Shown here: positions 1 through 64,000 of the stretch, piece after piece
How positions within the stretch are numbered: position 1 is the stretch's first letter
How the letters are laid out: each line of letters begins with the position of its first letter
From: Salipiger bermudensis
GTDB taxonomy: Bacteria; Pseudomonadota; Alphaproteobacteria; Rhodobacterales; Rhodobacteraceae
DNA: 64,000 nt
Reading direction: 5' to 3'
Assembly: GCF_019801965.1 (NCBI RefSeq)
Contig: NZ_JAHVIA010000011.1
Span: 1-64,000, forward strand
The notes under the pieces: generated by a model
What the model was told of the DNA's origin: nothing
The model's input: only the letters and a program-made list of their open reading frames with translations
Databases searched by the model: none
Translations under genes and position numbers: made by a program

Positions 1-51
1 TTCGATCTGAACACGTTCCTTGACGCTCAGTTGCGTGTATACCGCTCCCAT
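1..51 (-). mobile_element. IS30-family transposase, first 17 codons only (cut by window edge)
   Basis: The minus strand reads ATG followed by MGAVYTQLSVKERVQIE and runs off the window. A start of the form M-x-x-Y-T-Q-L-(S/T)-x-x-E-R-x-x-I-E is typical of IS30-family DDE transposases, just before their helix-turn-helix. A GGAGAG ribosome-binding site lies 7 bases upstream of the ATG. Only the N-terminus is visible, so family assignment rests on a short motif. The insertion-sequence end and its target duplication should lie within roughly the next 100 bases, but I cannot place them exactly. Confidence 0.65.
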
Positions 52-63
52 GGCAGGCTCTCT

Positions 64-92
64 CCATTAGATAACCATCTGTTTTCTAATGG
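64..92. repeat. inverted repeat CCATTAGA ... TCTAATGG upstream of the IS30 transposase
   Basis: CCATTAGA (64-71) and TCTAATGG (85-92) form a perfect 8-base inverted repeat with a 13-base spacer. It starts 13 bases upstream of the transposase start codon. It may be a promoter-proximal operator of the insertion sequence or part of its terminal region. The rest of 93-244 is AT-richer than its surroundings and shows no recognisable gene. Confidence 0.45.
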
Positions 93-244
93 GAGTCGCA
101 CTTGAGGGTAGCGCGCACCTCTGTGAACTCATGAATCCTGTAATAGGGATTATGTTAAACAAAAGCCCTGCAATATTCTGAAGACAATGAATTCAATACA
201 TTAAAGACCATGGCCGATGAGATGGCGTTCTGTCTGTCTGACCG

Positions 245-476
245 ATGTCTTTGATTCTCGACCGGCTGGTATCGCTCTACCAGAATGTGAAGCCGCGCGA
301 GGCGGCGGAGATCGCGAGCGTGCTCAACATTGAGGTCGGTGATCACGATGAACCAGTTCGGCGCGGCACCGATCATCGCCGCGCTGGACACGGTGCGCGC
401 TCGGGCGATCTCGCAGATCATCCTCGAGCGCGCGAAGCTGCCGGGCGATCAGCGTCCCGACGACATCAGGCTGTAA
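245..476 (+). pseudogene. MotE-like flagellar chaperone, frameshifted C-terminal remnant
   Basis: Two overlapping plus-strand frames together resemble the C-terminal domain of MotE/MgtE-N-like proteins. The first (from 245) reads LDRLVSLYQNVKPREAAEIA, the hallmark 'LxxLYxxMKPxxAAxI' motif. The second, in the next frame to a TAA at 474-476, reads AAPIIAALDTVRARAISQII then LERAKLPGD, matching the family's 'APILAxM...A' tail. A single-base indel around 333-348 would restore one frame. No N-terminal half is visible upstream, where the IS30 element begins. The gene is therefore both truncated and frameshifted. The 3' end overlaps the amidohydrolase gene tail-to-tail by 28 bases. Recognition is by motif only. 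Confidence 0.5.
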
Positions 477-1723
477 TCGCGCACCGTTTGCGCGTCACGC
501 CGCGGCCCCAGCAGCCTCGGTGCCGGCGCCTCGAAGGTCATCCGGCCCGCCCTCATCCCCCACAGCGGTCTCCCGATCTCGGCCACGGTTGCCGCGGCCG
601 AGCTGCCCGGCAGCAGCACCAGATCGGCTGGCGTGCCCTCGGCGATGCGCGCGTCGCGGCCCAGCAGGCGGAACGGCGCGGCGCTGATCATCGCGAAGCA
701 GGCCGACAACTCCTCCCCGGTGCCCAGCTGCGCCACGTTGGCGAAAAGGTTCGCCATGCGTGGCAGCGAACAGTCGCCGTAGGGGGTGAAGGGGTTCAGC
801 ACGTTGTTCGTCGCCACCGTGCAGCAGACGCCCCCCGCATGAAACCTGTGCGCCGGCGCGACGCCGCGCGGCACGGCGTGGTCATGGTCGCGCCCGGTGA
901 TGAAGAGGTCCGTCGCTGGCAGCACGGTCAGCGCGATGCCAGCATCCTTCATCAGCGCGATGCTCTCTGCCAGCCTTTCGGGCGGAAGCATCGACAGTTT
1001 GGTCACGTGGCCGATGGCCACCCGCCCCTGCATCCCGTGCGCGATGGTCTGCCGTGCGACCTCGTCGAGATGCCGCCAGCTTGTGTCGAGGTCGAAATCA
1101 AGGTGGAAATCGAGATCGACATCATATTCCCGTGCCATGCCGAAGACCCGGGCGATGTGCCCCTCGGGGTCGGTGTCGGTATAGGGACAGCCCCCCAGCA
1201 GGTCGGCACCCGCGTCGAGCGCGGCGCGCAGCAACGCCTCGGTGCCCGGATAGTTCAGCAGACCCTCCTGCGGAAAGACGCAGATCTGCAGGTCAAGCGC
1301 CCAGGCGTAATCAGCCTTGAGCTGCCGGATGGCATCGAACCCCGCAAGCCCGATGGCCGGGTCGATCTCCACGTGGGTGCGGATGAGCGTCGTGCCCTGC
1401 CCGATCGCCGCGTCGAGCACCCGTGCCCCCCGGGCATATACATCAGACGCGGTGAAGTCGCGCTTGGCCGCCGTGACGGCCTCGAGCGCGCCCTTGAGCG
1501 TGCCGGTCCGGTTCTGCGCGCGGTCCAGGATGCAGGCCTTGTCGAGATGCAGGTGGCTGTCGGCGAACCCCCGGATGAGCAGCCCGCCAGCGGCGTCGAG
1601 ACAGGGCGCGTCCGAGCCGATCCGCGGGGCGATCCCGGAGATCATTCCGTCCTTCACCGCGATGTCGACCGGCGCGGCCCCGTCCGCGATACGGGCCTGG
1701 CGGATGACGAGGTCGGGGGTCAT
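449..1723 (-). CDS. cytosine-deaminase-like amidohydrolase (424 aa)
   Basis: A metal-dependent hydrolase of the amidohydrolase superfamily, closest in architecture to CodA/AtzC (cytosine deaminase, N-isopropylammelide hydrolase). Visible motifs are the metal HxH pair in DSHLHLDKA (H57, H59), H119, H207 in FHLDF and H239 in IGHV. The position where CodA has its metal/catalytic Asp-Asp pair reads ATNNVLNPF, giving Asn306-Asn307. This is a notable departure and the exact reaction is uncertain. The ATG overlaps the stop of the upstream ABC gene (ATGA), so it is translationally coupled and last in the transporter operon. It probably hydrolyses an amide or cyclic amidine imported by that transporter. 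No signal peptide, so cytosolic. Confidence 0.82.
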   Translation of the reverse strand: MTPDLVIRQARIADGAAPVDIAVKDGMISGIAPRIGSDAPCLDAAGGLLIRGFADSHLHLDKACILDRAQNRTGTLKGALEAVTAAKRDFTASDVYARGARVLDAAIGQGTTLIRTHVEIDPAIGLAGFDAIRQLKADYAWALDLQICVFPQEGLLNYPGTEALLRAALDAGADLLGGCPYTDTDPEGHIARVFGMAREYDVDLDFHLDFDLDTSWRHLDEVARQTIAHGMQGRVAIGHVTKLSMLPPERLAESIALMKDAGIALTVLPATDLFITGRDHDHAVPRGVAPAHRFHAGGVCCTVATNNVLNPFTPYGDCSLPRMANLFANVAQLGTGEELSACFAMISAAPFRLLGRDARIAEGTPADLVLLPGSSAAATVAEIGRPLWGMRAGRMTFEAPAPRLLGPRRDAQTVRDYSLMSSGR

Positions 1724-4248
1724 TGCGCTGCCTCGGCGCTTTCGCCCTGCCCGAGATAGGCGTCGATCAGGGCCTTGTCCGCGCGCAGCTCGTCGGCAGG
1801 ACCTTCCGCCACGATGCGCCCCTGCTCCAGCACGTAGCCGCGGTCGGCCACCGCCAGCGCCAGCGTCGCCATCTGGTCCACCAGCAGGATGGTCATGCCG
1901 TCGTCGCGCAGCTCGGCGAGGATGGCGTAGAGCTCCTCGGTCATCGCGGGGGCAAGGCCCAGCGACGGCTCGTCGAGCAGCAGCAGCTTCGGCTTCGCCA
2001 TGAGGCCGCGCGCGATGGCCATCATCTGCTGCTCGCCGCCCGAGAGCAGCCCGGCAGGCGTGTCGAGCCGGTCGCGCAGGCGGGGGAAGCGGCGCAGGAT
2101 CGCCTCGAGTTCCTCGGGGCCGGGACGCTCCTTGCGGCGGTAGGCGCCCAGCTCGATGTTCTGGGCCACGGTGAGGTCGGGGAAGACCTGCCGCCCTTCG
2201 GGGACCAGCGCCAGACCGTGCTCGACGATGTGGTGCGGCGGCAGACCGTGGATCGAGGCGTCGTTCATGATGATCTTGCCGCCCGTGGGCTGGACCAGCC
2301 CCGCGACGGTGCGCAGGAAGGTCGACTTGCCCGCGCCGTTGGCGCCCAGAAGGGCCACCAGTTCGCCCTGCCCGACGCGGATGCGCAGCCCCTGAAGCAC
2401 GTCGGCGGCTCCGTAGCCGGCGGTGAGCTCGCTGGTGATCAGCGCGTCCATCGCGCCCGGCTGGTGCGCCAGCTTGCGCGGCGGGGCCGAGAGCGTGCCC
2501 TCGCCGAGATAGGCGGCGATGACCTTCTCGTTGGCACGGATGCGGTCCGGCGTGTCGAAAGCGATGGGCTGGCCGGCGTCGAGCGCGAGGATGCGGTCGG
2601 AAATGCCCATGACCATGTCCATGTCGTGCTCGACCAGCACCACCGCGATGCCGGTGTCCGCAAGCCGGCGGAGCAGCGCGGCAAGAGCCATCTTGTCGCC
2701 GTGCATCAGCCCGGCGGCAGGCTCGTCGAGCAGCAGCACGTGCGGACGCATGGCCAGTGCGCGCGCGATCTCGACGAGGCGCCGGTCCACGTGCGGCAGG
2801 TCGGCGGCGGGGGTCTCGGGGTCTCCGGTGTAGCCGACCAGCGCCAGCAGCCCGCGCGCGGCGGCGCGGTTCTCCAGGGTGGTCAATGGGGCGAAGGGCG
2901 CCCCGAAGCGGCCCCGCGGGAACCCGGCGATGACGTTCTCCTCGGCGGAGAGGCTGCCGAAGAGCCGCGTCGCCTGGAAGGTCCGCGCCACCCCGAGCCG
3001 GGCGGTGTCATGCAGCGACCAGCCGGCGATCTCGGTGTCACGGGTGCGGATCGTGCCGGTGCCCGGGACGTAGAACCCCGAGATCATGTTGAGCAGCGTC
3101 GTCTTGCCGGCGCCGTTGGGACCGATAATCGAGGTCACCTCGCCCGGGGCGGCGGTGAAGCTGGCATCGACCACGGCGCGCACCCCGCCGAAGGTGATCC
3201 CGAGGCCGCTCACCTGCAGCCCCTGCGGATCCGCCGGGGTGATGGTCTGAAACATCGCCTCCGGCGACACGGCATCAACGGCATGGCGGCGGCGCGGCAG
3301 CACGCGCGCGACGAGGCCGACCACCCCCTGCGGCGCCAGCAGCAGGACGGCCACCAGCAGCGCGCCGAAGAACAGCAGCCGGTATTCCGCCATCCCTGCC
3401 AGCACCTCGGGCAGGAAGACGACCACGGCGGCCCCGACCAGCGGGCCGAGTACCGTCCCCGACCCGCCGAGGATGACGGCGAAGAGAAACAGGATGGATT
3501 GCGAGAGCATGAAGTTGCTCGGCGCGATGAACTGCATGAGCTGGGCGAAGAGCCCGCCGGCGAGCCCTGCCGCCGCTGCCGCCACGGCAAAGGCCGCGAG
3601 CTTGGTCCGGAAAGGATTGAAGCCGAGCGCTCCGGCGGCGATCTCCTGGTCGCGCAGGGCGACCATCGCCATGCCCCAGCCGCTGACCGCCACGCGGCGA
3701 TAGGCCAGAAGCAGCGCCCCGGCGAGCACGATGGCCAGCATGACCAACTCCTTCTCGCCGAAGGCGATCCCGCCGATGCTGGGGGCGTCGAAGCCCATCA
3801 GGCCGTTCTGGCCGCCGGTCAGCCCGCGCCATTCGATCACGAGGTGCTCGATGATGAAGGCAAAGGCGATCGTCACCATCGCCAGGAACGGCCCCGCCAT
3901 GCGCACCGCCGGAACTGCCAGCAGGCAGCCCACCGCCGCGCTGACCGCGGTGGCCAGCGGCAGGGCGAGCCAGAAGCTCAGGCCGGCCTGCAGCGCGATG
4001 GCATGGGCATAGGCGCCGATGGCAAGGAAGCCGACCTGCCCGAGCGAGACGAGGCCGGTCAACCCGAAGAGCAGGTTGAGCCCGGTGCCGAGGATCGTCC
4101 AGATCGCCACCAGCCCAATGACGAAGAGCGTGTAGCCCCCCACCACGTTGAGCAGCGCCAGCGCGCCGCAGGTCAGGGCGACCAGCGCGATGTCCATGAT
4201 CCGGGCGTCGGTCAGGCCGGTGCGGGGTGCGGAGGGTTTGGTCGTCAT
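1720..4248 (-). CDS. LivM-LivG-LivF triple fusion, branched-chain-amino-acid-type ABC transporter (842 aa)
   Basis: One polypeptide carries three functions that are normally separate. Residues ~1-325 are a hydrophobic LivM-type permease (LGTGLNLLFGLTGLVSLGQ region). Residues ~340-590 are a LivG-type ATPase with Walker A GPNGAGKTT near 375. Residues ~605-840 are a LivF-type ATPase with Walker A GANGAGKST near 633, signature LLSGGEQQMMAIARGL and Walker B LLLLDEPS. In the first ATPase the usual signature (LSYGQ-like) reads LPHVDRRLVEIARAL, so it is degenerate while Walker B (LLLDEPAAGL) is intact. The ligand class is amino acids, amides or urea-like compounds. It lies 3 bases from the upstream livH-type gene and overlaps the downstream amidohydrolase by 4 bases. 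Confidence 0.92.
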   Translation of the reverse strand: MTTKPSAPRTGLTDARIMDIALVALTCGALALLNVVGGYTLFVIGLVAIWTILGTGLNLLFGLTGLVSLGQVGFLAIGAYAHAIALQAGLSFWLALPLATAVSAAVGCLLAVPAVRMAGPFLAMVTIAFAFIIEHLVIEWRGLTGGQNGLMGFDAPSIGGIAFGEKELVMLAIVLAGALLLAYRRVAVSGWGMAMVALRDQEIAAGALGFNPFRTKLAAFAVAAAAAGLAGGLFAQLMQFIAPSNFMLSQSILFLFAVILGGSGTVLGPLVGAAVVVFLPEVLAGMAEYRLLFFGALLVAVLLLAPQGVVGLVARVLPRRRHAVDAVSPEAMFQTITPADPQGLQVSGLGITFGGVRAVVDASFTAAPGEVTSIIGPNGAGKTTLLNMISGFYVPGTGTIRTRDTEIAGWSLHDTARLGVARTFQATRLFGSLSAEENVIAGFPRGRFGAPFAPLTTLENRAAARGLLALVGYTGDPETPAADLPHVDRRLVEIARALAMRPHVLLLDEPAAGLMHGDKMALAALLRRLADTGIAVVLVEHDMDMVMGISDRILALDAGQPIAFDTPDRIRANEKVIAAYLGEGTLSAPPRKLAHQPGAMDALITSELTAGYGAADVLQGLRIRVGQGELVALLGANGAGKSTFLRTVAGLVQPTGGKIIMNDASIHGLPPHHIVEHGLALVPEGRQVFPDLTVAQNIELGAYRRKERPGPEELEAILRRFPRLRDRLDTPAGLLSGGEQQMMAIARGLMAKPKLLLLDEPSLGLAPAMTEELYAILAELRDDGMTILLVDQMATLALAVADRGYVLEQGRIVAEGPADELRADKALIDAYLGQGESAEAAQ

Positions 4249-4251
4249 GGC

Positions 4252-5127
4252 TCAGACCTTCTTGAGCTTGGCGGCGCCGAACAGCCCGCCCGGTTTCACC
4301 GCGAGCACGGCGATCAGCAGGGCGAAGACGACGATATATGTCCAGGAGGACCCGAGGAACGAGGTCGTCATGCCCTCGACCAGGCCATAGAGGAAGCCGG
4401 CGATCATCACGCCCCAGGCCGAGGTCATGCCCCCGAGGATGGCGACCGCGAAGGCCTTGATGCCGAAGAGCGTGCCCATGTCGGAATGCACCGAGAAGAG
4501 CGGCGCGATCAGCAGCCCCGCCGCGCCTGCCAGCATCGACGACAGCGCGAAGCTGCCCGAGATCATGGCGGTGGTGTTGATGCCCATGAGCCGCGCCGCC
4601 TCGGGGTTCTGCACCACGGCAAGGAGCGCCCTGCCCTGCCGCGTGCGACGGAACAGGATCTGCAACCCGAAGGCCAGCGCGATGGCCACCAGCGGGATCA
4701 GCAGCTGCAGCGGATAGATGCCGGTGCCGAGGATCTGCCAGCTGGTCCCGACCAGCGGCGACGGCAGGCTGCGTGGCTCGTTCCCGAAGGTGAAGAGCAC
4801 GGCGTTGTCGAGCAGGATGCCCCCTGCGACCGTGGACATCAGCCAGCCCTCGTTGCCGCGGATGGCGAAGGGACGGATCAGGCACAGTTCCACCAGCATG
4901 CCTATGAGCGCACAGCCCAGCAGCGCCAGCGGGTAGCCGATCCAGACCGGCAGGCCCCAGCGCACCGTCAGGACATAGCCCAGCACCGCGCCGAGCATGA
5001 CCATGGAGCCTTGCGCGAAGTTCACGCGGGAGCAGACGGAATAGGTGATCTGGAAGCCGAGGGCGATCAGCCCGTACATGGCTCCGAGACCCAGCCCTGT
5101 AAGGACGGCGGCGACGAAAAGGGACAT
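4252..5127 (-). CDS. LivH-type ABC permease (291 aa)
   Basis: A hydrophobic inner-membrane permease of the branched-chain amino acid/urea ABC family. It has the family hallmarks GLGLGAMYGLIALGFQITYSV at the N-terminus, RVNFAQGSMVMLGA and the conserved cytoplasmic loop RRTRQGRALLAVVQNPEAARLMGI that contacts the ATPase. The start chosen is MSLFVAAVL at 5127, because a GGAGAG ribosome-binding site lies just upstream. An in-frame ATG 48 bases further upstream would add a proline-rich, non-family extension. It pairs with the LivM part of the downstream triple fusion to make the transmembrane pore. The gap to the fusion gene is 3 bases. Confidence 0.93.
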   Translation of the reverse strand: MSLFVAAVLTGLGLGAMYGLIALGFQITYSVCSRVNFAQGSMVMLGAVLGYVLTVRWGLPVWIGYPLALLGCALIGMLVELCLIRPFAIRGNEGWLMSTVAGGILLDNAVLFTFGNEPRSLPSPLVGTSWQILGTGIYPLQLLIPLVAIALAFGLQILFRRTRQGRALLAVVQNPEAARLMGINTTAMISGSFALSSMLAGAAGLLIAPLFSVHSDMGTLFGIKAFAVAILGGMTSAWGVMIAGFLYGLVEGMTTSFLGSSWTYIVVFALLIAVLAVKPGGLFGAAKLKKV

Positions 5128-5161
5128 TCCGGCTCTCCACGGAAAAGGGGGGAGGAAGGGC

Positions 5162-5193
5162 GGCGCCCCCGGCACGCATTGGCCGGAGGCGCC
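5162..5193 (-). promoter_or_regulatory. stable hairpin between binding-protein and livH genes
   Basis: On the minus strand GGCGCCTCCGGC and GCCGGGGGCGCC pair over 12 bases (one G-U) with an 8-base loop, directly after the binding-protein stop. Such intercistronic hairpins usually protect the 3' end of the binding-protein mRNA and cause its excess over the membrane subunits. It is not a strong terminator, because no U-run follows. Confidence 0.6.
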
Positions 5194-5214
5194 CGTTTCA
5201 GGCCGTGGCGCGGA

Positions 5215-6387
5215 TCATTCCTCGAGCGGGATGATCTCGCCCTCGACGAAATGCGCGAAGATGTAGTCGTCCGGGCCGAGCGCATCCTGGTTGTCGGGCG
5301 AGAACGGCTGGTCGTAGGTCTTGATCACGCCCTCGACGCCGCTGATGCCGTACATCGCCTCGCGGATCGCCGGACCCTCGGTGCTGCCCGCCGCCTCGAT
5401 GGCCGCCGCGATCAGCAGCGTGGCGTCATAGGCATTTGCGATGCCCGTGGCCGGGGTCACGTCGGCGAGGCTCTGGATCTCGGGATACTTGTCCTGGAGC
5501 TTCTGGAACATCGGGTGCTCTTCCGAGGTGAAGAGGAAGGTCTGGATGAAGTGGACCTTCTCGCCGCTCGGGCCGGCCAGCTCGGTGAAGCGGCCACCCG
5601 ACGGGCCCCAGTGCGAGGCCACGGGCACGTCCCAGCCCATCCGGTCGAGCGACTTCACCACCTGCGCCGAGGGGCCGACGTTGCCGACGAGGAACAGGCC
5701 GTCCGCGCCGTTCTCGCGCAGGCGGGTGAGTTGCGGCACCACGTCCACGTCGTTGCTCTCGAATTTCTCGATGCCGGCGTGTTCCATGCCGCGCGCCTCG
5801 AGCGCCTTGGTCAGCCCGTCCTCGTTCGACTCGCCCCAGGGGTTGTTGATGAGGATCATGCCCGGCTTCTCGGAGCCGTACTCGCTGACGAGATACTCGG
5901 TGATGGCTTCGTCGACATACTCGTCCACCGCCGAAACACGGAAGACGTAATTCTCCTCGGCGCCGTTCACGGTAATGCCCGTGCCCGCGGCCCAGGGTCC
6001 GACGAAGGGCACTTTCGCCTGGTTGGCAAAGGGCACGATCGCCATCGAGACCGGCGTATCGAGACCGCCCATCAGTACGGCCACGTCTTCGCGCTGCACC
6101 AGCTCGCGCGCGGCGACCATGCCGGTGCCGGGATTGGCCTCGTCGTCGCGGCTGATCAGCTCCAGGGGCCGGCCGAGGACGCCGCCCTTGGCGTTGATCT
6201 CGTCCATGGCCATCTCGATGCCGCGGGTGATCGCTTCGCCGGACTTGGCGGACTGGCCGCTGAGCGCTGCGACAAGGCCGATCTTGATCGGCTCTTCCTG
6301 CGCCGACGCCGGCAGGCTTGCCAGCATCGAGAGAGCGGTGGCGCCGGCGAGGGCCGCGCGGCGGGTGAAGGTGAATCGTGTGGGCAT
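5215..6387 (-). CDS. periplasmic amino-acid/amide-type ABC substrate-binding protein (390 aa)
   Basis: A type I periplasmic binding protein of the LivK/Peripla_BP_6 group and the ligand-sensing first gene of the importer operon. It begins MPTRFTFTRRAALAGATA with an arginine pair and hydrophobic stretch ending in ASAQ, a Tat-like or Sec signal. The mature part opens with EPIKIGLVAALSGQSAKSGE, the family's characteristic first strand, and contains the GGLDTPVSMAIVPFANQAKVP and ATGIANAYDATLLIAAAIE segments. The start at 6387 is preceded by GGAGG, although the frame stays open further upstream. The ligand cannot be read from sequence. The coupled amidohydrolase suggests a nitrogen heterocycle or amide. 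Confidence 0.92.
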   Translation of the reverse strand: MPTRFTFTRRAALAGATALSMLASLPASAQEEPIKIGLVAALSGQSAKSGEAITRGIEMAMDEINAKGGVLGRPLELISRDDEANPGTGMVAARELVQREDVAVLMGGLDTPVSMAIVPFANQAKVPFVGPWAAGTGITVNGAEENYVFRVSAVDEYVDEAITEYLVSEYGSEKPGMILINNPWGESNEDGLTKALEARGMEHAGIEKFESNDVDVVPQLTRLRENGADGLFLVGNVGPSAQVVKSLDRMGWDVPVASHWGPSGGRFTELAGPSGEKVHFIQTFLFTSEEHPMFQKLQDKYPEIQSLADVTPATGIANAYDATLLIAAAIEAAGSTEGPAIREAMYGISGVEGVIKTYDQPFSPDNQDALGPDDYIFAHFVEGEIIPLEE

Positions 6388-6492
6388 GAAGGCCTCCGGC
6401 TGTCGGTGTGACGGTCTTTGTGGTGTCGTCTTCGTGCCCTCATAACCGCCCGCAGCCGGCCGCCCCGTCAAAGCGCCTGGGCAAAAAACACC

Positions 6493-6511
6493 CCGGAAAT
6501 CGGATTTCCGG
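6493..6511. promoter_or_regulatory. perfect 19-bp palindrome in divergent promoter region, candidate operator
   Basis: CCGGAAATC-G-GATTTCCGG is a perfect inverted repeat. It lies in the 243-base gap between the binding-protein gene (minus) and the NTF2-like gene (plus). A second dyad, CCTGC-N7-GCAGG, follows at 6517-6533. Position and symmetry suit an operator for the nearby GntR-family regulator (7084-7794), which is an inference. A terminator role is unlikely because both flanking genes start here. Confidence 0.5.
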
Positions 6512-6630
6512 AATCGCCTGCACATTCCGCAGGCAAATCGCATGCAATTTTTGTATGAAATGATCGCCGACAGGTTCCCCGGGCTGCGAATCATGCCAGC
6601 CTGAGCCGCATCAACACGAAAGGGATCTCC

Positions 6631-7053
6631 ATGACAGCCACGCTTGCGCTCGACTACGACACGCTGCCCCCCGAGGCGCAGATCGTCCACGACTACCTCG
6701 AAGCCTCGATGGTCCCCGACCCCGAACGTGCCGCCACCTACATGGCCGAGGAGGTGACGATCACCTTCACCGGCGGCCGGGTCTACCATCACCCATCGGG
6801 TCCGGCCGGCTTCAACGCGATGCGCTACGCCTGGGTGAAGAAGGACATGCGCCAGTTCGACGTGGCGCAGGGGGCCGAGGGCGTGGTGGTCTATTCCACC
6901 GGGTATCTCTACGGCGAGTGGCCCGATGGCACCCCGTTCGAAGGCAACCGCTACGTCGACCGCTTCGTGGTCGAGAACGGCAAGATCGTGAAGATGGATG
7001 TCTGGAACGACAGCGCCGAGCGCATCCTGACCGCGCGCGGCATCGAGGCCTGA
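6631..7053 (+). CDS. NTF2-like / SnoaL-like small protein (140 aa)
   Basis: A single-domain protein of the NTF2/SnoaL superfamily, a cone-shaped alpha+beta fold used by isomerases, dehydratases and hydrolases with small hydrophobic substrates. The pattern is typical: an N-terminal helix (VHDYLEASMVPDPERAATYM), then strands EVTITFTGG, GVVVYSTGYLYG and the closing NRYVDRFVVENGKIVKMDVW. The ATG at 6631 follows AAGGGAT. It is divergent from the ABC operon and convergent with the GntR gene. It probably acts on the same imported compound, but no catalytic residues can be assigned safely. Confidence 0.75.
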   Translation: MTATLALDYDTLPPEAQIVHDYLEASMVPDPERAATYMAEEVTITFTGGRVYHHPSGPAGFNAMRYAWVKKDMRQFDVAQGAEGVVVYSTGYLYGEWPDGTPFEGNRYVDRFVVENGKIVKMDVWNDSAERILTARGIEA

Positions 7054-7083
7054 GGCCTACGCCCTCCCTGCGCGGCCCGCGGA

Positions 7084-7794
7084 TCAGCCCGGGTCGCGCA
7101 CGCCAGAGGCGTAGGGCTCTAGCGCGTCGAGATAGGAGAAGCCGTTCTTGCCGCCGGTGTCGAACTGCGCCCGCGACGAGACGGAATCGAGATGGGCCCG
7201 TGCGATGGCGCGGGCCCTCTCCACGTCGCCGTCCTGCAATGCCGAGAGAATGTCGCGGTGCTCCTGGATGCCGCAATTGCTCGAATGCGGGCGCGAGTAT
7301 TGCGACAGGGTCAGGCCGCAGCGATAGCTCAGCTCCTTGACGTAGCGGAACAGGACCGGGCTTCCAGTCAGCTCTGCCATCAGGATGTGGAACTCGGTCG
7401 CCAGCCGGATCGACAGCGGCTCGGGCCCGCCGAGCGCCGCTTCCTCGCGGGCGATGTGCTCGGCCAGCCGGCTGCGCTGCTCCTCGGTCAGACCGGAGGC
7501 GAGCCGGGTGATCACCAGGTCCTCGGTGTGGGTGCGCAGCTCGAAGAGATCGCGCGCCTCCTCGAGGCTGGGCGTTGCGACGGCGGCGCCCCGGTTGTGG
7601 CGCAGCTCCACCAGCCCCTCGGCGGCGAGCCGCTCCAGCGCCTGCCGGATGATGGTGCGGCTGGCGCCGAAGCGCTCGCCGAGGGAATCCTCCGGCAGCT
7701 TCATTCCCGGCAGCAGCGCGCGTTCGAGGATGGCTGACCGAAGGGCCCCGCAGATCATCTCAGATCGGTTTTGCTGTACCGCCCCGCGTGCCAT
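7084..7794 (-). CDS. GntR-family (FadR/VanR-type) transcriptional regulator (236 aa)
   Basis: The N-terminal winged helix-turn-helix (about 14-80) has LPEDSLGERFGASRTIIRQA followed by LERLAAEGLVELRHNRGAAV, the canonical GntR pattern. The C-terminal all-helical FCD effector domain (about 85-225) has the metal/ligand residues in the ATEFHILMAEL and EHRDILSALQDGD segments. FCD regulators typically respond to organic acids or amino acids. It sits beside the ABC/amidohydrolase operon and probably represses it, perhaps through the palindrome at 6493-6511. The RND operon starts on its other side on the same strand, so regulation of the pump cannot be excluded. Confidence 0.88.
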   Translation of the reverse strand: MARGAVQQNRSEMICGALRSAILERALLPGMKLPEDSLGERFGASRTIIRQALERLAAEGLVELRHNRGAAVATPSLEEARDLFELRTHTEDLVITRLASGLTEEQRSRLAEHIAREEAALGGPEPLSIRLATEFHILMAELTGSPVLFRYVKELSYRCGLTLSQYSRPHSSNCGIQEHRDILSALQDGDVERARAIARAHLDSVSSRAQFDTGGKNGFSYLDALEPYASGVRDPG

Positions 7795-7895
7795 GGTCCG
7801 TCATCCTGCGCCTTGTTGTGATCGTTCAGTGTTGGCACGGGCGAGAGACAAGCTCAACTCCCCTGCCCGCCGGCGCGCGATGCTCGGCCCTGGGA

Positions 7896-10800
7896 TCAGA
7901 CCGCGCTGTCAGGCTCCGCCGGGGGCGTCTCAGCGGTATCTTCCGACTTGCCGTGGATGCCGTGATAGTTCCCCGAAACCCGCTCGCGCGCCGCCTGTAG
8001 CGCCACGTAGAGGATCGGCGTCAGGACGACCCCGAAGCTGCTGGCAAAGGCCATGCCGCCAAACACCGCGATGCCGATGGCCTGCTGGCTGCCCGCACCC
8101 GCACCCGAGGCGACGACCAGCGGCACCACGCCCAGAAGGAAGGACAGCGCGGTCATCATCACGGCGCGGAAGCGCAGCCGTGCCGCCTCGGTGCCGGCGT
8201 CGAAGATCGACTTGCCCGAGGCGCGCAGATGCATCGCGTATTCGACGATCAGGATGGCGTTCTTGGCCCCGAGCCCGATCAGCATGATCATCCCGATCTG
8301 GGTGTAGAGATTGACGTCGCGCCCCGCGATCAGCACCGCCACATAGGCGCCCAGGAGCGCGAGGGGCACGGTGAGCAGGATCGCCAGCGGCATCGTCCAG
8401 CTCTCGTACTGGGCGACGAGGAAGAGATAGGCGAAGACCACTGCGAGTCCGAGAATGATCACCACGATGCCGCCCGCCTCCTGCTCCTGCAGGGCCGAGC
8501 CGGTCCATTCGAAGCTGTAGCCCGGCGGCAGGGTCTCGGCCGCCACCTGCTCGAGCACGGCGATCGCCTCCCCGGTCGAGGTGCCGGGGCTGGTGTTGGC
8601 GGTCAGCGCGGCGGAGCGGTAGAGATTGTAGCGCGGCAGGTTCATCGGGCCGACGGTATTTTCCACCGTGACCAGCGTGCGCAGCGGCACCATCTCCCCG
8701 CTCTGCGAGCGCACGTAGAGATTGGCGATATCGTCCGCGGTGTCGCGGAATTCGCCCTCGGCCTGGATCTTGACCTGGTAGACCCTTCCGAAGAGGTTGA
8801 AATCGTTGACGTAAACCGAGCCTAGATAGGCCTGTAGCGCGGTGAAGACATCGGAGACATTGACCCCCAGCGTCTTGGCGCGCTCGCGGTCGAGATCGAC
8901 GAAGAGCTGCGGCACGTTGGCCCGGAAGGTGGTGTAGCTGCGGGCGATCTCGTCGCGCTGGTTGGCGGCGAAGATCATCGACTTGACCACCGCGTCGAGA
9001 TCCTGCGGCGTGCCTGCGCCGGTCTGCTGGATCTGCATCGAGACGCCGTCACCGCTTCCGAGGCCCGGGATCGGCGGCGGGCTGAAGGTGATGATCGAGG
9101 CGCGCGGGATCTGCTGCAACTGGCGCTCTACCCGGGAGCGGATCGCCTCGGCGTGCAGCGCGGGATCGGTGCGCTCGTCCCACGGATCGAGCACCACGGC
9201 GAGGAAGGCGCCGTTCGCGGCGGCCCCGCCCGACAGGATCGAGAAGCCGTTCACGGTGACGTATTCCTTGACGCCCGGTGTGTTGGCGACAATCTCTCCG
9301 ACCTCGCGCGAGACCGCCTCGGTGCGGGCCAGCGTGGCCGCGTCGGGCAGCTGGATGTCGACCGCGAAGGTGCCCTGATCCTCGTTGGGGATGAAGCCGG
9401 TGGGCGCCACGCGCGACAGGCCGCCGAGTCCGATGAGCACCACGGCGACCAGCACGATGCCGATGATCGAGATCCGTGCAAGACGCGAAACGATGCCGAC
9501 ATAGCCGCTTCGGGTGGCCGAGATTGCGCCTTCGAAGACGCGCAGCAAGCCGCGCGGCTCGCCCTTGCGCGGCCGAAGGATCAGGCTGCAGAGCGCCGGC
9601 GACAGGGTGAGCGCGTTGAGCGAGGAGATCACCACGGCACCGGAGATGGTGATCGCGAACTCGCTGTAGAGCCGGCCGGTGATGCCGGGCATGAAGGTCA
9701 CGGGGACGAACACCGCCAGCAGCACCAGCGTGGTGGCGATCACCGGCGTCGTGACCTCGCGCATGGCCTGCCGGGTCGCCTCTTTCGGGGCCAGCCCCTC
9801 GGCGATCAGGCGCTCGGTGTTCTCGACCACGACGATGGCATCGTCGACCACGATGCCGATCGCCAGCACGAGGGCGAAGAGCGAGATCGTGTTGAGGCTC
9901 ATCCCCGCCGCCTGCATCACCGCGAAGGCGCCGATCAGCGACACCGGGATGGCGACCGCCGGCACCAGCGTCGCGCGCCAGCTGCCGAGGAAGATGTAGA
10001 CCACTGCCAGCACCAGAACGAGCGCCAGAAGGAGGGTCTGGATGACGTCGTTGATCGAGCTCTCGATGAAATCGGTGTTGTTGTAGGTCACCGCGTAGCT
10101 CATCCCCTCGGGAAGCGAGGCGGCGAGGCGTTCGATGGTCGAGATCACCCCTTCGGAGACCGCGACGGCGTTGGCGCCGGGGGCCTGGTAGACCCCGATC
10201 ACCGAGGAGGGCACGCCGTTGAACGAGCCGGAATAGGTGTAGAACTGTGAGCCCAGCTCGACCCGGGCGACATCGCCCACGGTCACCTGTGCGCCATCGG
10301 CGCCGGTGCGCAGCACGATTTCCTCGAACTCTTCCGGTTCGGCAAGGAGGCCCTGCGCGGTGACGGTGTAGGTCAGCTGCGGATCGTCGCCGCCCGGAGG
10401 TCCGCCCACTGTCCCCGCGGGGACAATGGCATTCTGATCCCGGATCGCCGCGATGAAATCGCTCGGCGTCATGCTAAGGGCAGCGAGGCGCTCGGGGTCC
10501 ATCCAGACCCGCATCGAGTATTTCAGGTTGGTCAGAACGTCGGCCCGGCCGACGCCGGGCACCCGGGCCAGCGGGTCGCGGAGATTGATGTTGGCGTAGT
10601 TCGACAGGAACAGCTCGTCATAGCTGCCGTCTTCGGAATAGAGCGTGACCATCAGCAGCATGTTGCTGCTCGACTTGCTGGTCGAGACGCCGTTGCGCAC
10701 CACGTCGGAGGGCAACTTGCTGTTGGCCTGCGAGACCCGGTTCTGCACGTTGACGGTCGCGATATCGGGATCGGTGCCGACCGCGAAGGTCACGGTCATG

Positions 10801-11069
10801 TTGTAGAGCCCGGAATCGGCGCTGCTCGAGGACATGTAGATCATGTCGTCGACGCCGTTGACCTGCTCCTCCAGTGGCGCGGCGACCGACTCTTCCACGG
10901 TGGTGGCGCTGGCGCCGAGGAAGGCGGTCGAGACATTGACCTCCGGCGGCGTGATGTCGGGGAACTTCTCGACTGGCAGGGTGATGTAGGAGATCAGGCC
11001 GAAGAGCGAGATCACAAGCGAGATGACGAGGGCGAATTTCGGGCGGTCGATGAAGAACGACGAGAACAC
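7896..11069 (-). CDS. RND multidrug efflux transporter, HAE-1/AcrB type (1057 aa)
   Basis: An inner-membrane proton-driven efflux pump of the AcrB/MexB family at full family length (~1,050 aa). The start MFSSFFIDRPKFALVISLVI is typical, with the first transmembrane helix. TM4 carries the proton-relay pair in GIVVDDAIVVVEN (about D407-D408) and TM10 the matching lysine in GLGAKNAILIVEYA. The start codon is GTG at 11067-11069, with GGAGGAG inside the end of the preceding gene. The TAG of the fusion-protein gene lies 3 bases away, so they form one operon. No outer-membrane factor gene is adjacent, so it must use one encoded elsewhere. Confidence 0.95.
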   Translation of the reverse strand: MFSSFFIDRPKFALVISLVISLFGLISYITLPVEKFPDITPPEVNVSTAFLGASATTVEESVAAPLEEQVNGVDDMIYMSSSSADSGLYNMTVTFAVGTDPDIATVNVQNRVSQANSKLPSDVVRNGVSTSKSSSNMLLMVTLYSEDGSYDELFLSNYANINLRDPLARVPGVGRADVLTNLKYSMRVWMDPERLAALSMTPSDFIAAIRDQNAIVPAGTVGGPPGGDDPQLTYTVTAQGLLAEPEEFEEIVLRTGADGAQVTVGDVARVELGSQFYTYSGSFNGVPSSVIGVYQAPGANAVAVSEGVISTIERLAASLPEGMSYAVTYNNTDFIESSINDVIQTLLLALVLVLAVVYIFLGSWRATLVPAVAIPVSLIGAFAVMQAAGMSLNTISLFALVLAIGIVVDDAIVVVENTERLIAEGLAPKEATRQAMREVTTPVIATTLVLLAVFVPVTFMPGITGRLYSEFAITISGAVVISSLNALTLSPALCSLILRPRKGEPRGLLRVFEGAISATRSGYVGIVSRLARISIIGIVLVAVVLIGLGGLSRVAPTGFIPNEDQGTFAVDIQLPDAATLARTEAVSREVGEIVANTPGVKEYVTVNGFSILSGGAAANGAFLAVVLDPWDERTDPALHAEAIRSRVERQLQQIPRASIITFSPPPIPGLGSGDGVSMQIQQTGAGTPQDLDAVVKSMIFAANQRDEIARSYTTFRANVPQLFVDLDRERAKTLGVNVSDVFTALQAYLGSVYVNDFNLFGRVYQVKIQAEGEFRDTADDIANLYVRSQSGEMVPLRTLVTVENTVGPMNLPRYNLYRSAALTANTSPGTSTGEAIAVLEQVAAETLPPGYSFEWTGSALQEQEAGGIVVIILGLAVVFAYLFLVAQYESWTMPLAILLTVPLALLGAYVAVLIAGRDVNLYTQIGMIMLIGLGAKNAILIVEYAMHLRASGKSIFDAGTEAARLRFRAVMMTALSFLLGVVPLVVASGAGAGSQQAIGIAVFGGMAFASSFGVVLTPILYVALQAARERVSGNYHGIHGKSEDTAETPPAEPDSAV

Positions 11070-11072
11070 GGC

Positions 11073-12242
11073 CTACTCCTCCGTCGCGCTGGCCCCGGCC
11101 GGCGCAGCCGCCGGAACCGGCTCGACCGGCTGACCGTTCCGGACCCGTTGCAGTCCCTCGACGATCACCCGCTCGCCCTCTTCGGCCCCCGAAAGCACCA
11201 CCACGTCGGTGCCGAAATTGCTGCCCAGCCGGACATAGCGCTGTTCGACGAGATCGCCCTCGCCGACCACCAGCACGTAGCTGCCCTGCTGGTCCTGTTG
11301 CAGCGCCGCCTGCGGCAGCGTGTTGCGGATCTCGGGCTCGCGCTGGCCGATCTCGACATTGACGAACATGCCCGGAACCAGGGTCTCGGAGGCATTGGGG
11401 AATTCGGCCTGGACCGTGATCGTGCCGGTGGCCGGGTCGATGCGGTTGTCGACGAAGATCAGCCGCCCCTCCTCATCATGCATCCGCCCGGTCGGCAGTT
11501 GCACCCGAACCAGGGCCGCATCGCCGCCTCCGAGATCGCGGGTTTCCTGGCCCGCCCAGTCGAGCAGCTCGACGAGATCGCGCTCTGACAGACCGAAGCT
11601 GACATTGATCGGCGACATGCGGGTGATGTTGGCCAGCGAGCCGCTGGCGGGACCGACCACCTCGCCCTGGCTGAACTCGATGCTGCCGATGCGGCCGTCG
11701 AAGGGCGCCTTCATCTCGGTGTAGCCGAGCCGGATCTCGGCCTCCTGACGGCGGGCCTCTGCGGCCTGGAGCCTTGCCTCCGCTGTGGCCCGGTTGGCAA
11801 CGCTGGCATCGTAATCGGCCTGCGAGATCGTGTCGCGCTCGAGCAGCTGGGTGCTGCGGGCCAGGTCGACCTCGGCCAACTGCAGCGCTGCCTCCGCCTC
11901 GGCGACCGAAGCTTCGGCCTGTGCCAGGGCGGCCTCGTAGGGTGCAGGCTCGATCTTGAAGAGCGTGTCCCCCTCGGCGACGCGCTCGCCGTCGCGGGCC
12001 CGCCGCTCCTCGAGGAAGCCCTCGACGCGGGGGCGCAGGTCAGTGGTATCGACCGCCTCGGCCCGGCCGATGAAGCGCTCGGTCTCGACAACATCGCGCG
12101 AGACGACCTCGGCGACGACGACGGAGGGGAGCGTGCCGGATGGCGCGGCGCTTTCGGCGTCATCCTCGTTGCAGGCGGTCAGTGCAATTGCGGCAAACAA
12201 GGCGAGCCCGAATTTCAGAGCCCTGTGGTCATACCTTGGCAT
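11073..12242 (-). CDS. RND efflux periplasmic adaptor (membrane-fusion protein, AcrA type, 389 aa)
   Basis: An HlyD/AcrA-type adaptor. MPRYDHRALKFGLALFAAIA then LTAC gives a lipoprotein signal with the lipobox Cys. The first beta-barrel/lipoyl half follows (DTTDLRPRVEGFLEERRARD), then a long coiled-coil hairpin rich in A, E and R (about 90-160) and the second lipoyl half (MKAPFDGRIGSIEFSQGEVV). The start at 12242 is preferred over the in-frame ATG at 12257 because GAGGTGGGA is correctly spaced before it and the extra five residues do not belong to a signal peptide. It is the first gene of the pump operon. The 340-base upstream gap is shared with the divergent exported cupin. Confidence 0.93.
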   Translation of the reverse strand: MPRYDHRALKFGLALFAAIALTACNEDDAESAAPSGTLPSVVVAEVVSRDVVETERFIGRAEAVDTTDLRPRVEGFLEERRARDGERVAEGDTLFKIEPAPYEAALAQAEASVAEAEAALQLAEVDLARSTQLLERDTISQADYDASVANRATAEARLQAAEARRQEAEIRLGYTEMKAPFDGRIGSIEFSQGEVVGPASGSLANITRMSPINVSFGLSERDLVELLDWAGQETRDLGGGDAALVRVQLPTGRMHDEEGRLIFVDNRIDPATGTITVQAEFPNASETLVPGMFVNVEIGQREPEIRNTLPQAALQQDQQGSYVLVVGEGDLVEQRYVRLGSNFGTDVVVLSGAEEGERVIVEGLQRVRNGQPVEPVPAAAPAGASATEE

Positions 12243-12437
12243 TTCGTCCCACCTCATTCAGTGATGGATTAAATGGTTGGGTGTGCAAAAATATTTCTAC
12301 TCGAAGTTTAGCAGTGCAACCGTTCAGATGCGACTCCAACCTGCGGAGATTGCGCGGGCTTATCGCCACAGCGCGGTCTGGAGCAGCGCCTCCACGCTCG
12401 TGCGCGGCGTGACGCAGGGCAGAGCGGGCCAGTCCGG

Positions 12438-12458
12438 CTCATGAAACCGCCTCATGAG
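12438..12458. promoter_or_regulatory. candidate LysR operator, perfect CTCATGA-N7-TCATGAG dyad
   Basis: A perfect 7-7-7 inverted repeat that also contains the LysR-type T-N11-A core (TGA-N7-TCA). It is 125 bases upstream of the exported cupin gene and about 195 bases upstream of the RND adaptor start. Related sites occur at 14068-14088, 17198-17218 and 21186-21214. Apart from this dyad I see no gene in the gap 12243-12582. Confidence 0.6.
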
Positions 12459-12582
12459 CGCTAATGCGGCCCCGGTATTATTCCTCCCGGATCCGACCCT
12501 AATTCTCATGCCAAGGGCGCGGGCCAACCCGCGCGCCCCAGGCCCTCCGGCCGCCTCTCGCAACCAACGGAGACGACCAGAC

Positions 12583-13044
12583 ATGACACGCACCTTCACC
12601 GCAGCCGCCCTCGTGCTCGCCACCGCAGGCTTCGCCTCGGCGCAGGAGATGACCCAGACCACCGGCCTCGAGCGCGGCGGCCAGATCGGCAGCGACGAGA
12701 CCTTCACCGGCACGGTCTTCGTGGCCCCGGTCTTCGGCCCCAACATGAACGATGTCAGCGCCGGCGAAGTGATCTTCATGCCCGGCGCGCGCTCGGCATG
12801 GCACACCCACCCGATCGGCCAGTATCTCGTCGTGACCGCCGGCACCGGCTGGTACCAGGAAGAGGGCCAGCCGAAGCAGATCATGCGCACCGGCGACGTG
12901 GTCTTCGCGCCGGCGGACGTGAACCACTGGCACGGCGCCACCGACACCACGTCGGTCACCCACTATGCCATCCAGGCCAATGAAGACGGCTCCGCCGTGA
13001 CCTGGGGCGAGCTGGTCTCCGACGAGGACTACCTCGGAGACTGA
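12583..13044 (+). CDS. exported cupin-domain protein (153 aa)
   Basis: A signal peptide (MTRTFTAAALVLATAGFASA, cleavage near AQE) precedes a single conserved beta-barrel cupin. The metal motifs are visible: PGARSAWHTHPIGQYLVV (G-x5-H-x-H) and GDVVFAPADVNHWHGA (G-x5-P-x-G/N-x2-H), so a metal-binding barrel is likely. The start at 12583 follows CGGAGA. A longer in-frame reading from 12454 lacks a sensible leader. It is a clear paralogue of the cytosolic cupin at 15670-16065 (shared ETF(T/S)GTV, AWHTHP, HWHGA, SPVTW-like ends). Cupins of this type often sit in quinone/aldehyde stress clusters. The reaction is unknown. Confidence 0.87.
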   Translation: MTRTFTAAALVLATAGFASAQEMTQTTGLERGGQIGSDETFTGTVFVAPVFGPNMNDVSAGEVIFMPGARSAWHTHPIGQYLVVTAGTGWYQEEGQPKQIMRTGDVVFAPADVNHWHGATDTTSVTHYAIQANEDGSAVTWGELVSDEDYLGD

Positions 13045-13167
13045 GCCGCGACCGGCGCCGTGCAGCCTCCGGAGCGGGGCTGCACAATCAGTGGACGCGA
13101 TGAATCTCGCGCATATATAATCAGGGGAGAGACTCCCATTTCCATCCGCAACGGCGATCCGTCCCCC

Positions 13168-14064
13168 ATGATCCGTGAGAATATCAACGACCTCATCGCG
13201 CTGGCCGCAGTCGCAGAGGAACGCAGCTTCACCCGCGCGGCGGCGCGGCTCAACGTGTCGCAATCGGCGCTGAGCCATGCCATCAAGGGGCTGGAGCAGC
13301 GGCTCGGGCTGCGCCTTCTGACGCGGACCACGCGTTCCGTCGCGCCGACGCTCGAGGGCGAGGACCTGCTGGCCACGCTCAACCCGTGCTTCGAGAAGAT
13401 CGAGGCGCGGCTGCAGGCGCTGAACGACTCGCGCGATCAGCCGACGGGCACCGTGCGGATCGTCGCCGTCGAATACGCCATCGAGTCGATCCTCTGGCCC
13501 AAGCTCTCGCCGGTGCTGAAGGAATACCCCTCGGTCAATGTCGAGTTCGTGATGGATTACGGCTACACCGACCTCGCCTCGTCGCAATGCGATGCCGGGG
13601 TGCGCTATGGCGAGCAGGTCAGCGAGGGCATGATCTCGATGCGGATCGGCCCGGACGAGCGGATGATCTGCGTCGGCGCGCCGGGCTATCTCGAGATCGC
13701 CGGCATTCCGCAGGAGCCGACGGAGCTCAGCGAGCACCGCTGCATCAACCTGCGGCTCTCGACCCATGGCGCGCTCTACGCTTGGGAATTCGAGGATGCC
13801 GAGGGCAACGAGATCCGCGTCAAGGTCTCGGGCCAGACCTGCTTCAACACCATCAACCCGGTGCTGCGCGCGGCGCTCGACGGGCACGGTCTGGCGCTGG
13901 TGCCGGAGCGGCTGGCCCTGCCGCATATCGAGAGCGGCGCGCTGCGCACCTGCCTCGACGCGTATTGCCCGTCCTTCCCCGGGTTTCACCTCTATTACCC
14001 GAGCCGCCAACGCCCCTCCTCGGCCTTCGAGGTGGTGCTGGCGGCGCTGCGGGAGCGGGGCTGA
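13168..14064 (+). CDS. LysR-family transcriptional regulator of the aldehyde/electrophile cluster (298 aa)
   Basis: The N-terminal winged helix-turn-helix (about 5-65) reads FTRAAARLNVSQSALSHAIK followed by GLEQRLGLRLLTRTTRSVAP, typical LysR. A two-lobe substrate-binding-like effector domain follows (about 90-295). MIRENINDLIALAAVAEERS at 13168 is chosen as the start, because LysR proteins begin close to the first helix and the upstream 36 codons are not family-like. It lies inside the cluster it presumably controls. The CTCATGA-type dyads at 12438, 14068, 17198 and 21186 contain the T-N11-A core expected for such a protein. The effector is unknown and may be a reactive carbonyl or oxidant. 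Confidence 0.9.
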   Translation: MIRENINDLIALAAVAEERSFTRAAARLNVSQSALSHAIKGLEQRLGLRLLTRTTRSVAPTLEGEDLLATLNPCFEKIEARLQALNDSRDQPTGTVRIVAVEYAIESILWPKLSPVLKEYPSVNVEFVMDYGYTDLASSQCDAGVRYGEQVSEGMISMRIGPDERMICVGAPGYLEIAGIPQEPTELSEHRCINLRLSTHGALYAWEFEDAEGNEIRVKVSGQTCFNTINPVLRAALDGHGLALVPERLALPHIESGALRTCLDAYCPSFPGFHLYYPSRQRPSSAFEVVLAALRERG

Positions 14065-14067
14065 GCA

Positions 14068-14088
14068 TTGATGAGGCGCGATCATGAG
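14068..14088. promoter_or_regulatory. candidate LysR operator (TTGATGA-N7-TCATGAG)
   Basis: Read on the minus strand this is CTCATGA-N7-TCATCAA. It has the same spacing and T-N11-A core as the perfect dyad at 12438-12458, with five of seven bases matching in the weaker arm. It begins 3 bases after the LysR stop codon and about 90 bases before the exported CMD-like gene. Confidence 0.55.
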
Positions 14089-14176
14089 TGCGATCATCAC
14101 ATCGGCCATTAACGCAGGGGCAATCCGCGCCACATCTGTCAGGCAGAGACCGCAACCCGACAGAGGAGCCTCCAAG

Positions 14177-14938
14177 ATGAAACGCTATATTGCCGCTTCG
14201 GCGCTCGCCCTTGCCGCCACGTCCGCGTCGGCGCAGGATGTCTCGACCACCCTACCGGACGCCGTGGGCCAGGTCGCGCCGGCGCTGGAAGCCTATTCGA
14301 CCGATGGCCTGATCGGCGAGGTCTGGTCCGGTGAACAGATGTCGATGCGCGACCGCGCGCTGGTAACCTTCGCAGCCCTGATGACCCGCCACGAGACCGA
14401 GAATCTCGGCTCCTATGTCGAGCTGGCGCTCGACGCTGGCGTGACCCCGGCGGAGCTGTCGGAAACCATCACCCACCTCGCCTTCTACACCGGTTGGGGC
14501 AACGCCACCGCCGCCGCCGAGGCGATGGCACCGGTCTACGAGGCCCGCGGCGTGACCGCCGAGGATCTTCCCGCTGTCGACCCCGAGCTGCTGGGCTACG
14601 ATGAAGAGGCCGAAGCAAGCCGCCAGGAAATGGTTTCGGGCATGTATGGCGATGTCAGCCAGGGCGTGGTCGACACCACCGAGCAGATGCTCTTCCTCGA
14701 CCTGTGGCGCCGCCCGGCGCTCGAGCCGCGCGACCGCAGCATGGTCACCGTGGCGGCGCTGATCGCCGCCGGCCAGCCGGAGCAGATGACCTTCCACCTC
14801 AACCGCGCGATGGACAACGGCCTGACCCAGGACGAGGCCGGCGCGATGCTCTCGCATCTCGCCTTCTACGCCGGCTGGCCCAAGGTCTTCTCGGCCCTGC
14901 CAGTCGCCAAGGAGGTGTTCGAGAACCGCGGCTCGTAA
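14177..14938 (+). CDS. exported tandem carboxymuconolactone-decarboxylase-like protein (253 aa)
   Basis: A signal peptide (MKRYIAASALALAATSASAQ) is followed by two CMD/AhpD-fold repeats. The first is about 50-130 (RDRALVTFAALMTRHETENL ... ETITHLAFYTGW). The second is about 170-250 (RDRSMVTVAALIAAGQPEQM ... MLSHLAFYAGWP). The protein contains no cysteine at all, so it cannot be an AhpD-type peroxidase relay. It resembles the PcaC-like lactone decarboxylase branch, with the conserved His in both repeats. GAGGAG precedes the ATG. It is the first gene of a likely operon with the reductase and cytosolic cupin. The periplasmic location for this fold is unusual. Confidence 0.85.
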   Translation: MKRYIAASALALAATSASAQDVSTTLPDAVGQVAPALEAYSTDGLIGEVWSGEQMSMRDRALVTFAALMTRHETENLGSYVELALDAGVTPAELSETITHLAFYTGWGNATAAAEAMAPVYEARGVTAEDLPAVDPELLGYDEEAEASRQEMVSGMYGDVSQGVVDTTEQMLFLDLWRRPALEPRDRSMVTVAALIAAGQPEQMTFHLNRAMDNGLTQDEAGAMLSHLAFYAGWPKVFSALPVAKEVFENRGS

Positions 14939-14998
14939 ATCGCGAACAAAGACAGGAGGGGGGCGGAGACGCCCCCCTCGCAGTTCAAGGAGCAGATT

Positions 14999-15634
14999 AT
15001 GAAGATTGGCATTCTGGGATCCGGATTGATGGGCGGCAAGCTCGGTCAGCACTGGGCCGCCGCCGGGCATGACGTTCTGTTTTCCTACTCCCGCAGCGAC
15101 AGCAAGCTGCAGCGCCTCGCCCGCGAAACTGGCGGGCAATACGGTTCGGTTGCCGAAGCGGTGGGCCACGGCGACGTGCTGCTGCTGGCGGTGCACTGGA
15201 GCCGCATCGACGATGTTCTGGACCAGGCCGGTCCGCTCGATGGCAAGGTGGTGCTGAACTGCTGCGTGCCGCTCGACGCGTTCGACCGCGACCTGGTGGT
15301 CGGCACGACCTCCTCCGGCGCCGAGGAACTGGCCCGCAAGCGGCCCAAGACGCGATGGGTCTCGTGCTTCAACACGACACCCTCCGAGAGCTTCGCGCCG
15401 GTCTATGCCCGCAAGGGGCAGGCGCCCGCGCCGCAGGTGCTCACCTATGCCGACGATGACGGCGCCAAGCAGATTGCCGGCGGCCTCATTCGCGACATCG
15501 GGTTCGAGCCGCTCGATTGCGGCGGGCTGCGCAATGGCCGCTATGTCGAGCCTTTCGCTATGGCCACGGTCGAGCTGGCCTATGTCCAGCCCGGTGGCCC
15601 CGCACTCACCTACCGTTTTGATAAGCTGCGCTGA
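14999..15634 (+). CDS. NADP-binding Rossmann reductase, F420:NADP-oxidoreductase-like (211 aa)
   Basis: The N-terminus [20 protein letters not shown] is a dinucleotide-binding GxGxxG fold. It is followed by a YSRSD segment that suits NADP phosphate binding. The overall size and order match NADPH-dependent F420 reductase-like proteins (pfam03807 type), which in proteobacteria lacking F420 act as oxidoreductases on other substrates. AAGGAG lies 7 bases before the ATG. No signal peptide, so cytosolic. It lies between the exported CMD-like protein and the cytosolic cupin. Substrate unknown. Confidence 0.8.
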
Positions 15635-15669
15635 GACCAGCGCAGCAATTGGAAGAAGGAGATCTCCCC

Positions 15670-16065
15670 ATGAAAATCATTCGCTGTGGTAGCATGCCCT
15701 CGCAAAAAGGTCCGGAAGAAACCTTTTCCGGCACCGTCCGCCTCGAGATGATGTTCCAGGCCGATGAGCCGGGCCGCACCTCGGGCGCGCACGTGACCTT
15801 CGAGCCCGGCGCGCGCACCGCGTGGCACACCCACCCCGCGGGCCAGACCATCATCATCACCTACGGCCGCGGCCTGGTGCAGCGCGACGGCGGCCCGATC
15901 GAGGAAGTGACGGCGGGCGACGTCGTGTTCTTTCCGGCCGGTGAAAAGCACTGGCACGGCGCCTCGCCGAAGAACGCCATGTCGCACATCGCCATCCAGG
16001 AGAGCATCGACGGCTCGCCGGTGACCTGGATGGAGAAGGTGTCCGACGAGCAATACGGCGCCTGA
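15670..16065 (+). CDS. cytosolic cupin-domain protein (131 aa)
   Basis: A single-domain cupin without a signal peptide. It has [18 protein letters not shown] (G-x5-H-x-H) and [16 protein letters not shown] as metal motifs. It is a paralogue of the exported cupin 3 kb upstream, with the same end pattern ([18 protein letters not shown]). AAGGAG lies at good distance before 15670, and an upstream in-frame ATG at 15649 lacks one. It is the last gene of the CMD/reductase/cupin operon and is followed by two hairpins. Cupins of this group frequently accompany CMD proteins and aldo/keto reductases, but the reaction has not been deduced here. Confidence 0.87.
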
Positions 16066-16073
16066 CACGAAAA

Positions 16074-16097
16074 CGCCGGCGGGGAGACCCGCCGGCG
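16074..16097. terminator. bidirectional hairpin between convergent cupin and aldo/keto reductase
   Basis: CGCCGGCGGG-GAGA-CCCGCCGGCG is a perfect 10-bp stem with a GAGA loop. On the minus strand it is followed by TTTTCG, so it can end the aldo/keto reductase message. On the plus strand TTTT follows after a few bases. Confidence 0.7.
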
Positions 16098-16154
16098 ACG
16101 CCGTTTTCCGATCGCGTCTCGCGCGCAGCGCGGACCCAACCGCCCGACATGCAA

Positions 16155-16184
16155 ACGGGGCCGCAAATCGCGGCCCCGTTTTTC
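16155..16184 (+). terminator. Rho-independent terminator downstream of cupin operon
   Basis: ACGGGGCCGC-AAATC-GCGGCCCCGT is a perfect 10-bp stem followed directly by TTTTT. It is a strong intrinsic terminator on the plus strand, placed about 90 bases after the cupin stop. Confidence 0.85.
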
Positions 16185-16200
16185 GTTCTGGAGCGTCAGC

Positions 16201-17061
16201 TCAGTGCTTGCCGCTGTAGACCGGGAAGGCGCTCGCGTCGCCGTAATCCTTGGCGGTCAGCGATTTCAGCGTGTCCATATCCGCGTCGGTGATCTCGAAA
16301 TCGACGTCGGCATTGGTCTTCATGTGGTCCGGGTTCGCAGTCTTCGGCAGCGCCAGGAGATCCAGCTGCAGCACGTAGCGGATGCAGAGCTGCGGGATGC
16401 TCACGCCGTATTTCTGCGCGATGGCGCCAACCTCTTCGTTGTCGAGGATCTTGCCGTGGGCGATCGGCGAGTAGGCCTCGACCAGCATGCCATTCGACTT
16501 CGAATAGTCGATCAGCTCGAACGGCGTGTTGCCGACATGGGCCAGGACCTGGTTGATCATCGGCTTGATGGTGGCGTTCTGCAGCAGGTTGTCGAGGTCC
16601 TGTTTCTGGAAGTTCGACACGCCGATGGCGCGGATCTTGCCGGCCTCGACGGCCTCTTCCAGCGCTTTCCACGCCGCGAGGTTGCCCTCGAAGAAGCGGT
16701 CTTCGCCGGCCCAGTCGGCCCAAGGCTGCGGGCTGTGGATGATCATCAGGTCGATATAGTCGAGCCCGAGGGTCCTGAGCGAGTCCTCGATGCCGGCCTT
16801 GGCGCCGTCGTAATCCTTGATCTCGGCAGCGAGCTTGGTCTGCACGAAGAGCTCTTCGCGTGCCACGCCACAGGCGCGGATGCCCTCGCCCACGCCGCGC
16901 TCGTTGCCATAGGCCTGCGCGGTGTCGATGTGGCGGTAGCCGAGCTTGACGGCGGCCACGACCGCGTCTGCGACCTTGTCGTCGTCGATCATCCAGGTGC
17001 CGAGCGCCAGCTTGGGAATGGCGACGCCGTTCGGCAGGGTATCGGTTTCTTGCAGGATCAT
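16201..17061 (-). CDS. aldo/keto reductase, 2,5-diketo-gluconate-reductase type (286 aa)
   Basis: A NADPH-dependent carbonyl reductase of the AKR superfamily ((beta/alpha)8 barrel). The catalytic tetrad is complete: D46 and Y51 in YRHIDTAQAYGNE, K76 in VQTKLA and H109 in MIIHSPQPW. The cofactor end motif PKTANPDHMKTNADV is also present. Length is normal for the DkgA/DkgB group, which reduces methylglyoxal and other small aldehydes. It is a single gene, convergent with the cupin operon. Its promoter region carries a CTCATGA-type site at 17198-17218, which ties it to the neighbouring LysR regulon. Confidence 0.93.
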   Translation of the reverse strand: MILQETDTLPNGVAIPKLALGTWMIDDDKVADAVVAAVKLGYRHIDTAQAYGNERGVGEGIRACGVAREELFVQTKLAAEIKDYDGAKAGIEDSLRTLGLDYIDLMIIHSPQPWADWAGEDRFFEGNLAAWKALEEAVEAGKIRAIGVSNFQKQDLDNLLQNATIKPMINQVLAHVGNTPFELIDYSKSNGMLVEAYSPIAHGKILDNEEVGAIAQKYGVSIPQLCIRYVLQLDLLALPKTANPDHMKTNADVDFEITDADMDTLKSLTAKDYGDASAFPVYSGKH

Positions 17062-17197
17062 GGTGATCTCCTTTCCGGTTCGGCCCGTCGGGGCCCGTGT
17101 CTCAGGTCGGAGCGGGGCGCGCTTTCGGCTGCCCGTCCGTCTGGCAACAATCTAGGCCGATCGGGGCGCGACGATAACCGACGCCGACTGACACTCA

Positions 17198-17218
17198 CTC
17201 ATGAGAAGCCTGCATCAA
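17198..17218. promoter_or_regulatory. candidate LysR operator (CTCATGA-N7-GCATCAA)
   Basis: The left arm is identical to the dyad at 12438-12458, the right arm matches at four positions, and the T-N11-A core spacing is the same. It is 137 bases upstream of the aldo/keto reductase start, inside the 242-base gap between that gene and the aldehyde oxidase operon end. Confidence 0.5.
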
Positions 17219-17251
17219 TCGCGGTATCCTGCGGTGTCGCGGCCAAGCGAA

Positions 17252-17281
17252 ACGGGGCGACCCCTTGCAAGGTCGCCCCGT
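17252..17281 (-). terminator. terminator downstream of paoC-type gene
   Basis: ACGGGGCGACC and GGTCGCCCCGT form a perfect 11-bp stem with an 8-base loop. On the minus strand the stem is followed by TTTCGCTT. It begins about 22 bases after the stop of the molybdenum subunit gene and probably ends that operon. Confidence 0.75.
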
Positions 17282-17303
17282 GCTGCCGTCACGGCCTGTC
17301 CGC

Positions 17304-19484
17304 TCAGACGGCGGGCAGGCGATCGATGAACTTGTCCATCGTCAGCGGGTAGTCGCGCACGCGGACGCCGGTGGCGTTGTAGACGCCGTTGGCGATGGCC
17401 GCGGCCACGCCGCAGAGTCCCAGCTCGCCGACGCCCTTGGCCTTGAGCGGCGTCGCCACCGCGTCGAGCGTGTCGAGGAAGATGACCTCCTGCTCGGGGA
17501 TGTCGGCATGCACCGCGACCTCGTAATTCGCCATGTCATGATTGGCGAAGAAGCCGCGCCCGGTGTCGAGCGCCATGTCCTCCGAGAGCGCCGCGCCGAC
17601 GCCCATCACCATGCCGCCGATGACCTGGCTGCGGGCGGTGATCGGGTTGATGATACGACCGGCATCGCAGACCGCGAGCATCCGGCGCACCCGCGTCTCG
17701 CCGGTATAGGCATGCACGCCCACCTCGACGAAATGCGCCCCGAAGGTGCCCATGGCGTAGCCCTTCTGGAAATCACCCCACTGGATCGCGTCCTCGGCGG
17801 AGACCTCTTCATTGATCTCCGAGAGCGCCATGTCGGTGTCGCCGCCGGTGACGCGGCCTCCGTTGAATTCCGCCTCATCGAGGCCGAGATTGCCGGCGAT
17901 CTTCTCGCGCAGCGCCATGCAGGCGGCATAGACGCCCGAGGTCGAGCTCGGCGCGCCGAACTGGCCGCCGGATCCGGAGGAGACCGGGTAGGCGCTGTTG
18001 GCCATGCGCATCTCGACATCGGCCACATCCATGCCCATGGTCTCGGCGGCGGTCTGCGCCAGGATGGTGTAGGAGCCGGTGCCGATATCGGTCATGTCGG
18101 TCTCGATGATCAGCTTGCCGCCATCGAGGATCGCCCGCGCGCCCGAGGGCATCACCAGCGCGCCGCGATAGGCCCCGGCCACGCCGTGCCCGATCAGCCA
18201 GTCGCCGTCGCGCTGACCACCGGGGCTGGTGTTGCGCTGCGACCAGTTGAAGGCCTCGGCGCCGCGCTCGAGGCACTCGACGAAATGACGGTCGCTGAAC
18301 GGGATGTCCGGGTCGGACGGGTTCACCTGCGTGTCATTGACGATGCGGAACTGCACCGGGTCCATGCCCAGCTTCTCGGCCATTTCGTCCATCGCGATCT
18401 CGAGCGCCATCAGGCCGGAAGCCTCGCCCGGGGCGCGCATGTCGGCGGTCTCGGGCAGCGGCATGTCGACCACGTGGTTCTTCACCCGGCGGGTCTCGCC
18501 GGCGTAGAAGACCGGGGTCTGCGCGGTGGCGTTCTCGCCGCGCCCGCCGGGCAGGCAATAGGCCGCGGCCTCGTGCCAGATGCCGGTGAGCTTGCCATCG
18601 GTCCCCGCCGCGAGGCGGATGCGCTGAACGGTGGCCGAGCGGTGGGTGGTGTTGTTCATCACCATCGGGCGTGGCAGCGCCAGCTTCACCGGCACACCGG
18701 CCGCGCGCGAGCCGAGGGCGGCCAGCACCGCGTCGGCGCGCAGCCAAAGCTTGGACCCGAAGCCGCCACCCACGTAGGGGCTCTCGACCCGGATGCGCTC
18801 CTGGTCGATGCCGAAGGTAGTGGCGATTGACTGGTGGTTCCAGTTGATCATCTGGTTCGAGGTCCAGACCGTCATGTCCTCGCCACCCGACCAGTCGACG
18901 GTGGAGCTGTGCGGCTCCATCATCGTGTGGCTCTCGCCGGGCGTGTGATACATCTGGTCGACGACCTGTGCGGCATCGCGGAAGGCGGCGTCGACATCGC
19001 CAACCAGCGTGTCGGGCTCGCCGGTGCCCTGCACCCGCTCGAAGGCGGCGTCGAGATCGAGATCCGCGGGGGCGCCCTCCTCGTACTCGACCTCGATCAG
19101 GGCGCTGGCGGCGCGGGCCTGCTCGAACGTGTCGGCCACCACCACGGCGACGGCCTGGTGATAGTGCTGCACCTCGTCGCCGCCGAACAGGCGCGCGACG
19201 TTGTTCATGCCCTTCTCGAGCGGGTCGATCTCGAGCGTGGTCACCACGGCGCGCACGCCGGGGGCGTTGCGCGCGGCCTCGGCATCCATCCGGGTGATGC
19301 GGCCATGTCCGATGCCGGCACCCAGCGGGTAGCCATAGAGCGCATCGGGGGCCGCGTCATTGCGCTCGTAGGCGTAGGGCGCGGTGCCGGTGACCTTGAG
19401 CGGGCCGTCGATGCGCTGCATCGGCTTGCCCACGACCTTGGCGTTGTCGAAGAGATTGCTTTCGACCGGTTTGGTGAATTCCAT
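17304..19484 (-). CDS. paoC: PaoC-like molybdenum-cofactor subunit of periplasmic aldehyde oxidase (726 aa)
   Basis: The large catalytic subunit of a xanthine-oxidase-family aldehyde oxidoreductase. Cofactor and active-site signatures are visible: YVGGGFGSK, the AxGEASG-like loop MRAPGEASG and the catalytic glutamate in KGVGELGLCG (E687). It lacks its own signal peptide, as expected for E. coli PaoC, which is exported as a complex by the Tat signal on PaoA. Length matches PaoC (~730 aa). It is the last gene of a paoABC operon, with a 1-base gap to paoB. It oxidises aldehydes to acids, probably a broad aromatic/aliphatic range. Confidence 0.92.
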   Translation of the reverse strand: MEFTKPVESNLFDNAKVVGKPMQRIDGPLKVTGTAPYAYERNDAAPDALYGYPLGAGIGHGRITRMDAEAARNAPGVRAVVTTLEIDPLEKGMNNVARLFGGDEVQHYHQAVAVVVADTFEQARAASALIEVEYEEGAPADLDLDAAFERVQGTGEPDTLVGDVDAAFRDAAQVVDQMYHTPGESHTMMEPHSSTVDWSGGEDMTVWTSNQMINWNHQSIATTFGIDQERIRVESPYVGGGFGSKLWLRADAVLAALGSRAAGVPVKLALPRPMVMNNTTHRSATVQRIRLAAGTDGKLTGIWHEAAAYCLPGGRGENATAQTPVFYAGETRRVKNHVVDMPLPETADMRAPGEASGLMALEIAMDEMAEKLGMDPVQFRIVNDTQVNPSDPDIPFSDRHFVECLERGAEAFNWSQRNTSPGGQRDGDWLIGHGVAGAYRGALVMPSGARAILDGGKLIIETDMTDIGTGSYTILAQTAAETMGMDVADVEMRMANSAYPVSSGSGGQFGAPSSTSGVYAACMALREKIAGNLGLDEAEFNGGRVTGGDTDMALSEINEEVSAEDAIQWGDFQKGYAMGTFGAHFVEVGVHAYTGETRVRRMLAVCDAGRIINPITARSQVIGGMVMGVGAALSEDMALDTGRGFFANHDMANYEVAVHADIPEQEVIFLDTLDAVATPLKAKGVGELGLCGVAAAIANGVYNATGVRVRDYPLTMDKFIDRLPAV

Positions 19485-19485
19485 C

Positions 19486-20436
19486 TCAGGACTCCTTCAG
19501 CATGGCCGCGAGCGTGCGCTCGGCGAGGGTGATCTTGAAGGCGTTCTCCTCGGTGGGCCGGGCGCCGTCGAGCAGCACCGACATCACCGCGGAGGCACCG
19601 TTGGGCAGCTCGGCATCGGCGGCGTCGGAGCGCCACGGTTTAGGGGCCACGCCGCCAAGCGCCACCCGGCCGGAGCCGTCGGCCTGACGGATCAGCGCCA
19701 CCGAGACCAGCGCGAAGGCATAGGAGGCGCGGTCGCGGACCTTGTGATACTCCTGCACGCCGCCCACCGGCGCGGGCAGGCGCACATGGGTGATGAGCTC
19801 GCCCGGCATCAGCGCGGTCTCCTGCTCCGGCGTGTCGCCGGGCAGCAGGTGAAACTCCTCGAGCGGAATCTCGCGGGTCATGCCGGTGGGGGTCACCGTC
19901 TCGACCACCGCGTCGAGCGCGCGCATCGCCACCGCCATGTCGGACGGATGGGTCGCGATGCAGGCATCCGAGGTGCCGATCACGCCCAGCTGGCGCGAAA
20001 AGGCGCCTTCGCTGAGCGCGGCGCAGCCGGAGCCGGGCACGCGCTTGTTGCAGGGCTGGTTGGTGTCATAGAAATACGGACACCGCGTGCGCTGCAGCAG
20101 GTTGCCGCCGGTGGTCGCCTTGTTGCGCAGCTGGCCGGTGGCCCCTGCGGCGATGGCACGGGTCAGCAGCGGGTAATCGCGGCGGATGCGGGCGTCGGCG
20201 GAGAGCGCGGTGTTGGTCACCAGCGTGCCGATGCGCAGCCCGCCCTCCTCGGTCTCGGTGATCTCGTCGAGGCCAAGGCCGTTGACGTCGATGACGTGCA
20301 GCGGGGTCTCGATCTCAAGCTTCATCAGGTCGAGAAGGTTGGTGCCGCCAGCAAGGAACTTGGCGCCCTCGACCTCTGCGGCGCGGGCCGCGGCAGCCGC
20401 GGGATCGGCGGGTTTCTCGTAGGAAAAGGCTCTCAT
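19486..20436 (-). CDS. paoB: PaoB-like FAD and [4Fe-4S] subunit of periplasmic aldehyde oxidase (316 aa)
   Basis: The FAD-binding subunit of the xanthine-oxidase family ([32 protein letters not shown]). The segment with C119, C129, C138 ([11 protein letters not shown]) and probably C159 matches the extra [4Fe-4S] insertion known from E. coli PaoB and 4-hydroxybenzoyl-CoA reductase beta. This separates it from ordinary xanthine dehydrogenase FAD subunits. The start at 20436 overlaps the paoA stop (ATGA) and gives the family N-terminus [11 protein letters not shown]. It transfers electrons from the molybdenum site through FAD to an acceptor. Confidence 0.92.
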
Positions 20437-21074
20437 ACGCTTTCCTCCGCAACTTGAGTGATGGCGGCGAGGATGTTGGCATAGGCGCCGCAGCGGCAGA
20501 TATTGCCCGACATGCGCTCGCGGATCTCGGCATCGGTGATGGCGATCTCGGCGGTCAGGTCGCCGGTGACGTGGCTCGGGATGCCGGCACGGATCTCCTC
20601 GATGACCTTGCGGGCCGACTGGATCTGGCCCGGTGTGCAATAGCCGCACTGAAAACCGTCATGCTCGACGAAGGCCGCCTGCATCGGATCGAGATTCTCG
20701 GGCTGGCCGATGCCCTCGATGGTCTCGACCTCGTCGCCGTCATGCATCACCGCGAGGCTCAGGCACGAGTTGATGCGCTCGCCGTTCACCGTGCAGGTGC
20801 AGGCGCCGCACTGGCCGTGGTCGCAGCCCTTCTTGGTGCCGGTGAGCTTGAGGTGCTCGCGCAGCGCATCCAGCAGCGTGGTGCGGTTGTCGACGGTCAG
20901 CTCGCGCGGCTCGCCATTCACCGTGAGCGTGACGGTGGAGGTTTCGGGACCGGCGGGCGCGGCGCTGCTCTGGGCCGCGGCACCGCCACGGTTGACGGCG
21001 GAGAAGGCGGCTGCGGCGGCTGTGCCGGCCAGAAGGGTGCGGCGGCGCAGGCTGAAATCGATGGGTGGGCTCAT
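20433..21074 (-). CDS. paoA: PaoA-like [2Fe-2S] subunit with Tat signal (213 aa)
   Basis: The iron-sulfur subunit of the periplasmic aldehyde oxidase. The N-terminus has a twin-arginine leader ([20 protein letters not shown]), the export signal for the whole folded heterotrimer. The plant-type [2Fe-2S] site uses C84, C89, C92 and C104. The second site uses C143, C146, C193 and C195 ([15 protein letters not shown]). It is first in the paoABC operon. The promoter region holds two CTCATGA sites (21186-21214), linking it to the LysR regulon of this cluster. Confidence 0.93.
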
Positions 21075-21185
21075 AAGAGTTCCTTCCTCTCGCGTGGGGT
21101 CGGCCGCGGCGGGAGGCGGCCGCGCCGGATGACGATGATGGAGGGAATGCTAGGGCGGGAAAGGGCCGAGCAAAGCGATTTGAGA

Positions 21186-21214
21186 CTCATGATGACAATC
21201 GAACAGGCTCATGA
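21186..21214. promoter_or_regulatory. two CTCATGA half-sites, candidate LysR-controlled divergent promoter
   Basis: CTCATGA occurs at 21186-21192 and again at 21208-21214, 22 bases apart (about two helical turns). The second copy sits in GGCTCATGAAACC, a 13-mer identical to 12436-12448. The sites lie in the 408-base gap (21075-21482) between the divergent paoABC operon and the FNT channel gene. I see no gene in that gap. Confidence 0.55.
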
Positions 21215-21482
21215 AACCAAACCGATTTTCGCGCGTTTAACGTGGTTTCGCAGGGCGTCTCGAGCCCCGGAACGGTGCGCCTCGCGTGCCGCTTGCGCGG
21301 TTGTGCGGGCGGCGTCGAGGCCGCGTCCGAGGCGGGGCCGGGCAGCTGGCCTCGCCCGAGATACCCTTTTGCTTTCCCGGAGCTAGCTCCACTCACTGAA
21401 ACGCCAAGCATCGATCCGCAGCACGCGAGATGACGGCAGGACGGGCCGATGGCGGCCCTCCGCAATCGAAAGGCCCGCAGAG

Positions 21483-22316
21483 ATGCCAAGAACCGCCCCT
21501 CCCAGCGAGGATATTCACCCCTCCGAACAGGAGAAGAAGGATATCGCCGACAACCAGGGCCTCAGCGCCGTCTCGGTCTACGGCATCGTACACGAGGAGG
21601 GCGTGGACGAGCTGGAGCGGCCGGTTTCCTCGCTCTGGTGGTCGGGCGTGGCGGCGGGCCTCGGGATCACCGCCTCGGTGACCGCCGAAGGCATCCTGCA
21701 CACGATGTTTGAAGGCCACCCCTATCAGGCCGCGATCGAGAATCTCGGCTATTCGGTGGGCTTCGTTCTGGTGATCCTCGGGCGTTTGCAGCTTTTCACC
21801 GAGAACACGCTCACCGCGATCCTGCCGCTGCTGGTGCAGCGGACACCGAAGATGCTCTGGTGCACCGCGCGGCTCTGGGCGGTGATCCTGGTGGCGAATT
21901 TCGTCGGCACCTTCTTGGCCATCGCCTTCGCGGTCTGGGGCGGCTCGATCCCGCCCGAGCACGTGCAGGGCATGATCGCGATCTCGCGCCACTTCGCCGA
22001 GCACACGCCTTGGGAGGCGTTCACCCTCGGGGTGCCGGCGGGCTTCTACGTTGCCGCGATCGTCTGGATGATGCCCTCGGCGCGGGGGGCGTCGGTGCTG
22101 GTGATCGTCATGTTCACCTACCTGATCGCGATGGGCGGCTTCACCCACGTGATCGCCGGCTCGGCCGAGATGTTCCTGCTGCTGCTGAGCGGAGAGGTGG
22201 GGCCGCTTGAGGTCGTGTCGCTGCTCGGGGCCACACTGATGGGCAACATCCTCGGGGGTACCGGCCTCTTCGCGCTGCTGGCCTACGGACAGGTGGCGCA
22301 AGAGATCGAGCGCTGA
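21483..22316 (+). CDS. formate/nitrite-transporter-family channel, YfdC-like (277 aa)
   Basis: An integral membrane protein of the FNT family. It has an unusually hydrophilic ~55-residue N-terminus (SEDIHPSEQEKKDIADNQGL) and then six predicted transmembrane helices. The family motifs GFTHVIAGSAEMFLLL and LLGATLMGNILGGTGLFALL are present. The soluble N-terminus and length fit the YfdC-like subgroup rather than FocA or NirC. Substrates of that subgroup are poorly defined and probably small monovalent anions or weak acids. It is divergent from paoABC and may pass an acid product of aldehyde oxidation. It ends 21 bases from the convergent acyl-CoA ligase. Confidence 0.88.
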   Translation: MPRTAPPSEDIHPSEQEKKDIADNQGLSAVSVYGIVHEEGVDELERPVSSLWWSGVAAGLGITASVTAEGILHTMFEGHPYQAAIENLGYSVGFVLVILGRLQLFTENTLTAILPLLVQRTPKMLWCTARLWAVILVANFVGTFLAIAFAVWGGSIPPEHVQGMIAISRHFAEHTPWEAFTLGVPAGFYVAAIVWMMPSARGASVLVIVMFTYLIAMGGFTHVIAGSAEMFLLLLSGEVGPLEVVSLLGATLMGNILGGTGLFALLAYGQVAQEIER

Positions 22317-22337
22317 GCCCGGCCAGTTGCGGCAGTG

Positions 22338-23828
22338 TCAGCCGCCGGGGGTCCAATCCCGGCGGAGCGCCTTGCGGCGGATCTTGCCGAAGCCGTCGCG
22401 GGGCAGCGCCTCGCACTGCTTGACCTGCTTGGGGATCTCCTGCGGGCTCAGGTGGGCGGCGCAGTAATCGTGCAGCGCCCGCTGGTCGGGCGCCGCGCTG
22501 CCCTTCGGCACGACGCAGGCCACCACCCGCTGGCCCCATTCCCGGTCATCGATGCCGAACACCACCGCGTCGCGGATCTCGGGATGTTGCAGCAGCACCG
22601 CCTCGACGGTCTCGGGATGGACCTTGACGCCACCGGTGTTGATCACGTCGTCGCGCCGCCCGCCGAGATAGAGGAAGCCGTCGGCGTCGAGCCAGCCGAC
22701 ATCGCCGATGCTCTGGAAGCCGTCAGCATCGCGCTCGGGCTGCGGCGCGTCGGGGCCGGTATAGTGGCTGCGCGCGCCAAGATCGGCGGGGCGCATGAAG
22801 ATCTCGCCGGTCTCGCCCACGGGCAGGAGCGTGCCGTCGGGGCCGTAGATGCGGATCTCCGTCTCGAAGCCGCAACCGACCGAGCCGCGATGGGCGAGCC
22901 ATTCGGTGCCGGTGATCGTGGTCTGGCCGGTGTTCTCGCCCGAGCCATACATCTCGGTGACGCGCTCGGGGCCGAGCACGTCGATCCACGCCTGCTTGAG
23001 CCAGGCCGCGCAGGGCGCCCCGGTGTGGTAGAGTGCGTGCAGGCTGGAAAGCGTCGCGCCGCTTTCCTCGAGATGGTCGATCATCCGCACCATCATCGTC
23101 GGCACCAGCATGGCGAAGCCGATCTCGAAGCGGTCGATGGCCTGCAGCGCGCGCACCGCGTCGAAGCGCTCCATCAGCACCAGCCGGTTGCCCTCGAAGA
23201 GCCCGTTCTGTGCCCATGTGAAGGGCGCGTTATGCGACATCGCCCCGCAGACCAGCTGCACCTGATCGCAGCGAAAACCGAGCCGCGGCGCGACGCGGCC
23301 CCAGCTCGAGCCCGGCACGCGGGTGAAGGGGCGCTCGTCGCACATCATCTTGGGCAGGCCGGTGGAGCCGCCCGACAGGACGATCTTGCCCGGGGTCGAG
23401 ATGCGATCCTCGACGGGAGTTTCGGGCAGCGCCTCGGCCTCGGCCTCGAACTCGGCCAACGTCACGTCGCCTGTGCCCGGGCGCTGCGCGATGACCAGCG
23501 CCGCGCCGCTGCGCGCCTTCATGGCCTGCGCGGTCTCGGGCAGGATGCCGGGATCGAGCACCATGGTGGTGGCGCCGCAGCGCCAGATCGCGATGGCCAT
23601 CGCCAGATGGGCGGGGATGTTGCCGAGGGCGAAGGCGACCACGTCGCCCTGCCCCACGCCGCGCGCCATCAGCGCGCGGGCGAAGCGGTCGGTCAGGACG
23701 TTGAGCGCCTCCCAGCTCAGCGACTGCTCCGCGCCTTTCGCCGGCAGGAAGCGCACGGCCTCGGCGCTGCCGCGCTCGGCGGCAAGGTGGCGCAGCCTCG
23801 CGCCGTAGCTGATCGGTGTCACCGTCAT
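22338..23828 (-). CDS. acyl-CoA synthetase / class I adenylate-forming enzyme (496 aa)
   Basis: An ATP-dependent acid-CoA ligase. Motifs in order are the phosphate loop VLSGGSTGLPKMM (about 152-164), the adenine motif MYGSGENTG, the hinge region DVGWLDADGFLYLGGRRDDV and the C-terminal catalytic lysine in DGFGKIRRKALR. Length is normal. It is last in the operon DapA-like, DctP, DctQ, DctM, DUF3830, ligase. It presumably activates the acid brought in by that TRAP transporter before beta-oxidation-like steps. The chain length or ring nature of the substrate cannot be read. Confidence 0.92.
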   Translation of the reverse strand: MTVTPISYGARLRHLAAERGSAEAVRFLPAKGAEQSLSWEALNVLTDRFARALMARGVGQGDVVAFALGNIPAHLAMAIAIWRCGATTMVLDPGILPETAQAMKARSGAALVIAQRPGTGDVTLAEFEAEAEALPETPVEDRISTPGKIVLSGGSTGLPKMMCDERPFTRVPGSSWGRVAPRLGFRCDQVQLVCGAMSHNAPFTWAQNGLFEGNRLVLMERFDAVRALQAIDRFEIGFAMLVPTMMVRMIDHLEESGATLSSLHALYHTGAPCAAWLKQAWIDVLGPERVTEMYGSGENTGQTTITGTEWLAHRGSVGCGFETEIRIYGPDGTLLPVGETGEIFMRPADLGARSHYTGPDAPQPERDADGFQSIGDVGWLDADGFLYLGGRRDDVINTGGVKVHPETVEAVLLQHPEIRDAVVFGIDDREWGQRVVACVVPKGSAAPDQRALHDYCAAHLSPQEIPKQVKQCEALPRDGFGKIRRKALRRDWTPGG

Positions 23829-23846
23829 GATCCGTCCTTCAGGTCG

Positions 23847-24260
23847 TCAGACTTCCTCGAAATGGATGTCCTGCGCACCCTCCCACAGCACCTTGGGCCC
23901 GATTTCCTTCAGCTTGTCGAGGTTCGACGTCAGCGTGATGAAATGGTTGCCCGCGAGTTGCCCCATCTTGGAGGCGAAATGCACGCCGCCATAGGCCAGC
24001 AGGATCTCGGTTTCCGAGATGCCACCGGGATAGAGGATGAACTGCCCCGGCGCCGGGAAGCTGGTGTGGTTCTCGTACTCGACGCCGAAATCGGTCTCGC
24101 CGAGGGGGATCCACACGCCCTCGCCGGACCAGCGCACATGCACCACCTTGCTGGTATAGGGCATCTGGGCGCGGAAGGCGGCGACGGTCTTGGGCGCGGC
24201 CTCTTCCTCGAAGCGCGCGTCGAACTCGATGCCCGCGATGGTGACTTTGAGCTTGGTCAT
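23847..24260 (-). CDS. DUF3830-family protein (137 aa)
   Basis: A small soluble protein matching the DUF3830 pattern: KLKVTIAGIEFDARFEEEAA at the N-terminus, a central GVWIPLG and a PGQFILYPGGISETEILLAY core. The fold is thought to be cyclophilin-like. The function is not established. DUF3830 genes are commonly found beside hydantoinases, amidohydrolases and TRAP or ABC uptake genes, as here. It lies between the large TRAP permease gene and the acyl-CoA ligase with gaps of about 19 bases, clearly in the same operon. It may be an isomerase or binding protein for the imported acid (inference). Confidence 0.78.
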   Translation of the reverse strand: MTKLKVTIAGIEFDARFEEEAAPKTVAAFRAQMPYTSKVVHVRWSGEGVWIPLGETDFGVEYENHTSFPAPGQFILYPGGISETEILLAYGGVHFASKMGQLAGNHFITLTSNLDKLKEIGPKVLWEGAQDIHFEEV

Positions 24261-24279
24261 GGTCTTGTCCTTGAAAGAA

Positions 24280-25566
24280 TTATTCGATGAGCCCGAAGAG
24301 CCGCGGCAGGAACAGCGACAGGTCGGGGATGAAGGTCACCGCGAGCAGCATGGCGAAGAGCCCGGCCAGCGGCCAGCCGAGGCGGCGCGACACCTGCAGC
24401 ACCGATCGCCCGGCGACGCTCGACGACACGAAGAGCGAGACGCCGTAGGGTGGGGTCACGGTGCCGATGGCGCAGTTGAGGATGACGAGCAGCGAGAAGT
24501 GGATCGGATCGACCCCCATCTGCGCCGCGATCGGCGACAGCACCGGCACGATGATCAGGATCGCGGCGATGGTTTCGAGGAACATGCCCACGAAGAGGAA
24601 CAGCAGGTTGGCGATGATCAGGAAGATCAGCGTGCTGGTCGAGACGCTGGCGATCCAGTCGCCGAGGATGCGCGGCACGTTGGCATTTGCGATCAGCCAG
24701 GAGAACACGCTGGCGGTGCCGATGATCAGCATGACGGCGGCCGAGAGCGAGGCGGTGCGCAGGATCAGCCCCGGCAGTTTGGAGATCTTGAGGTCGCGAT
24801 AGACGAAAAGCCCGACGAGAAGCCCGTAGAAGCCGGAGATCGCGGCGGCCTCGGTGGGGGTGAAGACCCCGCCCAGGATACCGCCAAGGATCAGCACCGG
24901 CATCCCGGCGGCGGGCAGCGCCGCCCAGCCGGTTCGGCCCAGCCGCTTGAGGGTGAAGGGCTCGGTCTCGCGATAGGCCGCGCCGCCCTTGCGGGCCTGG
25001 AAATAGGCGATGATCATCAGCATCACGATGCACATCAGCCCCGGCAGCACGCCGGCGATGAACAGCGCCCCGATCGAGACGTTGGAGATCACTGCGAGGA
25101 TCACCATGGTCAGGCTCGGCGGGATGACCTGCGCGATGGAGCCGGCACAGGCGATCAGCGCCGCGCCGAAATCGACGTCATAGCCGCGCCGGCGCAGCTG
25201 CGGCTGCATGATCGCCGAGATCGCAGCGGTGTCGGCCGAGCCCGAGCCCGAGATCGCGGCGAGGCCAGCGGCGGCGACGCAGCTTACCTGGTAGAGGCTG
25301 CCGACCACCCAGCCGATCAGTGCGGAGGCGAAATCGACGATGCGGCGCGAGATGCCGCCCGCGTCCATGATGACGCCGGCAAAGACGAAGAACGGGATCG
25401 CCATCAGGGTGAAGGAGTTGAGCCCGGCGAAGACGCGCTGGCTGACGATGGCGACGGGCACGTCGGTTGTCATCACTAGCGCCAGCACCGCCGAGGCGCC
25501 GAGCACGAAGACAACCGGCACGCCAAGGGCCAGCAGGAAGACGAAGGCGGCAGCGATCACCAGCAT
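24280..25566 (-). CDS. TRAP transporter large permease, DctM type (428 aa)
   Basis: The 12-helix membrane subunit of a TRAP transporter, which uses a sodium gradient. Family segments are clear: FVFAGVIMDAGGISRRIVDF, ISGSGSADTAAISAIMQPQL, IPPSLTMVILAV and NCAIGTVTPPYGVSLFVSSS. Length is typical (~425 aa). Its start overlaps the stop of the DctQ gene by one base (TGATG). With the DctQ and DctP genes it makes a complete system, likely for a carboxylic acid. Confidence 0.95.
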   Translation of the reverse strand: MLVIAAAFVFLLALGVPVVFVLGASAVLALVMTTDVPVAIVSQRVFAGLNSFTLMAIPFFVFAGVIMDAGGISRRIVDFASALIGWVVGSLYQVSCVAAAGLAAISGSGSADTAAISAIMQPQLRRRGYDVDFGAALIACAGSIAQVIPPSLTMVILAVISNVSIGALFIAGVLPGLMCIVMLMIIAYFQARKGGAAYRETEPFTLKRLGRTGWAALPAAGMPVLILGGILGGVFTPTEAAAISGFYGLLVGLFVYRDLKISKLPGLILRTASLSAAVMLIIGTASVFSWLIANANVPRILGDWIASVSTSTLIFLIIANLLFLFVGMFLETIAAILIIVPVLSPIAAQMGVDPIHFSLLVILNCAIGTVTPPYGVSLFVSSSVAGRSVLQVSRRLGWPLAGLFAMLLAVTFIPDLSLFLPRLFGLIE

Positions 25567-26078
25567 CAGATCGCCTCCTCGGCATCGGGCTCGGGCGGCG
25601 GGAACGGATTGTCCCAGCGCTGGATGACGGCAAGCAGCAGCTCGAGCACCATGTAGCCGGCGCCGAAGGGCAGGCAGATATAGATGTATTTCATCGGCAC
25701 GCGCAGGGCCGGCGAGCTCTGGAATTCGCCCATGCGCAGGAGCGGCAGGCTGCCATAGGCCAGCACCGCGAGAAACGCCGCGACCACCAGCGCGATGGCC
25801 ACCAGCGCGACGCGGGCGGCGGGCAGCGGCAGCTTCGCGGGGAGCATGTCGATGGCGACGTGCTGGCCCCGCGCCACGGCCACGCCGGAGCCCAGCAGCA
25901 CCAGCCAGATCTGGCTGAAGGTCGCGATCTCGGAGGCCTGCGCGATGGAGTAGTTGAAGACGTATCGCCCCCCGACCTGCACCAGCACCGAGATCATCAT
26001 CACGGTGAACAGCAGGATCACCACGCCCGAGACGACGAAGCGCAGGGCAAGGCAGAGGCGTTCGAGAAGGGCGAACAT
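25566..26078 (-). CDS. TRAP transporter small permease, DctQ type (170 aa)
   Basis: A four-helix small membrane subunit. The family pattern VQVGGRYVFNYSIAQASEIA then TFSQIWLVLLGSGVAVARGQ is present, followed by HVAIDML. It bridges DctP and DctM. The C-terminus is acidic and proline-rich (FPPPEPDAEEAI). Gene order is P-Q-M, unlike the second TRAP system in this window (Q-M-P). It is 72 bases downstream of the binding-protein gene, with a strong hairpin in between. Confidence 0.92.
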   Translation of the reverse strand: MFALLERLCLALRFVVSGVVILLFTVMMISVLVQVGGRYVFNYSIAQASEIATFSQIWLVLLGSGVAVARGQHVAIDMLPAKLPLPAARVALVAIALVVAAFLAVLAYGSLPLLRMGEFQSSPALRVPMKYIYICLPFGAGYMVLELLLAVIQRWDNPFPPPEPDAEEAI

Positions 26079-26101
26079 GCGCGGGCTTTCCTTACGAGAA
26101 G

Positions 26102-26129
26102 CCCCGGCCGCGGGTGAGCGCGGCCGGGG
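26102..26129 (-). promoter_or_regulatory. strong intercistronic hairpin after dctP-type gene
   Basis: CCCCGGCCGCG-GGTGAG-CGCGGCCGGGG is a perfect 11-bp stem just after the DctP stop (26151) on the minus strand. It has no U-run, so it probably stabilises the upstream mRNA and sets a higher binding-protein level than the permeases. Confidence 0.65.
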
Positions 26130-26150
26130 GAGTGGGGTCGAGTTGGGAGA

Positions 26151-27128
26151 TTACTCGACCGATTTCACGAGCTCGAAGATTTCCTTCTGGGCGTCGGTCT
26201 CGAGATACTTCTCCTGCACCGGCGCCGCCGCTTCGCGGAAGGCGGTGGTGTCGGGGCGGGTGATCTTGACACCGACGGCCTCGAGATCGGCGAACCGGGC
26301 GTTGTCACTGGCGAGATAGGCGGCGCGCTCGGCCTTGCCGGCCTCGAGACCGGCCTCGTCGAGCGCGGCCTTGACGTCATCCGGCAGCGCCTCGTAGGCG
26401 GCCTTGCCCATGATCACCGGCGCGACCAGCTCGAGCCAGCCGACCACGGCCCAGTCGGGCGCGACCTCGTAGAACTTCTGCGAGTAGAAATTGGTGTTGG
26501 CGGCCTCGGCCCCGTCGACCACGCCGGTTTCGAGCGCGCCGTAGAGCTCGGTATAGGCGATGGGCGTGGCGTTGGCGCCGAAGGCGTTGAAGGTATCGAC
26601 ATGCGCCGGGTTCTGCATGGTGCGGATCTTCATGCCCTCGAGATCAGCCAGGGTCTCGATCGGCTCCTTGGTCATGATGTGGCGCGTGCCGGCGGAGAAC
26701 ACCGCGAGCAGGTGGAAGCCCTGCGCGTCGAGCGCGCCGCCGATGGCGTCGAGCACTTCGGGGTTGCTCAGGGCGCGGTCCATCTGCTCGGCGTCGTCGA
26801 ACAGGAAGGGCAGCGAGAACACCGACAGGTCGGGCACGAAGTTGGCCAGCGTCGAGTTGGCGGTCACGGCGATGTCGACGGTGCCGATCTGGGTGCCCTG
26901 GATGCTCTCCATCTCGTCGCCGAGCGTGGCATTGTCATAGACCTCGATGGTGGCGGCGCCACCGGACTTCTCCTCGAGGATCTCTGCCATCTTGCGCATG
27001 CCGACGCCATAGGGCTCGTCGGCATTGGCGTTGTGGCTGGCCTTGAGGGTGATGTCCTGCGCGAAGGCCGGGGCGGCGACGGCGGTCGCGCCGAGCGCGA
27101 TGCAAAGGGCGAGGTTGGTGAGTTTCAT
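26151..27128 (-). CDS. TRAP transporter substrate-binding protein, DctP type (325 aa)
   Basis: A periplasmic solute receptor. The start at 27128 gives the signal peptide MKLTNLALCIALGATAVAAP ending AFAQ, and an earlier in-frame start adds a hydrophilic leader and is rejected. The DctP pattern follows: LKASHNANADEPYGVGMRKM, then EGMKIRTMQNPAHVDTFNAF with the invariant Arg that binds the carboxylate, and YTELYGALETGVVDGAEAAN. The ligand is therefore probably an organic acid. Its counterpart at 32639-33604 is a clear paralogue (RTMQNP, YSELYGALQSGVVDGAEG). Confidence 0.94.
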   Translation of the reverse strand: MKLTNLALCIALGATAVAAPAFAQDITLKASHNANADEPYGVGMRKMAEILEEKSGGAATIEVYDNATLGDEMESIQGTQIGTVDIAVTANSTLANFVPDLSVFSLPFLFDDAEQMDRALSNPEVLDAIGGALDAQGFHLLAVFSAGTRHIMTKEPIETLADLEGMKIRTMQNPAHVDTFNAFGANATPIAYTELYGALETGVVDGAEAANTNFYSQKFYEVAPDWAVVGWLELVAPVIMGKAAYEALPDDVKAALDEAGLEAGKAERAAYLASDNARFADLEAVGVKITRPDTTAFREAAAPVQEKYLETDAQKEIFELVKSVE

Positions 27129-27175
27129 GTTGGTCTTCCCTGTTGGGTTTGTCTCTGTTGGGGCGGACATTCTCC

Positions 27176-27193
27176 CCCGGCGCGGACGCCGGG
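27176..27193 (-). promoter_or_regulatory. small hairpin directly after the DapA-family gene
   Basis: CCCGGCG-CGGA-CGCCGGG is a perfect 7-bp stem that abuts the stop codon at 27195-27197 on the minus strand, inside the operon. Likely an mRNA-processing or stability element. Confidence 0.4.
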
Positions 27194-27194
27194 A

Positions 27195-28073
27195 TCAGGC
27201 CTCCGCCAGCAGCCCGAGATCTTTCAGAATGGTTTCCAGCTCGGCGCGCTTGGCCTCGGGCAGAGGCAGGCGCGGCGGGCGCGGGTCGCCCATCGGGCGG
27301 CCGATCATCGTCATCGCGGCCTTGGTGGCCGAGACGTAGAGGTCACCCGCCAGCGCGTTGATCAGCGGCAGGGTCTTGATGTAGAGGTCGCGGCCCTCTC
27401 CGGAGCCGTCGACCGTGCGCTCGAAGGTCAGCGCCGAGAGCTTCGGCGAGATGTTCGACATCACCGAGCTGTAGCCCTCGGCCCCGGCAAGATAGCTCTC
27501 CCAGGGATAATAGCCGGCAAACACCGTCATCCGGCCCTGACACGCCTCGAGCAGCTCGGTCACCCGGTGCACGTTTTTCGAGGTGTCCTTGATGTAGGAG
27601 ATGTTCTCGACCTCGGAGAGCCGGCCCACGAGGGCGGCGCTGAGGTCGACATTGGCGGTGAACGGGTTGTTGTAGAGCATCACCGGGATCGACAGCGCCT
27701 CGGCGACGCGAGTGAAATGCACGGTGAGCTCTTCGTCGGTGGGCGAGGAATAATAGGGCGGCACCAGCATCACGCCGTCGGCGCCGAGCGCCTCGGCCTC
27801 GCGGCTGATCTCGACCGCCTCGTCGGTCCATTCGGCGGCGGTTCCGATCAGCACGGGCACGCGGCCGGCGGTCTGCTTGATGACGGTCTCGGCGACGGCG
27901 GCGCGCTCGTCGCGGGTGAGCGACAGGAACTCGCCGGTGCTGCCGAGCGGGATCAGGCCGTGCACGCCCTCTTCGATCTGCCAGTCGACATAGCCCCGCA
28001 GCGCCTGAAGATCGACGCGGCCTTCCGCATCGAACGGTGTCACGCAGACGGTGTAGCTCCCCTTGAAGGTCAT
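27195..28073 (-). CDS. DapA-family lyase/aldolase (292 aa)
   Basis: A class I (Schiff-base) (beta/alpha)8 lyase of the dihydrodipicolinate synthase/N-acetylneuraminate lyase family. The active site is canonical: GSTGE (44-48), Tyr134 in VMLYNNP and the Schiff-base Lys162 in YIKDTSKN. It is the first gene of the operon with the P-Q-M TRAP transporter, DUF3830 and acyl-CoA ligase, so it probably cleaves or dehydrates a 2-oxo acid from the imported compound rather than making lysine. The perfect palindrome ATCTGATCAGAT lies 56 bases upstream of the start. Confidence 0.9.
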   Translation of the reverse strand: MTFKGSYTVCVTPFDAEGRVDLQALRGYVDWQIEEGVHGLIPLGSTGEFLSLTRDERAAVAETVIKQTAGRVPVLIGTAAEWTDEAVEISREAEALGADGVMLVPPYYSSPTDEELTVHFTRVAEALSIPVMLYNNPFTANVDLSAALVGRLSEVENISYIKDTSKNVHRVTELLEACQGRMTVFAGYYPWESYLAGAEGYSSVMSNISPKLSALTFERTVDGSGEGRDLYIKTLPLINALAGDLYVSATKAAMTMIGRPMGDPRPPRLPLPEAKRAELETILKDLGLLAEA

Positions 28074-28128
28074 TCCGGTCCTTTCCGATCTCGGCAGTGC
28101 CGATCCAAATCTGTTGCACTCACGTTTG

Positions 28129-28140
28129 ATCTGATCAGAT
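28129..28140. promoter_or_regulatory. palindrome ATCTGATCAGAT, candidate GntR operator
   Basis: A perfect 12-bp palindrome in the 130-base divergent gap between the DapA-like operon (minus) and the tautomerase gene (plus). The ATCAGATCA-type core recurs at 28597-28607 and twice near 35711-35750, always at catabolic promoters of this island. The GntR regulator at 30233-30913 is the most likely reader (inference). Confidence 0.6.
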
Positions 28141-28203
28141 AATGAGTCAACTCGTCAGCTTGCCGGCGAGCCCATTTCTCCCCTGCCGCCAAGGAGCCGC
28201 ACC

Positions 28204-28569
28204 ATGCCCTTCATCGAAATCATCGACCGCGACGCAACTCAGGAAATACGGGAGGTTGCGACGAAAGACATGACCGATGGTCTCTGTCAGGCCTTCGACA
28301 TCAAGCCGGAAATCGTCACCTGCTATTATTTTTCCGCCCCCGACTATTCCTACGGACATGCTGGAAAATATGGCAAAAACGCTGAAAGTTTCCGCATTTT
28401 CATAAAAGTCCATGCCTTCCCTCGCGCGCAAAATGCAAAGGAAACAGCGGCCCGCGCGATCACCGAGGCGGCGGTGCGTGCCTATGGCGCGAACCCGAAG
28501 AACGTCATCGTCTACTTTTTCGACCGCGATCCCTCGGATGCGTTCCACGCCGGGGTGGCCTCGGCTTGA
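28204..28569 (+). CDS. tautomerase-superfamily protein (121 aa)
   Basis: It begins MPFIEIIDRD, so removal of Met exposes Pro1, the catalytic base of 4-oxalocrotonate tautomerase-type enzymes. At 121 aa it is a fused two-unit form (like MIF, CHMI or malonate semialdehyde decarboxylase) rather than a 62-aa monomer. The second half reads SFRIFIKVHAFPRAQNAKET and ends VYFFDRDPSDAFHAG. AAGGAG precedes the ATG. It is divergent from the DapA-like operon and upstream of the acyl-CoA dehydrogenase gene. It probably interconverts enol and keto forms of a pathway acid. Confidence 0.82.
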   Translation: MPFIEIIDRDATQEIREVATKDMTDGLCQAFDIKPEIVTCYYFSAPDYSYGHAGKYGKNAESFRIFIKVHAFPRAQNAKETAARAITEAAVRAYGANPKNVIVYFFDRDPSDAFHAGVASA

Positions 28570-28596
28570 CCGCGGCGCACCGGGCTGTGTAGCTGT

Positions 28597-28607
28597 TGAT
28601 CAGATCA
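28597..28607. promoter_or_regulatory. TGATC-A-GATCA palindrome, candidate GntR operator
   Basis: A perfect 11-bp inverted repeat, followed by a degenerate ATATCATATC, 28 bases before the acyl-CoA dehydrogenase start. It shares the ATCAGATCA core with sites at 28129 and 35711. It may autoregulate the operon containing the GntR gene. Confidence 0.55.
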
Positions 28608-28635
28608 TATCATATCCAACAGATCGGAGATCACT

Positions 28636-29778
28636 TTGGATCAGTTTTACACCGAAGAGCAGCGCATGGTCCGCGAGACCGCCCGCCGGCTCTCCGACGA
28701 CGTTGTCGCCCCCGCCGCCGCTGCCATCGACCGCGATGATGTTTTCCCGCGCGCGGTCTACGAAGCCCTCGCCGAGCAAGGGCTTTTTGGCGTCGCGCTG
28801 CGCGAGGAGGCGGGCGGCGTCGGGCTTGATGCCATGGCCGCCTGCATCGTCATGGAAGAGATCGCGCGCGGCTCGGGCGCGGTTGGCAATGCCTTCGCGA
28901 TCCCGGTCGAGGCCGCGCTGTTTCTCGACCATCACGGCAGCGACCAGCACAAGGCGCTGATTCCCGGCATCCTCGAGGGCAAGGTGATTCCCGCCACCGC
29001 GGTGACCGAGCCCGATCACGGCTCGGACGTGGCGGCGATGACCACCACGGCGCGGCGCGACGGGGATGAATACGTGATCAAGGGCACCAAGGCCTGGGTC
29101 ACCTTCGGGCAGGTCGCCGATGTGATCATGGTCTTTGCCAAGACCGATCCCGAGGCCGGCCATCGCGGCATCTCCTGCATCCTCGTCGAGACCGACCGTC
29201 CCGGCGTGTCGCGCGGCAAGTCGGAGGAGCTCTTGGGGATGCATGGCCTCGCCGAATGCATGGTCAGCTTCGATGACGTGCGGGTGCCGGTTTCCAATCT
29301 GATCGGGCCCGAGCACGGCGCCTTCAAGATGGCAATGGAGAATTTCAACTTCTCGCGCCTGATGATGTCGTCGATGGCGCTTGGCATGGCGCAGGCGGCG
29401 ATGGAGGATGCCATCGCCTATGCCAATGACCGCAAGCAGTTCGGCAAGCCGATCTTCGAGCATCAGGCGGTGCAGTTCATGATCGCCGACATGGCCAAGG
29501 ACATCTCGGCCGCGCGGCTGCTGATCCACAACGCCGCCAAGCTCTACGACGCCGGCCAGCCGATCGCGCTCGAGGCGGCGCAGGCCAAACTCTTCACCAC
29601 CGACATGGCGCAGGTGCACATCTCGAACGCTTTGCAGATCCACGGCGGCAACGGCTATTCGCGCGAGTTCCGCGTCGAGCGCCTGTTCCGCGACGTGCGT
29701 CTGAGCCAGATCTATGAGGGCACCAACCAGATCCAGCGCATGATCATCGCGCGGCAAGTCCAGAAGGCCTACGCATGA
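28636..29778 (+). CDS. acyl-CoA dehydrogenase (380 aa)
   Basis: A FAD-dependent acyl-CoA dehydrogenase that introduces an alpha,beta double bond into an acyl-CoA. Full family length, with the AVTEPDHGSDVAAM flavin loop and the catalytic glutamate E361 in IYEGTNQIQR. The start codon is TTG with GGAG six bases upstream. An internal ATG would remove conserved N-terminal helix residues (EEQRMVRETARRLSDDV). The stop overlaps the MaoC gene start by 4 bases (ATGA). It is probably the oxidation step after the CoA ligase at 22338. Confidence 0.93.
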   Translation: MDQFYTEEQRMVRETARRLSDDVVAPAAAAIDRDDVFPRAVYEALAEQGLFGVALREEAGGVGLDAMAACIVMEEIARGSGAVGNAFAIPVEAALFLDHHGSDQHKALIPGILEGKVIPATAVTEPDHGSDVAAMTTTARRDGDEYVIKGTKAWVTFGQVADVIMVFAKTDPEAGHRGISCILVETDRPGVSRGKSEELLGMHGLAECMVSFDDVRVPVSNLIGPEHGAFKMAMENFNFSRLMMSSMALGMAQAAMEDAIAYANDRKQFGKPIFEHQAVQFMIADMAKDISAARLLIHNAAKLYDAGQPIALEAAQAKLFTTDMAQVHISNALQIHGGNGYSREFRVERLFRDVRLSQIYEGTNQIQRMIIARQVQKAYA

Positions 29779-30218
29779 ACCTCTATTATGAAGACGTCGA
29801 GATCGGCGCGTCCTACACCACGCCGTCGTACCGGATCACGGTGGCGGACATTGCCGATTTCTGCCGCCTGACCCGCGATTTCCACCCGCTGCACACCGAT
29901 GAGGATTATGCCAAGAAGGCCGGGTTTCCCGGCATCATCGCGCATGGGCTCTACGGGCTGTCGCTGATGGAGGGGCTGAAGACCGAACTCAGGCTCTACG
30001 AGGAAACCTCGATCGCCTCGCTCGGCTGGAACGACGTTCGCTTCAAGCACCCCATCGTGGCGGGCGACACGGTCTATGTGGAAATGGACTTTACGGCCAA
30101 GCGCGAAAGCGGCTCGCGCCCTGCCGGAATTATCACCGAAGCGGTGCGGCTGCATCGCGCCGACGGCACTTTGCTGATCGACGCCGAGCATATCTCCTTG
30201 ATCCGCAAGACCCCCTGA
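29775..30218 (+). CDS. MaoC-like enoyl-CoA hydratase (147 aa)
   Basis: A hot-dog fold (R)-specific hydratase-type protein. The family's catalytic Asp-His pair is in LTRDFHPLHTDEDYAKKAGF, followed by PGIIAHGLYGLSLMEGL. It probably hydrates the enoyl-CoA made by the acyl-CoA dehydrogenase, with whose gene it overlaps by 4 bases (ATGA). It lies 14 bases upstream of the GntR gene, in the same operon. Single-domain length is normal. Confidence 0.9.
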   Translation: MNLYYEDVEIGASYTTPSYRITVADIADFCRLTRDFHPLHTDEDYAKKAGFPGIIAHGLYGLSLMEGLKTELRLYEETSIASLGWNDVRFKHPIVAGDTVYVEMDFTAKRESGSRPAGIITEAVRLHRADGTLLIDAEHISLIRKTP

Positions 30219-30232
30219 CGGAAGCTCCCGCC

Positions 30233-30913
30233 ATGCCCAACGATCCCGCCGACGCGCTGACCCTCGATCCCGCCCAGAACTCCGTCGATCAGGCCACGCG
30301 CCTGATCCGCGAGGACATTCTCTCGGGGCGCATCGCGCCGGGGGATCGCCTCAAGACGGCGGAGCTGGCCAAGCAGCTCGGCTTCTCGACGATGCCGCTA
30401 CGCGAGGCCTTGCGGAAACTCGAGGGCGAGGGGTTGGTGGCGATCGAGCCCAACCGCGGCGCCACCGTGCGCAAGCTCGACCGCGCCTACATCACCGACC
30501 TCTTCGAGCTGAACACCGAGCTGCGGGTCTTCGCGGTGCGGCGCGGCATGGCGGCGCTGACGTTGGAGCGGATCCGCGAGCTCGAGGCGCTGGCGTCGGA
30601 ATATCGCGCCCAGATCGAGGCCGGCGAGGACATCGCCGCCATCGAGACCAATCGCCGCTTCAACGCGCGGCTGGTGGAGTTCGGCGGCAACCGCGAGGCG
30701 CTGCGGGTGTTCCAGCGCGGCTGGGACACGATCTTCGCCTTCCGCCGCGGCTTCGGCTACGGCACCGGGCGGCGCCGGGTGATGGCCGAGGAGATGCAGC
30801 TGTTGGTCGACGCGCTGCGCCGTCAGGACGCGACGGCGGCCGAGGCGATCCTGCGCATGCAGAACGCCGCGATGATGGAAGACCTGGTGTCGCGGATCGC
30901 GCCGGAGGGGTGA
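30233..30913 (+). CDS. GntR-family (FCD) regulator of the catabolic island (226 aa)
   Basis: The winged helix-turn-helix (about 15-80) shows ILSGRIAPGDRLKTAELAKQ then LGFSTMPLREALRKLEGEGL, the GntR signature. The FCD-type helical effector domain (about 90-220) includes NRRFNARLVEFGGN and a C-terminal helix pair. It is the last gene of the dehydrogenase/MaoC operon. The ATCAGATCA-like sites in front of this operon, the DapA/TRAP operon and the HpaI aldolase suggest it coordinates the island in response to a pathway acid or CoA ester (inference). Confidence 0.88.
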   Translation: MPNDPADALTLDPAQNSVDQATRLIREDILSGRIAPGDRLKTAELAKQLGFSTMPLREALRKLEGEGLVAIEPNRGATVRKLDRAYITDLFELNTELRVFAVRRGMAALTLERIRELEALASEYRAQIEAGEDIAAIETNRRFNARLVEFGGNREALRVFQRGWDTIFAFRRGFGYGTGRRRVMAEEMQLLVDALRRQDATAAEAILRMQNAAMMEDLVSRIAPEG

Positions 30914-31080
30914 GGGCCTTGGGTCGGTAACGCCCGACATTGCCGATCCCGGCCACGCGAAAGGGTGACGCCCGCCGCGCATTTCCGGTCCGCGGACTGG
31001 CGATCCGGATTTCAGGATCCCTCGATTTATCCCGGCCACGTCTGAAGGACCTCGAAGCTGAGCACCTGGCCCAACCAAAT

Positions 31081-31105
31081 CGCCGGTCCCGGGGGCGGAC
31101 CGGCG
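31081..31105 (-). terminator. weak hairpin downstream of hydantoinase gene
   Basis: CGCCGGTCC-N7-GGACCGGCG is a perfect 9-bp stem about 52 bases after the hydantoinase stop on the minus strand. ATTTGG rather than a clean U-run follows. It probably separates the convergent GntR and hydantoinase transcripts. Nothing else is visible in 30914-31156. Confidence 0.45.
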
Positions 31106-31156
31106 ATGCGCGGCGGCCTGCGGCCTTGATTCCGCGCAGGCCACGCTCGGAGGTGA

Positions 31157-32566
31157 TTACCCCCCGAACGCCTGACTGGTCCCGCGCTCGAGATACACCC
31201 CGGCATCGCGCGCGCCCATCACCTCGCCCTCGGCAAAGATCGTCTTGCCGCGCAGGATGGTGCGCACCGGCCAGCCCTTGACCTCGAGCCCCTCGTAGGG
31301 CGTGTAGTCGCAGTCGTGGTGCATCAGGTTCTGCGAGATCGTCACCTCGCGCTCGGGATCCCAGAGCGTGATGTCGGCATCCGCACCCACGGCGATGCTG
31401 CCCTTGCGCGGATAGAGGCCGAAGAGCTTCGCCGGGTTGGTCGCGGTCAGCGCCACGAAGCGCTCGAGTCCGATGCGCCCCTTAGAGACCCCTTCCGAGA
31501 ACAGGATCGGCATCCGCGTCTCGATGCCCGGGATGCCGTTCGGCACCCAGCGGAACGAGGTGCGCGCGCCCTCCACATCCTTGCCCTTGGCATCCTCGAA
31601 GCGGAACGGGCAGTGGTCGGAGGAGAAGATATCGAAGGTGCCGTCACGCAGCCCCTCCCAGATCGCCTTCTGACTGTCGCTGTCGCGCGGCGGCGGCGAG
31701 CAGACGTATTTCGCGCCCTCGAAATCCATGTTCAGACCCTTCAGGTCGTCAGCGGTCAGGGCGATGTATTGCGGGCAGGTCTCGGCCCAGACATTCATGC
31801 CGCGGCGCTTGGCCCACTGGATCTGCTCCATCGGGTCGCGGCCCGAGACATGCACGATGGTGATCGGCACATCGGTCAGCTCGGCATGGGAAATCGCCCG
31901 GTGCGTGGCCTCGCGCTCAACCGACTGCGGGCGGCTCTCGGCATGGTAATAGGGCGCGGTCTTGCCGGCCTCCTCGAGGCGTTTGGCCATGTAGCGGATG
32001 GCATCGTAGCCCTCGGCATGGACCATGACCATGGCCTTCTCGCGCCGCGCCACGTCGAACACCTCGAGCAGCTCGGCATCGTTCAGCACCATGTCGTCAT
32101 AGGTCATGAAGACCTTGAACGAGGTATAGCCGGCCTTGACCAGCGCCGGCAGCTCCTGCCCCAGAACCTGCGGCGTGGGATCGGTGATGATCAGGTGGAA
32201 CGAGGTGTCGACATGGCACTTGCCGTCGGCCGCCTCGTGATAGGCCTGCACCACGTCGCGGAGCGACTGGCCCTTCTGTTGCAGCGCAAACGGCATCACG
32301 GTGGTGTTGCCACCGGCGGCGGCCGAGCGCGTGCCGCTCTCGAACCCGTCGGCCATCACCACGCCGCCGCCCTGCGGCTGCTCGAGATGCACATGCGCGT
32401 CGATGCCGCCCGGCAGGGCCAGCAGCCCCGCGGCGTCGATCTCTTCCTTCGCGTCGCCCACGTCCTCGGCGATGCTGACGATGCGGCCGTCGCGGATGCC
32501 GATCTCGGCCCGGATGCGGTCGGCGGCGGTGACGATTTCGGCGTTGCGGATGGCGAGATCGAGCAT
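31157..32566 (-). CDS. D-hydantoinase / dihydropyrimidinase-type amidohydrolase (469 aa)
   Basis: A cyclic-amide hydrolase. The metal HxH is in LALPGGIDAHVHLEQP, and the bridging carboxylated lysine is in YTSFKVFMTYDDM. Further metal ligands lie in MVHAEGYD and ITIVHVSGRDP, and the catalytic Asp in FSSDHCPF. Length and order match the hydantoinase/dihydropyrimidinase group. AGGACA precedes the ATG. It is last in an operon with the Q-M-P TRAP transporter, so the transported compound or a derivative probably contains a hydantoin, dihydropyrimidine or other cyclic imide. Confidence 0.93.
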   Translation of the reverse strand: MLDLAIRNAEIVTAADRIRAEIGIRDGRIVSIAEDVGDAKEEIDAAGLLALPGGIDAHVHLEQPQGGGVVMADGFESGTRSAAAGGNTTVMPFALQQKGQSLRDVVQAYHEAADGKCHVDTSFHLIITDPTPQVLGQELPALVKAGYTSFKVFMTYDDMVLNDAELLEVFDVARREKAMVMVHAEGYDAIRYMAKRLEEAGKTAPYYHAESRPQSVEREATHRAISHAELTDVPITIVHVSGRDPMEQIQWAKRRGMNVWAETCPQYIALTADDLKGLNMDFEGAKYVCSPPPRDSDSQKAIWEGLRDGTFDIFSSDHCPFRFEDAKGKDVEGARTSFRWVPNGIPGIETRMPILFSEGVSKGRIGLERFVALTATNPAKLFGLYPRKGSIAVGADADITLWDPEREVTISQNLMHHDCDYTPYEGLEVKGWPVRTILRGKTIFAEGEVMGARDAGVYLERGTSQAFGG

Positions 32567-32597
32567 GTGTGTCTTGTCCTGTCGGTATTGGGTCGGC

Positions 32598-32627
32598 CTG
32601 CGGCGCCGGGGGAGAACGACGCCGCAG
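32598..32627 (-). promoter_or_regulatory. intercistronic hairpin after second dctP-type gene
   Basis: CTGCGGCG-N14-CGCCGCAG forms a perfect 8-bp stem between the DctP stop (32639) and the hydantoinase start (32566). Its position parallels the hairpin at 26102-26129, so it is probably a binding-protein mRNA stabiliser. Confidence 0.5.
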
Positions 32628-32638
32628 ACCTTGGTGGC

Positions 32639-33604
32639 TCACTCGGAGGTGAGGGCGTCGAACAGCGCCTTCTGACCATCGGTGGTGAGCTGGCTCTCGT
32701 AAAGGGGCTGCGAGGCCTCGATGAACGGGGTGGTGTCGGGCTCGGTGATGGTGACACCCATTTCAGCAAAGCTGTCGAGCAGCGGCTGCTCCTGATCGAC
32801 GACATACTGGCGCTGCCAGCTGGCGGCTTCCGACCCGGCTTCCATCAGCGCGGTCTGGATGTTTTCGGGCAGCGCGTCGAAGGCGTCTTTCTTCATGGTG
32901 ACCGGGGCGGTCATGTTGAGCCAGCCGACCAGCGCGAAGGACGGCGCGACCTCGTAGAACTTCATGCCGTCATAGCCGGTGGAGGCGCCTTCCGCACCGT
33001 CGACCACGCCCGATTGCAGCGCGCCGTAAAGCTCGGAGTAGGACATCGGCGTCGGGTTCGCGCCGTAGGCGCGGAACGCCTCGACATGGATCGGGTTCTG
33101 CATGGTGCGGATCTTCATGCCTTCGAGATCGGCGATGCTCTCGACCGGCTCGGAGGTCATCAGGTGGCGGATGCCCGAGGAGAACACGGCCAGAAGCTGG
33201 AAGCCGGCGCCGTTGGCACTGTCTTCCATCATGTCGAAGTTCGCGTCGACCTTCTCACCCAGCGCCGGGATCGAGGGGAACAGGAAGGGCAGGTCGAAGA
33301 CCTTGTAGTCGTTGACGTAGTTCGACAGCATTGCGTTCGAGGTCATGCCGATGTCGAGCGAGCCGAGCATCACGCTTTCGACGGTCTGCTGCTCGTCGCC
33401 GAGTTGGCCGCCGGCGAAGATCTCGAGCGTGGCGGCGCCGTCGGTCTTGGCCTCGAGCAGTTCCTTCATCTTCTGCAGGCCCATGTCCTGCACTTCGCCG
33501 GCGGCGTTGGTATGCGCGACCTTGAAGCTGTAGTCCTGTGCGGCGACCGGGGCCGCTGCGAGCGCGGCCAGGGTGGCCAGGGCGGCGAGAACTCTGTTGG
33601 ACAT
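32639..33604 (-). CDS. TRAP transporter substrate-binding protein, DctP type, second system (321 aa)
   Basis: A periplasmic receptor with signal peptide MSNRVLAALATLAALAAAPV ending AAQ. The start at 33604 is chosen because the 19 upstream in-frame residues are charged. DctP signatures are KVAHTNAAGEVQDMGLQKMK, EGMKIRTMQNPIHVEAFRAY with the carboxylate-binding Arg, and MSYSELYGALQSGVVDGAEG. It is downstream of its own DctQ and DctM genes and upstream of the hydantoinase. It is paralogous to the receptor at 26151-27128, so the two may bind related acids. Confidence 0.94.
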   Translation of the reverse strand: MSNRVLAALATLAALAAAPVAAQDYSFKVAHTNAAGEVQDMGLQKMKELLEAKTDGAATLEIFAGGQLGDEQQTVESVMLGSLDIGMTSNAMLSNYVNDYKVFDLPFLFPSIPALGEKVDANFDMMEDSANGAGFQLLAVFSSGIRHLMTSEPVESIADLEGMKIRTMQNPIHVEAFRAYGANPTPMSYSELYGALQSGVVDGAEGASTGYDGMKFYEVAPSFALVGWLNMTAPVTMKKDAFDALPENIQTALMEAGSEAASWQRQYVVDQEQPLLDSFAEMGVTITEPDTTPFIEASQPLYESQLTTDGQKALFDALTSE

Positions 33605-33657
33605 CTCTTTTGTCACTTTCTTCTGGTTGGTTAGGGGAGAATTCCGGCGGCCCGGGG

Positions 33658-34935
33658 TCACAGCAGGACCGAGGGCAGCCAGAGCGAGATTGCGGGAACG
33701 AAGGTCACCAGCAGCAGCGCCACGATCATGCAGCCGAGCGGCAGCCAGACCTTGCGAGAGACCTGCTCGATGCGGCGGCCTGCCACGGTCGAGGCGACGT
33801 AGAGGCAGATGCCGTAGGGCGGCGTGATCAGGCCGATCGACAGGTTGAGCGCGGTGATGACACCGAACTGCACCGGGTTGATGCCGTAGCTCTGCGCAAT
33901 GGGCAGCAGGATGGGCAGCAGGATCAGCACCGCCGAGATGCTCTCCATGAACATGCCGACCACGAGCAGCAGCACGTTGACGATCAGCAGGAAGGCGATG
34001 GCGCTGTCGGTGACGCCGGTGAGCCAGTCGCGCAGCATGGCCGGGAAGCCCTGCGTGGCGATGATCCAGGTGAAGACCGAAGCCGTGGCGACGATGATCA
34101 GAACCGTGGCCGAGAGGCTGATGGCGCGCAGGAAGATGCGCGGCAGGTCACGGAACGTGATCTCGCGGTAGATGAACATCGTCACGATCAGCGTGGTGAA
34201 GAGCGCCACGCAGGCGGCCTCGGTGGCGGTGAACACGCCGCCGACGATGCCGCCGAGGATCACCACCGGCACCAGCATGCCCGGCATCGCCTCGAGGAAG
34301 CTGCGCCCCAGCCGGCCGAGGGTGAAGGGCTCGCGGTCGCGATAGGCCTCGCCGCCGCGCTTGGCGAAGAGCCAGCAGCCGAGCATCAGGCCTGTCATCA
34401 CTAGGAGCCCCGGAACGATGCCGCCGAGGAACATGGCGCCGATCGACTGGTTGGCGGTGATGGCGATGACGATCATCACGATCGAGGGCGGGATCACCGA
34501 GGCCAGCGAGCCGGAGGCGGCGATCACCGCCGAGGCGAGGTCGATATCGTAGCCGCGCTTGCGCATCTCCGGCGTCATCACCGCGCTGATCGCGGCGGTA
34601 TCGGCCGAGCCCGAGCCGGAGATCGCCGCCAACCCGGTGCCGGTCACGATTGCGACGAGGTAGAGGCTGCCGGTGATCCAGCCGACCAGCGCGCCGGCAA
34701 GGTTGACGAAGCGCCTTGCGATGCCGCCCGCCTCCATCAGCAGGCCCGATGCCACGAAGAACGGGATCGCCATGAGGGTGAAGGAACTGATGCCGCCATA
34801 GACCCGCTGCGCCACGATGGAAATCGGCGCCGTGGTGGTGAACTCGATGGCCACCAGCGCGGCGATGCCGAGCGCCAGAACGATCGGGATGCCCGAGACC
34901 AGGAGAAGGAGGAAACCGCTGCCTGCCCAGATCAT
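33658..34935 (-). CDS. TRAP transporter large permease, DctM type, second system (425 aa)
   Basis: A membrane subunit with the DctM pattern: FFVASGLLMEAGGIARRFVN, AAISGSGSADTAAISAVMTP, VIPPSIVMIVIAI and NLSIGLITPPYGICLYVAST. The start MIWAGSGFLLLLVSGIPIVL at 34935 overlaps the DctQ stop by 4 bases (ATGA). The longer open frame upstream of it is just the antisense-like continuation of the DctQ region and is rejected. Highly similar in layout to the DctM at 24280-25566. Confidence 0.94.
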   Translation of the reverse strand: MIWAGSGFLLLLVSGIPIVLALGIAALVAIEFTTTAPISIVAQRVYGGISSFTLMAIPFFVASGLLMEAGGIARRFVNLAGALVGWITGSLYLVAIVTGTGLAAISGSGSADTAAISAVMTPEMRKRGYDIDLASAVIAASGSLASVIPPSIVMIVIAITANQSIGAMFLGGIVPGLLVMTGLMLGCWLFAKRGGEAYRDREPFTLGRLGRSFLEAMPGMLVPVVILGGIVGGVFTATEAACVALFTTLIVTMFIYREITFRDLPRIFLRAISLSATVLIIVATASVFTWIIATQGFPAMLRDWLTGVTDSAIAFLLIVNVLLLVVGMFMESISAVLILLPILLPIAQSYGINPVQFGVITALNLSIGLITPPYGICLYVASTVAGRRIEQVSRKVWLPLGCMIVALLLVTFVPAISLWLPSVLL

Positions 34936-35504
34936 GCCGCGGCCTCCTCGTCTTCGGCGGCGGCCACCCGGTCGGGGTGAAGCACGCGCGGCAGGGTGGT
35001 GACGGCGAACTCGATGAGGAAATAGCCGAAGCCCACGGGCAACGCCATGTAGGGTACCGCCATCGGGATCTGCAGCGCCGGCGACTTGATCATGAAGCCG
35101 ATGGTCAGCATCGACAGCGAGCCGACGACCACGACCCCGAGGAACCACAGCCCCAGCAGCAGGCCGGCGCCGTTGCAGAGCCGCTGCACCGGGAGCGGCG
35201 CCTGCCGGATCAGCACGTCGACGCCGACATGCTGGTTGAAGCGCATGGCGATGCCGGCGCCCAGCAGGATCAGCCAGACCTGCGCGAAGGTGGCGGTCTC
35301 CTCGCTCCAGGCGATGGAGTAGTTGAAGAAGTAGCGTCCGATGATCTGCGCGAGAATGGCGCAGGCCATGTAGGCCAGCAGCAGCAGCGCCACCACGTCG
35401 ACGATGCGACGCAGCAGGGTCAGGCACAGCCCGGGGATCTTGAGCAGCGGTGACGGGGCGGCTTGGGTCGCGGTCTCGCTGGTGCTGGTCGTCCGGTCTT
35501 GCAT
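34932..35504 (-). CDS. TRAP transporter small permease, DctQ type, second system (190 aa)
   Basis: A four-helix subunit with a longer soluble N-terminus (MQDRTTSTSETATQAAPSPL). The family segment IIGRYFFNYSIAWSEETATF and AQVWLILLGAGIAMRFNQHV is followed by GVDVLI. The C-terminus is acidic (AAAEDEEAAA). It is the first gene of the Q-M-P-hydantoinase operon. It is divergent from the HpaI-type aldolase across a 230-base gap with two types of symmetric site. Confidence 0.91.
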   Translation of the reverse strand: MQDRTTSTSETATQAAPSPLLKIPGLCLTLLRRIVDVVALLLLAYMACAILAQIIGRYFFNYSIAWSEETATFAQVWLILLGAGIAMRFNQHVGVDVLIRQAPLPVQRLCNGAGLLLGLWFLGVVVVGSLSMLTIGFMIKSPALQIPMAVPYMALPVGFGYFLIEFAVTTLPRVLHPDRVAAAEDEEAAA

Positions 35505-35620
35505 GGACGCACCTCCTTGTTGTCTCGACGGGGTCGCGGGTAACGGATGTCGTTCCCGTCGTCACCGACGCCGGTTTCAGGGGAGGTTACCGGGCCGGGC
35601 GAGGCAATGAAGGCAGGGGG

Positions 35621-35638
35621 CTATAAATATCCTTATAG
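35621..35638. promoter_or_regulatory. CTATAA-N6-TTATAG dyad, candidate LysR-type site
   Basis: A perfect 6-6-6 inverted repeat in an AT-rich part of the divergent gap between the TRAP operon and the HpaI aldolase. It may be read by the LysR regulator encoded at 36510-37439. A weakly related ATATCC-ggCTATgAT stretch occurs upstream of the CaiB gene near 42909-42928. Confidence 0.45.
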
Positions 35639-35710
35639 GAAGTATTTATTCCGCCGTTTTTCCGAATATCGCGGAAAAATCTGATCTACCCTCATGCCAG
35701 CGCAAAAATC

Positions 35711-35750
35711 ATCAGATCAAAAATAGAGCACCTTATGAGCATCAGATCAA
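35711..35750. promoter_or_regulatory. two direct ATCAGATCAA repeats at the HpaI aldolase start
   Basis: ATCAGATCAA occurs at 35711-35720 and at 35741-35750, 30 bases apart. The second copy lies just inside the coding sequence. The core matches the palindromes at 28129 and 28597. The position over the start suggests repression by the GntR protein. Confidence 0.5.
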
Positions 35751-36520
35751 ATCTCGGGCAGGATGAAAACGCCACCTCGCCGGCCTACGGCCTCGCCTTC
35801 TGCGTTCTGGGCCGCGCCGAGGCGGTTCTCATGGCGCGCGGGGCGGGATTCGATTTCGTCGTCGCCGACATGGAGCACGGGCCCATCGGTCTGGGAGAGC
35901 TCGGGCAGATGGCGGCGACGGGGCTTGCCGCCGGTCTGCCGGTGCTTGGGCGGGTCACCGGGCCGAATTCCCCCGATATCGCGCGGGTTCTCGATTGCGG
36001 CGCCTCGGGCGTGATCGTCCCGCATGTGGACAGCCCCGAGGACGCGCAGCGGGTTGCGCGAGCCTGCCGCTTCGCCCCGCGCGGGGGCCGCGCCCTGCCC
36101 GGCCCGCTGCCGGCGCTGGATTACGCGCTGGTTCCCGCAAAAGAGCTTGTGGAGCGGGCCGAGCGCAACGTGGAGGTGATCGCGATGATCGAAAGTGCGC
36201 CTGCTTTGGCCGCAGTCGATCAGATCGCCGCGACCCCGGGCATCGACATGTTGATGATCGGGACCAACGATCTGGCCGACGGCATCGGGCTGCGCGGGCA
36301 GATCGACCACCCTGCCCTGCTGGAGGCCTTTCAGCGCATCGCGAGCGCGGCGGCACGGCACGGCTGCGGCTTCGGGGTGATGGGGCTGCCGGAGGCGCTG
36401 GTCGAAAGCCACGCGCTGGCGCTCGGCGCCCGTGCCATCGTCGCCACCAACGAGACCAACCTGATCCTCGAGGGCGGCGCGGCGCTGATTGGGCGGCTGA
36501 GAGGAAAGGTCAGTCGCTGA
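35735..36520 (+). CDS. HpcH/HpaI-type class II aldolase (261 aa)
   Basis: A metal-dependent (beta/alpha)8 aldolase of the HpaI/2-oxo-acid aldolase family. Conserved residues are His48 in VVADMEHGPIG (catalytic base), Glu153 in AMIESAPAL and Asp179 in MLMIGTNDLADGIG (metal ligands). It probably cleaves a 4-hydroxy-2-oxo acid to pyruvate and an aldehyde. The start overlaps GntR-type motifs. The 3' end overlaps the convergent LysR gene by 11 bases. CoA-thioester cleavage (citramalyl-CoA-lyase-like) is less likely given the size and motif. Confidence 0.88.
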   Translation: MSIRSNLGQDENATSPAYGLAFCVLGRAEAVLMARGAGFDFVVADMEHGPIGLGELGQMAATGLAAGLPVLGRVTGPNSPDIARVLDCGASGVIVPHVDSPEDAQRVARACRFAPRGGRALPGPLPALDYALVPAKELVERAERNVEVIAMIESAPALAAVDQIAATPGIDMLMIGTNDLADGIGLRGQIDHPALLEAFQRIASAAARHGCGFGVMGLPEALVESHALALGARAIVATNETNLILEGGAALIGRLRGKVSR

Positions 36521-37439
36521 CCGGGCGGCGGCTCTCGGCCCGCACCTCGGCGAGGCGCAGGGCCACCCGCTCGCGGAAGGCCTTGATGAAGCGCTTGGTC
36601 TGCCGCGACGGGCTCTTGCTCTTGGGCATCGCCGCCGAGAGCTCAAAGCTCATGTCGGCGCTGTAGGGCCGGACCACCAGCCCCGGCCGCATCGCGGTAT
36701 AGGCCGAGAGCTCGTCGACCAGCGCCACGCCCCAGCCATCGCGGACGATGCGCGCGGCGGCGTTCATGAAGCGGGTCTCGATGGTCGGGCGGTAGTCCAG
36801 CCCCTTGGCGCGGAAGCTGTCGGCCATCATCAGGCCGATCCGGTTGGCGACCTGCGGGCCCACCATCGGGCGCTCGACGAGATCCTTGGGCGCCACCACG
36901 TCGAGCTTGGCCACCGGATCGTTCTCGTCGCAGAGCACCACCGCCTGCAGCGTCTCGATCGGCTCGTAGGTCATCGCCTGCCGCTCGTAGGGCGAGATCG
37001 CGAAGGCCACGTCGGCGACGCCGTTCTCGACCACCTGAAGCACGCTGTCGAGCGGGCGGGTCTCGAGCGAGATCTGGATGCGGGGAAACTCGCGGGCGTA
37101 ATCGGCGATGACGCGCGGCAGGACCGCCTCGCTGAGCTCGGCGGTGGAAGCCACGCGGATGCGGCCGATCTTGCCCATGCGCAGGTCGGCGGCGCGCTGG
37201 TTGACCGCGTCGCGCAGCAGGAAGAGCGGCTCGGATTCCTCGAGCAGGATCAGCGTCTCCTCGGTCGGGGAGAGCCGGTTGCTGATGCGCTCGAACAGGG
37301 GAAATCCCAGCACCGTCTCGATGTGCCGGATGGTGTTGGAGATCGAGGGCTGAGACATGCCGAGGCGCTCCGCGGCGCCGACGGTGGTGCGAAACTGCAC
37401 GACGGCGCGGAGAATCTCGAGCTGACGGAGGTTCAGCAT
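36510..37439 (-). CDS. LysR-family transcriptional regulator (309 aa)
   Basis: The N-terminal helix-turn-helix (about 3-62) has TTVGAAERLGMSQPSISNTI then RHIETVLGFPLFERISNRLS. The effector-binding domain is about 90-300. The ATG at 37439 gives the usual LysR start (MLNLRQLEILRAV). A TTG nine codons upstream is possible but has no ribosome-binding site. It is the last gene of the eight-gene catabolic operon that begins with the CaiB gene, so it is probably co-transcribed with its targets. The last 11 bases overlap the convergent aldolase gene. Confidence 0.88.
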   Translation of the reverse strand: MLNLRQLEILRAVVQFRTTVGAAERLGMSQPSISNTIRHIETVLGFPLFERISNRLSPTEETLILLEESEPLFLLRDAVNQRAADLRMGKIGRIRVASTAELSEAVLPRVIADYAREFPRIQISLETRPLDSVLQVVENGVADVAFAISPYERQAMTYEPIETLQAVVLCDENDPVAKLDVVAPKDLVERPMVGPQVANRIGLMMADSFRAKGLDYRPTIETRFMNAAARIVRDGWGVALVDELSAYTAMRPGLVVRPYSADMSFELSAAMPKSKSPSRQTKRFIKAFRERVALRLAEVRAESRRPVSD

Positions 37440-37474
37440 GTCCCCGATCGGTTTCCCCTGTCCCAAAGGGCGGC

Positions 37475-37762
37475 TCAGCTCTGCGTCAGGCGGATGCGCG
37501 TGAAATTGCGCACCTTGTCGCTGAACGGCCCGAAGCCCTTGATAGCATTGAACTCGGGCGTTTCATAGGCTTCCGGCCCGGTGATCGTGTAGATCGCCAC
37601 GTGGCGCGGCCCGCCCTCGAGGCATTTCTCGCGCCGCGCATCGAGCCAGCCGGGGCAGGCGAGGATGTCGGGCAGGTGCACCGTCTCGTACCATTCGTCG
37701 AAGGCGGCCTCGTCTTCCGGGTCGACATCGACAAAGACGATATGGGTTTGCAATTGGCTCAT
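37475..37762 (-). CDS. small dimeric alpha/beta-barrel-type protein (95 aa)
   Basis: A short protein with a ferredoxin-like (dimeric alpha+beta barrel) pattern: strand IVFVDVDPEDEAAFDEWYET, the HLPDILACPGW loop and the second half HVAIYTITGPEAY. It resembles DUF4286/EthD-like proteins, which help in ring or ether degradation or act as small isomerases. It overlaps the upstream DapA-like gene by 4 bases (ATGA), so translation is coupled. The role is unknown but clearly within the catabolic operon. The conserved H-L-P-D motif after E-W-Y-x-x-V is the best active-site candidate. Confidence 0.7.
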   Translation of the reverse strand: MSQLQTHIVFVDVDPEDEAAFDEWYETVHLPDILACPGWLDARREKCLEGGPRHVAIYTITGPEAYETPEFNAIKGFGPFSDKVRNFTRIRLTQS

Positions 37763-38685
37763 GGGATCAGCTCCAGGCAGGGGCGCAGCGCGGTCATCAG
37801 CGCGTCGAGCTCGTCGCTCTCGATGCGCGGGGTCGGGGCGCGGCAGGCGGGGGTGTCGATGCGGCCCAGCTCGGCGAGGCAGGCCTTGAGGCGCGCGGCG
37901 GCAAGATGGCCGGGCGCGGCGTAGATCAGGCGTGCAAGGCCGAAGAGCGCGGCGTGGATCTCCTGCGCCGGAGCGATGAGGCCTTGCCGGACCGAGGTAT
38001 CGAGCGCGGTGATCAGCTCGGGCACAAGCGCCGAGAGGCTGACCGCAGAGCCGTCGCTGCCAATCATGAAGCAGGGGAAGAGATGCTCGTCGCCCGAGGC
38101 CATGACGGCCACGTCGGGGCGCATCTCGCGGGCGATGCGGCGGGTGACCTCGTAGGACTTGGTCTCCCAGCTGCCTTCTTTGATGCCGGCAACGCTGTCG
38201 ATCTCGAGCAGGCGGCGCAGCACGTCGGGGGTGTAGGCGAGCTTGAACGAGCCCACCGAGCCCTGGAACAGGTAGACCGGCGCGCCGGTGGCCTCGGCGA
38301 TGCCCTTGTGATGGGCAACGATGGCGCGGGGGTCGGCGCCGAGCGCCCAGGAGAACGGTGCGAAGACCATCACCGCATCGGCCCCGGCATCGAGCGCGGC
38401 CTGCGCGTCGGCCGCCGCGAATGCTGTGTTCTCGCCGCTCACCGCGGCGAGGATGCGGCGCTTGCCCGCGACCTCGCGGGCGATGCGCACCACCTCGGCC
38501 TGCTCGCTGCGCGACATGTGGATGCCCTCGCCCGCATGGCCGTTCAGCAGAAGCCCCGCCTGCCCGGGATCGGACAGGACGGTTTCGAAATGCCGCTCGA
38601 GGCTGGCGCGGTCGAGCGCGCCCTCCTCGGTCATCGGGCAGATGGTGGCGGCATAGAGCCCGCCATTCTCCGCCGCGCCCATCAC
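37759..38685 (-). CDS. DapA-family lyase lacking canonical Thr/Tyr (308 aa)
   Basis: A (beta/alpha)8 Schiff-base enzyme of the DapA superfamily, with the lysine at K169 (GIKEGSWETK). The usual GxTGE motif is replaced by NGHAGEG (48-54) and the usual active-site Tyr by Phe140 (VYLFQGS). The catalytic proton relay must differ from DapA. Its neighbour at 38682-39611 has the same replacements, so the pair forms a distinct subfamily, probably duplicated. It overlaps both neighbours by 4 bases. The likely reaction is aldol cleavage, dehydration or decarboxylation of a 2-oxo acid. Confidence 0.87.
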   Translation of the reverse strand: MMGAAENGGLYAATICPMTEEGALDRASLERHFETVLSDPGQAGLLLNGHAGEGIHMSRSEQAEVVRIAREVAGKRRILAAVSGENTAFAAADAQAALDAGADAVMVFAPFSWALGADPRAIVAHHKGIAEATGAPVYLFQGSVGSFKLAYTPDVLRRLLEIDSVAGIKEGSWETKSYEVTRRIAREMRPDVAVMASGDEHLFPCFMIGSDGSAVSLSALVPELITALDTSVRQGLIAPAQEIHAALFGLARLIYAAPGHLAAARLKACLAELGRIDTPACRAPTPRIESDELDALMTALRPCLELIP

Positions 38686-39611
38686 AGCACCTCGGCCGCG
38701 ATCAGCGCCTTGCGCACGCCCTCGCGGACCTCTTCGGATTGCGGCAGAAGCGGCAGGCGCGGGTCGGCGTTCTTGATCACGCCGAGCATCTGCAGCCCGT
38801 CCTTCATGCGGGTATGCATGTCGATCACCGGCGCCGGGCCGTAGATTGCGCGCACCACCGGGTAGAGCCGGTCATTGGCGGCGCGCATCTTGGCGAGGTC
38901 CATCTCTTCCGAGGCTTTCCACAGGTCGGCCAGCAGGCCCGGCACGAGGCTCGCGAGACCCGACAGGATGCCGTCGCCGCCAAGCGCCACCTGGGCGAAG
39001 AACCAGTGGAAGTTCGACGGCAGGATGGCGGTGTTGCCATCGGCGGCCTGCACCGCGCGGCGGTTCTCGTCATAGGCCAGCAGCGTCGCCGAGCCTTCCT
39101 TGATCGCCACCACCTCGGGGATCTGGGCGATCTCGGCCAGCACCGGCGTGGCGAGGCCGAAGCCGGAGGCGATGGGGAACTGGAAATGCGACAGCGGCAT
39201 CTGCAGCTCGCGGGCCAGCAGCTCGTACATCTTCACCGCGGCGGAGGTGTTGGCGTTGCCGCCCCCCAGCGCCTCGGGCGGGAAGATCACCGCCACGTCG
39301 GCCCCCGCCTCGCGCAGCGCCTCGGCCTGGCGCAGAGCGTCGGGGATGCCGGTCGGCACCACGCCGGCGAGCAGCGGCTGGTCCTTGGAGATCTGCGCGC
39401 GGGTGCGCTTGATCACCTCGAGCTTCTCGGCGTCGGTGAGCGCGGTGGCTTCACCGGCGTGGCCGTTGACGAAGACGCAGTCGGTGGTTTCGGGCTTTGC
39501 GCAGTGGTCGAGCACGGCGGCGTAGCCGTCCCAGTCGATGGCGCCCTGCTCGTCGAAGGGCAGCACGGTGGCAACGGTGATGCCGCGAAGATCCTTGGCC
39601 GTGATGGTCAT
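38682..39611 (-). CDS. DapA-family lyase lacking canonical Thr/Tyr, second copy (309 aa)
   Basis: A second member of the pair. The Schiff-base lysine is K171 (VVAIKEGSATL). NGHAGEA (49-55) replaces GxTGE and Phe143 (SHFQFPIASG) replaces the active-site Tyr. It differs substantially from the adjacent copy elsewhere, so this is an old duplication or a hetero-oligomer partner, not a recent tandem copy. Start and stop overlap the flanking genes by 4 bases each (ATGA), so near-stoichiometric translation is likely. Confidence 0.87.
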   Translation of the reverse strand: MTITAKDLRGITVATVLPFDEQGAIDWDGYAAVLDHCAKPETTDCVFVNGHAGEATALTDAEKLEVIKRTRAQISKDQPLLAGVVPTGIPDALRQAEALREAGADVAVIFPPEALGGGNANTSAAVKMYELLARELQMPLSHFQFPIASGFGLATPVLAEIAQIPEVVAIKEGSATLLAYDENRRAVQAADGNTAILPSNFHWFFAQVALGGDGILSGLASLVPGLLADLWKASEEMDLAKMRAANDRLYPVVRAIYGPAPVIDMHTRMKDGLQMLGVIKNADPRLPLLPQSEEVREGVRKALIAAEVL

Positions 39612-40042
39612 GCGGTGACTCTCTTTCTCGGGAATTTCAGCGTGGCGTCGGCTTTCATTACCTCGACGCCCTCCTCGTTCTTGGCCGAGGCCTGCCAGTC
39701 GACGGTGCGGTTCTCCTCGTCCTTGGAGGAGATCCAGATGTCGAAGGTGATGGTGTCGCCGTAGCGCACCGCGCCGGTGAACCAGAAGCTGTCGCGGATC
39801 GACACGCCCACGGTGCCCACCAGTTCGGCGGTCAGCACCGAGGTGCAGATGCCGGCGACAAGGATTCCGGGCGCAAGGCGCTCCCCGAAGCGGGTGGTCG
39901 AGGCATAGCCTTCATCGACATGCACCGGTCCGAAATCGCCTGTGGCGGCGATATACATCGCGCCATCGGCCTCGGTGATGGTCTTCGAGACGGAGACGCG
40001 GTCGCCCACCTCCAGCTCGTCGATATTGCGGATGTCATACAT
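39608..40042 (-). CDS. MaoC-like hydratase (144 aa)
   Basis: A hot-dog fold protein with the hydratase signature TGDFGPVHVDEGYASTTRFG followed by RLAPGILVAGICTSVL, and the Asp-His pair intact. It is 2 bases downstream of another MaoC-like gene with different residues, so the two may form a heteromeric hydratase, as known for several MaoC pairs. It overlaps the DapA-like gene downstream by 4 bases. The likely substrate is the enoyl-CoA produced by the adjacent acyl-CoA dehydrogenase. Confidence 0.88.
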   Translation of the reverse strand: MYDIRNIDELEVGDRVSVSKTITEADGAMYIAATGDFGPVHVDEGYASTTRFGERLAPGILVAGICTSVLTAELVGTVGVSIRDSFWFTGAVRYGDTITFDIWISSKDEENRTVDWQASAKNEEGVEVMKADATLKFPRKRVTA

Positions 40043-40044
40043 GC

Positions 40045-40440
40045 TCAGGCCCCCAGCGGCACCATGCGCGCGCTGCCGGTGATGACCTCGTCACCCTCGA
40101 CGGCGATGCTCAGATCGCAGGCGATGGCCTGGGGTGTGGCCTCGGTGACGGTCGCGGTGGCGGCGATCGAGCTGCCGACCGGAAAGGCCCGGCCGAAGGC
40201 CACCGAGAAGTCACCGATGCGCCAGGCGGGGCCGGCGAGGCGGCCAAGCGCGGTGGTCAGAAGGCCGGCGGCGGCAAGCTCGAAAACCGACATGTCGGTC
40301 AGCCCCGCGCCCTTGGCGTGGGCGCGGTCGACATGGGTCTTGGTCATGTTGCCGGTGATGCCGGTGAAGAAGCCCTGCTCGGCCACGGTCATGGTCTTGC
40401 GGAAGGTGATGGCATCGCCTTTGGCGGGAAGATCGGTCAT
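40045..40440 (-). CDS. MaoC-like protein, Asn in place of catalytic Asp (131 aa)
   Basis: A hot-dog fold protein similar to the next gene. The hydratase signature reads FTGITGNMTKTHVDRAHAKG, so Asn stands where active hydratases usually have Asp, while the His is kept. It may be a structural or specificity partner of the 144-aa MaoC protein encoded 2 bases downstream. It lies 17 bases after the acyl-CoA dehydrogenase gene in the same operon. Confidence 0.83.
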   Translation of the reverse strand: MTDLPAKGDAITFRKTMTVAEQGFFTGITGNMTKTHVDRAHAKGAGLTDMSVFELAAAGLLTTALGRLAGPAWRIGDFSVAFGRAFPVGSSIAATATVTEATPQAIACDLSIAVEGDEVITGSARMVPLGA

Positions 40441-40457
40441 GCGAGAGGCTCCTTGGC

Positions 40458-41618
40458 TCAGAGGGTCAGGCCGCGCTTGATCACCGAGCGGGCGATGAGC
40501 ATGCGGTGCACCTCGGAGGTGCCGTCATAGATGCGGGTGACGCGGGCATCGCGGTAGATGCGCTCGAGCGGCAGCTCCTTGGTGAAGCCGTAGCCGCCAA
40601 AGACCTGGATGCCGCGATCGGCGACCCGGCCCAGCATCTCGGAAGCCTGCACCTTGACCATCGACACCTTGTCACGCGGGTCGAGCCCGTTATCCTGCTC
40701 CCAGGCGGTGTTGAGCACCATCATGCGGGTGGCGAAGATCTCCATCGCGCTGTCGGCGATCATCTGCTGCACCATCTGGAAATCGCCGATCGGCTGGCCG
40801 AACTGCTTCCGTGTGGCGGCGTGCTCGCGCATCATCTCGAGCACGCGGCTCGCCATGCCGACGGCGCGGGCGCCGATATGGCCGAGACGGATGCCGCCCA
40901 CATTGGCCATCATCACCTTGAAGCCGTTGCCGACCTCGCCCAGCACGTTGCCTTTCGGGATGCGCACATCATCGAAATTCAGCTCGGCATGGCCGTAGCC
41001 GCGGTGGCCCATCATCGCCTGATTGCGCGCCACGCTGAAGCCCGGCGTGCCCTTGTCGACGATCAGCAGGCTGATGCCGCCACGGGCGCCCTTCTCGGGA
41101 TCGGTCAGCGCCATGACGATGACGTAATCCGCGATGTCGCCATCCGAGATGAAGTGCTTGGTGCCGTTCAGCACCCACTCATCGCCATCGAGATAGGCGT
41201 TGGTCTTGATCGCCGCCGCGTCCGAGCCGGCGCCCGGCTCGGTGATCGCCATGGCGCAGATCTTGTCGCCCTTGACGGTGGGGTAGAGATACTTGTCGCG
41301 CAGTTTGCCCTCGAACTGCTCGAGCATCGGGTAGACCTGCCCGAAGATGCGCCGGATCAGCGCGTCCGAGGTCTGGCCGAGCTGCTCTTCGACGAGGCAC
41401 ATGTCGAGCACGCCGAGCCCCGCGCCGCCGACCTCTTCCGACATGTTCATGGCGTAGAAGCCCAGCTGCTGCGCCTCGGCCTTCACCGCCGCCAGCTTCT
41501 CGGGCGGGATCTTGGCGGCCTCTTCAGTTTCCTGCTCGAGGGGTTGCACCTTCTCGCGCACGAAGCGGCCGACCGCGTCGGTGACCATCTTCATCTCGTC
41601 GGAGATTGCGAAATCCAT
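40458..41618 (-). CDS. acyl-CoA dehydrogenase, Asp at usual Glu base position (386 aa)
   Basis: A flavoprotein dehydrogenase of normal family length, with the AITEPGAGSDAAAIKT flavin-binding loop. The base motif reads IYDGTSEVHR with Asp365, where medium-chain-type enzymes have Glu. Either Asp acts as base or the base lies elsewhere, as in some branched-chain enzymes. It is the second gene of the operon after the CaiB-type CoA-transferase and probably oxidises the CoA ester formed by it. It differs clearly from the dehydrogenase at 28636-29778. Confidence 0.92.
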   Translation of the reverse strand: MDFAISDEMKMVTDAVGRFVREKVQPLEQETEEAAKIPPEKLAAVKAEAQQLGFYAMNMSEEVGGAGLGVLDMCLVEEQLGQTSDALIRRIFGQVYPMLEQFEGKLRDKYLYPTVKGDKICAMAITEPGAGSDAAAIKTNAYLDGDEWVLNGTKHFISDGDIADYVIVMALTDPEKGARGGISLLIVDKGTPGFSVARNQAMMGHRGYGHAELNFDDVRIPKGNVLGEVGNGFKVMMANVGGIRLGHIGARAVGMASRVLEMMREHAATRKQFGQPIGDFQMVQQMIADSAMEIFATRMMVLNTAWEQDNGLDPRDKVSMVKVQASEMLGRVADRGIQVFGGYGFTKELPLERIYRDARVTRIYDGTSEVHRMLIARSVIKRGLTL

Positions 41619-41651
41619 CTTGTCTGCTCCTGTTGGTCTCTTGGCGCGGGC

Positions 41652-42854
41652 TCAGCCGCGCATCTTGTCTGATTGCACGATCACGCCCTCGGCGATCAGC
41701 CGGTCGATCTCGCCCGCCTCGAAGCCGGCCTCGGCCAGCACCTCGCGGCTCTGCCCGCCAAGCGCGGGCGGGGCGAGCCGCACCGGCGGGGTCTCGCCGT
41801 CGTAGCGCACCGGGTGCGAGAGCATGACCAGCGGCGTGCCGCCGGCGCTCGGGGTTTCGGTGAAGGCCGCGAGGTGATCGACCTGCGGGTTGTTCTTGAG
41901 CCCATCGTAATCCTGCACGACCTCGTGCCAGACGCCGGCCTCGGTGAGTTTGGCAACCGCCTCGTCGAGGCTGAGCCGGGCCATGCCCTCGGCCACCATC
42001 CGCGAGATCTCGCCGCGCTTGGAAAAGCCGTCATCGGCGGAGAGCTCGGCCAGTGCAGGCAGCTCGAGCGCGCCGGCGAGCTGCGGCGGAGTCGACATGG
42101 AGATCATCACGTGGCCATCCCTGGCGGCGTAAATGCCGTAGGGTGCGGGGCTGAACCAGTTGGCCATGCCCTCCTCGCCGCGCGGCCCGGCGCGGTCGGC
42201 GCCGTTCATCCACGCGGTGATCGACTCGCCCTGCAGGTCCATCGCGGCCTGCAGCATGTTAACGTCGACCCGCCGCGCGGTGCCGGTGCGCTCGCGCTCG
42301 AAGAGCGCGGCAATGATGCCGGCGACGGTCAGTGCTGCGGCGTGGTGGTCGATCGGCACCGAGCCCACGGCGACGGGGCCGCTCTCCATGCTGCCGGTAT
42401 GGGCGGCAAGCCCGGTCATCGCCTGCAGCAGCACGTCCTGCCCCGGGCGCTTGGCATAGGGGCCGTCGACGCCGTAGCCGGTGGTGGTGGCGTAGATGAT
42501 GCGCGGGTTCACCTTGCGCATCTCGGCTTCCGACAGGCCCAGCTTGTCGAGCGTGCCGGGGCGGAAGTTCTCCATCACCACGTCGGCGGTCTCGATCAGG
42601 CGCTTTACCGTGGCGATGCCCTCAGGCGATTTCAGATCCACCGCGATCGAGCGCTTGTTGCGCCCGGTGGTGATGTGGTTGACCGAGGTGTCATCGACGA
42701 AGCGGTTGGCCACCGCCCAGTTGCGCTGGAACGCGCCGCCCAGCGGTTCGACGGTGATCACGTCGGCGCCGATATCGCCCAGATGCTGCGCCGCGGCGGG
42801 GCCGGACAGGAAGTGGTTGAAGCTCAGTACTCGGATGCCGTCAAGCGCGCCCAT
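41652..42854 (-). CDS. CaiB/BaiF-family (type III) CoA-transferase (400 aa)
   Basis: A type III CoA-transferase that moves CoA between carboxylic acids through an aspartyl-CoA thioester. The catalytic Asp is D169 in SVPIDHHAAAL, at exactly the position known for this family. The N-terminal Rossmann part (GIRVLSFNHFLSGPAAAQHL, ADVVMENFRPG) is intact. It is the first gene of the eight-gene operon, so it most likely activates the pathway acid from a CoA donor. This offers an alternative to the ATP-dependent ligase at 22338. Confidence 0.93.
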   Translation of the reverse strand: MGALDGIRVLSFNHFLSGPAAAQHLGDIGADVITVEPLGGAFQRNWAVANRFVDDTSVNHITTGRNKRSIAVDLKSPEGIATVKRLIETADVVMENFRPGTLDKLGLSEAEMRKVNPRIIYATTTGYGVDGPYAKRPGQDVLLQAMTGLAAHTGSMESGPVAVGSVPIDHHAAALTVAGIIAALFERERTGTARRVDVNMLQAAMDLQGESITAWMNGADRAGPRGEEGMANWFSPAPYGIYAARDGHVMISMSTPPQLAGALELPALAELSADDGFSKRGEISRMVAEGMARLSLDEAVAKLTEAGVWHEVVQDYDGLKNNPQVDHLAAFTETPSAGGTPLVMLSHPVRYDGETPPVRLAPPALGGQSREVLAEAGFEAGEIDRLIAEGVIVQSDKMRG

Positions 42855-43266
42855 CTTGGTTCCTCTCGTGTTGCGAGACAGAGCCTAAGACAGTCGCGGC
42901 GAGCCGGGAATATATCCGGCTATGATAATGCTGGGGTAGAAAATTGACGCATCTAATAGTCTCGGCGCTCCCGAAAGCACGCTCTGGATTTGCTCGGATG
43001 GTGTTTCAGCGGGCTATTTCCGGCGCAAGGGGGCGGCCCGCCCTGTCGGAGTAGGGGCCCAGCAGGGCTGCCAGACATCAGCCCGCACCGATGAGGCGCG
43101 GCGTCTCTGAAAAACAGTGCTGATAAATACCCGTCATTGCGCCGCATCAAGAAACAATAGCCGCGGTGGTGGTAAACTCGCGCCAGCGTGCACGGCTCCT
43201 GCATATGGACGGTCTCGCGCGTGACGGGATCGAGGCCGGGCCGCTTCATGAAGAGGAGGACCTGTC
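42855..43266. other. intergenic region between CaiB operon and RTX gene, no gene seen
   Basis: A 412-base divergent promoter region. Near the CaiB start it has an AT-rich dyad-like stretch (42907-42928). Near the RTX gene a GAGGAGGA ribosome-binding site precedes the ATG. The only frame of note (42953-43249, minus) lacks a ribosome-binding site and family-like composition, and I consider it spurious. Confidence 0.6.
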
Positions 43267-43968
43267 ATGGCAACTGACCCAATCATCATCATTCCCCCAC
43301 CGCCCGGATTTCCGCCGACGCCCGGGGATGATTACATCGAGCTCGACTCGCGGCCGCAGCGTCTGGACGCGCTCGAGGGCAACGACACCGTCTTCGCGGG
43401 CGGCGGCAACGACACCATTCTCGGCAATGATGACAACGACCTGATCTTCGGAGGTGCCAACCGTGATCTCCTGAAAGGCGGCGCGGGCGACGACACTCTC
43501 GACGGCGGATCATCGAATGACCGTCTCGAAGGCGGCGCGGGCGAAGACGTCCTGCTGGGCGGTCAGGGAGAGGACCGTCTCTATGGCGGCGATGGCGACG
43601 ACGCGCTCATGGGCGGCTCCGACAATGACCGGCTCTACGGTCAGGACGGCAACGACACCATCATCGGCGGCGACGGAGACGATGTTCTCTACGGAGACAA
43701 TCCGCAATTCAGCAACAGCGCGCCCGGCGACGATGACGAAGGCTGGATGGACGTCTTTGTGTTCGATGCCGACGACGGCAACGACAAGGTCTTCGATTTC
43801 GAGGAGGGGCTCGATCAGGTCTATCTCACCGAAGCTCCCGGAGGGGTCGACATCGCAGATGTCGTGGCCTTCTCCTATGTCGGCGACAACACGGTGATGA
43901 CCTACGGCGCCACCACGGTGACGTTCTACGACTCGGTCGTCACCGATGCGGACGTGCTGCTGATCTAG
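43267..43968 (+). CDS. small RTX (hemolysin-type calcium-binding) protein (233 aa)
   Basis: About eleven consecutive nine-residue RTX repeats (GGxGxDxUx type, e.g. GGAGDDTLDG, GGDGDDALMG, GGDGDDVLYG) span about residues 45-145. They fold into a calcium-loaded parallel beta-roll. The ~30-residue N-terminus is proline-rich with no catalytic domain. The C-terminal ~75 residues (DVFVFDADDGNDKVFDFEEG ... TDADVLLI) look like an uncleaved type I secretion signal region. No HlyB/HlyD/TolC genes lie nearby, so secretion must use a system encoded elsewhere. It is probably an extracellular adhesin or matrix protein, or a calcium buffer. Confidence 0.9.
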   Translation: MATDPIIIIPPPPGFPPTPGDDYIELDSRPQRLDALEGNDTVFAGGGNDTILGNDDNDLIFGGANRDLLKGGAGDDTLDGGSSNDRLEGGAGEDVLLGGQGEDRLYGGDGDDALMGGSDNDRLYGQDGNDTIIGGDGDDVLYGDNPQFSNSAPGDDDEGWMDVFVFDADDGNDKVFDFEEGLDQVYLTEAPGGVDIADVVAFSYVGDNTVMTYGATTVTFYDSVVTDADVLLI

Positions 43969-44048
43969 CGCGCGAGCTCCGCCATGCGGAGGCATCTTGG
44001 CCGGGCCGGCCTTCGACATCCCAGCTGAGGAAAAGGGCCAGGTGAGGA

Positions 44049-44076
44049 AAAGGGCGACCCTCCGGGGCCGCCCTTT
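44049..44076 (+). terminator. terminator downstream of RTX gene
   Basis: AAAGGGCG and CGCCCTTT form a perfect 8-bp outer stem with an inner CCC/GGG stem. The 3' arm ends in TTT. It lies 80 bases after the RTX stop. The rest of 43969-44284 holds only the Zur-like box before the next gene. Confidence 0.65.
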
Positions 44077-44248
44077 CACGCATCGGCAAGCGCGCAGCGC
44101 GCCGCAGTTGCTCGCTCGGCAATGCGTCTTACGGGCGATGATCCGGATCTTGTTGCCGTGGCGTGGACAGGTGCGGGCATCCTCAAGCGTGGCTTCGCTC
44201 ATCGGAATCACAAACCGGGTTGCGAGCGCGTCCGTCGCAGGTGTATAC

Positions 44249-44261
44249 GTTATGATATAAC
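44249..44261. promoter_or_regulatory. zur box: Zur box GTTAT-GAT-ATAAC
   Basis: A perfect 5-3-5 dyad 23 bases before the CobW-like start, where it would block RNA polymerase. It matches the alphaproteobacterial Zur consensus type (TGTTATANTATAACA) at nearly all positions. Two related sites lie in the zur-znuA gap. Confidence 0.75.
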
Positions 44262-44284
44262 ATTGCATAACGTAGGAGACTTCG

Positions 44285-45505
44285 ATGCCCGCTCCGGATT
44301 CGCGCCTGCCTGTCACCGTTCTTTCCGGCTTTCTCGGGGCCGGTAAGACCACCCTGCTGAACGAGGTTCTCAACAATCGGGAGGGTCGCCGCGTCGCGGT
44401 GATCGTCAACGACATGTCGGAGGTGAACATCGATGCCGATCTGGTGCGCGAAGGCGGCGCCGATCTCAGCCAGACGGAAGAAAAGCTGGTCGAGATGACC
44501 AATGGCTGCATCTGCTGCACCCTGCGCGACGACCTGCTGGTCGAGGTGCGCCGGCTCGCCGAGGAGGGCCGGTTCGATTACCTGCTGATCGAAAGCACCG
44601 GCATCGCCGAGCCGCTGCCGGTGGCGGCGACCTTCGATTTCCGCGACGAGACCGGCGCGAGCCTGAGCGACGTGGCGCGACTCGACACGATGGTGACAGT
44701 GGTCGACACGGTGAACCTGCTGTCGGACTATGCCAGCCACGATTTCCTCCGCGACCGCGGCGAGTCCCTGGGCAGCGAGGACGAGCGCACGCTTGTCGAC
44801 CTGCTGGTCGACCAGATCGAGTTTGCCGACATCGTGGTGCTGAACAAGGCCGGCGACGCCGGTCCCGAGCGGCGCGATGCCGCCCGCCTGATTGTCACCT
44901 CCCTGAACCCCGACGCGCAGATCATCGAGGCCGATTACGGCCGGGTGCCGCAGGAGCGCATCTTCGACACCGGGCTCTTCGATTTCGACAAGGCGCACCT
45001 GCACCCGATGTGGGCCAAGGAGCTCTACGGCTTCAATGACCATGTCCCCGAAACTGAGGAATACGGGGTCTCCTCCTTCGTCTACCGGGCGCGCCGGCCG
45101 TTCCATCCGCAGCGGGTCCACGACGTGCTGAACGGGCCGCTGCCGGGGGTGATCCGCGCCAAGGGGCATTTCTGGATCGCCACCCGGCCCGATTGGCTGG
45201 CGGAGTTCTCGCTGGCCGGTGCGCTCAGCACCATCAAGCCGATGGGCATGTGGTGGGCGACGGTGCCGGAAAGCCGCCGCCCGGATCATCCGCAGGCGCG
45301 CGCCTATCTCGAACAGCATTGGCAGGAGCCCTTCGGCGACCGCCGTCAGGAGCTGGTCTTCATCGGCGCGGGGATGGACAGGGCGGCGATCACTGCGGCG
45401 CTCGATGCGGCGCTGGTGAAGGCGGATACCGGCTTCACGCCAGAGCTCTGGACAACGCTCGAGGATCCTTTCCCGGGCTGGCGTCGCGCTACCGAGGCGG
45501 CCTGA
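44285..45505 (+). CDS. COG0523 GTPase, ZigA-like zinc metallochaperone (406 aa)
   Basis: A G3E GTPase of the CobW/COG0523 family. Walker A is [10 protein letters not shown] (14-23). The metal-binding CxCC is C75-C77-C78 in [11 protein letters not shown], and the switch region is [10 protein letters not shown]. The base-recognition site reads LNKAG rather than NKxD. The C-terminal CobW domain is about 260-395. A Zur box lies over its promoter, so it is expected to be made under zinc starvation, when such proteins deliver Zn to key enzymes. The stop overlaps the next start (TGATG). Confidence 0.92.
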
Positions 45506-45786
45506 TGGCTGCGCGCATCAGCAACCTGCGCAGCAGCCTGAAGCGGCGCAGCCGGCAAGGCGATGCGATGGCGCGTTTCGACCGTCTGCCCCCGGACCTG
45601 CGCCGCTGGCTGGCGCAGGCCGCCCTGCCCTGGTCGCCGCGCTCGGCGCTGCGGCTCTGGCAGCGCGCGCTGGCGCGCCATGGTGGCGATACCGATGCGG
45701 CGCTCGCCCATCTCGGCGAGGTCGAGCGCGCCACGCTGCGGCGGGACACCGCCTATCGACCGGCCTCCGGGGCCCGGACGGTTTGA
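45505..45786 (+). CDS. DUF6525-like small protein (93 aa)
   Basis: A small, very basic protein with the pattern SLKRRSRQGDAMARFDRLPP then DLRRWLAQAALPWSPRSALR, which I recognise as the DUF6525 group of Rhodobacterales. It is predicted to be helical. Its ATG overlaps the stop of the COG0523 GTPase (TGATG), so it is co-translated with it and belongs to the zinc-starvation response. Function unknown. A role in RNA/protein binding would fit the charge but is unproven. It is convergent with znuB, separated by 14 bases. Confidence 0.72.
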   Translation: MAARISNLRSSLKRRSRQGDAMARFDRLPPDLRRWLAQAALPWSPRSALRLWQRALARHGGDTDAALAHLGEVERATLRRDTAYRPASGARTV

Positions 45787-45800
45787 GCCCGGGGCCGGCG

Positions 45801-46601
45801 CTAGTGGTGCCGGCCCAGCCGTGAGGTGGAGAGCGACAGCAGGAAGAGCGTTGCCGCGACGCAGACGATGGTCGGTCCGGTCGGGGAATCGAGCTGGTAG
45901 GACGCCTGCACGCCACCGATCACCGAGACCGCCGCCATCACCAGCGCCAACCCGGCCATGCTCACCGGGGAGCGGCTGAAGGGCCGCGCCGCCGCGGCCG
46001 GGATGATCAGCATGGCGGTGATCAGCAGCGCGCCCACCACCTTGATCGCGACCGCCACGGTGATCGCCAGCGCCAGCGTCAGCACCAGCTGCTCGCGGTC
46101 GGGATCGATGCCTTCGGCGCGGGCGAGATCGGGGTTGAGCGTCGCCGTCAGCAGGGCCGACCAGCGCCAGGTGATGAGCCCGACCACCAGCGCGGCGCCA
46201 CCCCAGATCACCACCAGATCGGAGGGCATCACCGCGAGGATGTCGCCGAAGAGATAGGCCATCAGGTCGATCCGGACGCCGCTCAGGAACGAGGCGCCCA
46301 CCAGTCCGAAGGCCAGCGCCGAGTGCGCCAGAACGCCGAGGATCGTGTCCATCGCGAAGCCCCGGCCGCTGAGCGTCGAGACGGTCAGCGCCATGATCAG
46401 CGCCACCACCAGCGCGCCGCTGAAGATCGATACCGAGAAGCCGAGCGCCAGCGCCACGCCGAGGATCGCCGCATGCGCGGTGGCGTCGCCGAAATAGGCC
46501 ATGCGCCGCCAGACCACGAAACAGCCCAACGGCGCCGCCGCGAGCGCAAGGCCAAGCCCCGCCAGCACCGCGCGGATCATGAAATCGTCCAACAGGCTCA
46601 T
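45801..46601 (-). CDS. znuB: ZnuB, zinc ABC transporter permease (266 aa)
   Basis: An inner-membrane permease of the ZnuB/MntB (ABC-3) family with 7-8 hydrophobic helices. Typical stretches are PLGCFVVWRRMAYFGDATAH and AILGVALALG near the N-terminus and ALLITAMLIIPAAAARPFSR in the second half. Its start overlaps the znuC stop by 4 bases (ATGA). It is the last gene of the zur-znuC-znuB operon, with ZnuA encoded divergently. Confidence 0.94.
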   Translation of the reverse strand: MSLLDDFMIRAVLAGLGLALAAAPLGCFVVWRRMAYFGDATAHAAILGVALALGFSVSIFSGALVVALIMALTVSTLSGRGFAMDTILGVLAHSALAFGLVGASFLSGVRIDLMAYLFGDILAVMPSDLVVIWGGAALVVGLITWRWSALLTATLNPDLARAEGIDPDREQLVLTLALAITVAVAIKVVGALLITAMLIIPAAAARPFSRSPVSMAGLALVMAAVSVIGGVQASYQLDSPTGPTIVCVAATLFLLSLSTSRLGRHH

Positions 46602-47332
46602 TCTGCCGCCTCGCTCGCACCACAGTCGTGGCGGTGGTTGTGATGGTGAGTGTAGAGCGCCAGCGCCCCGCGCGTGCCCTCGCCGAACAGCGCCCGGTAT
46701 TCCGGCGCGGAGGCCACGTGGCTGGGCTCGCCCTCGCAGCAGATATGGCCATTGAGGCAGATCACCCGGTCGCTCGTGCTCATCACCACGTGCAGGTCGT
46801 GGCTGACCATCAGGACGCCGCAGCCCCGGCTGCGCCGCACGTCCTCGATCTGCCGGTAGAAGGCGGCGGTGCCGGGCTGGTCGAGCCCTTGCGTGGCCTC
46901 GTCGAGCACGAGAAGCTCGGGCGCACCGAGCAGCGCCCGCGCCAACATCACCCGCTGCAACTGGCCGCCCGACAGGTCGCTGACCTGCCGCCGCTCGAGC
47001 CCGCCGACCCCGGCCTCCTCCAGCGCCTGCGAGATCTCCGCCGTGCTGACCTTGCGGCGCAGCCCCAGCAGGTTTGCCGCGGTCATCGGAAGCGTCGGGT
47101 CGATGGCCAGCCGCTGCGGCACATAGCCGATGCGCAGCTTCGGCGCCTTGCTGATGCGCCCGCCGGTGGGCGCGAGCGAGCCGATCAGAAGCCGCAGCAG
47201 CGTCGACTTTCCCGAGCCGTTGGGCCCGACGATGGTGACGATCTCGCCGGGCTCCATCCGCATGGAGACATGCGTCAGGATTGTCGTGTCGCCGATCCGC
47301 AGCGTGACATTGGAAAATTCAAACAGGCTCAT
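46598..47332 (-). CDS. znuC: ZnuC, zinc ABC transporter ATPase (244 aa)
   Basis: The ATPase subunit. Walker A is VGPNGSGKST (about 35-44), the signature LSGGQLQRVMLARALL and Walker B ELLVLDEATQGLD. The His-rich C-terminus (ALYTHHHNHRHDCGASEAAE) is common in ZnuC and may sense or store zinc. The start at 47332 is chosen by the family N-terminus (MSLFEFSNVTLRIGD) and by its 4-base overlap with the zur stop. The longer open frame upstream is a shadow of zur. Confidence 0.95.
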   Translation of the reverse strand: MSLFEFSNVTLRIGDTTILTHVSMRMEPGEIVTIVGPNGSGKSTLLRLLIGSLAPTGGRISKAPKLRIGYVPQRLAIDPTLPMTAANLLGLRRKVSTAEISQALEEAGVGGLERRQVSDLSGGQLQRVMLARALLGAPELLVLDEATQGLDQPGTAAFYRQIEDVRRSRGCGVLMVSHDLHVVMSTSDRVICLNGHICCEGEPSHVASAPEYRALFGEGTRGALALYTHHHNHRHDCGASEAAE

Positions 47333-47814
47333 CCGGCCACTCCTTCCGCACGACAGCTCGGGCAGACCCCGATGGCCTCGACCACGGTCTGCTCGATCTC
47401 GAAACCGGCCTCGCGGGCCGCCGGGCCGAGCATCCCGCGCGACGGCAGCGCGCTGGTCTCGGCCACGGTGTTGCATAGCCGGCAAATCATGAAGGCCGGG
47501 TCGTGGGTCTCGCAAGGATGGACGCAGGCGACATAGGCGTTCAGCCGTTCGATCCGGTGCACGAAGCCGTGCTTGACGAGAAAGTCGAGCGTTCGATAGG
47601 CGACGGGGGGCTGCGAGCCGAAGCCTTCCGCCTTCAGACGGGCGAGGATGTCGTAGGCGCCGAGTGCCTTGTGCTCGTCGAGCAGGATCTCGAAGACGCG
47701 CCGCCGTACCGCGGTGAAATGCAGGCGGTGCGCATCGCAAAAGCCATGCGCGGCCGCGAGCCGTTCGGCTTTGCAGCTTCCGTGATCATGCGCCGTCATT
47801 CCGACCGATTCCAT
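47329..47814 (-). CDS. zur: Zur, zinc uptake regulator of the Fur family (161 aa)
   Basis: A Fur-family repressor. The winged helix is at about 30-95 (FTAVRRRVFEILLDEHKALG, YRTLDFLVKHGFVHRIE). The structural zinc site uses two CxxC pairs (CRLCNTVAE, VCPSCRAEG). The sensing region has the HPCETHDPAFMIC segment. It is the first gene of the zur-znuC-znuB operon. The two Zur-like boxes in the 86-base gap to znuA imply autoregulation. An internal ATG five codons downstream is possible, but GAGGG supports 47814. Confidence 0.94.
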   Translation of the reverse strand: MESVGMTAHDHGSCKAERLAAAHGFCDAHRLHFTAVRRRVFEILLDEHKALGAYDILARLKAEGFGSQPPVAYRTLDFLVKHGFVHRIERLNAYVACVHPCETHDPAFMICRLCNTVAETSALPSRGMLGPAAREAGFEIEQTVVEAIGVCPSCRAEGVAG

Positions 47815-47843
47815 TCTGCGCCCTCGAAGACCCGTCTTGCTAT

Positions 47844-47856
47844 GTTATAGTATTCC
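47844..47856. promoter_or_regulatory. zur box: Zur-like box GTTAT-AGT-ATTCC
   Basis: Part of ATGTTATAGTATTCCAT (47842-47858), 30 bases upstream of the zur start. Three of five bases of the right arm match ATAAC. With the site at 47876 it covers both divergent promoters. Confidence 0.6.
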
Positions 47857-47875
47857 ATATACGGGTCGTCACGAT

Positions 47876-47888
47876 GTTACAACATAAC
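47876..47888. promoter_or_regulatory. zur box: Zur-like box GTTAC-AAC-ATAAC
   Basis: Nine of ten arm positions match GTTAT-N3-ATAAC. It ends 12 bases before the znuA start and overlaps a second ATGTT-AC-AACAT dyad. It is placed to block znuA transcription when zinc is plentiful. Confidence 0.65.
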
Positions 47889-47900
47889 GCGGAGTATCCC

Positions 47901-48980
47901 ATGCGTTCTTCCTTCTTCCTCGGGACCGTTTCCGCCCTCGGTCTGGCCGGCGCGGCCGGCGCCGACGTGCCGTCGGTCGCAACCGATATCCCGCCGGTCC
48001 ACTCGCTGGTGTCGATCGTGATGGGCGATCTCGGCAGCCCCGATCTGCTGGTGCAGCCCGGCGCGTCGCCGCACGGCTATTCGCTGCGCCCCTCCGAGGC
48101 AAGGGCTCTGGACCAGGCCGACGCGGTGTTCTGGATCGGCGAGGCGCTGGTGCCGTGGATGGCCGGATCGATCGAGGCGCTTGCGTCGGATGCCCGGGTG
48201 GTGGAACTGATCGAGACTGACGGCACGACCGAATTGGCGTTCCGCGAAGGCGTGACCTTCGAGGCGCATGACCACGATCACGAGGAGCACGCCGAACACG
48301 ACGATCATAATCATGACGACCATGACCATGAGGAGCACGCCGAGCATGACGATCACGATCATGACGACCATGATCATGACGACCATGCGGAGCACGACGA
48401 TCACGATCACGAAGACCATGATCATGAGGACCATGCAGAGCATGAAGACCATGATCATGACCATCATGGCAACGATCCGCATGCCTGGCTCGACCCTGAA
48501 AATGGCAAGGTCTGGCTCGATGTGATCGCGGCAGAGCTTTCGGCGCTCGACCCGGAGAATGCCGGCACCTACGCCGCCAATGCCGAGGCCGGGAAGGCCG
48601 AGCTCGAGGCCCTCATCGGCGAAATCACCGCGACGCTCGCGCCGCTTCGCAGCGAGAACTTCGTGGTCTTCCACGATGCCTACCAGTATTTCGAGACCCG
48701 CTTCGACATTCCCGCCGCCGGCTCGATCACCCTTGCCGATGCCTCGGATCCGAGCCCGGCGCGCATCGAGGAGATCCAGGGCAAGGTTGCCGAGCTGGGC
48801 GTGACCTGCGCTTTCAGCGAGCCGCAATACGATGCCAACCTGATCGCCACCGTGTTCCGCGGCACCGATGCCCGGACCGGCGTGATGGACCCGCTGGGCA
48901 CCGAGCTGACGCCCGGCCCGGATCTCTACCCGCAGGTGCTGCGAAACCTTGCGACCAGCCTGAGCGACTGCCTCGAGTGA
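47901..48980 (+). CDS. znuA: ZnuA, periplasmic zinc-binding protein with very long His-rich loop (359 aa)
   Basis: The cluster A-I zinc receptor. The start at 47901 gives a signal peptide (MRSSFFLGTVSALGLAGAAG), and CGGAG precedes it. Zinc ligands are the His in DIPPVHSLV, the His in DPHAWLDPENG, the His in VFHDAYQYFE and probably the Glu/Asp in FSEPQYDAN. Between the first two ligands a stretch of ~75 residues (nucleotides about 48265-48480) is almost only His, Asp, Glu and Ala in DHDHEEHAEHDD-type repeats. This is far longer than in E. coli ZnuA and is suited to capture zinc in bulk. Confidence 0.95.
   Translation: MRSSFFLGTVSALGLAGAAGADVPSVATDIPPVHSLVSIVMGDLGSPDLLVQPGASPHGYSLRPSEARALDQADAVFWIGEALVPWMAGSIEALASDARVVELIETDGTTELAFREGVTFEAHDHDHEEHAEHDDHNHDDHDHEEHAEHDDHDHDDHDHDDHAEHDDHDHEDHDHEDHAEHEDHDHDHHGNDPHAWLDPENGKVWLDVIAAELSALDPENAGTYAANAEAGKAELEALIGEITATLAPLRSENFVVFHDAYQYFETRFDIPAAGSITLADASDPSPARIEEIQGKVAELGVTCAFSEPQYDANLIATVFRGTDARTGVMDPLGTELTPGPDLYPQVLRNLATSLSDCLE
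48265..48480 (+). repeat. codon-level tandem repeat encoding the ZnuA His/Asp/Glu loop
   Basis: Degenerate tandem units built from GAYCAY and GAGCAY codons (e.g. GACCATGATCATGA, GAGCACGCCGA). The DNA similarity between units suggests recent slippage or recombination, and the number of units probably varies between strains. Frame is kept throughout. Confidence 0.75.
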
Positions 48981-48988
48981 CCCGGGAG

Positions 48989-49012
48989 GGGCGCCGCGAT
49001 CCGGCGGCGCCC
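48989..49012. terminator. hairpin between convergent znuA and COG0523 gene
   Basis: GGGCGCCGC-GATCCG-GCGGCGCCC is a perfect 9-bp stem in the 40-base gap between two convergent stop codons. It lacks a U-run but probably serves as a shared transcription end. Confidence 0.55.
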
Positions 49013-49020
49013 GCCTCCGT

Positions 49021-50109
49021 CTAGGGGCGCCGGAGCGCCAGGTGCAGGCTGGCTGAGCCCGACGCAATCCCGCAGAGCGCCGCGAAGTCCCTGCGCAGGG
49101 CATCCTCGTCCAGAGCCGTGCCGATCACCACCAGACGGCTCTCCGCCACGCCGTCGGGCCAGTGCTCGATACGCCGCACCGGGTAGATCCGGTGGCCGAC
49201 GACATGGACCACCACCGGGCGGGACGGATCGTCCTGCAGCGCCACGAGGCCCTTGATCCGCAGCAGGCCCGCGTCCGGCGCCGCGGTGACCCGCGACAGG
49301 AAGCGCTGCAGCTCCGCGGGCCGCAGCGGGCTCTCGCAGGTCAGCGGCACCGCAAGCACCGATCCGTGGCGGTTCAGGCCGTGAAAATGCGCGCCGTCGG
49401 GATGCGCGCCCGACCGCCGATCTGCCGCGAGCCAGCGCGTGACGCCTTCTCCCTTGCCGAAGGCGGCATAGCTTCCGGGGGTCAGCAGCCGCGCCGGATC
49501 AAAGCCCGGATCCGCCGCATCATGAAGCTCGATCGCGGGGTTGAGCGCGCGCAGCCGCTCGGGCCAGTCGCCTGCGGGGCAGAGATCGGTGCGGGTGAGA
49601 ATGGCGTGGTCGGCGAAGGCGATCTGCTTCACGCTCTCGGGATGCGCCGCCAGCGCGGCCCCGATGCCCTCGACATCGACGACCGCGATCACGCCCGACA
49701 GCCGGAAGGCGCGCGCCACCGCGTGATCGGCCAGCGAGCGCGCGTCGATGCCGCCGGGAATCAGGCTGTTGATGATCGGCGCCGGATCGGCGAGCCCGGT
49801 GGTCTCGACGATGACCCGGCGGAAGGGCGGCAGTTCACCGGTCTTGCGGCCGTGCAGCAACTGCTCGAGCGAGGCGCGCAGATCGCTGCCGACGGTGCAA
49901 CAGATGCAGCCTGCGGTGGTCACCACCGGCCGTTCCCGGCCCTCGCGCACGAGATCATGATCCACCGGGACCAACCCGAACTCGTTGATGACGAGCGCGG
50001 TGTCCCGCAGCGCCGGATCTGCCATCATCCGGTTCAGAAGGGTGGTCTTGCCTGCCCCCAGGAAGCCGGTCAGCAGGTGAACCGGAAGCTGATCCTTCGC
50101 AGACGGCAT
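49021..50109 (-). CDS. second COG0523 GTPase (362 aa)
   Basis: A CobW/YjiA-type G3E GTPase. Walker A is [10 protein letters not shown] (14-23). The CxCC metal site is C68-C70-C71 in AGCICCTVG, the switch is VIVETTGLADPAP and the base site ILTRTDL. The linker contains HPDGAHFHGLNRHG, an extra His cluster. The C-terminal CobW domain is about 250-340. The start MPSAKDQLPVHLL at 50109 follows GAGAGGA, and the long upstream in-frame extension is rejected. Its place next to znuA suggests a zinc role, although I see no Zur box in front of it. It is shorter than and distinct from the GTPase at 44285. Confidence 0.88.
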   Translation of the reverse strand: MPSAKDQLPVHLLTGFLGAGKTTLLNRMMADPALRDTALVINEFGLVPVDHDLVREGRERPVVTTAGCICCTVGSDLRASLEQLLHGRKTGELPPFRRVIVETTGLADPAPIINSLIPGGIDARSLADHAVARAFRLSGVIAVVDVEGIGAALAAHPESVKQIAFADHAILTRTDLCPAGDWPERLRALNPAIELHDAADPGFDPARLLTPGSYAAFGKGEGVTRWLAADRRSGAHPDGAHFHGLNRHGSVLAVPLTCESPLRPAELQRFLSRVTAAPDAGLLRIKGLVALQDDPSRPVVVHVVGHRIYPVRRIEHWPDGVAESRLVVIGTALDEDALRRDFAALCGIASGSASLHLALRRP

Positions 50110-50453
50110 CGGGGTGTCCTCTCTCTGTCGGGAGCAGCGGTGCGGTGCGGGCCTTGTACGGCCCTGCTTACGGGGCGTCGCGTGAGGCATCGAGCCCTCG
50201 GCGTGGCCGGTTCCGAGGTTGTGCCAGAGCCGCATGGCGGCTGCAACTGTCCGGAGGTTGCCGAGACGAGACCGGCGCGGCGCTCCACCGGTGCCGCGCC
50301 GGTCGCGCCCGTCCGCTTCGGAGGGGACGGCTAGGGATTTGAGCCGAAAGAGAAATTCGCACGCGCCAGCTTCCGGCCATGAGCCCTGATTTAAATACCT
50401 GGCTGTAAAGCCCGACAAAATAACTCAACTAATTGTTTTTGCTCGCTTTTCTC
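50110..50453. other. upstream region of the second COG0523 gene, no gene seen
   Basis: High-GC stretch 50110-50340 followed by an AT-rich patch 50380-50450 that could hold promoters for either direction. Open frames here lack ribosome-binding sites and resemble no family I know. Confidence 0.5.
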
Positions 50454-50619
50454 TTGACGGCTCCCGTGCCGGGGCGTAGTCAGGGCCCAAGAGCAACGCA
50501 CCAAGCGACCCAGCTCGGCAGCTACGCAGCGACCTTTCAAAGGCAGCGACGTCGCCACCAAGCCAAGGCAGCCAGGGACGTAGCCACGCAAGGGCGGACC
50601 CGAAGGGGCCCGCCTCTTT
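50454..50619 (+). ncRNA. candidate structured small RNA of unknown class
   Basis: A gene-free stretch with many symmetric elements and a terminator-like end. TTGACG (50454-50459) and a poor TAGTCA 17 bases on could be a promoter. CCTTT-C-AAAGG (50533-50543) and GCGACGTCGC (50546-50555) are perfect palindromes. GGCGG-a-CCC-GAA-GGG-gc-CCGCC (50593-50614) followed by TCTTT is terminator-like. Reading frames across it on the minus strand (50391-50726, 50425-50631) are Arg/Leu/Trp-rich and look spurious. I cannot match it to tmRNA, SRP RNA, RNase P, 6S or a riboswitch. A dispersed repeat is an alternative. Confidence 0.35.
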
Positions 50620-50793
50620 GCGTTTGGGCAACCCGCATCGCTTGACACGCTCCGCCCGCTCGACGAGATTGCGCCGAGCCAGGCCGTGCCCAGCTGGATC
50701 CCTCGTGATCCCCCTCTCCCCAACATGACGTCAGCGCCCTGCCCGCATCATCTGTGACCGCGGCGGCGCGATGACAGATCCGCCGAGGTTCCC

Positions 50794-51792
50794 ATGCAGC
50801 GCGCCGATGCCACGCTTGAAATCGACAGTCCCACCGCGATCTCGACCTTCCGCAGCCTTGCTGCGCGGGCCGAACGGCCCGTCACCGAGACCGCTGACAG
50901 CCTCACCATCGCGCTGCCGCGCGGCTCCCTGACGGTGACGCCGGACGGCGCCGGCACGCGGCTGCGGCTGGACAGCCCCGACGCGGTGGCGCTGCAGCTC
51001 GCGCGCGATCTGCTGGCCGAACGGCTCGCGGAGCATGGCGTCGTGCCGCGCTGGCAGGAGGATCTGGCGGGGCGCCAGCCGGGCAACCAGTCGCGCGCAA
51101 CTGTGGTCTCGGCGCGGCGCCTGTCGCCGAATTACAGTCGCGTGGTGATGGAGGGGCCGGACCTGGCGCGTTTCGCCGAGGGTGGGCTGCATTTCCGCCT
51201 GCTCTTCGGCCCCGAGGGCGCGGGCTGGCCCGAGACCGACGCCAGCGGCGCCACGCGCTGGCCCGGCGGCATGACGGCCTGGCATCGGCCGGTCTACACC
51301 ACGCGGGCCATCGAGCGCGCAGGGGCCGCCGCCCGCATGACCTTCGACGTGTTCCGCCACGAGGGCGGGCGGGTGACGGACTGGTGCGACCGGATCGCTC
51401 CCGGCACCGAGATCGCGATGACCGGCCCCGGCGGTGGCGGTATCCCCGAGATGGCCGGCTGGATGGGGCTCGTCGGGGACGAGACCGCGATGCCGGTGAT
51501 GATCCGCATCCTCGAGGCGATGCCCGCCGACACCCGTGGCGAGGCCGTGCTCTTCGTGCCGGAGGCCGCCGACATCCAGCCCGTGCGCCATCCCGAGGGC
51601 GTGTCGCTGCGCTGGGTGTTGCGGGGCGGCGACGAGACGCCGCTCGCCGCGCTCAAGGCGCTGAGTGTGCCGGCTGCGGATCGCTACGTGTTCTTTGCGG
51701 GGGAGAAGGCCCAGGCGCTCGACGCGCGCGCCTGGCTGCCGGAGCAGGGCTTGCAGAAGGGGGAATTCGTCTCCGCCGCCTACTGGTCCTGA
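50794..51792 (+). CDS. siderophore-interacting protein (SIP/ViuB-like ferric-siderophore reductase, 332 aa)
   Basis: A FAD-binding ferric reductase that releases iron from siderophores in the cytosol. The N-terminal ~90 residues are a DUF2218-like domain (ATLEIDSPTAISTFRSLAAR). Next come the FAD domain (SPNYSRVVMEGPDL, RPVYTTRAIE) and the NAD(P)H/SIP domain (GDETAMPVMIRILEAMPADT, YVFFAGEKAQALDARAWL). The gene starts 231 bases upstream of the AraC gene and faces the same way, so it belongs to the siderophore uptake locus. CGAGG precedes the ATG. Confidence 0.92.
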   Translation: MQRADATLEIDSPTAISTFRSLAARAERPVTETADSLTIALPRGSLTVTPDGAGTRLRLDSPDAVALQLARDLLAERLAEHGVVPRWQEDLAGRQPGNQSRATVVSARRLSPNYSRVVMEGPDLARFAEGGLHFRLLFGPEGAGWPETDASGATRWPGGMTAWHRPVYTTRAIERAGAAARMTFDVFRHEGGRVTDWCDRIAPGTEIAMTGPGGGGIPEMAGWMGLVGDETAMPVMIRILEAMPADTRGEAVLFVPEAADIQPVRHPEGVSLRWVLRGGDETPLAALKALSVPAADRYVFFAGEKAQALDARAWLPEQGLQKGEFVSAAYWS

Positions 51793-52023
51793 CCGCGGGC
51801 CATGCAGAGCGGCGCAGGTTGTCGCGCGACCCAGCGTCGGGATTGATCTCAGGACGCCGGGCCTGTGCCGGAGCTCTTTCATCTGCATCGGTCCGGAGGC
51901 CAGCCGTGGGGCGTCGGCGCATTACTTGACTATTCCACTAAGAAATGCGATCAGGGTGTCGCTCAGCAAGCCGCAGGACGGTCCGCCAGGCTGCCATCCA
52001 ACCTCCCTGCCGAGCGCCTCCCA

Positions 52024-52929
52024 ATGACCTTCATGCCCCGCATGACCGCCGAAACCCGTGCCATCCGCACGCTGCGTCCGCTCCGTTGGCGGAGGTGGCC
52101 GGGGGTGATCGCGGATGTCTGGCACGTGCATGGCGAGGCTGGCGGCGGTGGCTTCTACAGCGCCCCGGATCCCCGGCTCGTGGTCTTTCTCGGCGGCGGC
52201 GAGGGATTGCAGCTGCGGGCTTCTGACGGCGAGCCGTGGCAGGGCGATGTCTCGGTGATGTACGTTCCGGCGCATGTGCCGCTCTGGAGCCGCTTCGAGA
52301 CCGGCGGCAGTTTCGCGCATCTCGACCTTCACCTCGATTCAGGCCCCCTGCGCCAGCGCCTCCGCGACCAGCCGCGCGAGGCTCTGACGACACCCCGCCT
52401 TGCGCGCGCCACGCCGATGATCGAGGCGCTGGCACGGATGATCGCCGACGAGGTCGAGCGTCCGCTGCGCCCCGATCTGTCGAGCGATGGTCTGCTCTCG
52501 TCGCTGCTCTCGGAGGTGCTCGATCTCGGCCCGCCCGCCCCCGGTGGCGAGCGCGGCGGGTTGCCGCCGCATCTCCTCCAGCGCCTCGAGGCCCACGCCC
52601 GCGCGGCGCTGCACCGGCGCATCACCAGCGCCGAGCTGGCCGAGGTGGCGGGTCTGTCGGAGAGCTGGCTGACCCGCGGCTTCCGCGCCAGCCGGGGCCA
52701 GACGCCGCAGAAATGGCTGATGACGCTGCGGATCGATGCCGCCGAGGCGATGATGCCCGACGCGAAGCTGAGCCTCGCCGAGATCGCCGCCGCCTGCGGC
52801 TTTGCCGATCAGGCCCATCTCACGCGGGCCTTCCGGGCCCGGCATGGCGAAACCCCGGGCGAGTGGCGGCGGCGCAGATTTGTCCCGGATGCTTCAAAGC
52901 CCGCCGGTCCCATACAAGCAGGCCACTAA
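52024..52929 (+). CDS. AraC-family transcriptional regulator of siderophore uptake (301 aa)
   Basis: The C-terminal double helix-turn-helix (about 195-290) has ITSAELAEVAGLSESWLTRG and LSLAEIAAACGFADQAHLTR then AFRARHGETPGEWRRRR, the AraC signature. The N-terminal part contains a cupin-like sensor (VVFLGGGEGLQLRASDGEPW). It is 50 bases upstream of the TonB receptor gene. AraC regulators in this position usually sense the ferric siderophore and activate the receptor. The start is uncertain: ATGs at 52024, 52033 and 52042 and a GTG at 51865 are in frame, and none has a good ribosome-binding site. Confidence 0.85.
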   Translation: MTFMPRMTAETRAIRTLRPLRWRRWPGVIADVWHVHGEAGGGGFYSAPDPRLVVFLGGGEGLQLRASDGEPWQGDVSVMYVPAHVPLWSRFETGGSFAHLDLHLDSGPLRQRLRDQPREALTTPRLARATPMIEALARMIADEVERPLRPDLSSDGLLSSLLSEVLDLGPPAPGGERGGLPPHLLQRLEAHARAALHRRITSAELAEVAGLSESWLTRGFRASRGQTPQKWLMTLRIDAAEAMMPDAKLSLAEIAAACGFADQAHLTRAFRARHGETPGEWRRRRFVPDASKPAGPIQAGH

Positions 52930-52932
52930 TAT

Positions 52933-52949
52933 CCGATCTATTTGATCGG
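52933..52949. promoter_or_regulatory. CCGATC-N5-GATCGG dyad before TonB receptor gene
   Basis: A perfect 6-5-6 inverted repeat located between the AraC stop and the receptor start, 30 bases before the ATG. It could be an operator or the core of a weak terminator for the regulator message. Confidence 0.4.
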
Positions 52950-52978
52950 GAAATAACAGCAACGCTCCGGACAGTGAC

Positions 52979-55093
52979 ATGACCCATCCCATTCGAGCCG
53001 CCCTCGTCGCGGGCGCAAGCCTTCTGGCGCTGGCCAGTGCCGCCACGGCGCAATCCACCGCAGACCTTTACGACCTCGGCACGCTGGTCGTCGACGGCAG
53101 CGCCGATCCCTCCGATCCGGTGCCCGGCTACGTCGCCAGCACCGCCGCCACCGCCACCAAGACCGGCACGCCGATCCTCGAGACGCAGCAATCTATCTCG
53201 GTGATCACCGGCGAGCAGATCGAGGATCAGGGCGCCACCACGCTGGGCGACACGCTGGGCTACACCGCCGGCCTGACGGCGCAGCCCTATGGCACCGACC
53301 CGCGCTTCGATGCGCCGACCATCCGCGGCTTCGACGGCTCGGACGCGCAATATCTCAACGGGCTGCGCCTGATCCGCGATCTCGGCGCGCCGGCCTTCGA
53401 GATCTACTCGCTCGAGCGCGTCGAGGTGCTCAAGGGGCCGTCCTCGGCACTCTACGGCGCCGGCATTCCCGGCGGGGTGATCAACCAGATCCAGAAGCGG
53501 GCGCAATTCCTCAGCTTCGGTGAGCTCGGCGTCGGCATCGGCGATCCCAAGGCCACGGAGGGTTTCGTCGATTACAACCACGCCTTCTCCGACACCTTCG
53601 CCGCCCGCATCACCGCCGTCGCGCGCGACAGCGAGGAAGACGTCGAAGAGCTGACCAACGAACGCAAGTATATCGGCCTCGCCACCCGCTGGGCACCGAC
53701 CGCCGCCAGCCAGATCGAATTCCTGGGCTCCTGGCTGAAGGACAGCCCGATCACCCCGGCGGGCGTGCCCTACGGGCTTGTCGGCGAGGTCGATGACGAG
53801 GACCTTCGCAGCTTCTATGCGGGCGACCCGAGCGATGACGAGAGCGAGCGCGAAATGCTCAACCTCGGCTTCTCCGCCCGTCACGAGCTCAACGCAGCGT
53901 GGTCGGTCGAGGCCAATTTCCGCTACCAGAAGTTCGACTGGGACTATACCGGCTTCTATGTCAGCGGGCTCGACGCGGATGGCGACACCATCAACAGAGG
54001 CGCCAACACCACCTCGGAAGACAGCTACACCCGCAATCTCGACCTGCGCCTGAACGGTCGCTTCGACACCGGGGCCGTCGCGCACACGCTAGTGCTTGGC
54101 CTCGACGCACGGCGCTACGGTGTCGAAAGCGAGAGCGGCTTCAAGTACGCGGATTCGATCAGCTACTCGGATCCGAGCTATGGTGGCGCCAACCTGAGCG
54201 ATGCGTGGTATGTCTCGGCCGACGACCTGACGCTCGAGCAGATCGGCCTCTACGCACAGGACGAGATGGCCTTGGGAAACTGGCGCGCCAGTATCGCCCT
54301 GCGCCACGACTGGACCAGCCAGACCGGCAGCACCTACACCAACTTCGCCGGCAGCTCGTCGGTCGATCAGGATGACGAGGCCACCACCGGTCGCGCCGGC
54401 ATTTCCTATGTGTTCGACAACGGCCTTGCGCCCTACCTGAGCTATGCCACCTCCTTCGATCCCGAGATCGGCACCGACAACAGCGGCACGGCCTTCGAGC
54501 CGACCCGCGGGCGGCAGTGGGAGGCGGGCGTGAAGTACCAGCCGCTCAGCTTCGACGGATTCTTCTCCGCGGCGGTCTACAACCTGCGGCAGGAGAACGT
54601 GCTCTCGGCCTATACCGACAGCAACGGCATCGGTGATTATCGGCAGGAGGGCGAGGTGTTGTCGCGCGGCATCGAGCTCGAAGGCTCCGCCGATCTGGCA
54701 GAGGGCTGGAACATCCGCGGCCAGTACACGTGGAACGACACCAAGGTGCTGAGCGGCGACAACGCCGGCAACGCGCTGGCCAACGCGCCCGAGCACAATG
54801 CGAGCCTCTGGCTGAACTACGAGTTCGCCTCCGGCAGCACGCTCGATGGCCTGCAACTCGGCGGCGGCGTGCGCTACATCGGCGCGCGCTACGGTGATGC
54901 GGCCAACAGCTACGATCTCGAGGACGTGACGCTGGTCGACCTTCAGGCCTCCTACGCCCTGACCGAGGATCTCGGGCTGTCGGTCAACGTGTCGAACCTC
55001 TTTGACGAGGCCTATGTCGCCAATTGCGGCTCCTTCGGCTGCTACTACGGCGACGGACGCACCGTGCAGGCCCGCCTGACCTGGAAGTGGTGA
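52979..55093 (+). CDS. TonB-dependent ferric-siderophore receptor (704 aa)
   Basis: An outer-membrane 22-strand barrel of the FhuA/FoxA/FpvA class. It has a signal peptide (MTHPIRAALVAGASLLALAS ending ATAQ) and a TonB-box-like DLGTLVVDG. The plug domain contains ILETQQSISVITGEQIEDQG, TIRGFDG and SLERVEVLKGPSSALYGAGI with PGGVIN. The C-terminus ends in aromatic TWKW, as required for barrel assembly. The plug sequence is of the hydroxamate-siderophore type, but the exact ligand is not readable. The stop overlaps the binding-protein start by 4 bases (GTGA). Confidence 0.95.
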   Translation: MTHPIRAALVAGASLLALASAATAQSTADLYDLGTLVVDGSADPSDPVPGYVASTAATATKTGTPILETQQSISVITGEQIEDQGATTLGDTLGYTAGLTAQPYGTDPRFDAPTIRGFDGSDAQYLNGLRLIRDLGAPAFEIYSLERVEVLKGPSSALYGAGIPGGVINQIQKRAQFLSFGELGVGIGDPKATEGFVDYNHAFSDTFAARITAVARDSEEDVEELTNERKYIGLATRWAPTAASQIEFLGSWLKDSPITPAGVPYGLVGEVDDEDLRSFYAGDPSDDESEREMLNLGFSARHELNAAWSVEANFRYQKFDWDYTGFYVSGLDADGDTINRGANTTSEDSYTRNLDLRLNGRFDTGAVAHTLVLGLDARRYGVESESGFKYADSISYSDPSYGGANLSDAWYVSADDLTLEQIGLYAQDEMALGNWRASIALRHDWTSQTGSTYTNFAGSSSVDQDDEATTGRAGISYVFDNGLAPYLSYATSFDPEIGTDNSGTAFEPTRGRQWEAGVKYQPLSFDGFFSAAVYNLRQENVLSAYTDSNGIGDYRQEGEVLSRGIELEGSADLAEGWNIRGQYTWNDTKVLSGDNAGNALANAPEHNASLWLNYEFASGSTLDGLQLGGGVRYIGARYGDAANSYDLEDVTLVDLQASYALTEDLGLSVNVSNLFDEAYVANCGSFGCYYGDGRTVQARLTWKW

Positions 55094-55980
55094 TCTCTTT
55101 TGTACCAACCCTGAAGCGCCGCGCGGTTTTGCGCGGCGCTTTGTCGTCGCTGGCCCTCGCCGCGGCGCCCGCGCTCTCGGCCGGCGCGAAAGCGGAGCGT
55201 GTCGCGGCGATCGACTGGGCGATGCTCGAGTCGGCGCTGGCGCTCGGGGTGACGCCGGTCGCCGCCTGCGAGCTGATCCGCTTTCGCGCCGACGCCATCG
55301 AGCCGAGCGTCCCCGAGAGCGTCACCGATCTCGGCCTGCGCGGGTCGCCGAATTTCGAGCTGCTGCAGCTCACCCGCCCGACGCTGATCCTGACCTCGCC
55401 GTGGTACGCGCAGATCGCGCCCCGGCTGGAGGCCATCGCGCCGGTGATGTCACACGCCGTTTATACCGGTGAATCGCCCGTCCCCCTCGCGGTATCCGCG
55501 ACGCACGCGCTGGCCGAAAGGCTTGGCCGCGAGACGGCGGCGCGCGCGGTCGAACGCGATGCCATTCAGACGCTCGAGGCCCTGCGCGCGCGGCTAGCGC
55601 CGCTGCGCGACCGGCCGGTCTATATCGTCCAGATCGGCGACGCGCGGCATTTCCGCGCCTTCGGGCCCGACAGCATGTTCGGCAATGTCGCGACGCTCCT
55701 CGGGCTCGAGAACGCCTGGACCGCACCCACCGAGTTCAGCTTCGCCGCGCCGACCCCGCTCGAGCGGCTTGCCGCCCGCCCCGAGGCGCGCATCCTCTCG
55801 GTCGGTCCGATCCCGCCCGAGGCGGCGCCGGGGCTGCGGCGCTCGGTGCTGTGGAACCGGCTCGCGCCGGTGGCCGAGGGGCGCTTCGAGGTCCTGCCCC
55901 CGGTCAATCCGTTCGGCGCGGTTCCGGCGGCGCTGCGCTTTGCCCGGCTCGCCGCCGAGGCGCTGGAGCGCATGGCATGA
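55090..55980 (+). CDS. periplasmic ferric-siderophore-binding protein, FhuD-like (296 aa)
   Basis: A class III binding protein with helical backbone. The GTG at 55090 overlaps the receptor stop and gives a leader with an arginine pair (LKRRAVLRGALSSLALAAAP), probably Tat-dependent, as is common for FhuD-type proteins. Typical segments are IDWAMLESALALGVTPVAAC, DLGLRGSPNFELLQLTRPTL and YIVQIGDARHFRAFGPDSMF. A longer in-frame start at 55024 would overlap the receptor gene more and hide the leader. The stop overlaps the permease ATG by 4 bases. Confidence 0.9.
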   Translation: MISFVPTLKRRAVLRGALSSLALAAAPALSAGAKAERVAAIDWAMLESALALGVTPVAACELIRFRADAIEPSVPESVTDLGLRGSPNFELLQLTRPTLILTSPWYAQIAPRLEAIAPVMSHAVYTGESPVPLAVSATHALAERLGRETAARAVERDAIQTLEALRARLAPLRDRPVYIVQIGDARHFRAFGPDSMFGNVATLLGLENAWTAPTEFSFAAPTPLERLAARPEARILSVGPIPPEAAPGLRRSVLWNRLAPVAEGRFEVLPPVNPFGAVPAALRFARLAAEALERMA

Positions 55981-57914
55981 AGCTCGCGCTCCCCGTCACC
56001 TTCCTGCTCTCGGCCCTGCTCTGGGCGCTGGCCGCGCCCTCGGGCCTGCCGGGCGAGTTGACGCCCGACGCCCTGATCCTCGACGAGCTTCTCATGCTCT
56101 ATGGCCACATGCCGCGCGGGGCCATGGCGCTGGTCGCGGGGGGCTGTCTCGGGCTTTCGGGGGCGCTATTGCAGGTGGTGCTGCGCAATCCGATCGCCGA
56201 TCCTTCGACGCTCGGGATCTCCTCCGGCGCGCAGCTGGCGCTGGTGGCGGTGACGGTGCTCTGCCCAAGCCTGCTCGGCTGGGGCCGCGCCCCGGTGGCG
56301 CTGGCGGGCGCCTTCGCGGCTGCGGCGCTGGTCATGGGGATGGGCGCGCTGCGCGGCTTCCACCCGGTGACCATGGTGATCGCGGGCATGTTGGTCTCGC
56401 TCTTCGCCTCGTCGCTCGCAGGCGCGCTGACATTGGCGCAGGGGCAATACCTGTTCTCGCTTGTGATCTGGACTGGCGGCTCGCTGGTGCAGACGGGCTG
56501 GGGGCCGGTGCTGGCGCTGGCGCTTGTGCTGGCGCTCGGCGCAGGCCTCGCGGCGCTGATGGCGCGGCCGCTGTCAGTGCTCGGGCTCGAGGCCGAGAGC
56601 GCGCGCTCGCTGGGGCTCTCGGTGGGCCGGGTGCGGGCGCTGGCAGTGACTCTGGCCTGCGTATTGGCGGCAAGCGTCTCGGCCGCCGTCGGGCTGGTGG
56701 CCTTCGTCGGCCTCGCCGCGCCGGCTCTAGCGCGCGCGCTGGGGGCGCGCCGCCCTGGGCAGATCCTCGCGCTGGCACCGTTCACCGGCGCGGCGCTCCT
56801 GTCGCTGGTCGACGGGCTGGTGCTGACCGCCGCCGGTCATGGCGCCGAGATGTTCCCCACCGGTGCGGTCACCGGCCTGATCGGCGGGCCGCTGCTGCTC
56901 TGGCTGCTGCCGCGCCTGCGCGCCACGCCGCCCCCCGCCCCCGACGCACAGCTCCCGCGCGCCGCGCACCCGCTGCGGCGGGTGGCGCTCATGGCGCTTG
57001 GCGTGGTGCTGCTTCTGGCCGTGCTGCTGATGCTCGGCCGCACGCCCGATGGCTGGAGCCTCCTTGACCGAGAGAGCCTCGCCCTGTTCCTGCCCAACCG
57101 CCTGCCCCGGCTCGCAGGGGCTGCCGCCGCCGGCGGCCTGCTGGCGCTGGCGGGCGCCGCGCTGCAACGGCTGACGGCCAACCCGCTGGCCTCGCCGGAG
57201 GTGCTTGGCGTCTCGGGTGGTGCTGCGATCGGCTATGCCGGGGTGCTGTTTCTCGCCGCGACGCCGACGGCGCTGGCGCTGAGCGGCGGTGCCGCGCTTG
57301 GCGGCGCGCTGGCCATGGCGGTGCTCACCGGCGTCGTGCTGGGGCGCGACGCACGTCCCGAGCGCCTGCTTCTGGCGGGGGTCGCTGTCTCGTCGCTGGC
57401 CGCGGCGCTGCTGTCGATCCTTATGGCCGCCGGCACGATGAAGAGCTTCGCCGTGCTCGCCTGGCTTTCGGGCTCGGCCTCGGCACTCACAGGCTCCGGC
57501 GCGGCGCTGCTCTGCGCCCTGCTCGGCCTCGCCTGCGCGGCGGTGGTGATGATGGCACGCTGGCTCACAATATTGCCGCTCGGCCCCGAGGTCGCCCGGG
57601 CGCTCGGCCTGCCGCTGCGCGGCGCGACGCTCGCCGTCGTCGCGCTGGCGGCGCTGGCCACCGGCGCGGCCACCGTGCTCGTCGGTCCGCTGAGCTTCGT
57701 CGGGCTGATGGCGCCGCACCTCGCGCGGCGCATCGGGCTCGCGCAGGCGGTTCCGCACATGCTCGGCAGCGCCGCGCTTGGCGCCGCCCTCATGCTCGCC
57801 GCCGATTTCGGTGCCCGTATGGCGAGCTTTCCCTATGACCTGCCGCTCGGTCTCTTCGCGTCACTCCTTGGTACGCCCTGGCTGATCTGGCTGATGCTGA
57901 GGCGCCCGACATGA
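55977..57914 (+). CDS. FhuB-like double-length ferric-siderophore permease (645 aa)
   Basis: A fused permease holding two FecCD-type halves (about 1-315 and 340-645), each with around ten helices, as in E. coli FhuB (660 aa). Each half shows LQVVLRNPIADPSTLGISSG / LQRLTANPLASPEVLGVSGG and the ATPase-contact helix GLAAPALARAL / GLMAPHLARRI. One gene therefore supplies the complete pore. Start and stop overlap the neighbours by 4 bases. The double form supports a hydroxamate-type substrate, since FhuB is the reference case. Confidence 0.94.
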   Translation: MKLALPVTFLLSALLWALAAPSGLPGELTPDALILDELLMLYGHMPRGAMALVAGGCLGLSGALLQVVLRNPIADPSTLGISSGAQLALVAVTVLCPSLLGWGRAPVALAGAFAAAALVMGMGALRGFHPVTMVIAGMLVSLFASSLAGALTLAQGQYLFSLVIWTGGSLVQTGWGPVLALALVLALGAGLAALMARPLSVLGLEAESARSLGLSVGRVRALAVTLACVLAASVSAAVGLVAFVGLAAPALARALGARRPGQILALAPFTGAALLSLVDGLVLTAAGHGAEMFPTGAVTGLIGGPLLLWLLPRLRATPPPAPDAQLPRAAHPLRRVALMALGVVLLLAVLLMLGRTPDGWSLLDRESLALFLPNRLPRLAGAAAAGGLLALAGAALQRLTANPLASPEVLGVSGGAAIGYAGVLFLAATPTALALSGGAALGGALAMAVLTGVVLGRDARPERLLLAGVAVSSLAAALLSILMAAGTMKSFAVLAWLSGSASALTGSGAALLCALLGLACAAVVMMARWLTILPLGPEVARALGLPLRGATLAVVALAALATGAATVLVGPLSFVGLMAPHLARRIGLAQAVPHMLGSAALGAALMLAADFGARMASFPYDLPLGLFASLLGTPWLIWLMLRRPT

Positions 57915-58684
57915 CCGCGCTCTACACCCTCTCCGACGTCACCCTGACCGTGCCCGGCCGCACCCTGCTGCACGGGCTCGACCTCAGCCTGCCGCGCGGC
58001 AAGGTTATCGGGCTGATCGGACATAACGGCTCCGGCAAGTCGACCCTGCTGAAGCTGCTCTCGCGCCAGAGCCAGCCGACGCAGGGCACCATCGCCTTCG
58101 GCAGCAGACCGCTGCGCGACTGGCCGAGCAAAGCGCTGGCCCGCCATCTTGCCTACCTGCCACAGCACCCGCCCGCTGCCGAAGGGCTGACCGTGTGCGA
58201 GCTTGCCGCGCTCGGGCGCTACCCTTGGCACGGTGCGCTCGGCCGCCCCGGCCCTGATGACCGCGCCGCCACCCAGTCCGCCATCGCGGCCTGCGGGCTC
58301 GCGCCGCTCGCCGAGCGCCGCGTCGACACGCTCTCGGGCGGCGAGGCGCAGCGGGCCTGGCTCGCGATGCTGATCGCGCAGGAGGCCGGGACGCTGCTGC
58401 TTGACGAGCCGATCTCGGCGCTCGACATCGCGCATCAGGTCGAGGTGCTGACACTGGTGCAGCGCCTGAGCCGCGCGCGGGGGCGCTCGGTTGTCGTGGT
58501 GCTGCACGATCTCAACATGGCGGCGCGCTACTGCGACCATATCGTCGCGCTCAAGTCCGGGCGGCTGGTTTTCGAAGGCACACCTGCCGCGCTGATGACC
58601 CCGGCCCGACTTCATGACATCTATGGCGCGCGCATGGAGGTCATGACTCGCGCCGACGGCTCCCCCGTCGCCCTCCCCGTGTAA
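57911..58684 (+). CDS. FhuC-like ferric-siderophore ABC ATPase (257 aa)
   Basis: The ATPase of the siderophore importer. Walker A is IGHNGSGKST (about 36-45). The signature is LSGGEAQRAWLAMLIAQEAG, Walker B LLLDEPISALD and the H-loop VVLHDLNMAARYCD. YLPQHPPAAEGLTVCELAAL is the family-specific Q-loop region. It overlaps the permease gene by 4 bases and is followed after 8 bases by the exporter-type ABC gene, so all belong to one operon starting at the receptor. Confidence 0.94.
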   Translation: MTALYTLSDVTLTVPGRTLLHGLDLSLPRGKVIGLIGHNGSGKSTLLKLLSRQSQPTQGTIAFGSRPLRDWPSKALARHLAYLPQHPPAAEGLTVCELAALGRYPWHGALGRPGPDDRAATQSAIAACGLAPLAERRVDTLSGGEAQRAWLAMLIAQEAGTLLLDEPISALDIAHQVEVLTLVQRLSRARGRSVVVVLHDLNMAARYCDHIVALKSGRLVFEGTPAALMTPARLHDIYGARMEVMTRADGSPVALPV

Positions 58685-58692
58685 GGCCCGAT

Positions 58693-60393
58693 ATGCTTCG
58701 ACAATTCTTCGACTACTACCGCCCGCACATGCGGCTCTTCTGGCTCGATTTCGGCTCCGCCGTGCTCTCGGGCCTGCTCGAGCTGGCCTTTCCGCTGGCC
58801 ATCGCGGGCTTCATCGACCACCTGCTGCCGGGCGGCGACTGGGGGCTGATCGTGCTGGCCTCCGTGGCGCTGGTCTGCGTCTACGTGATCAATGCCGGGC
58901 TGATGCTGGTGGTGACCTATTGGGGCCACATGCTGGGCATCAACATAGAGACCGAGATGCGCGCCCGCGCCTTCGGCCACCTGACCCGGCTCGGCTGGGG
59001 CTGGTTCGACCGCGCCGAGACCGGCAAGCTGGTGGCCCGGGTGACCCGCGACCTCGAGGAGATCGGCGAGGTCGCCCATCACGGTCCCGAGGATCTCTTC
59101 ATCGCCATAATGACCTTCGCAGGCGCCTTTGGCCTGATGCTCTGGCTGCACCCGCCGCTGGCGCTGATGACGCTGGTGATCGTTCCGGCCATGGGCTGGC
59201 TGCTGGCGGTCTATGGCGGCCGGATGACCCGGACATGGCAGGCGATCTACGGCCGCGTCGGTGCCTTCAACGTGCGGCTCGAGGAGAGCATCGGCGGCAT
59301 CCGCGTGGTGCAGGCCTTCACCAACGAGGCGCATGAGCGCGCCCTTTTCGCCGAGGACAACGCCCGATACCGAGCCACCAAGCTCGACGCCTACCGCATC
59401 ATGGCGGCGCTGAGCGCGCTGCAATATTCCGGCATGCGGCTGGTGCAGGTGGTGGTGATGGTGGCCGGCGCGGGGTTTGTCTTCGAGGGCCAGATGAGCA
59501 CCGGCGATTACGTCGCCTTCCTGCTGCTGGTGGGGGTGTTCTTCCGTCCGCTGGAGAAGATCGCGGCGGTGATCGAGCTCTACCCCCGCGGCATCGCGGG
59601 CTTCCGCCGCTATCTCGAGCTTCTGGCCGAGCATCCCGAGATCGCCGACGCACCGGAGGCGCGCGAGGCCCCGGCCCTGCGCGGCGAGATCGCTTTCGAC
59701 AATGTCGAGTTCACCTATGACGGCGCGCGCGGCGTGCTGCACGGCGTGTCGCTGACGGTGCAGCCCGGCGAGACCGTGGCGCTGGTCGGCCCCTCGGGGG
59801 CGGGCAAGACCACGATGATGGCACTGGTGCCGCGCTTCTACGAGCCCACTGCCGGCGAGATCCGCATCGACGGGCTGCCGCTGCGCTCGATGACGCTCGA
59901 AAGCCTGCGCCGGCAGGTGGGGTTGGTCTCGCAGGACGTCTTCCTCTTCGCCGGCAGCCTGCGCGACAACATCGCCTATGGCCGGCTTGGCGCCAGCGAG
60001 GACGAGATTATCGCGGCTGTGCGCGACGCCCAGCTCGGGCCGCTGGTCGAGAGCCTGCCGGACGGGCTCGACACGATGGTGGGCGAGCGCGGCGTGATGC
60101 TTTCGGGCGGGCAGCGCCAGCGGGTCGCCATCGCGCGGGTCTTCCTGCGCAACCCGCCGATCCTGCTGCTCGACGAGGCCACCTCGGCGCTCGACCGCTC
60201 GACCGAGCGCGAGGTGCAGGCAGCGCTGGCGCGGCTGGCGGTCGGGCGCACCACGCTGATCATCGCGCACCGGCTGGAGACCATCCGCCACGCCGACCGC
60301 ATCGTGGTGATGGACGGCGGGCGCATCGTCGAGATCGGCAGCCACGATGACCTGGTGGCCCGGCAGGAGGCGTATTTCCGGCTGCTCGACTAG
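58693..60393 (+). CDS. exporter-fold ABC half transporter in siderophore operon (566 aa)
   Basis: A type IV ABC half transporter with six helices (about 1-310) and a C-terminal ATPase. Walker A is VGPSGAGKTT (about 365), the signature LSGGQRQRVAIARVFL and Walker B ILLLDEATSALD. MsbA-like length. It is the last gene of the uptake operon, 8 bases after the FhuC-like gene. It either exports a siderophore or works in uptake like YbtPQ/IrtAB, which have this fold and also work with a SIP-type reductase. Only one half is encoded, so it should be a homodimer. The TAG stop overlaps the convergent tetR stop by 4 bases. Confidence 0.9.
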   Translation: MLRQFFDYYRPHMRLFWLDFGSAVLSGLLELAFPLAIAGFIDHLLPGGDWGLIVLASVALVCVYVINAGLMLVVTYWGHMLGINIETEMRARAFGHLTRLGWGWFDRAETGKLVARVTRDLEEIGEVAHHGPEDLFIAIMTFAGAFGLMLWLHPPLALMTLVIVPAMGWLLAVYGGRMTRTWQAIYGRVGAFNVRLEESIGGIRVVQAFTNEAHERALFAEDNARYRATKLDAYRIMAALSALQYSGMRLVQVVVMVAGAGFVFEGQMSTGDYVAFLLLVGVFFRPLEKIAAVIELYPRGIAGFRRYLELLAEHPEIADAPEAREAPALRGEIAFDNVEFTYDGARGVLHGVSLTVQPGETVALVGPSGAGKTTMMALVPRFYEPTAGEIRIDGLPLRSMTLESLRRQVGLVSQDVFLFAGSLRDNIAYGRLGASEDEIIAAVRDAQLGPLVESLPDGLDTMVGERGVMLSGGQRQRVAIARVFLRNPPILLLDEATSALDRSTEREVQAALARLAVGRTTLIIAHRLETIRHADRIVVMDGGRIVEIGSHDDLVARQEAYFRLLD

Positions 60394-60980
60394 CGGCGCG
60401 GGCCCGGCTCAGCCGCAAGCCCCGCCAAAACGACCCGCACGAGGCGGCGCAGCGCCGCCTCGCGCTCGGGGCGGGGCCCGGGGCCGATCAGCTCGGGATG
60501 CAGGAATGCGCTCATCGCCTCCTCCAGCATCTCGGCCTCGTCCCGCCCGCCGAGCCCGGCTTCCGCGACCAGCGCGGTCAGTTCCTCTCTGAGATGGCGC
60601 ATGTGATCGCGGATCACCGGGCGCTCGCCCGCCGTGGCCTCGTTGAAGCCGTAGAAGATTTCGGGGTCGGATTGCGCCCGGGCGCTCTTGATCCGGTAGC
60701 GTGCAACGAACCACTGCTCGATCCGCTCCGCCGCGGGCGCGCTGCCGGCGCAGATCGACGCGGTACGCGCCCGCGCCTCGCAGAGCCAGCTCTCGGTCAC
60801 CGCATCGAGCAGCGCCGCCTTGTCGCGGAAGTGCGCGTAGAGCGCCGCGTGGCTGACGCCCATGTCGCGCGCGACCTCCGCAAGCCGCAGCTTGACGAAG
60901 CCATGTTCGCGGATCCGGGCAAGGGCGATCTCCACGGCACGACGCCGCGCATCTTCCGGGCTGAGACCTGTTCTGGGCAC
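60390..60980 (-). CDS. TetR-family regulator (196 aa)
   Basis: The N-terminal TetR helix-turn-helix (about 10-60) reads AVEIALARIREHGFVKLRLA then EVARDMGVSHAALYAHFRDK. The C-terminal ligand domain is about 70-190. The start is taken as GTG at 60980, because AAGGAGGAG sits six bases before it. The longer frame from a TTG at 61013 lacks one. It is divergent from the MFS transporter, which it probably represses through the ATTACA-N12-TGTAAT dyad in between. Confidence 0.88.
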   Translation of the reverse strand: MPRTGLSPEDARRRAVEIALARIREHGFVKLRLAEVARDMGVSHAALYAHFRDKAALLDAVTESWLCEARARTASICAGSAPAAERIEQWFVARYRIKSARAQSDPEIFYGFNEATAGERPVIRDHMRHLREELTALVAEAGLGGRDEAEMLEEAMSAFLHPELIGPGPRPEREAALRRLVRVVLAGLAAEPGPRR

Positions 60981-61012
60981 GCCGCTCCTCCTTGACGCAT
61001 CGGTCTTCGCCA

Positions 61013-61036
61013 ATTACAAAATTAGAAAAATGTAAT
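61013..61036. promoter_or_regulatory. ATTACA-N12-TGTAAT dyad, candidate TetR operator
   Basis: A perfect 6-12-6 inverted repeat in an AT-rich patch 33 bases upstream of the tetR start, inside the 195-base divergent gap to the MFS gene. Spacing and position are typical for TetR-family autoregulation. Confidence 0.55.
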
Positions 61037-61175
61037 CAATCGCCCGCGCGCCTCTCCCCATCGATTTCTGGCGTTCGCGGGTTTCCTTTTGTCGACATGC
61101 CTGCACGGAGCTGTCGCGGCCTTGGGCCGGGGCCAGCTGCCGTGATCTTTGGCGGTCCTAGTGAAAGACCATATC

Positions 61176-62366
61176 ATGTTGAGCTTGCTCAAGGATTCCC
61201 GGGCTGTGGCGCTGCTGCTCGCGGCCTCGCTGACGATCCTCTCCAACAGCCTGATCAGCCCCTCGCTGCCCGGCATCGAGGCGCGCTTCGCCGACGAGGA
61301 AAACGCCGCGCTGCTGGCGCGCCTGCTGGTCACCGCGCCGTCGCTGATGGTGGCGATTCTAGCGCCCTTTGCCGGCGCGCTGGCCGACCGCTTCGGCCGT
61401 CGCCTGCAGCTGCTCGCGGGCGTGGCGCTCTTCGCCATCGCCGGCACCGCCGGGCTCTACCTGCCGACGCTCAAGCTGGTGCTGTTCAGCCGGCTGTTCC
61501 TCGGTGTCGCGGTGGCGATGATCATGACCGCCCAGACGGCGCTGATCGGCGACTATTTCAAAGGCGAGAAGCGCGGCAACTTCATGGGCCTGCAGATCGC
61601 GGCGACGAATTTCGGCGGGCTCATCCTGCTGGTTCTCGCCGGCTGGCTGGCGTCGTTCACGCCGCTGGCGCCCTTCGCGATCTACGGTATCGCGCTGGTC
61701 TACCTGCCGATCATGATGCTGACGCTGGAGAAATCCGACCGCAGCGCCTCGCAGGTCGAGCCCGCGGCCTCCGAGGGCGAGGCCAACTGGGTGTCGACGC
61801 TGGTGCTGGTGATCCTGCTCGCCGGCCTGTGCTTCCTCTGCTTCTATCTTGTGCCGACGCAATCGCCGTATTTCCTCGCCTCGATCGGTCATCCCGAGCC
61901 GCAGGCGGCGGGCATGCTGATGGGCGCGATGACGCTTGCGGGGGGCATCGTCTCGCTGTTCTTCGGCAAGATCCGGATGCGGCTGGGACGCTCGGGCACC
62001 CCGGCGCTCGGCTTCATGGGCTTCGCCACCGGCTTCTACCTCTTCGGCATTGCCCCGAGCTTTGCGCTGACGCTGATCGGGGCCGCCTTCATCGGCGCCG
62101 GTGGCGGCTTGCTGATGCCGACCTTCCTCGGCCTCGCCGTGGGCATCGCCCCGGCGCATCGCCGCGGGCTGGCGGCGGGTGCGATCACCACCAGCATCTT
62201 CCTCGGCCAGTTCCTGTCGCCCTTCGCCTCGACGCCGCTGATCGCCTCTCTGGGCTATGCCTCGACCTTCCTCGCCACGGGCGCATTGCTCACTCTGCTG
62301 GCGCTGGTGGCCTATGTCGGCCTACGCGCTCCGCGCGATCCCGTGGCGCGGCCGCTGCCGGTCTGA
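61176..62366 (+). CDS. MFS transporter, probable drug/siderophore exporter (396 aa)
   Basis: A 12-helix major facilitator of the drug:H+ antiporter type. The loop 2-3 motif A is GALADRFGRRLQLLAGVALF, and the second-half copy GKIRMRLGRSGTPALGF is degenerate. The ATG at 61176 is chosen. TTG (61149) and GTG (61161) are in frame, and none has a strong ribosome-binding site. It is divergent from the TetR gene. Next to a siderophore uptake locus without biosynthesis genes, it could export a xenosiderophore breakdown product or an unrelated toxic compound. Confidence 0.87.
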   Translation: MLSLLKDSRAVALLLAASLTILSNSLISPSLPGIEARFADEENAALLARLLVTAPSLMVAILAPFAGALADRFGRRLQLLAGVALFAIAGTAGLYLPTLKLVLFSRLFLGVAVAMIMTAQTALIGDYFKGEKRGNFMGLQIAATNFGGLILLVLAGWLASFTPLAPFAIYGIALVYLPIMMLTLEKSDRSASQVEPAASEGEANWVSTLVLVILLAGLCFLCFYLVPTQSPYFLASIGHPEPQAAGMLMGAMTLAGGIVSLFFGKIRMRLGRSGTPALGFMGFATGFYLFGIAPSFALTLIGAAFIGAGGGLLMPTFLGLAVGIAPAHRRGLAAGAITTSIFLGQFLSPFASTPLIASLGYASTFLATGALLTLLALVAYVGLRAPRDPVARPLPV

Positions 62367-62452
62367 CGCGGCGCTTCGCCTCCCCCGTCTTGTCGGACCG
62401 GGGGAGAAAGGTGTAAACTGAACACCATCAGGTTCTGGGGATGGTGTGAGCG

Positions 62453-64000
62453 ATGCGGGTGTCGCACAAGATCCTCTGGCGCGTTTTGGCAGCCAGCGTT
62501 CTGGTGGCCCTGCTCGCTCTTGGCGGGGCCGGTCTGTGGTTCCGCCAGCAGGGCAAGGAGGTCTTCCGGCTCAACAGTGACCTGATCGCCGACGGCTATT
62601 ACATGGCCGGCTTCGAATTCAAGCTGCTGGGCATCGTCCACCACCTCGACAATGGCCGCTACCTGACGGCGCTCACCACGCTGACGCGCCTGCGCGACCA
62701 GCTCGAAAGCCGCGAGGGGCTGACGAAGATCCCCGAAGCGGCCAGCCCAGAGGAGGAGGCGCGCTTCTTCCGCGCGCTGCAGGATCCGCAGACCGGCGCC
62801 TTCATCGATCCGACCTTCCCGTTCTCCAGCTACAACGAGCCCACCGAGAACGTCGTCGGACATCTCGCGGCGCTGGCGCGCGAGAGCGGCGGGCCGCTAA
62901 CGCTCGATCATCCGCTGCGCTATCTCGACGAGATCGCCGAGCCCGAGGCGCTGCGGTCCTTCCTCGACGAGGTCTCGATCATCGGTTGGCTCGGCAACCG
63001 CTTCCCGGAGACCACGTATGTCTTCGCCCGCAGCCTCGCCAGCGTGCTGAACGGCGAAAGCGCGATCCGCGAGAACCAGCTTTACGATTTCTCGCCGGCC
63101 TATCTCGAGGCGCTGCGCGACTGGTTCCACGACACGCAGGATCCCGAGACCGGCTACTGGGGGCCGCGGTCGCGCCGCGACGGCAGCCTGGCGCGGGTCG
63201 ATCTCAACAACACGGCTTCGGTGATCAAGATCTTCCTCGACCGCAACGGGCAGGACAGGGTTCCGGAGCAGCCGCTGCGCTACCGCGACCGCATGGTGGC
63301 AACGACGCTCGAGCTCATCGACCGGCCGCTGCCCGAGGGCGCGGGGCTCGATGCTTGGCACGACTGGAACATCTCCACCACCAAGGGCATCCGCATGCTG
63401 CTGCGTCATCTCTGGGCCGGGGCCAGCCCGGAGCAGCGCGCTCGGGCGCGGCAGATCCTGTCCGCGCATGTGGAGGTGAAATTCGCGCGGTTCCATGTTC
63501 CCGAGAGCGGCGGGTTCAGTCTCTATCCCGAGATCGGAACCGCCTCGCTCGACGGCACCGCAACGATGATCCTCGGCAATCTGGGCGCCTTCTCGGCGGA
63601 GCGGCAGGCGCGGCTCTGGGGCGCCGCGGAGGAGACCGCGCAGGATCTCGGGCGGCTCAGGACAGAGCGGCTTGCGCCGGGGGATCTGGCGGAAATCGCC
63701 GAGGCGCGCGAGGTCAATTCCCTGCGTGTCTACACCACACCACCCGAAGGTGACGGGCTGCTCTCCGAGCCCGGCTGGGTGATCTATCCGCAGCCCACCC
63801 CTGTCATGGATGCCGCTGAGCTGGTGCCGCGGGTGCTGAGCTGGTTGCGCTCGGACGCCCCGGCGCTCGGAAACTGGACCTCGCGGGCCCGACTGCTCGA
63901 GGAGTACGGAGCGTTGCCGGCGGGAGACCCGGCCCGCCTGCCGCTGCCAGAGGGCGCAGCGGTGCTGAACGAGGCGTTGCAAGGCGCCGGACAGCTCACA
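62453..64000 (+). CDS. membrane-anchored protein of unknown function, possible alpha/alpha-toroid (partial, at least 516 aa)
   Basis: The frame is open from ATG 62453 to the window edge. The N-terminus MRVSHKILWRVLAASVLVAL continues into one hydrophobic helix, a membrane anchor or uncleaved signal. The soluble part has two similar stretches, LQDPQTGAFIDPTFPFSSYN and FHDTQDPETGYWGPRSRRDG. Their Q-D-P-x-T-G-x-(F/W) pattern resembles repeats of prenyltransferase/terpene-cyclase-like alpha-toroid folds. It also has WHDWNISTTKGIRMLLRHLW and GGFSLYPEIGTASLDGTATM. No enzyme family is recognised. It follows the MFS gene by 86 bases on the same strand. Confidence 0.7.
   Translation, partial: MRVSHKILWRVLAASVLVALLALGGAGLWFRQQGKEVFRLNSDLIADGYYMAGFEFKLLGIVHHLDNGRYLTALTTLTRLRDQLESREGLTKIPEAASPEEEARFFRALQDPQTGAFIDPTFPFSSYNEPTENVVGHLAALARESGGPLTLDHPLRYLDEIAEPEALRSFLDEVSIIGWLGNRFPETTYVFARSLASVLNGESAIRENQLYDFSPAYLEALRDWFHDTQDPETGYWGPRSRRDGSLARVDLNNTASVIKIFLDRNGQDRVPEQPLRYRDRMVATTLELIDRPLPEGAGLDAWHDWNISTTKGIRMLLRHLWAGASPEQRARARQILSAHVEVKFARFHVPESGGFSLYPEIGTASLDGTATMILGNLGAFSAERQARLWGAAEETAQDLGRLRTERLAPGDLAEIAEAREVNSLRVYTTPPEGDGLLSEPGWVIYPQPTPVMDAAELVPRVLSWLRSDAPALGNWTSRARLLEEYGALPAGDPARLPLPEGAAVLNEALQGAGQLT

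Follow-up and report, generated by a model that had tools for sequence, protein, structure and literature searches.

Promoters controlled by LysR-type regulators follow a -65/-35 scheme, and a regulator gene that is divergent and autoregulated is common, though not universal, in these systems. The LysR-type box is given as T-N11-A, with the extended form CTATA-n9-TATAG (PMC5002191). In Pseudomonas aeruginosa, the LysR activator MexT is found near the RND pump mexEF-oprN and is linked to hypochlorite tolerance (PMC7950407). Reductases or AhpD/CMD-like proteins respond to reactive electrophiles or chlorine in the NemR (PMC7464077) and RclR (PMC7950407) systems. YafC is a predicted LysR factor (PMC9068703) and is counted among the factors of unknown function (PMC9308461). 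With regard to the LysR regulator considered here, no publications were found in the open-licence literature, and passages of PMC5343134 contain nothing on it.

The window, a stretch of 64,000 nucleotides from Salipiger bermudensis, carries a cluster in whose middle lies this LysR gene (13168-14064, plus strand), between genes for an exported cupin and a carboxymuconolactone decarboxylase-family protein (CMD), as the sequence-only reading had placed it. The product is identified as LysR-type by its Pfam matches, HTH_1 (78.6 bits) and LysR_substrate (99 bits), both above their cut-offs. The exported single-domain cupin (12583-13044, plus strand), with an N-terminus that looks like a signal peptide by eye, matches the (R)-mandelonitrile lyase family NF049940 at 152.5 bits, against a cut-off of 140. 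On the other side of LysR, and on the same strand, follow the exported CMD (14177-14938; two matched stretches), an F420_oxidored-fold NADP-dependent reductase (14999-15634) and a cytoplasmic cupin (15670-16065; NF049940, 189.3 bits); the latter two have no site of their own in the genus and presumably belong to the CMD operon. The minus strand encodes an aldo/keto reductase (AKR, 16201-17061; Aldo_ket_red, with DkgA as best NCBIfam match, below cut-off) and the periplasmic aldehyde oxidoreductase paoABC (17304-21074), of which PaoA and PaoC score above the NCBIfam cut-off and which is a doubtful regulon member in this genome.

The dyad proposed for this cluster is present at the three places first suggested. 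A perfect CTCATGA-N7-TCATGAG palindrome (dyad A, 12438-12458, plus strand; 16.9 bits) has its centre 135 bp before the start of the exported cupin. Weaker copies with the same spacing are found directly 3' of the LysR stop codon, upstream of CMD (dyad B, TTGATGA-N7-TCATGAG, 14068-14088, plus strand, two mismatches), and upstream of AKR (dyad C, 17198-17218, minus strand, three mismatches, reading TTGATGCAGGCTTCTCATGAG on the AKR strand; 23.1 bits). The T-N11-A symmetry claimed for their core was recovered, as was the identity of GGCTCATGAAACC at 12436 and 21206. In the window, 10 copies of CTCATGA compare with 8.84 expected, and 38 of 100 shuffles have as many; for the dyad with up to three mismatches, five copies compare with 2.59 expected, a count reached in 15 of 100 shuffles. 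Such counts alone are near chance and cannot decide the question, which for the dyad is settled by genome-wide and comparative evidence; judged from these sequence comparisons, it is a real, conserved LysR-type box.

At the level of the genome, the motif is conspicuous. The 14-base dyad with up to two mismatches occurs at 10 places (two of them perfect) versus 0 for a reversed-pattern control, and six of these fall in clusters, two in the window and four in one unlinked cluster on contig C10. Exact TCATGA-N7-TCATGA is confined to these two clusters, with four places in the 4.83 Mb genome, one before the window's exported cupin and three on C10; the 16 other spacings of this pair (N0-N6 and N8-N16) give six places in total. 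Furthermore, a genome-wide matrix scan, with a profile trained on relatives' promoters only, placed its nine best hits (E <= 0.04) in just three loci, the window, C10 and C9, those of the window belonging to the exported cupin, the CMD operon and AKR. Dyad B is the top-scoring place, at 34.7 bits, among the 150 of 1,447 first-look candidates that were scored, so that weaker places may be absent from the list; the multi-genome scan likewise scored 150 per genome. On C10 the nearest query-like LysR is about 55 kb away, yet the sites are retained. The regulon genes there would be those for an efflux-type MFS, DUF2255, a cyclophilin-like protein, iorAB and a RibD-like reductase-MFS, together with a second exported cupin accompanied by a glucose/sorbosone-dehydrogenase-like gene. 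Together with the box on C9, this second locus makes the putative regulon larger than first proposed.

The dyad lies about 65 bp upstream of the predicted transcription start, and a second conserved element is found near -35, about 31 bp from the dyad centre. The spacing between the two is conserved in promoter alignments, in which the start sites are predictions. In the exported cupin promoter (12476-12504, plus strand) the second element reads TATTAT (12476-12481), with a putative -10 CTAATT (12499-12504); in the CMD promoter (14107-14135, plus strand) the corresponding sequences are CATTAA (14107-14112) and CCACAT (14130-14135), and in the AKR promoter (17150-17179, minus strand) GGTTATC on its own strand (17173-17179) and CTAGAT (17150-17155). 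The aligned sites were picked at up to two mismatches, which inflates conservation within the dyad and leaves the flanks alone unselected. In the unselected second element, T is found in 28 of 30 promoters and, outside the training genomes, in 98% of 49 CMD promoters and 100% of AKR promoters; the element is weaker in the exported-cupin promoters outside these genomes (T at 0.56 of 34). The T-N11-A symmetry and the unselected second element fit a LysR-type promoter, and by analogy the position of the dyad and the second element appear to resemble those of LysR-activated promoters.

The box is conserved in relatives. From the best 80 of 215 relatives, eight loci matching training genomes were left out, and the remaining 72 units are loci rather than genomes, two genomes giving two loci each. 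All 72 carry a site, located upstream of CMD in 52 of 59, of the exported cupin in 36 of 43 and of AKR in 24 of 26; in the same 72 loci from the best 80 of 215, the usual operon-internal genes occasionally have an upstream site too (reductase 11/55, cytoplasmic cupin 9/61), and iorA (2/11), MFS_b (1/14) and the dehydrogenase-like gene (2/16) are seldom preceded by one. A matrix scan of both strands of these loci, again from the best 80 of 215, yielded 314 matches of at least 8 bits versus 3 in a Markov null, and only two of their 129 dyads match a training dyad letter for letter. The N7 spacing is specific: 65 named loci with a LysR of at least 70% identity contain 136 N7 dyads versus one to nine for each other spacer from N3 to N12, in a comparison that drew on all 80 loci of the best 80 of 215, training matches included and chosen by LysR; 26 loci representing LysR clusters contain 46 N7 dyads versus zero to four per other spacer from N0 to N16. 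Row by row, a counterpart of dyad A is present in 11 of 11 exported-cupin promoters (ten at -133 to -144, and that of G058 at -95), of dyad B in 12 of 13 CMD promoters and of dyad C in 12 of 12 AKR orthologues. Out of 20 genomes of the genus, 11 encode the LysR at 84% identity or more, and ten of these have two dyads with at most one mismatch; among the nine without it, the only dyad is that of G012, which falls within an unrelated gene. Of the 65 named loci, 59 have the dyad with at most one mismatch. In genomes of the family and class, 12 loci with a single dyad were inspected, and all but G058 lay outside such clusters. With 150 candidates scored per genome, G003, G004, G009 and G010 have one site each and no close LysR orthologue, and G018 keeps its sites though the reading frame of its LysR contains one TAG.

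With regard to membership, the core regulon proposed first is supported: a LysR-type box conserved in relatives is common to AKR, the exported cupin and the operon of CMD, reductase and cupin, and these comparisons support the LysR at 13168-14064 as the best candidate regulator. The case of paoABC is weak. Two CTCATGA copies do lie before paoA, at 21186 and 21208, 22 bp apart, but their TCATGA pair is spaced N16, not N7, and is therefore different from the dyad. This region (21186-21214, minus strand) retains an intact TCATGA half (21209-21214) with a degenerate N7 partner, CGATTG on its strand (21196-21201), and the second TCATGA (21187-21192). The highest score there is -7.3 bits, slightly short of the background 95th percentile (-6.8) and no better than that of the region upstream of the FNT channel. 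Seven of 22 paoA rows reach about 8 bits or more, all in other genomes (G018, G003, G016, G008, L202, L208 and L261). A decayed or weak site is possible, and membership of paoABC in this genome appears uncertain. The FNT channel finds no support, its upstream region scoring -7.0 bits, at the 94th percentile of the background, and for the RND pump the evidence points neither way. Towards RND, dyad A reaches 11.3 bits (99th percentile) because a palindrome reads alike on both strands; the match on the RND strand is to the dyad only (positions 3-26), and the clusters of congeners yielded no recognisable RND gene.

These comparisons make it probable that the LysR at 13168-14064 and its orthologues recognise the dyads, and that they would co-activate these genes. 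We infer that a LysR dimer would bind ATTSATGM-N7-TCATGAGTG, centred near -65, and that, once an inducer is present (probably a reactive aldehyde, quinone or oxidant), transcription would be activated by a second dimer touching the CATTAT/GATTATC element conserved near -35; the targets in the window would be AKR, the exported cupin and the CMD-reductase-cupin operon. The motif is tied to this LysR subfamily. In a set of 106 proteins with long matches, from which duplicates and stop-containing sequences were dropped, a site lies within 2.5 kb of all 66 LysRs with at least 70% identity, of 14 of 17 at 53-70% and of 9 of 18 at 47-53%.

LysRs of about 50% identity with the same recognition helix are also found near such boxes, and paralogues of this kind may share the box. 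It is conceivable, if unlikely, that paralogues of the same subfamily (C9:90984, 50%; C1:82833, 48%) share in reading the boxes or are their main readers, the regulon then belonging to a LysR network and not to one gene. The C9 LysR has the same helix, SQSALSH, and the C9 site (16.2 bits) is about 2.6 kb from it, between alpha/beta hydrolase and MFS genes; moreover, the AKR box persists in G004, where the LysR reaches just 54% identity. However, paired dyads in the genus track the orthologue of at least 84% identity, and G004 and G017, with 50% LysRs only, have no dyad at up to one mismatch. The four SALSQ paralogues, including that of C1, have no site within 2.5 kb, and among the SALSH paralogues neither do L074, L125, L127, L128 and L130, although L074 and L130 have one slightly beyond. 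Far less probably, the palindrome is bound by a TetR-, MarR- or HxlR-type regulator whose gene lies elsewhere, LysR being a mere neighbour: TCATGA is self-complementary, so the site can be read as a repeat, and other regulators occur near some clusters, such as a TetR-like gene in L064, but it is LysR that accompanies the box all the way from Salipiger to Halomonadaceae (the 65-locus set having been chosen by LysR), and both the T-N11-A symmetry and the second element argue against a non-LysR reader. Chance, or one promoter copied along with the recently duplicated exported cupins of the window and C10 (446 of 459 bases identical), would agree with the near-expected window counts but can be dismissed, as the spacer controls already refute it, the two cupin promoters share the dyad but diverge in their outer flanks and in part of the spacer, and CMD, AKR, iorA and RibD promoters carry the dyad with unrelated spacers and flanks in many genomes.

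Several observations count against the preferred reading, activation by this LysR: the single sites in genomes that lack a close orthologue, the sites kept in G018, the boxes near LysRs of about 50% identity and the weaker second element in exported-cupin promoters. In addition, the region upstream of the LysR gene in the window contains no site (-22.8 bits), only 8 of 71 rows have one upstream of LysR (72 loci from the best 80 of 215 relatives), and the gene is co-directional with its neighbours rather than divergent; classical autoregulation is therefore missing. Thiol sensing by LysR was considered and set aside, since near-invariance among orthologues of at least 70% identity, seen in four of seven Cys columns, extends to 138 of 298 columns, with no clear enrichment. 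Cys192 is kept in 66/66, 17/17 and 16/20 LysRs of three identity bands, which proves nothing.

As many products are apparently exported, or are transporters or oxidoreductases, the regulon looks like envelope detoxification. We give even weight to a broader proposal and to its contrary, namely that an uncharacterised LysR subfamily, ranging from Rhodobacterales to Halomonadaceae and with its own TCATGA-N7-TCATGA box, would control a dedicated envelope regulon (exported mandelonitrile-lyase-like cupins, exported CMD, molybdenum aldehyde oxidases, reductases and efflux) against a single class of reactive carbonyls or oxidants without a known sensor in these bacteria, split here over two unlinked loci with the boxes kept. 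Single-domain cupins, exported CMD proteins, cyclophilin-like proteins and DUF2255 recur side by side around this LysR in many Alphaproteobacteria, and for these families, annotated mostly by fold alone, the analysis offers a testable regulator, operator and target list. The inducer, once identified, would reveal the substrates of these enzymes, and the box can be used for finding regulon members at unlinked loci.

Compared with the described systems, the cluster differs from MexT-mexEF-oprN in that congeners' clusters lack a recognisable RND gene and RND is unsupported as a target here. As in E. coli YafC/dkgB, LysR adjoins an aldo/keto reductase, and YafC (NF040888) is its best NCBIfam match; an identity with YafC was nevertheless rejected (134.7 bits against a cut-off of 470, 27% identity, helix SAVSR versus SALSH here), and no dyad with up to two mismatches occurs in 6 kb around E. 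coli dkgB-yafC. The NemR and RclR regulons resemble the window set in their reductases or AhpD/CMD-like proteins, though NemR, unlike the window regulator, belongs to the TetR family; RclR also belongs to a family other than LysR. Relative to LysR T-N11-A systems, the half-site here is TCATGA rather than CTATA, the regulator is non-divergent and has no site of its own, and there are several unlinked target loci. Common to both are an upstream dyad, a weaker second element towards the promoter, and a protein with HTH_1 and LysR_substrate domains encoded beside its targets.

On comparison with its relatives, the predicted LysR-type regulon is real and of a known kind, and no description of it was found in the literature searched. 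As the sequence-only reading described, the window contains the perfect CTCATGA-N7-TCATGAG dyad (12438-12458), weaker copies of it at 14068-14088 and 17198-17218, a pair of CTCATGA copies upstream of paoA, and the repeat GGCTCATGAAACC. Motif counts inside the window alone have no significance. Across the whole genome (4.83 Mb in 32 contigs, the window being C11:1-64000), exact TCATGA-N7-TCATGA occurs at four places, in the window at 12439 and on contig C10 at 76609, 82581 and 86762, where the frequency of TCATGA in the window, leaving out 12-22 kb, would predict 0.88 N7 pairs. Exact pairs at other spacings number three for N0-N6 and three for N8-N16, the paoA pair being one of the latter.

A genome-wide scan was run with a profile of 51 columns built on 39 promoters in related genomes, the window genome being left out of training, and scored 150 of 1447 first-look candidates. 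Among these, the nine best places (E <= 0.04) lie in the window, on C10 and on C9: the carboxymuconolactone decarboxylase-family gene CMD (14177-14938; 34.7 bits), RibD (23.2), the aldo/keto reductase gene AKR (16201-17061, minus strand; 23.1), iorA (22.4), the C10 MFS gene (20.9), the cyclophilin-like gene (19.7), the second exported cupin (17.3), the window cupin (16.9) and C9 (16.2). Four of six further listed places are the same palindromes in reverse, the others being C6:383043 (12.5) and C10:86828 (9.7). The DUF2255 dyad is exact, yet reaches only 7.7 bits.

Conservation extends beyond the dyad itself, with an unselected G two bases past its 21 bases in 28/30 promoters and an unselected T 31 bases downstream of its centre, inside CATTAT or GATTATC, also in 28/30. 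Outside the training genomes, this second element reads CATTAA before CMD (n=49) and GATTATC before AKR (n=23), followed about 18 bp further on by CCACAT- or CTAGAT-like letters, and is less regular before the exported cupin (n=34). With CTAGAT taken as the -10 element of the window AKR, the centre of its dyad would lie about 66 bp ahead of the predicted start, the usual position of a LysR recognition site.

Among 20 genomes of the genus, 11 encode the LysR at >=84% identity, and all 10 genomes having two dyads (<=1 mismatch) fall among these. The eleventh, G018, has a LysR gene (G018:C1:744945-745835) with one in-frame TAG, either decay or a sequencing error, and has kept its sites; the nine genomes lacking this LysR hold one dyad, within an unrelated gene of G012. 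With <=2 mismatches allowed, dyads precede the exported cupin (11/11 rows), iorA (8/8), RibD (6/7) and CMD (12/13, at -99 to -108), and none was found upstream of the cytoplasmic cupin (0/13), the reductase (0/12) or MFS_b (0/6). All 12 AKR orthologues found have a dyad 148-249 bp upstream, and the AKR of G058, from another genus, is without one. A profile scan (E <= 0.01, 150 candidates scored per genome) of 11 congeners, namely the nine without an orthologue, G018 and G019, gave five sites in G019, four in G018, one each in G003, G004, G009 and G010, and none in G001, G002, G012, G015 and G017. In G004 the site found is the AKR box, and in G010 (locus L272) it lies upstream of a frame that starts AKR-like and then diverges; no target was recognised in G003 and G009. 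A zinc alcohol dehydrogenase-like frame lies near a strong single box in both L272 and L275 (G009).

A wider sample comprised the best 80 of 215 LysR loci. The dyad (<=1 mismatch) was present in 59/65 loci with LysR identity >=70%, at most 80 bp past the LysR end in 43 of the 59, and in 11/15 loci at 53-57%. The N7 spacing accounted for 136 pairs against 1-9 for each other spacer from N3 to N12, and for 46 against 0-4 in 26 loci representing LysR clusters. All 72 loci outside the training genomes gave a profile match of >=12 bits, and only 2/129 of their dyads match a training dyad exactly. Counting sites 20-400 bp upstream of a gene in these loci, they precede CMD (52/59), the exported cupin (36/43), AKR (24/26), SDR (4/5), PaoA (3/4), the cyclophilin-like gene (<45% identity; 34/53) and RibD (7/17), and less often the reductase (11/55), cytoplasmic cupin (9/61), LysR (8/71), iorA (2/11), dehydrogenase-like (2/16) and MFS_b (1/14) genes.

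A site lies <=2.5 kb from the LysR in 66/66 cases at >=70% identity, 14/17 at 53-70% and 9/18 at 47-53%; five LysRs below 47% come from loci fetched for another LysR and are little informative. The recognition helix of most box carriers ends in SALSH, and no site was found within 2.5 kb of four SALSQ paralogues, nor of five SALSH paralogues (L074, L125, L127, L128 and L130), L074 and L130 having one slightly beyond that distance. The box therefore goes with this subfamily of LysR, whose member in the window (13168-14064) is the best candidate regulator. The C9 paralogue (C9:90984) has the same helix with a box about 2.6 kb off, and shared control is therefore possible. This third box, at C9:88354 (L074 7355-7373), has an alpha/beta hydrolase gene on one side and an MFS gene on the other, an arrangement also seen, with a box, in G007 (L130).

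In 7/10 other LysR-bearing congeners (G005, G007, G008, G011, G014, G016 and G019), genes that here form two unlinked loci (window 12-17 kb and C10:75-90 kb; L005, L021) stand in a single cluster, typically in the order exported cupin, dehydrogenase, LysR, CMD, reductase, cupin, RibD, MFS, iorAB; the G007 contig stops after MFS. No C10-type genes were recognised beside LysR in G006, G013 and G018. The C10 region encodes a second exported cupin, a glucose/sorbosone-dehydrogenase-like protein, a RibD-like reductase, two MFS proteins, IorAB, DUF2255, a metallo-beta-lactamase-fold protein, an SDR, an alpha/beta hydrolase and a Tat-like exported cyclophilin-like protein (Cyclophil_like2; L005 9144-9626), relatives of which recur beside LysR with their own box. 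The nearest match to the window LysR on C10 is about 55 kb off. The second cupin (L005 16179-16637) shares 446/459 bases with the window copy (12583-13044); their upstream 90 bp are almost identical, and likeness beyond is mainly confined to the dyad and its surroundings.

The regulon stands both larger than first proposed, by the C10 and C9 boxes, and smaller, with the FNT channel out, the RND pump unsupported and paoABC (17304-21074, minus strand) doubtful. The window paoA keeps an intact left half and has CGATTG as right half, where some relatives have a dyad. Over 22 rows, its upstream region scored -7.3 bits and that of G019 -14.7, against 19.4 in G018, 16.1 in G003 (without a close LysR), 12.0 in G016, 8.0 in G008 and 4.1 for the second of two G007 copies, while three further LysR loci scored 10.5, 8.1 and 8.2; G005, the first G007 copy, G011, G015, G058 and seven more distant rows were negative. 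From these scores, paoABC may be a regulon member in some relatives and is marginal here. G018 has paoABC, SDR and DUF2255 together (L145 1-3422), the 19.4-bit site preceding paoA, and an 18.4-bit profile match at C1:3730540 in front of the DUF2255 gene.

By eye, the exported cupin, CMD, PaoA, IorB, cyclophilin-like and dehydrogenase-like proteins have exported or Tat-like N-termini, and the protein families suggest roles in oxidising, reducing and exporting reactive small molecules. As a possible lead, cupins and SDRs are repeatedly found in the neighbourhood of chlorite dismutase, in connection with reactive chlorine (PMC9751292).
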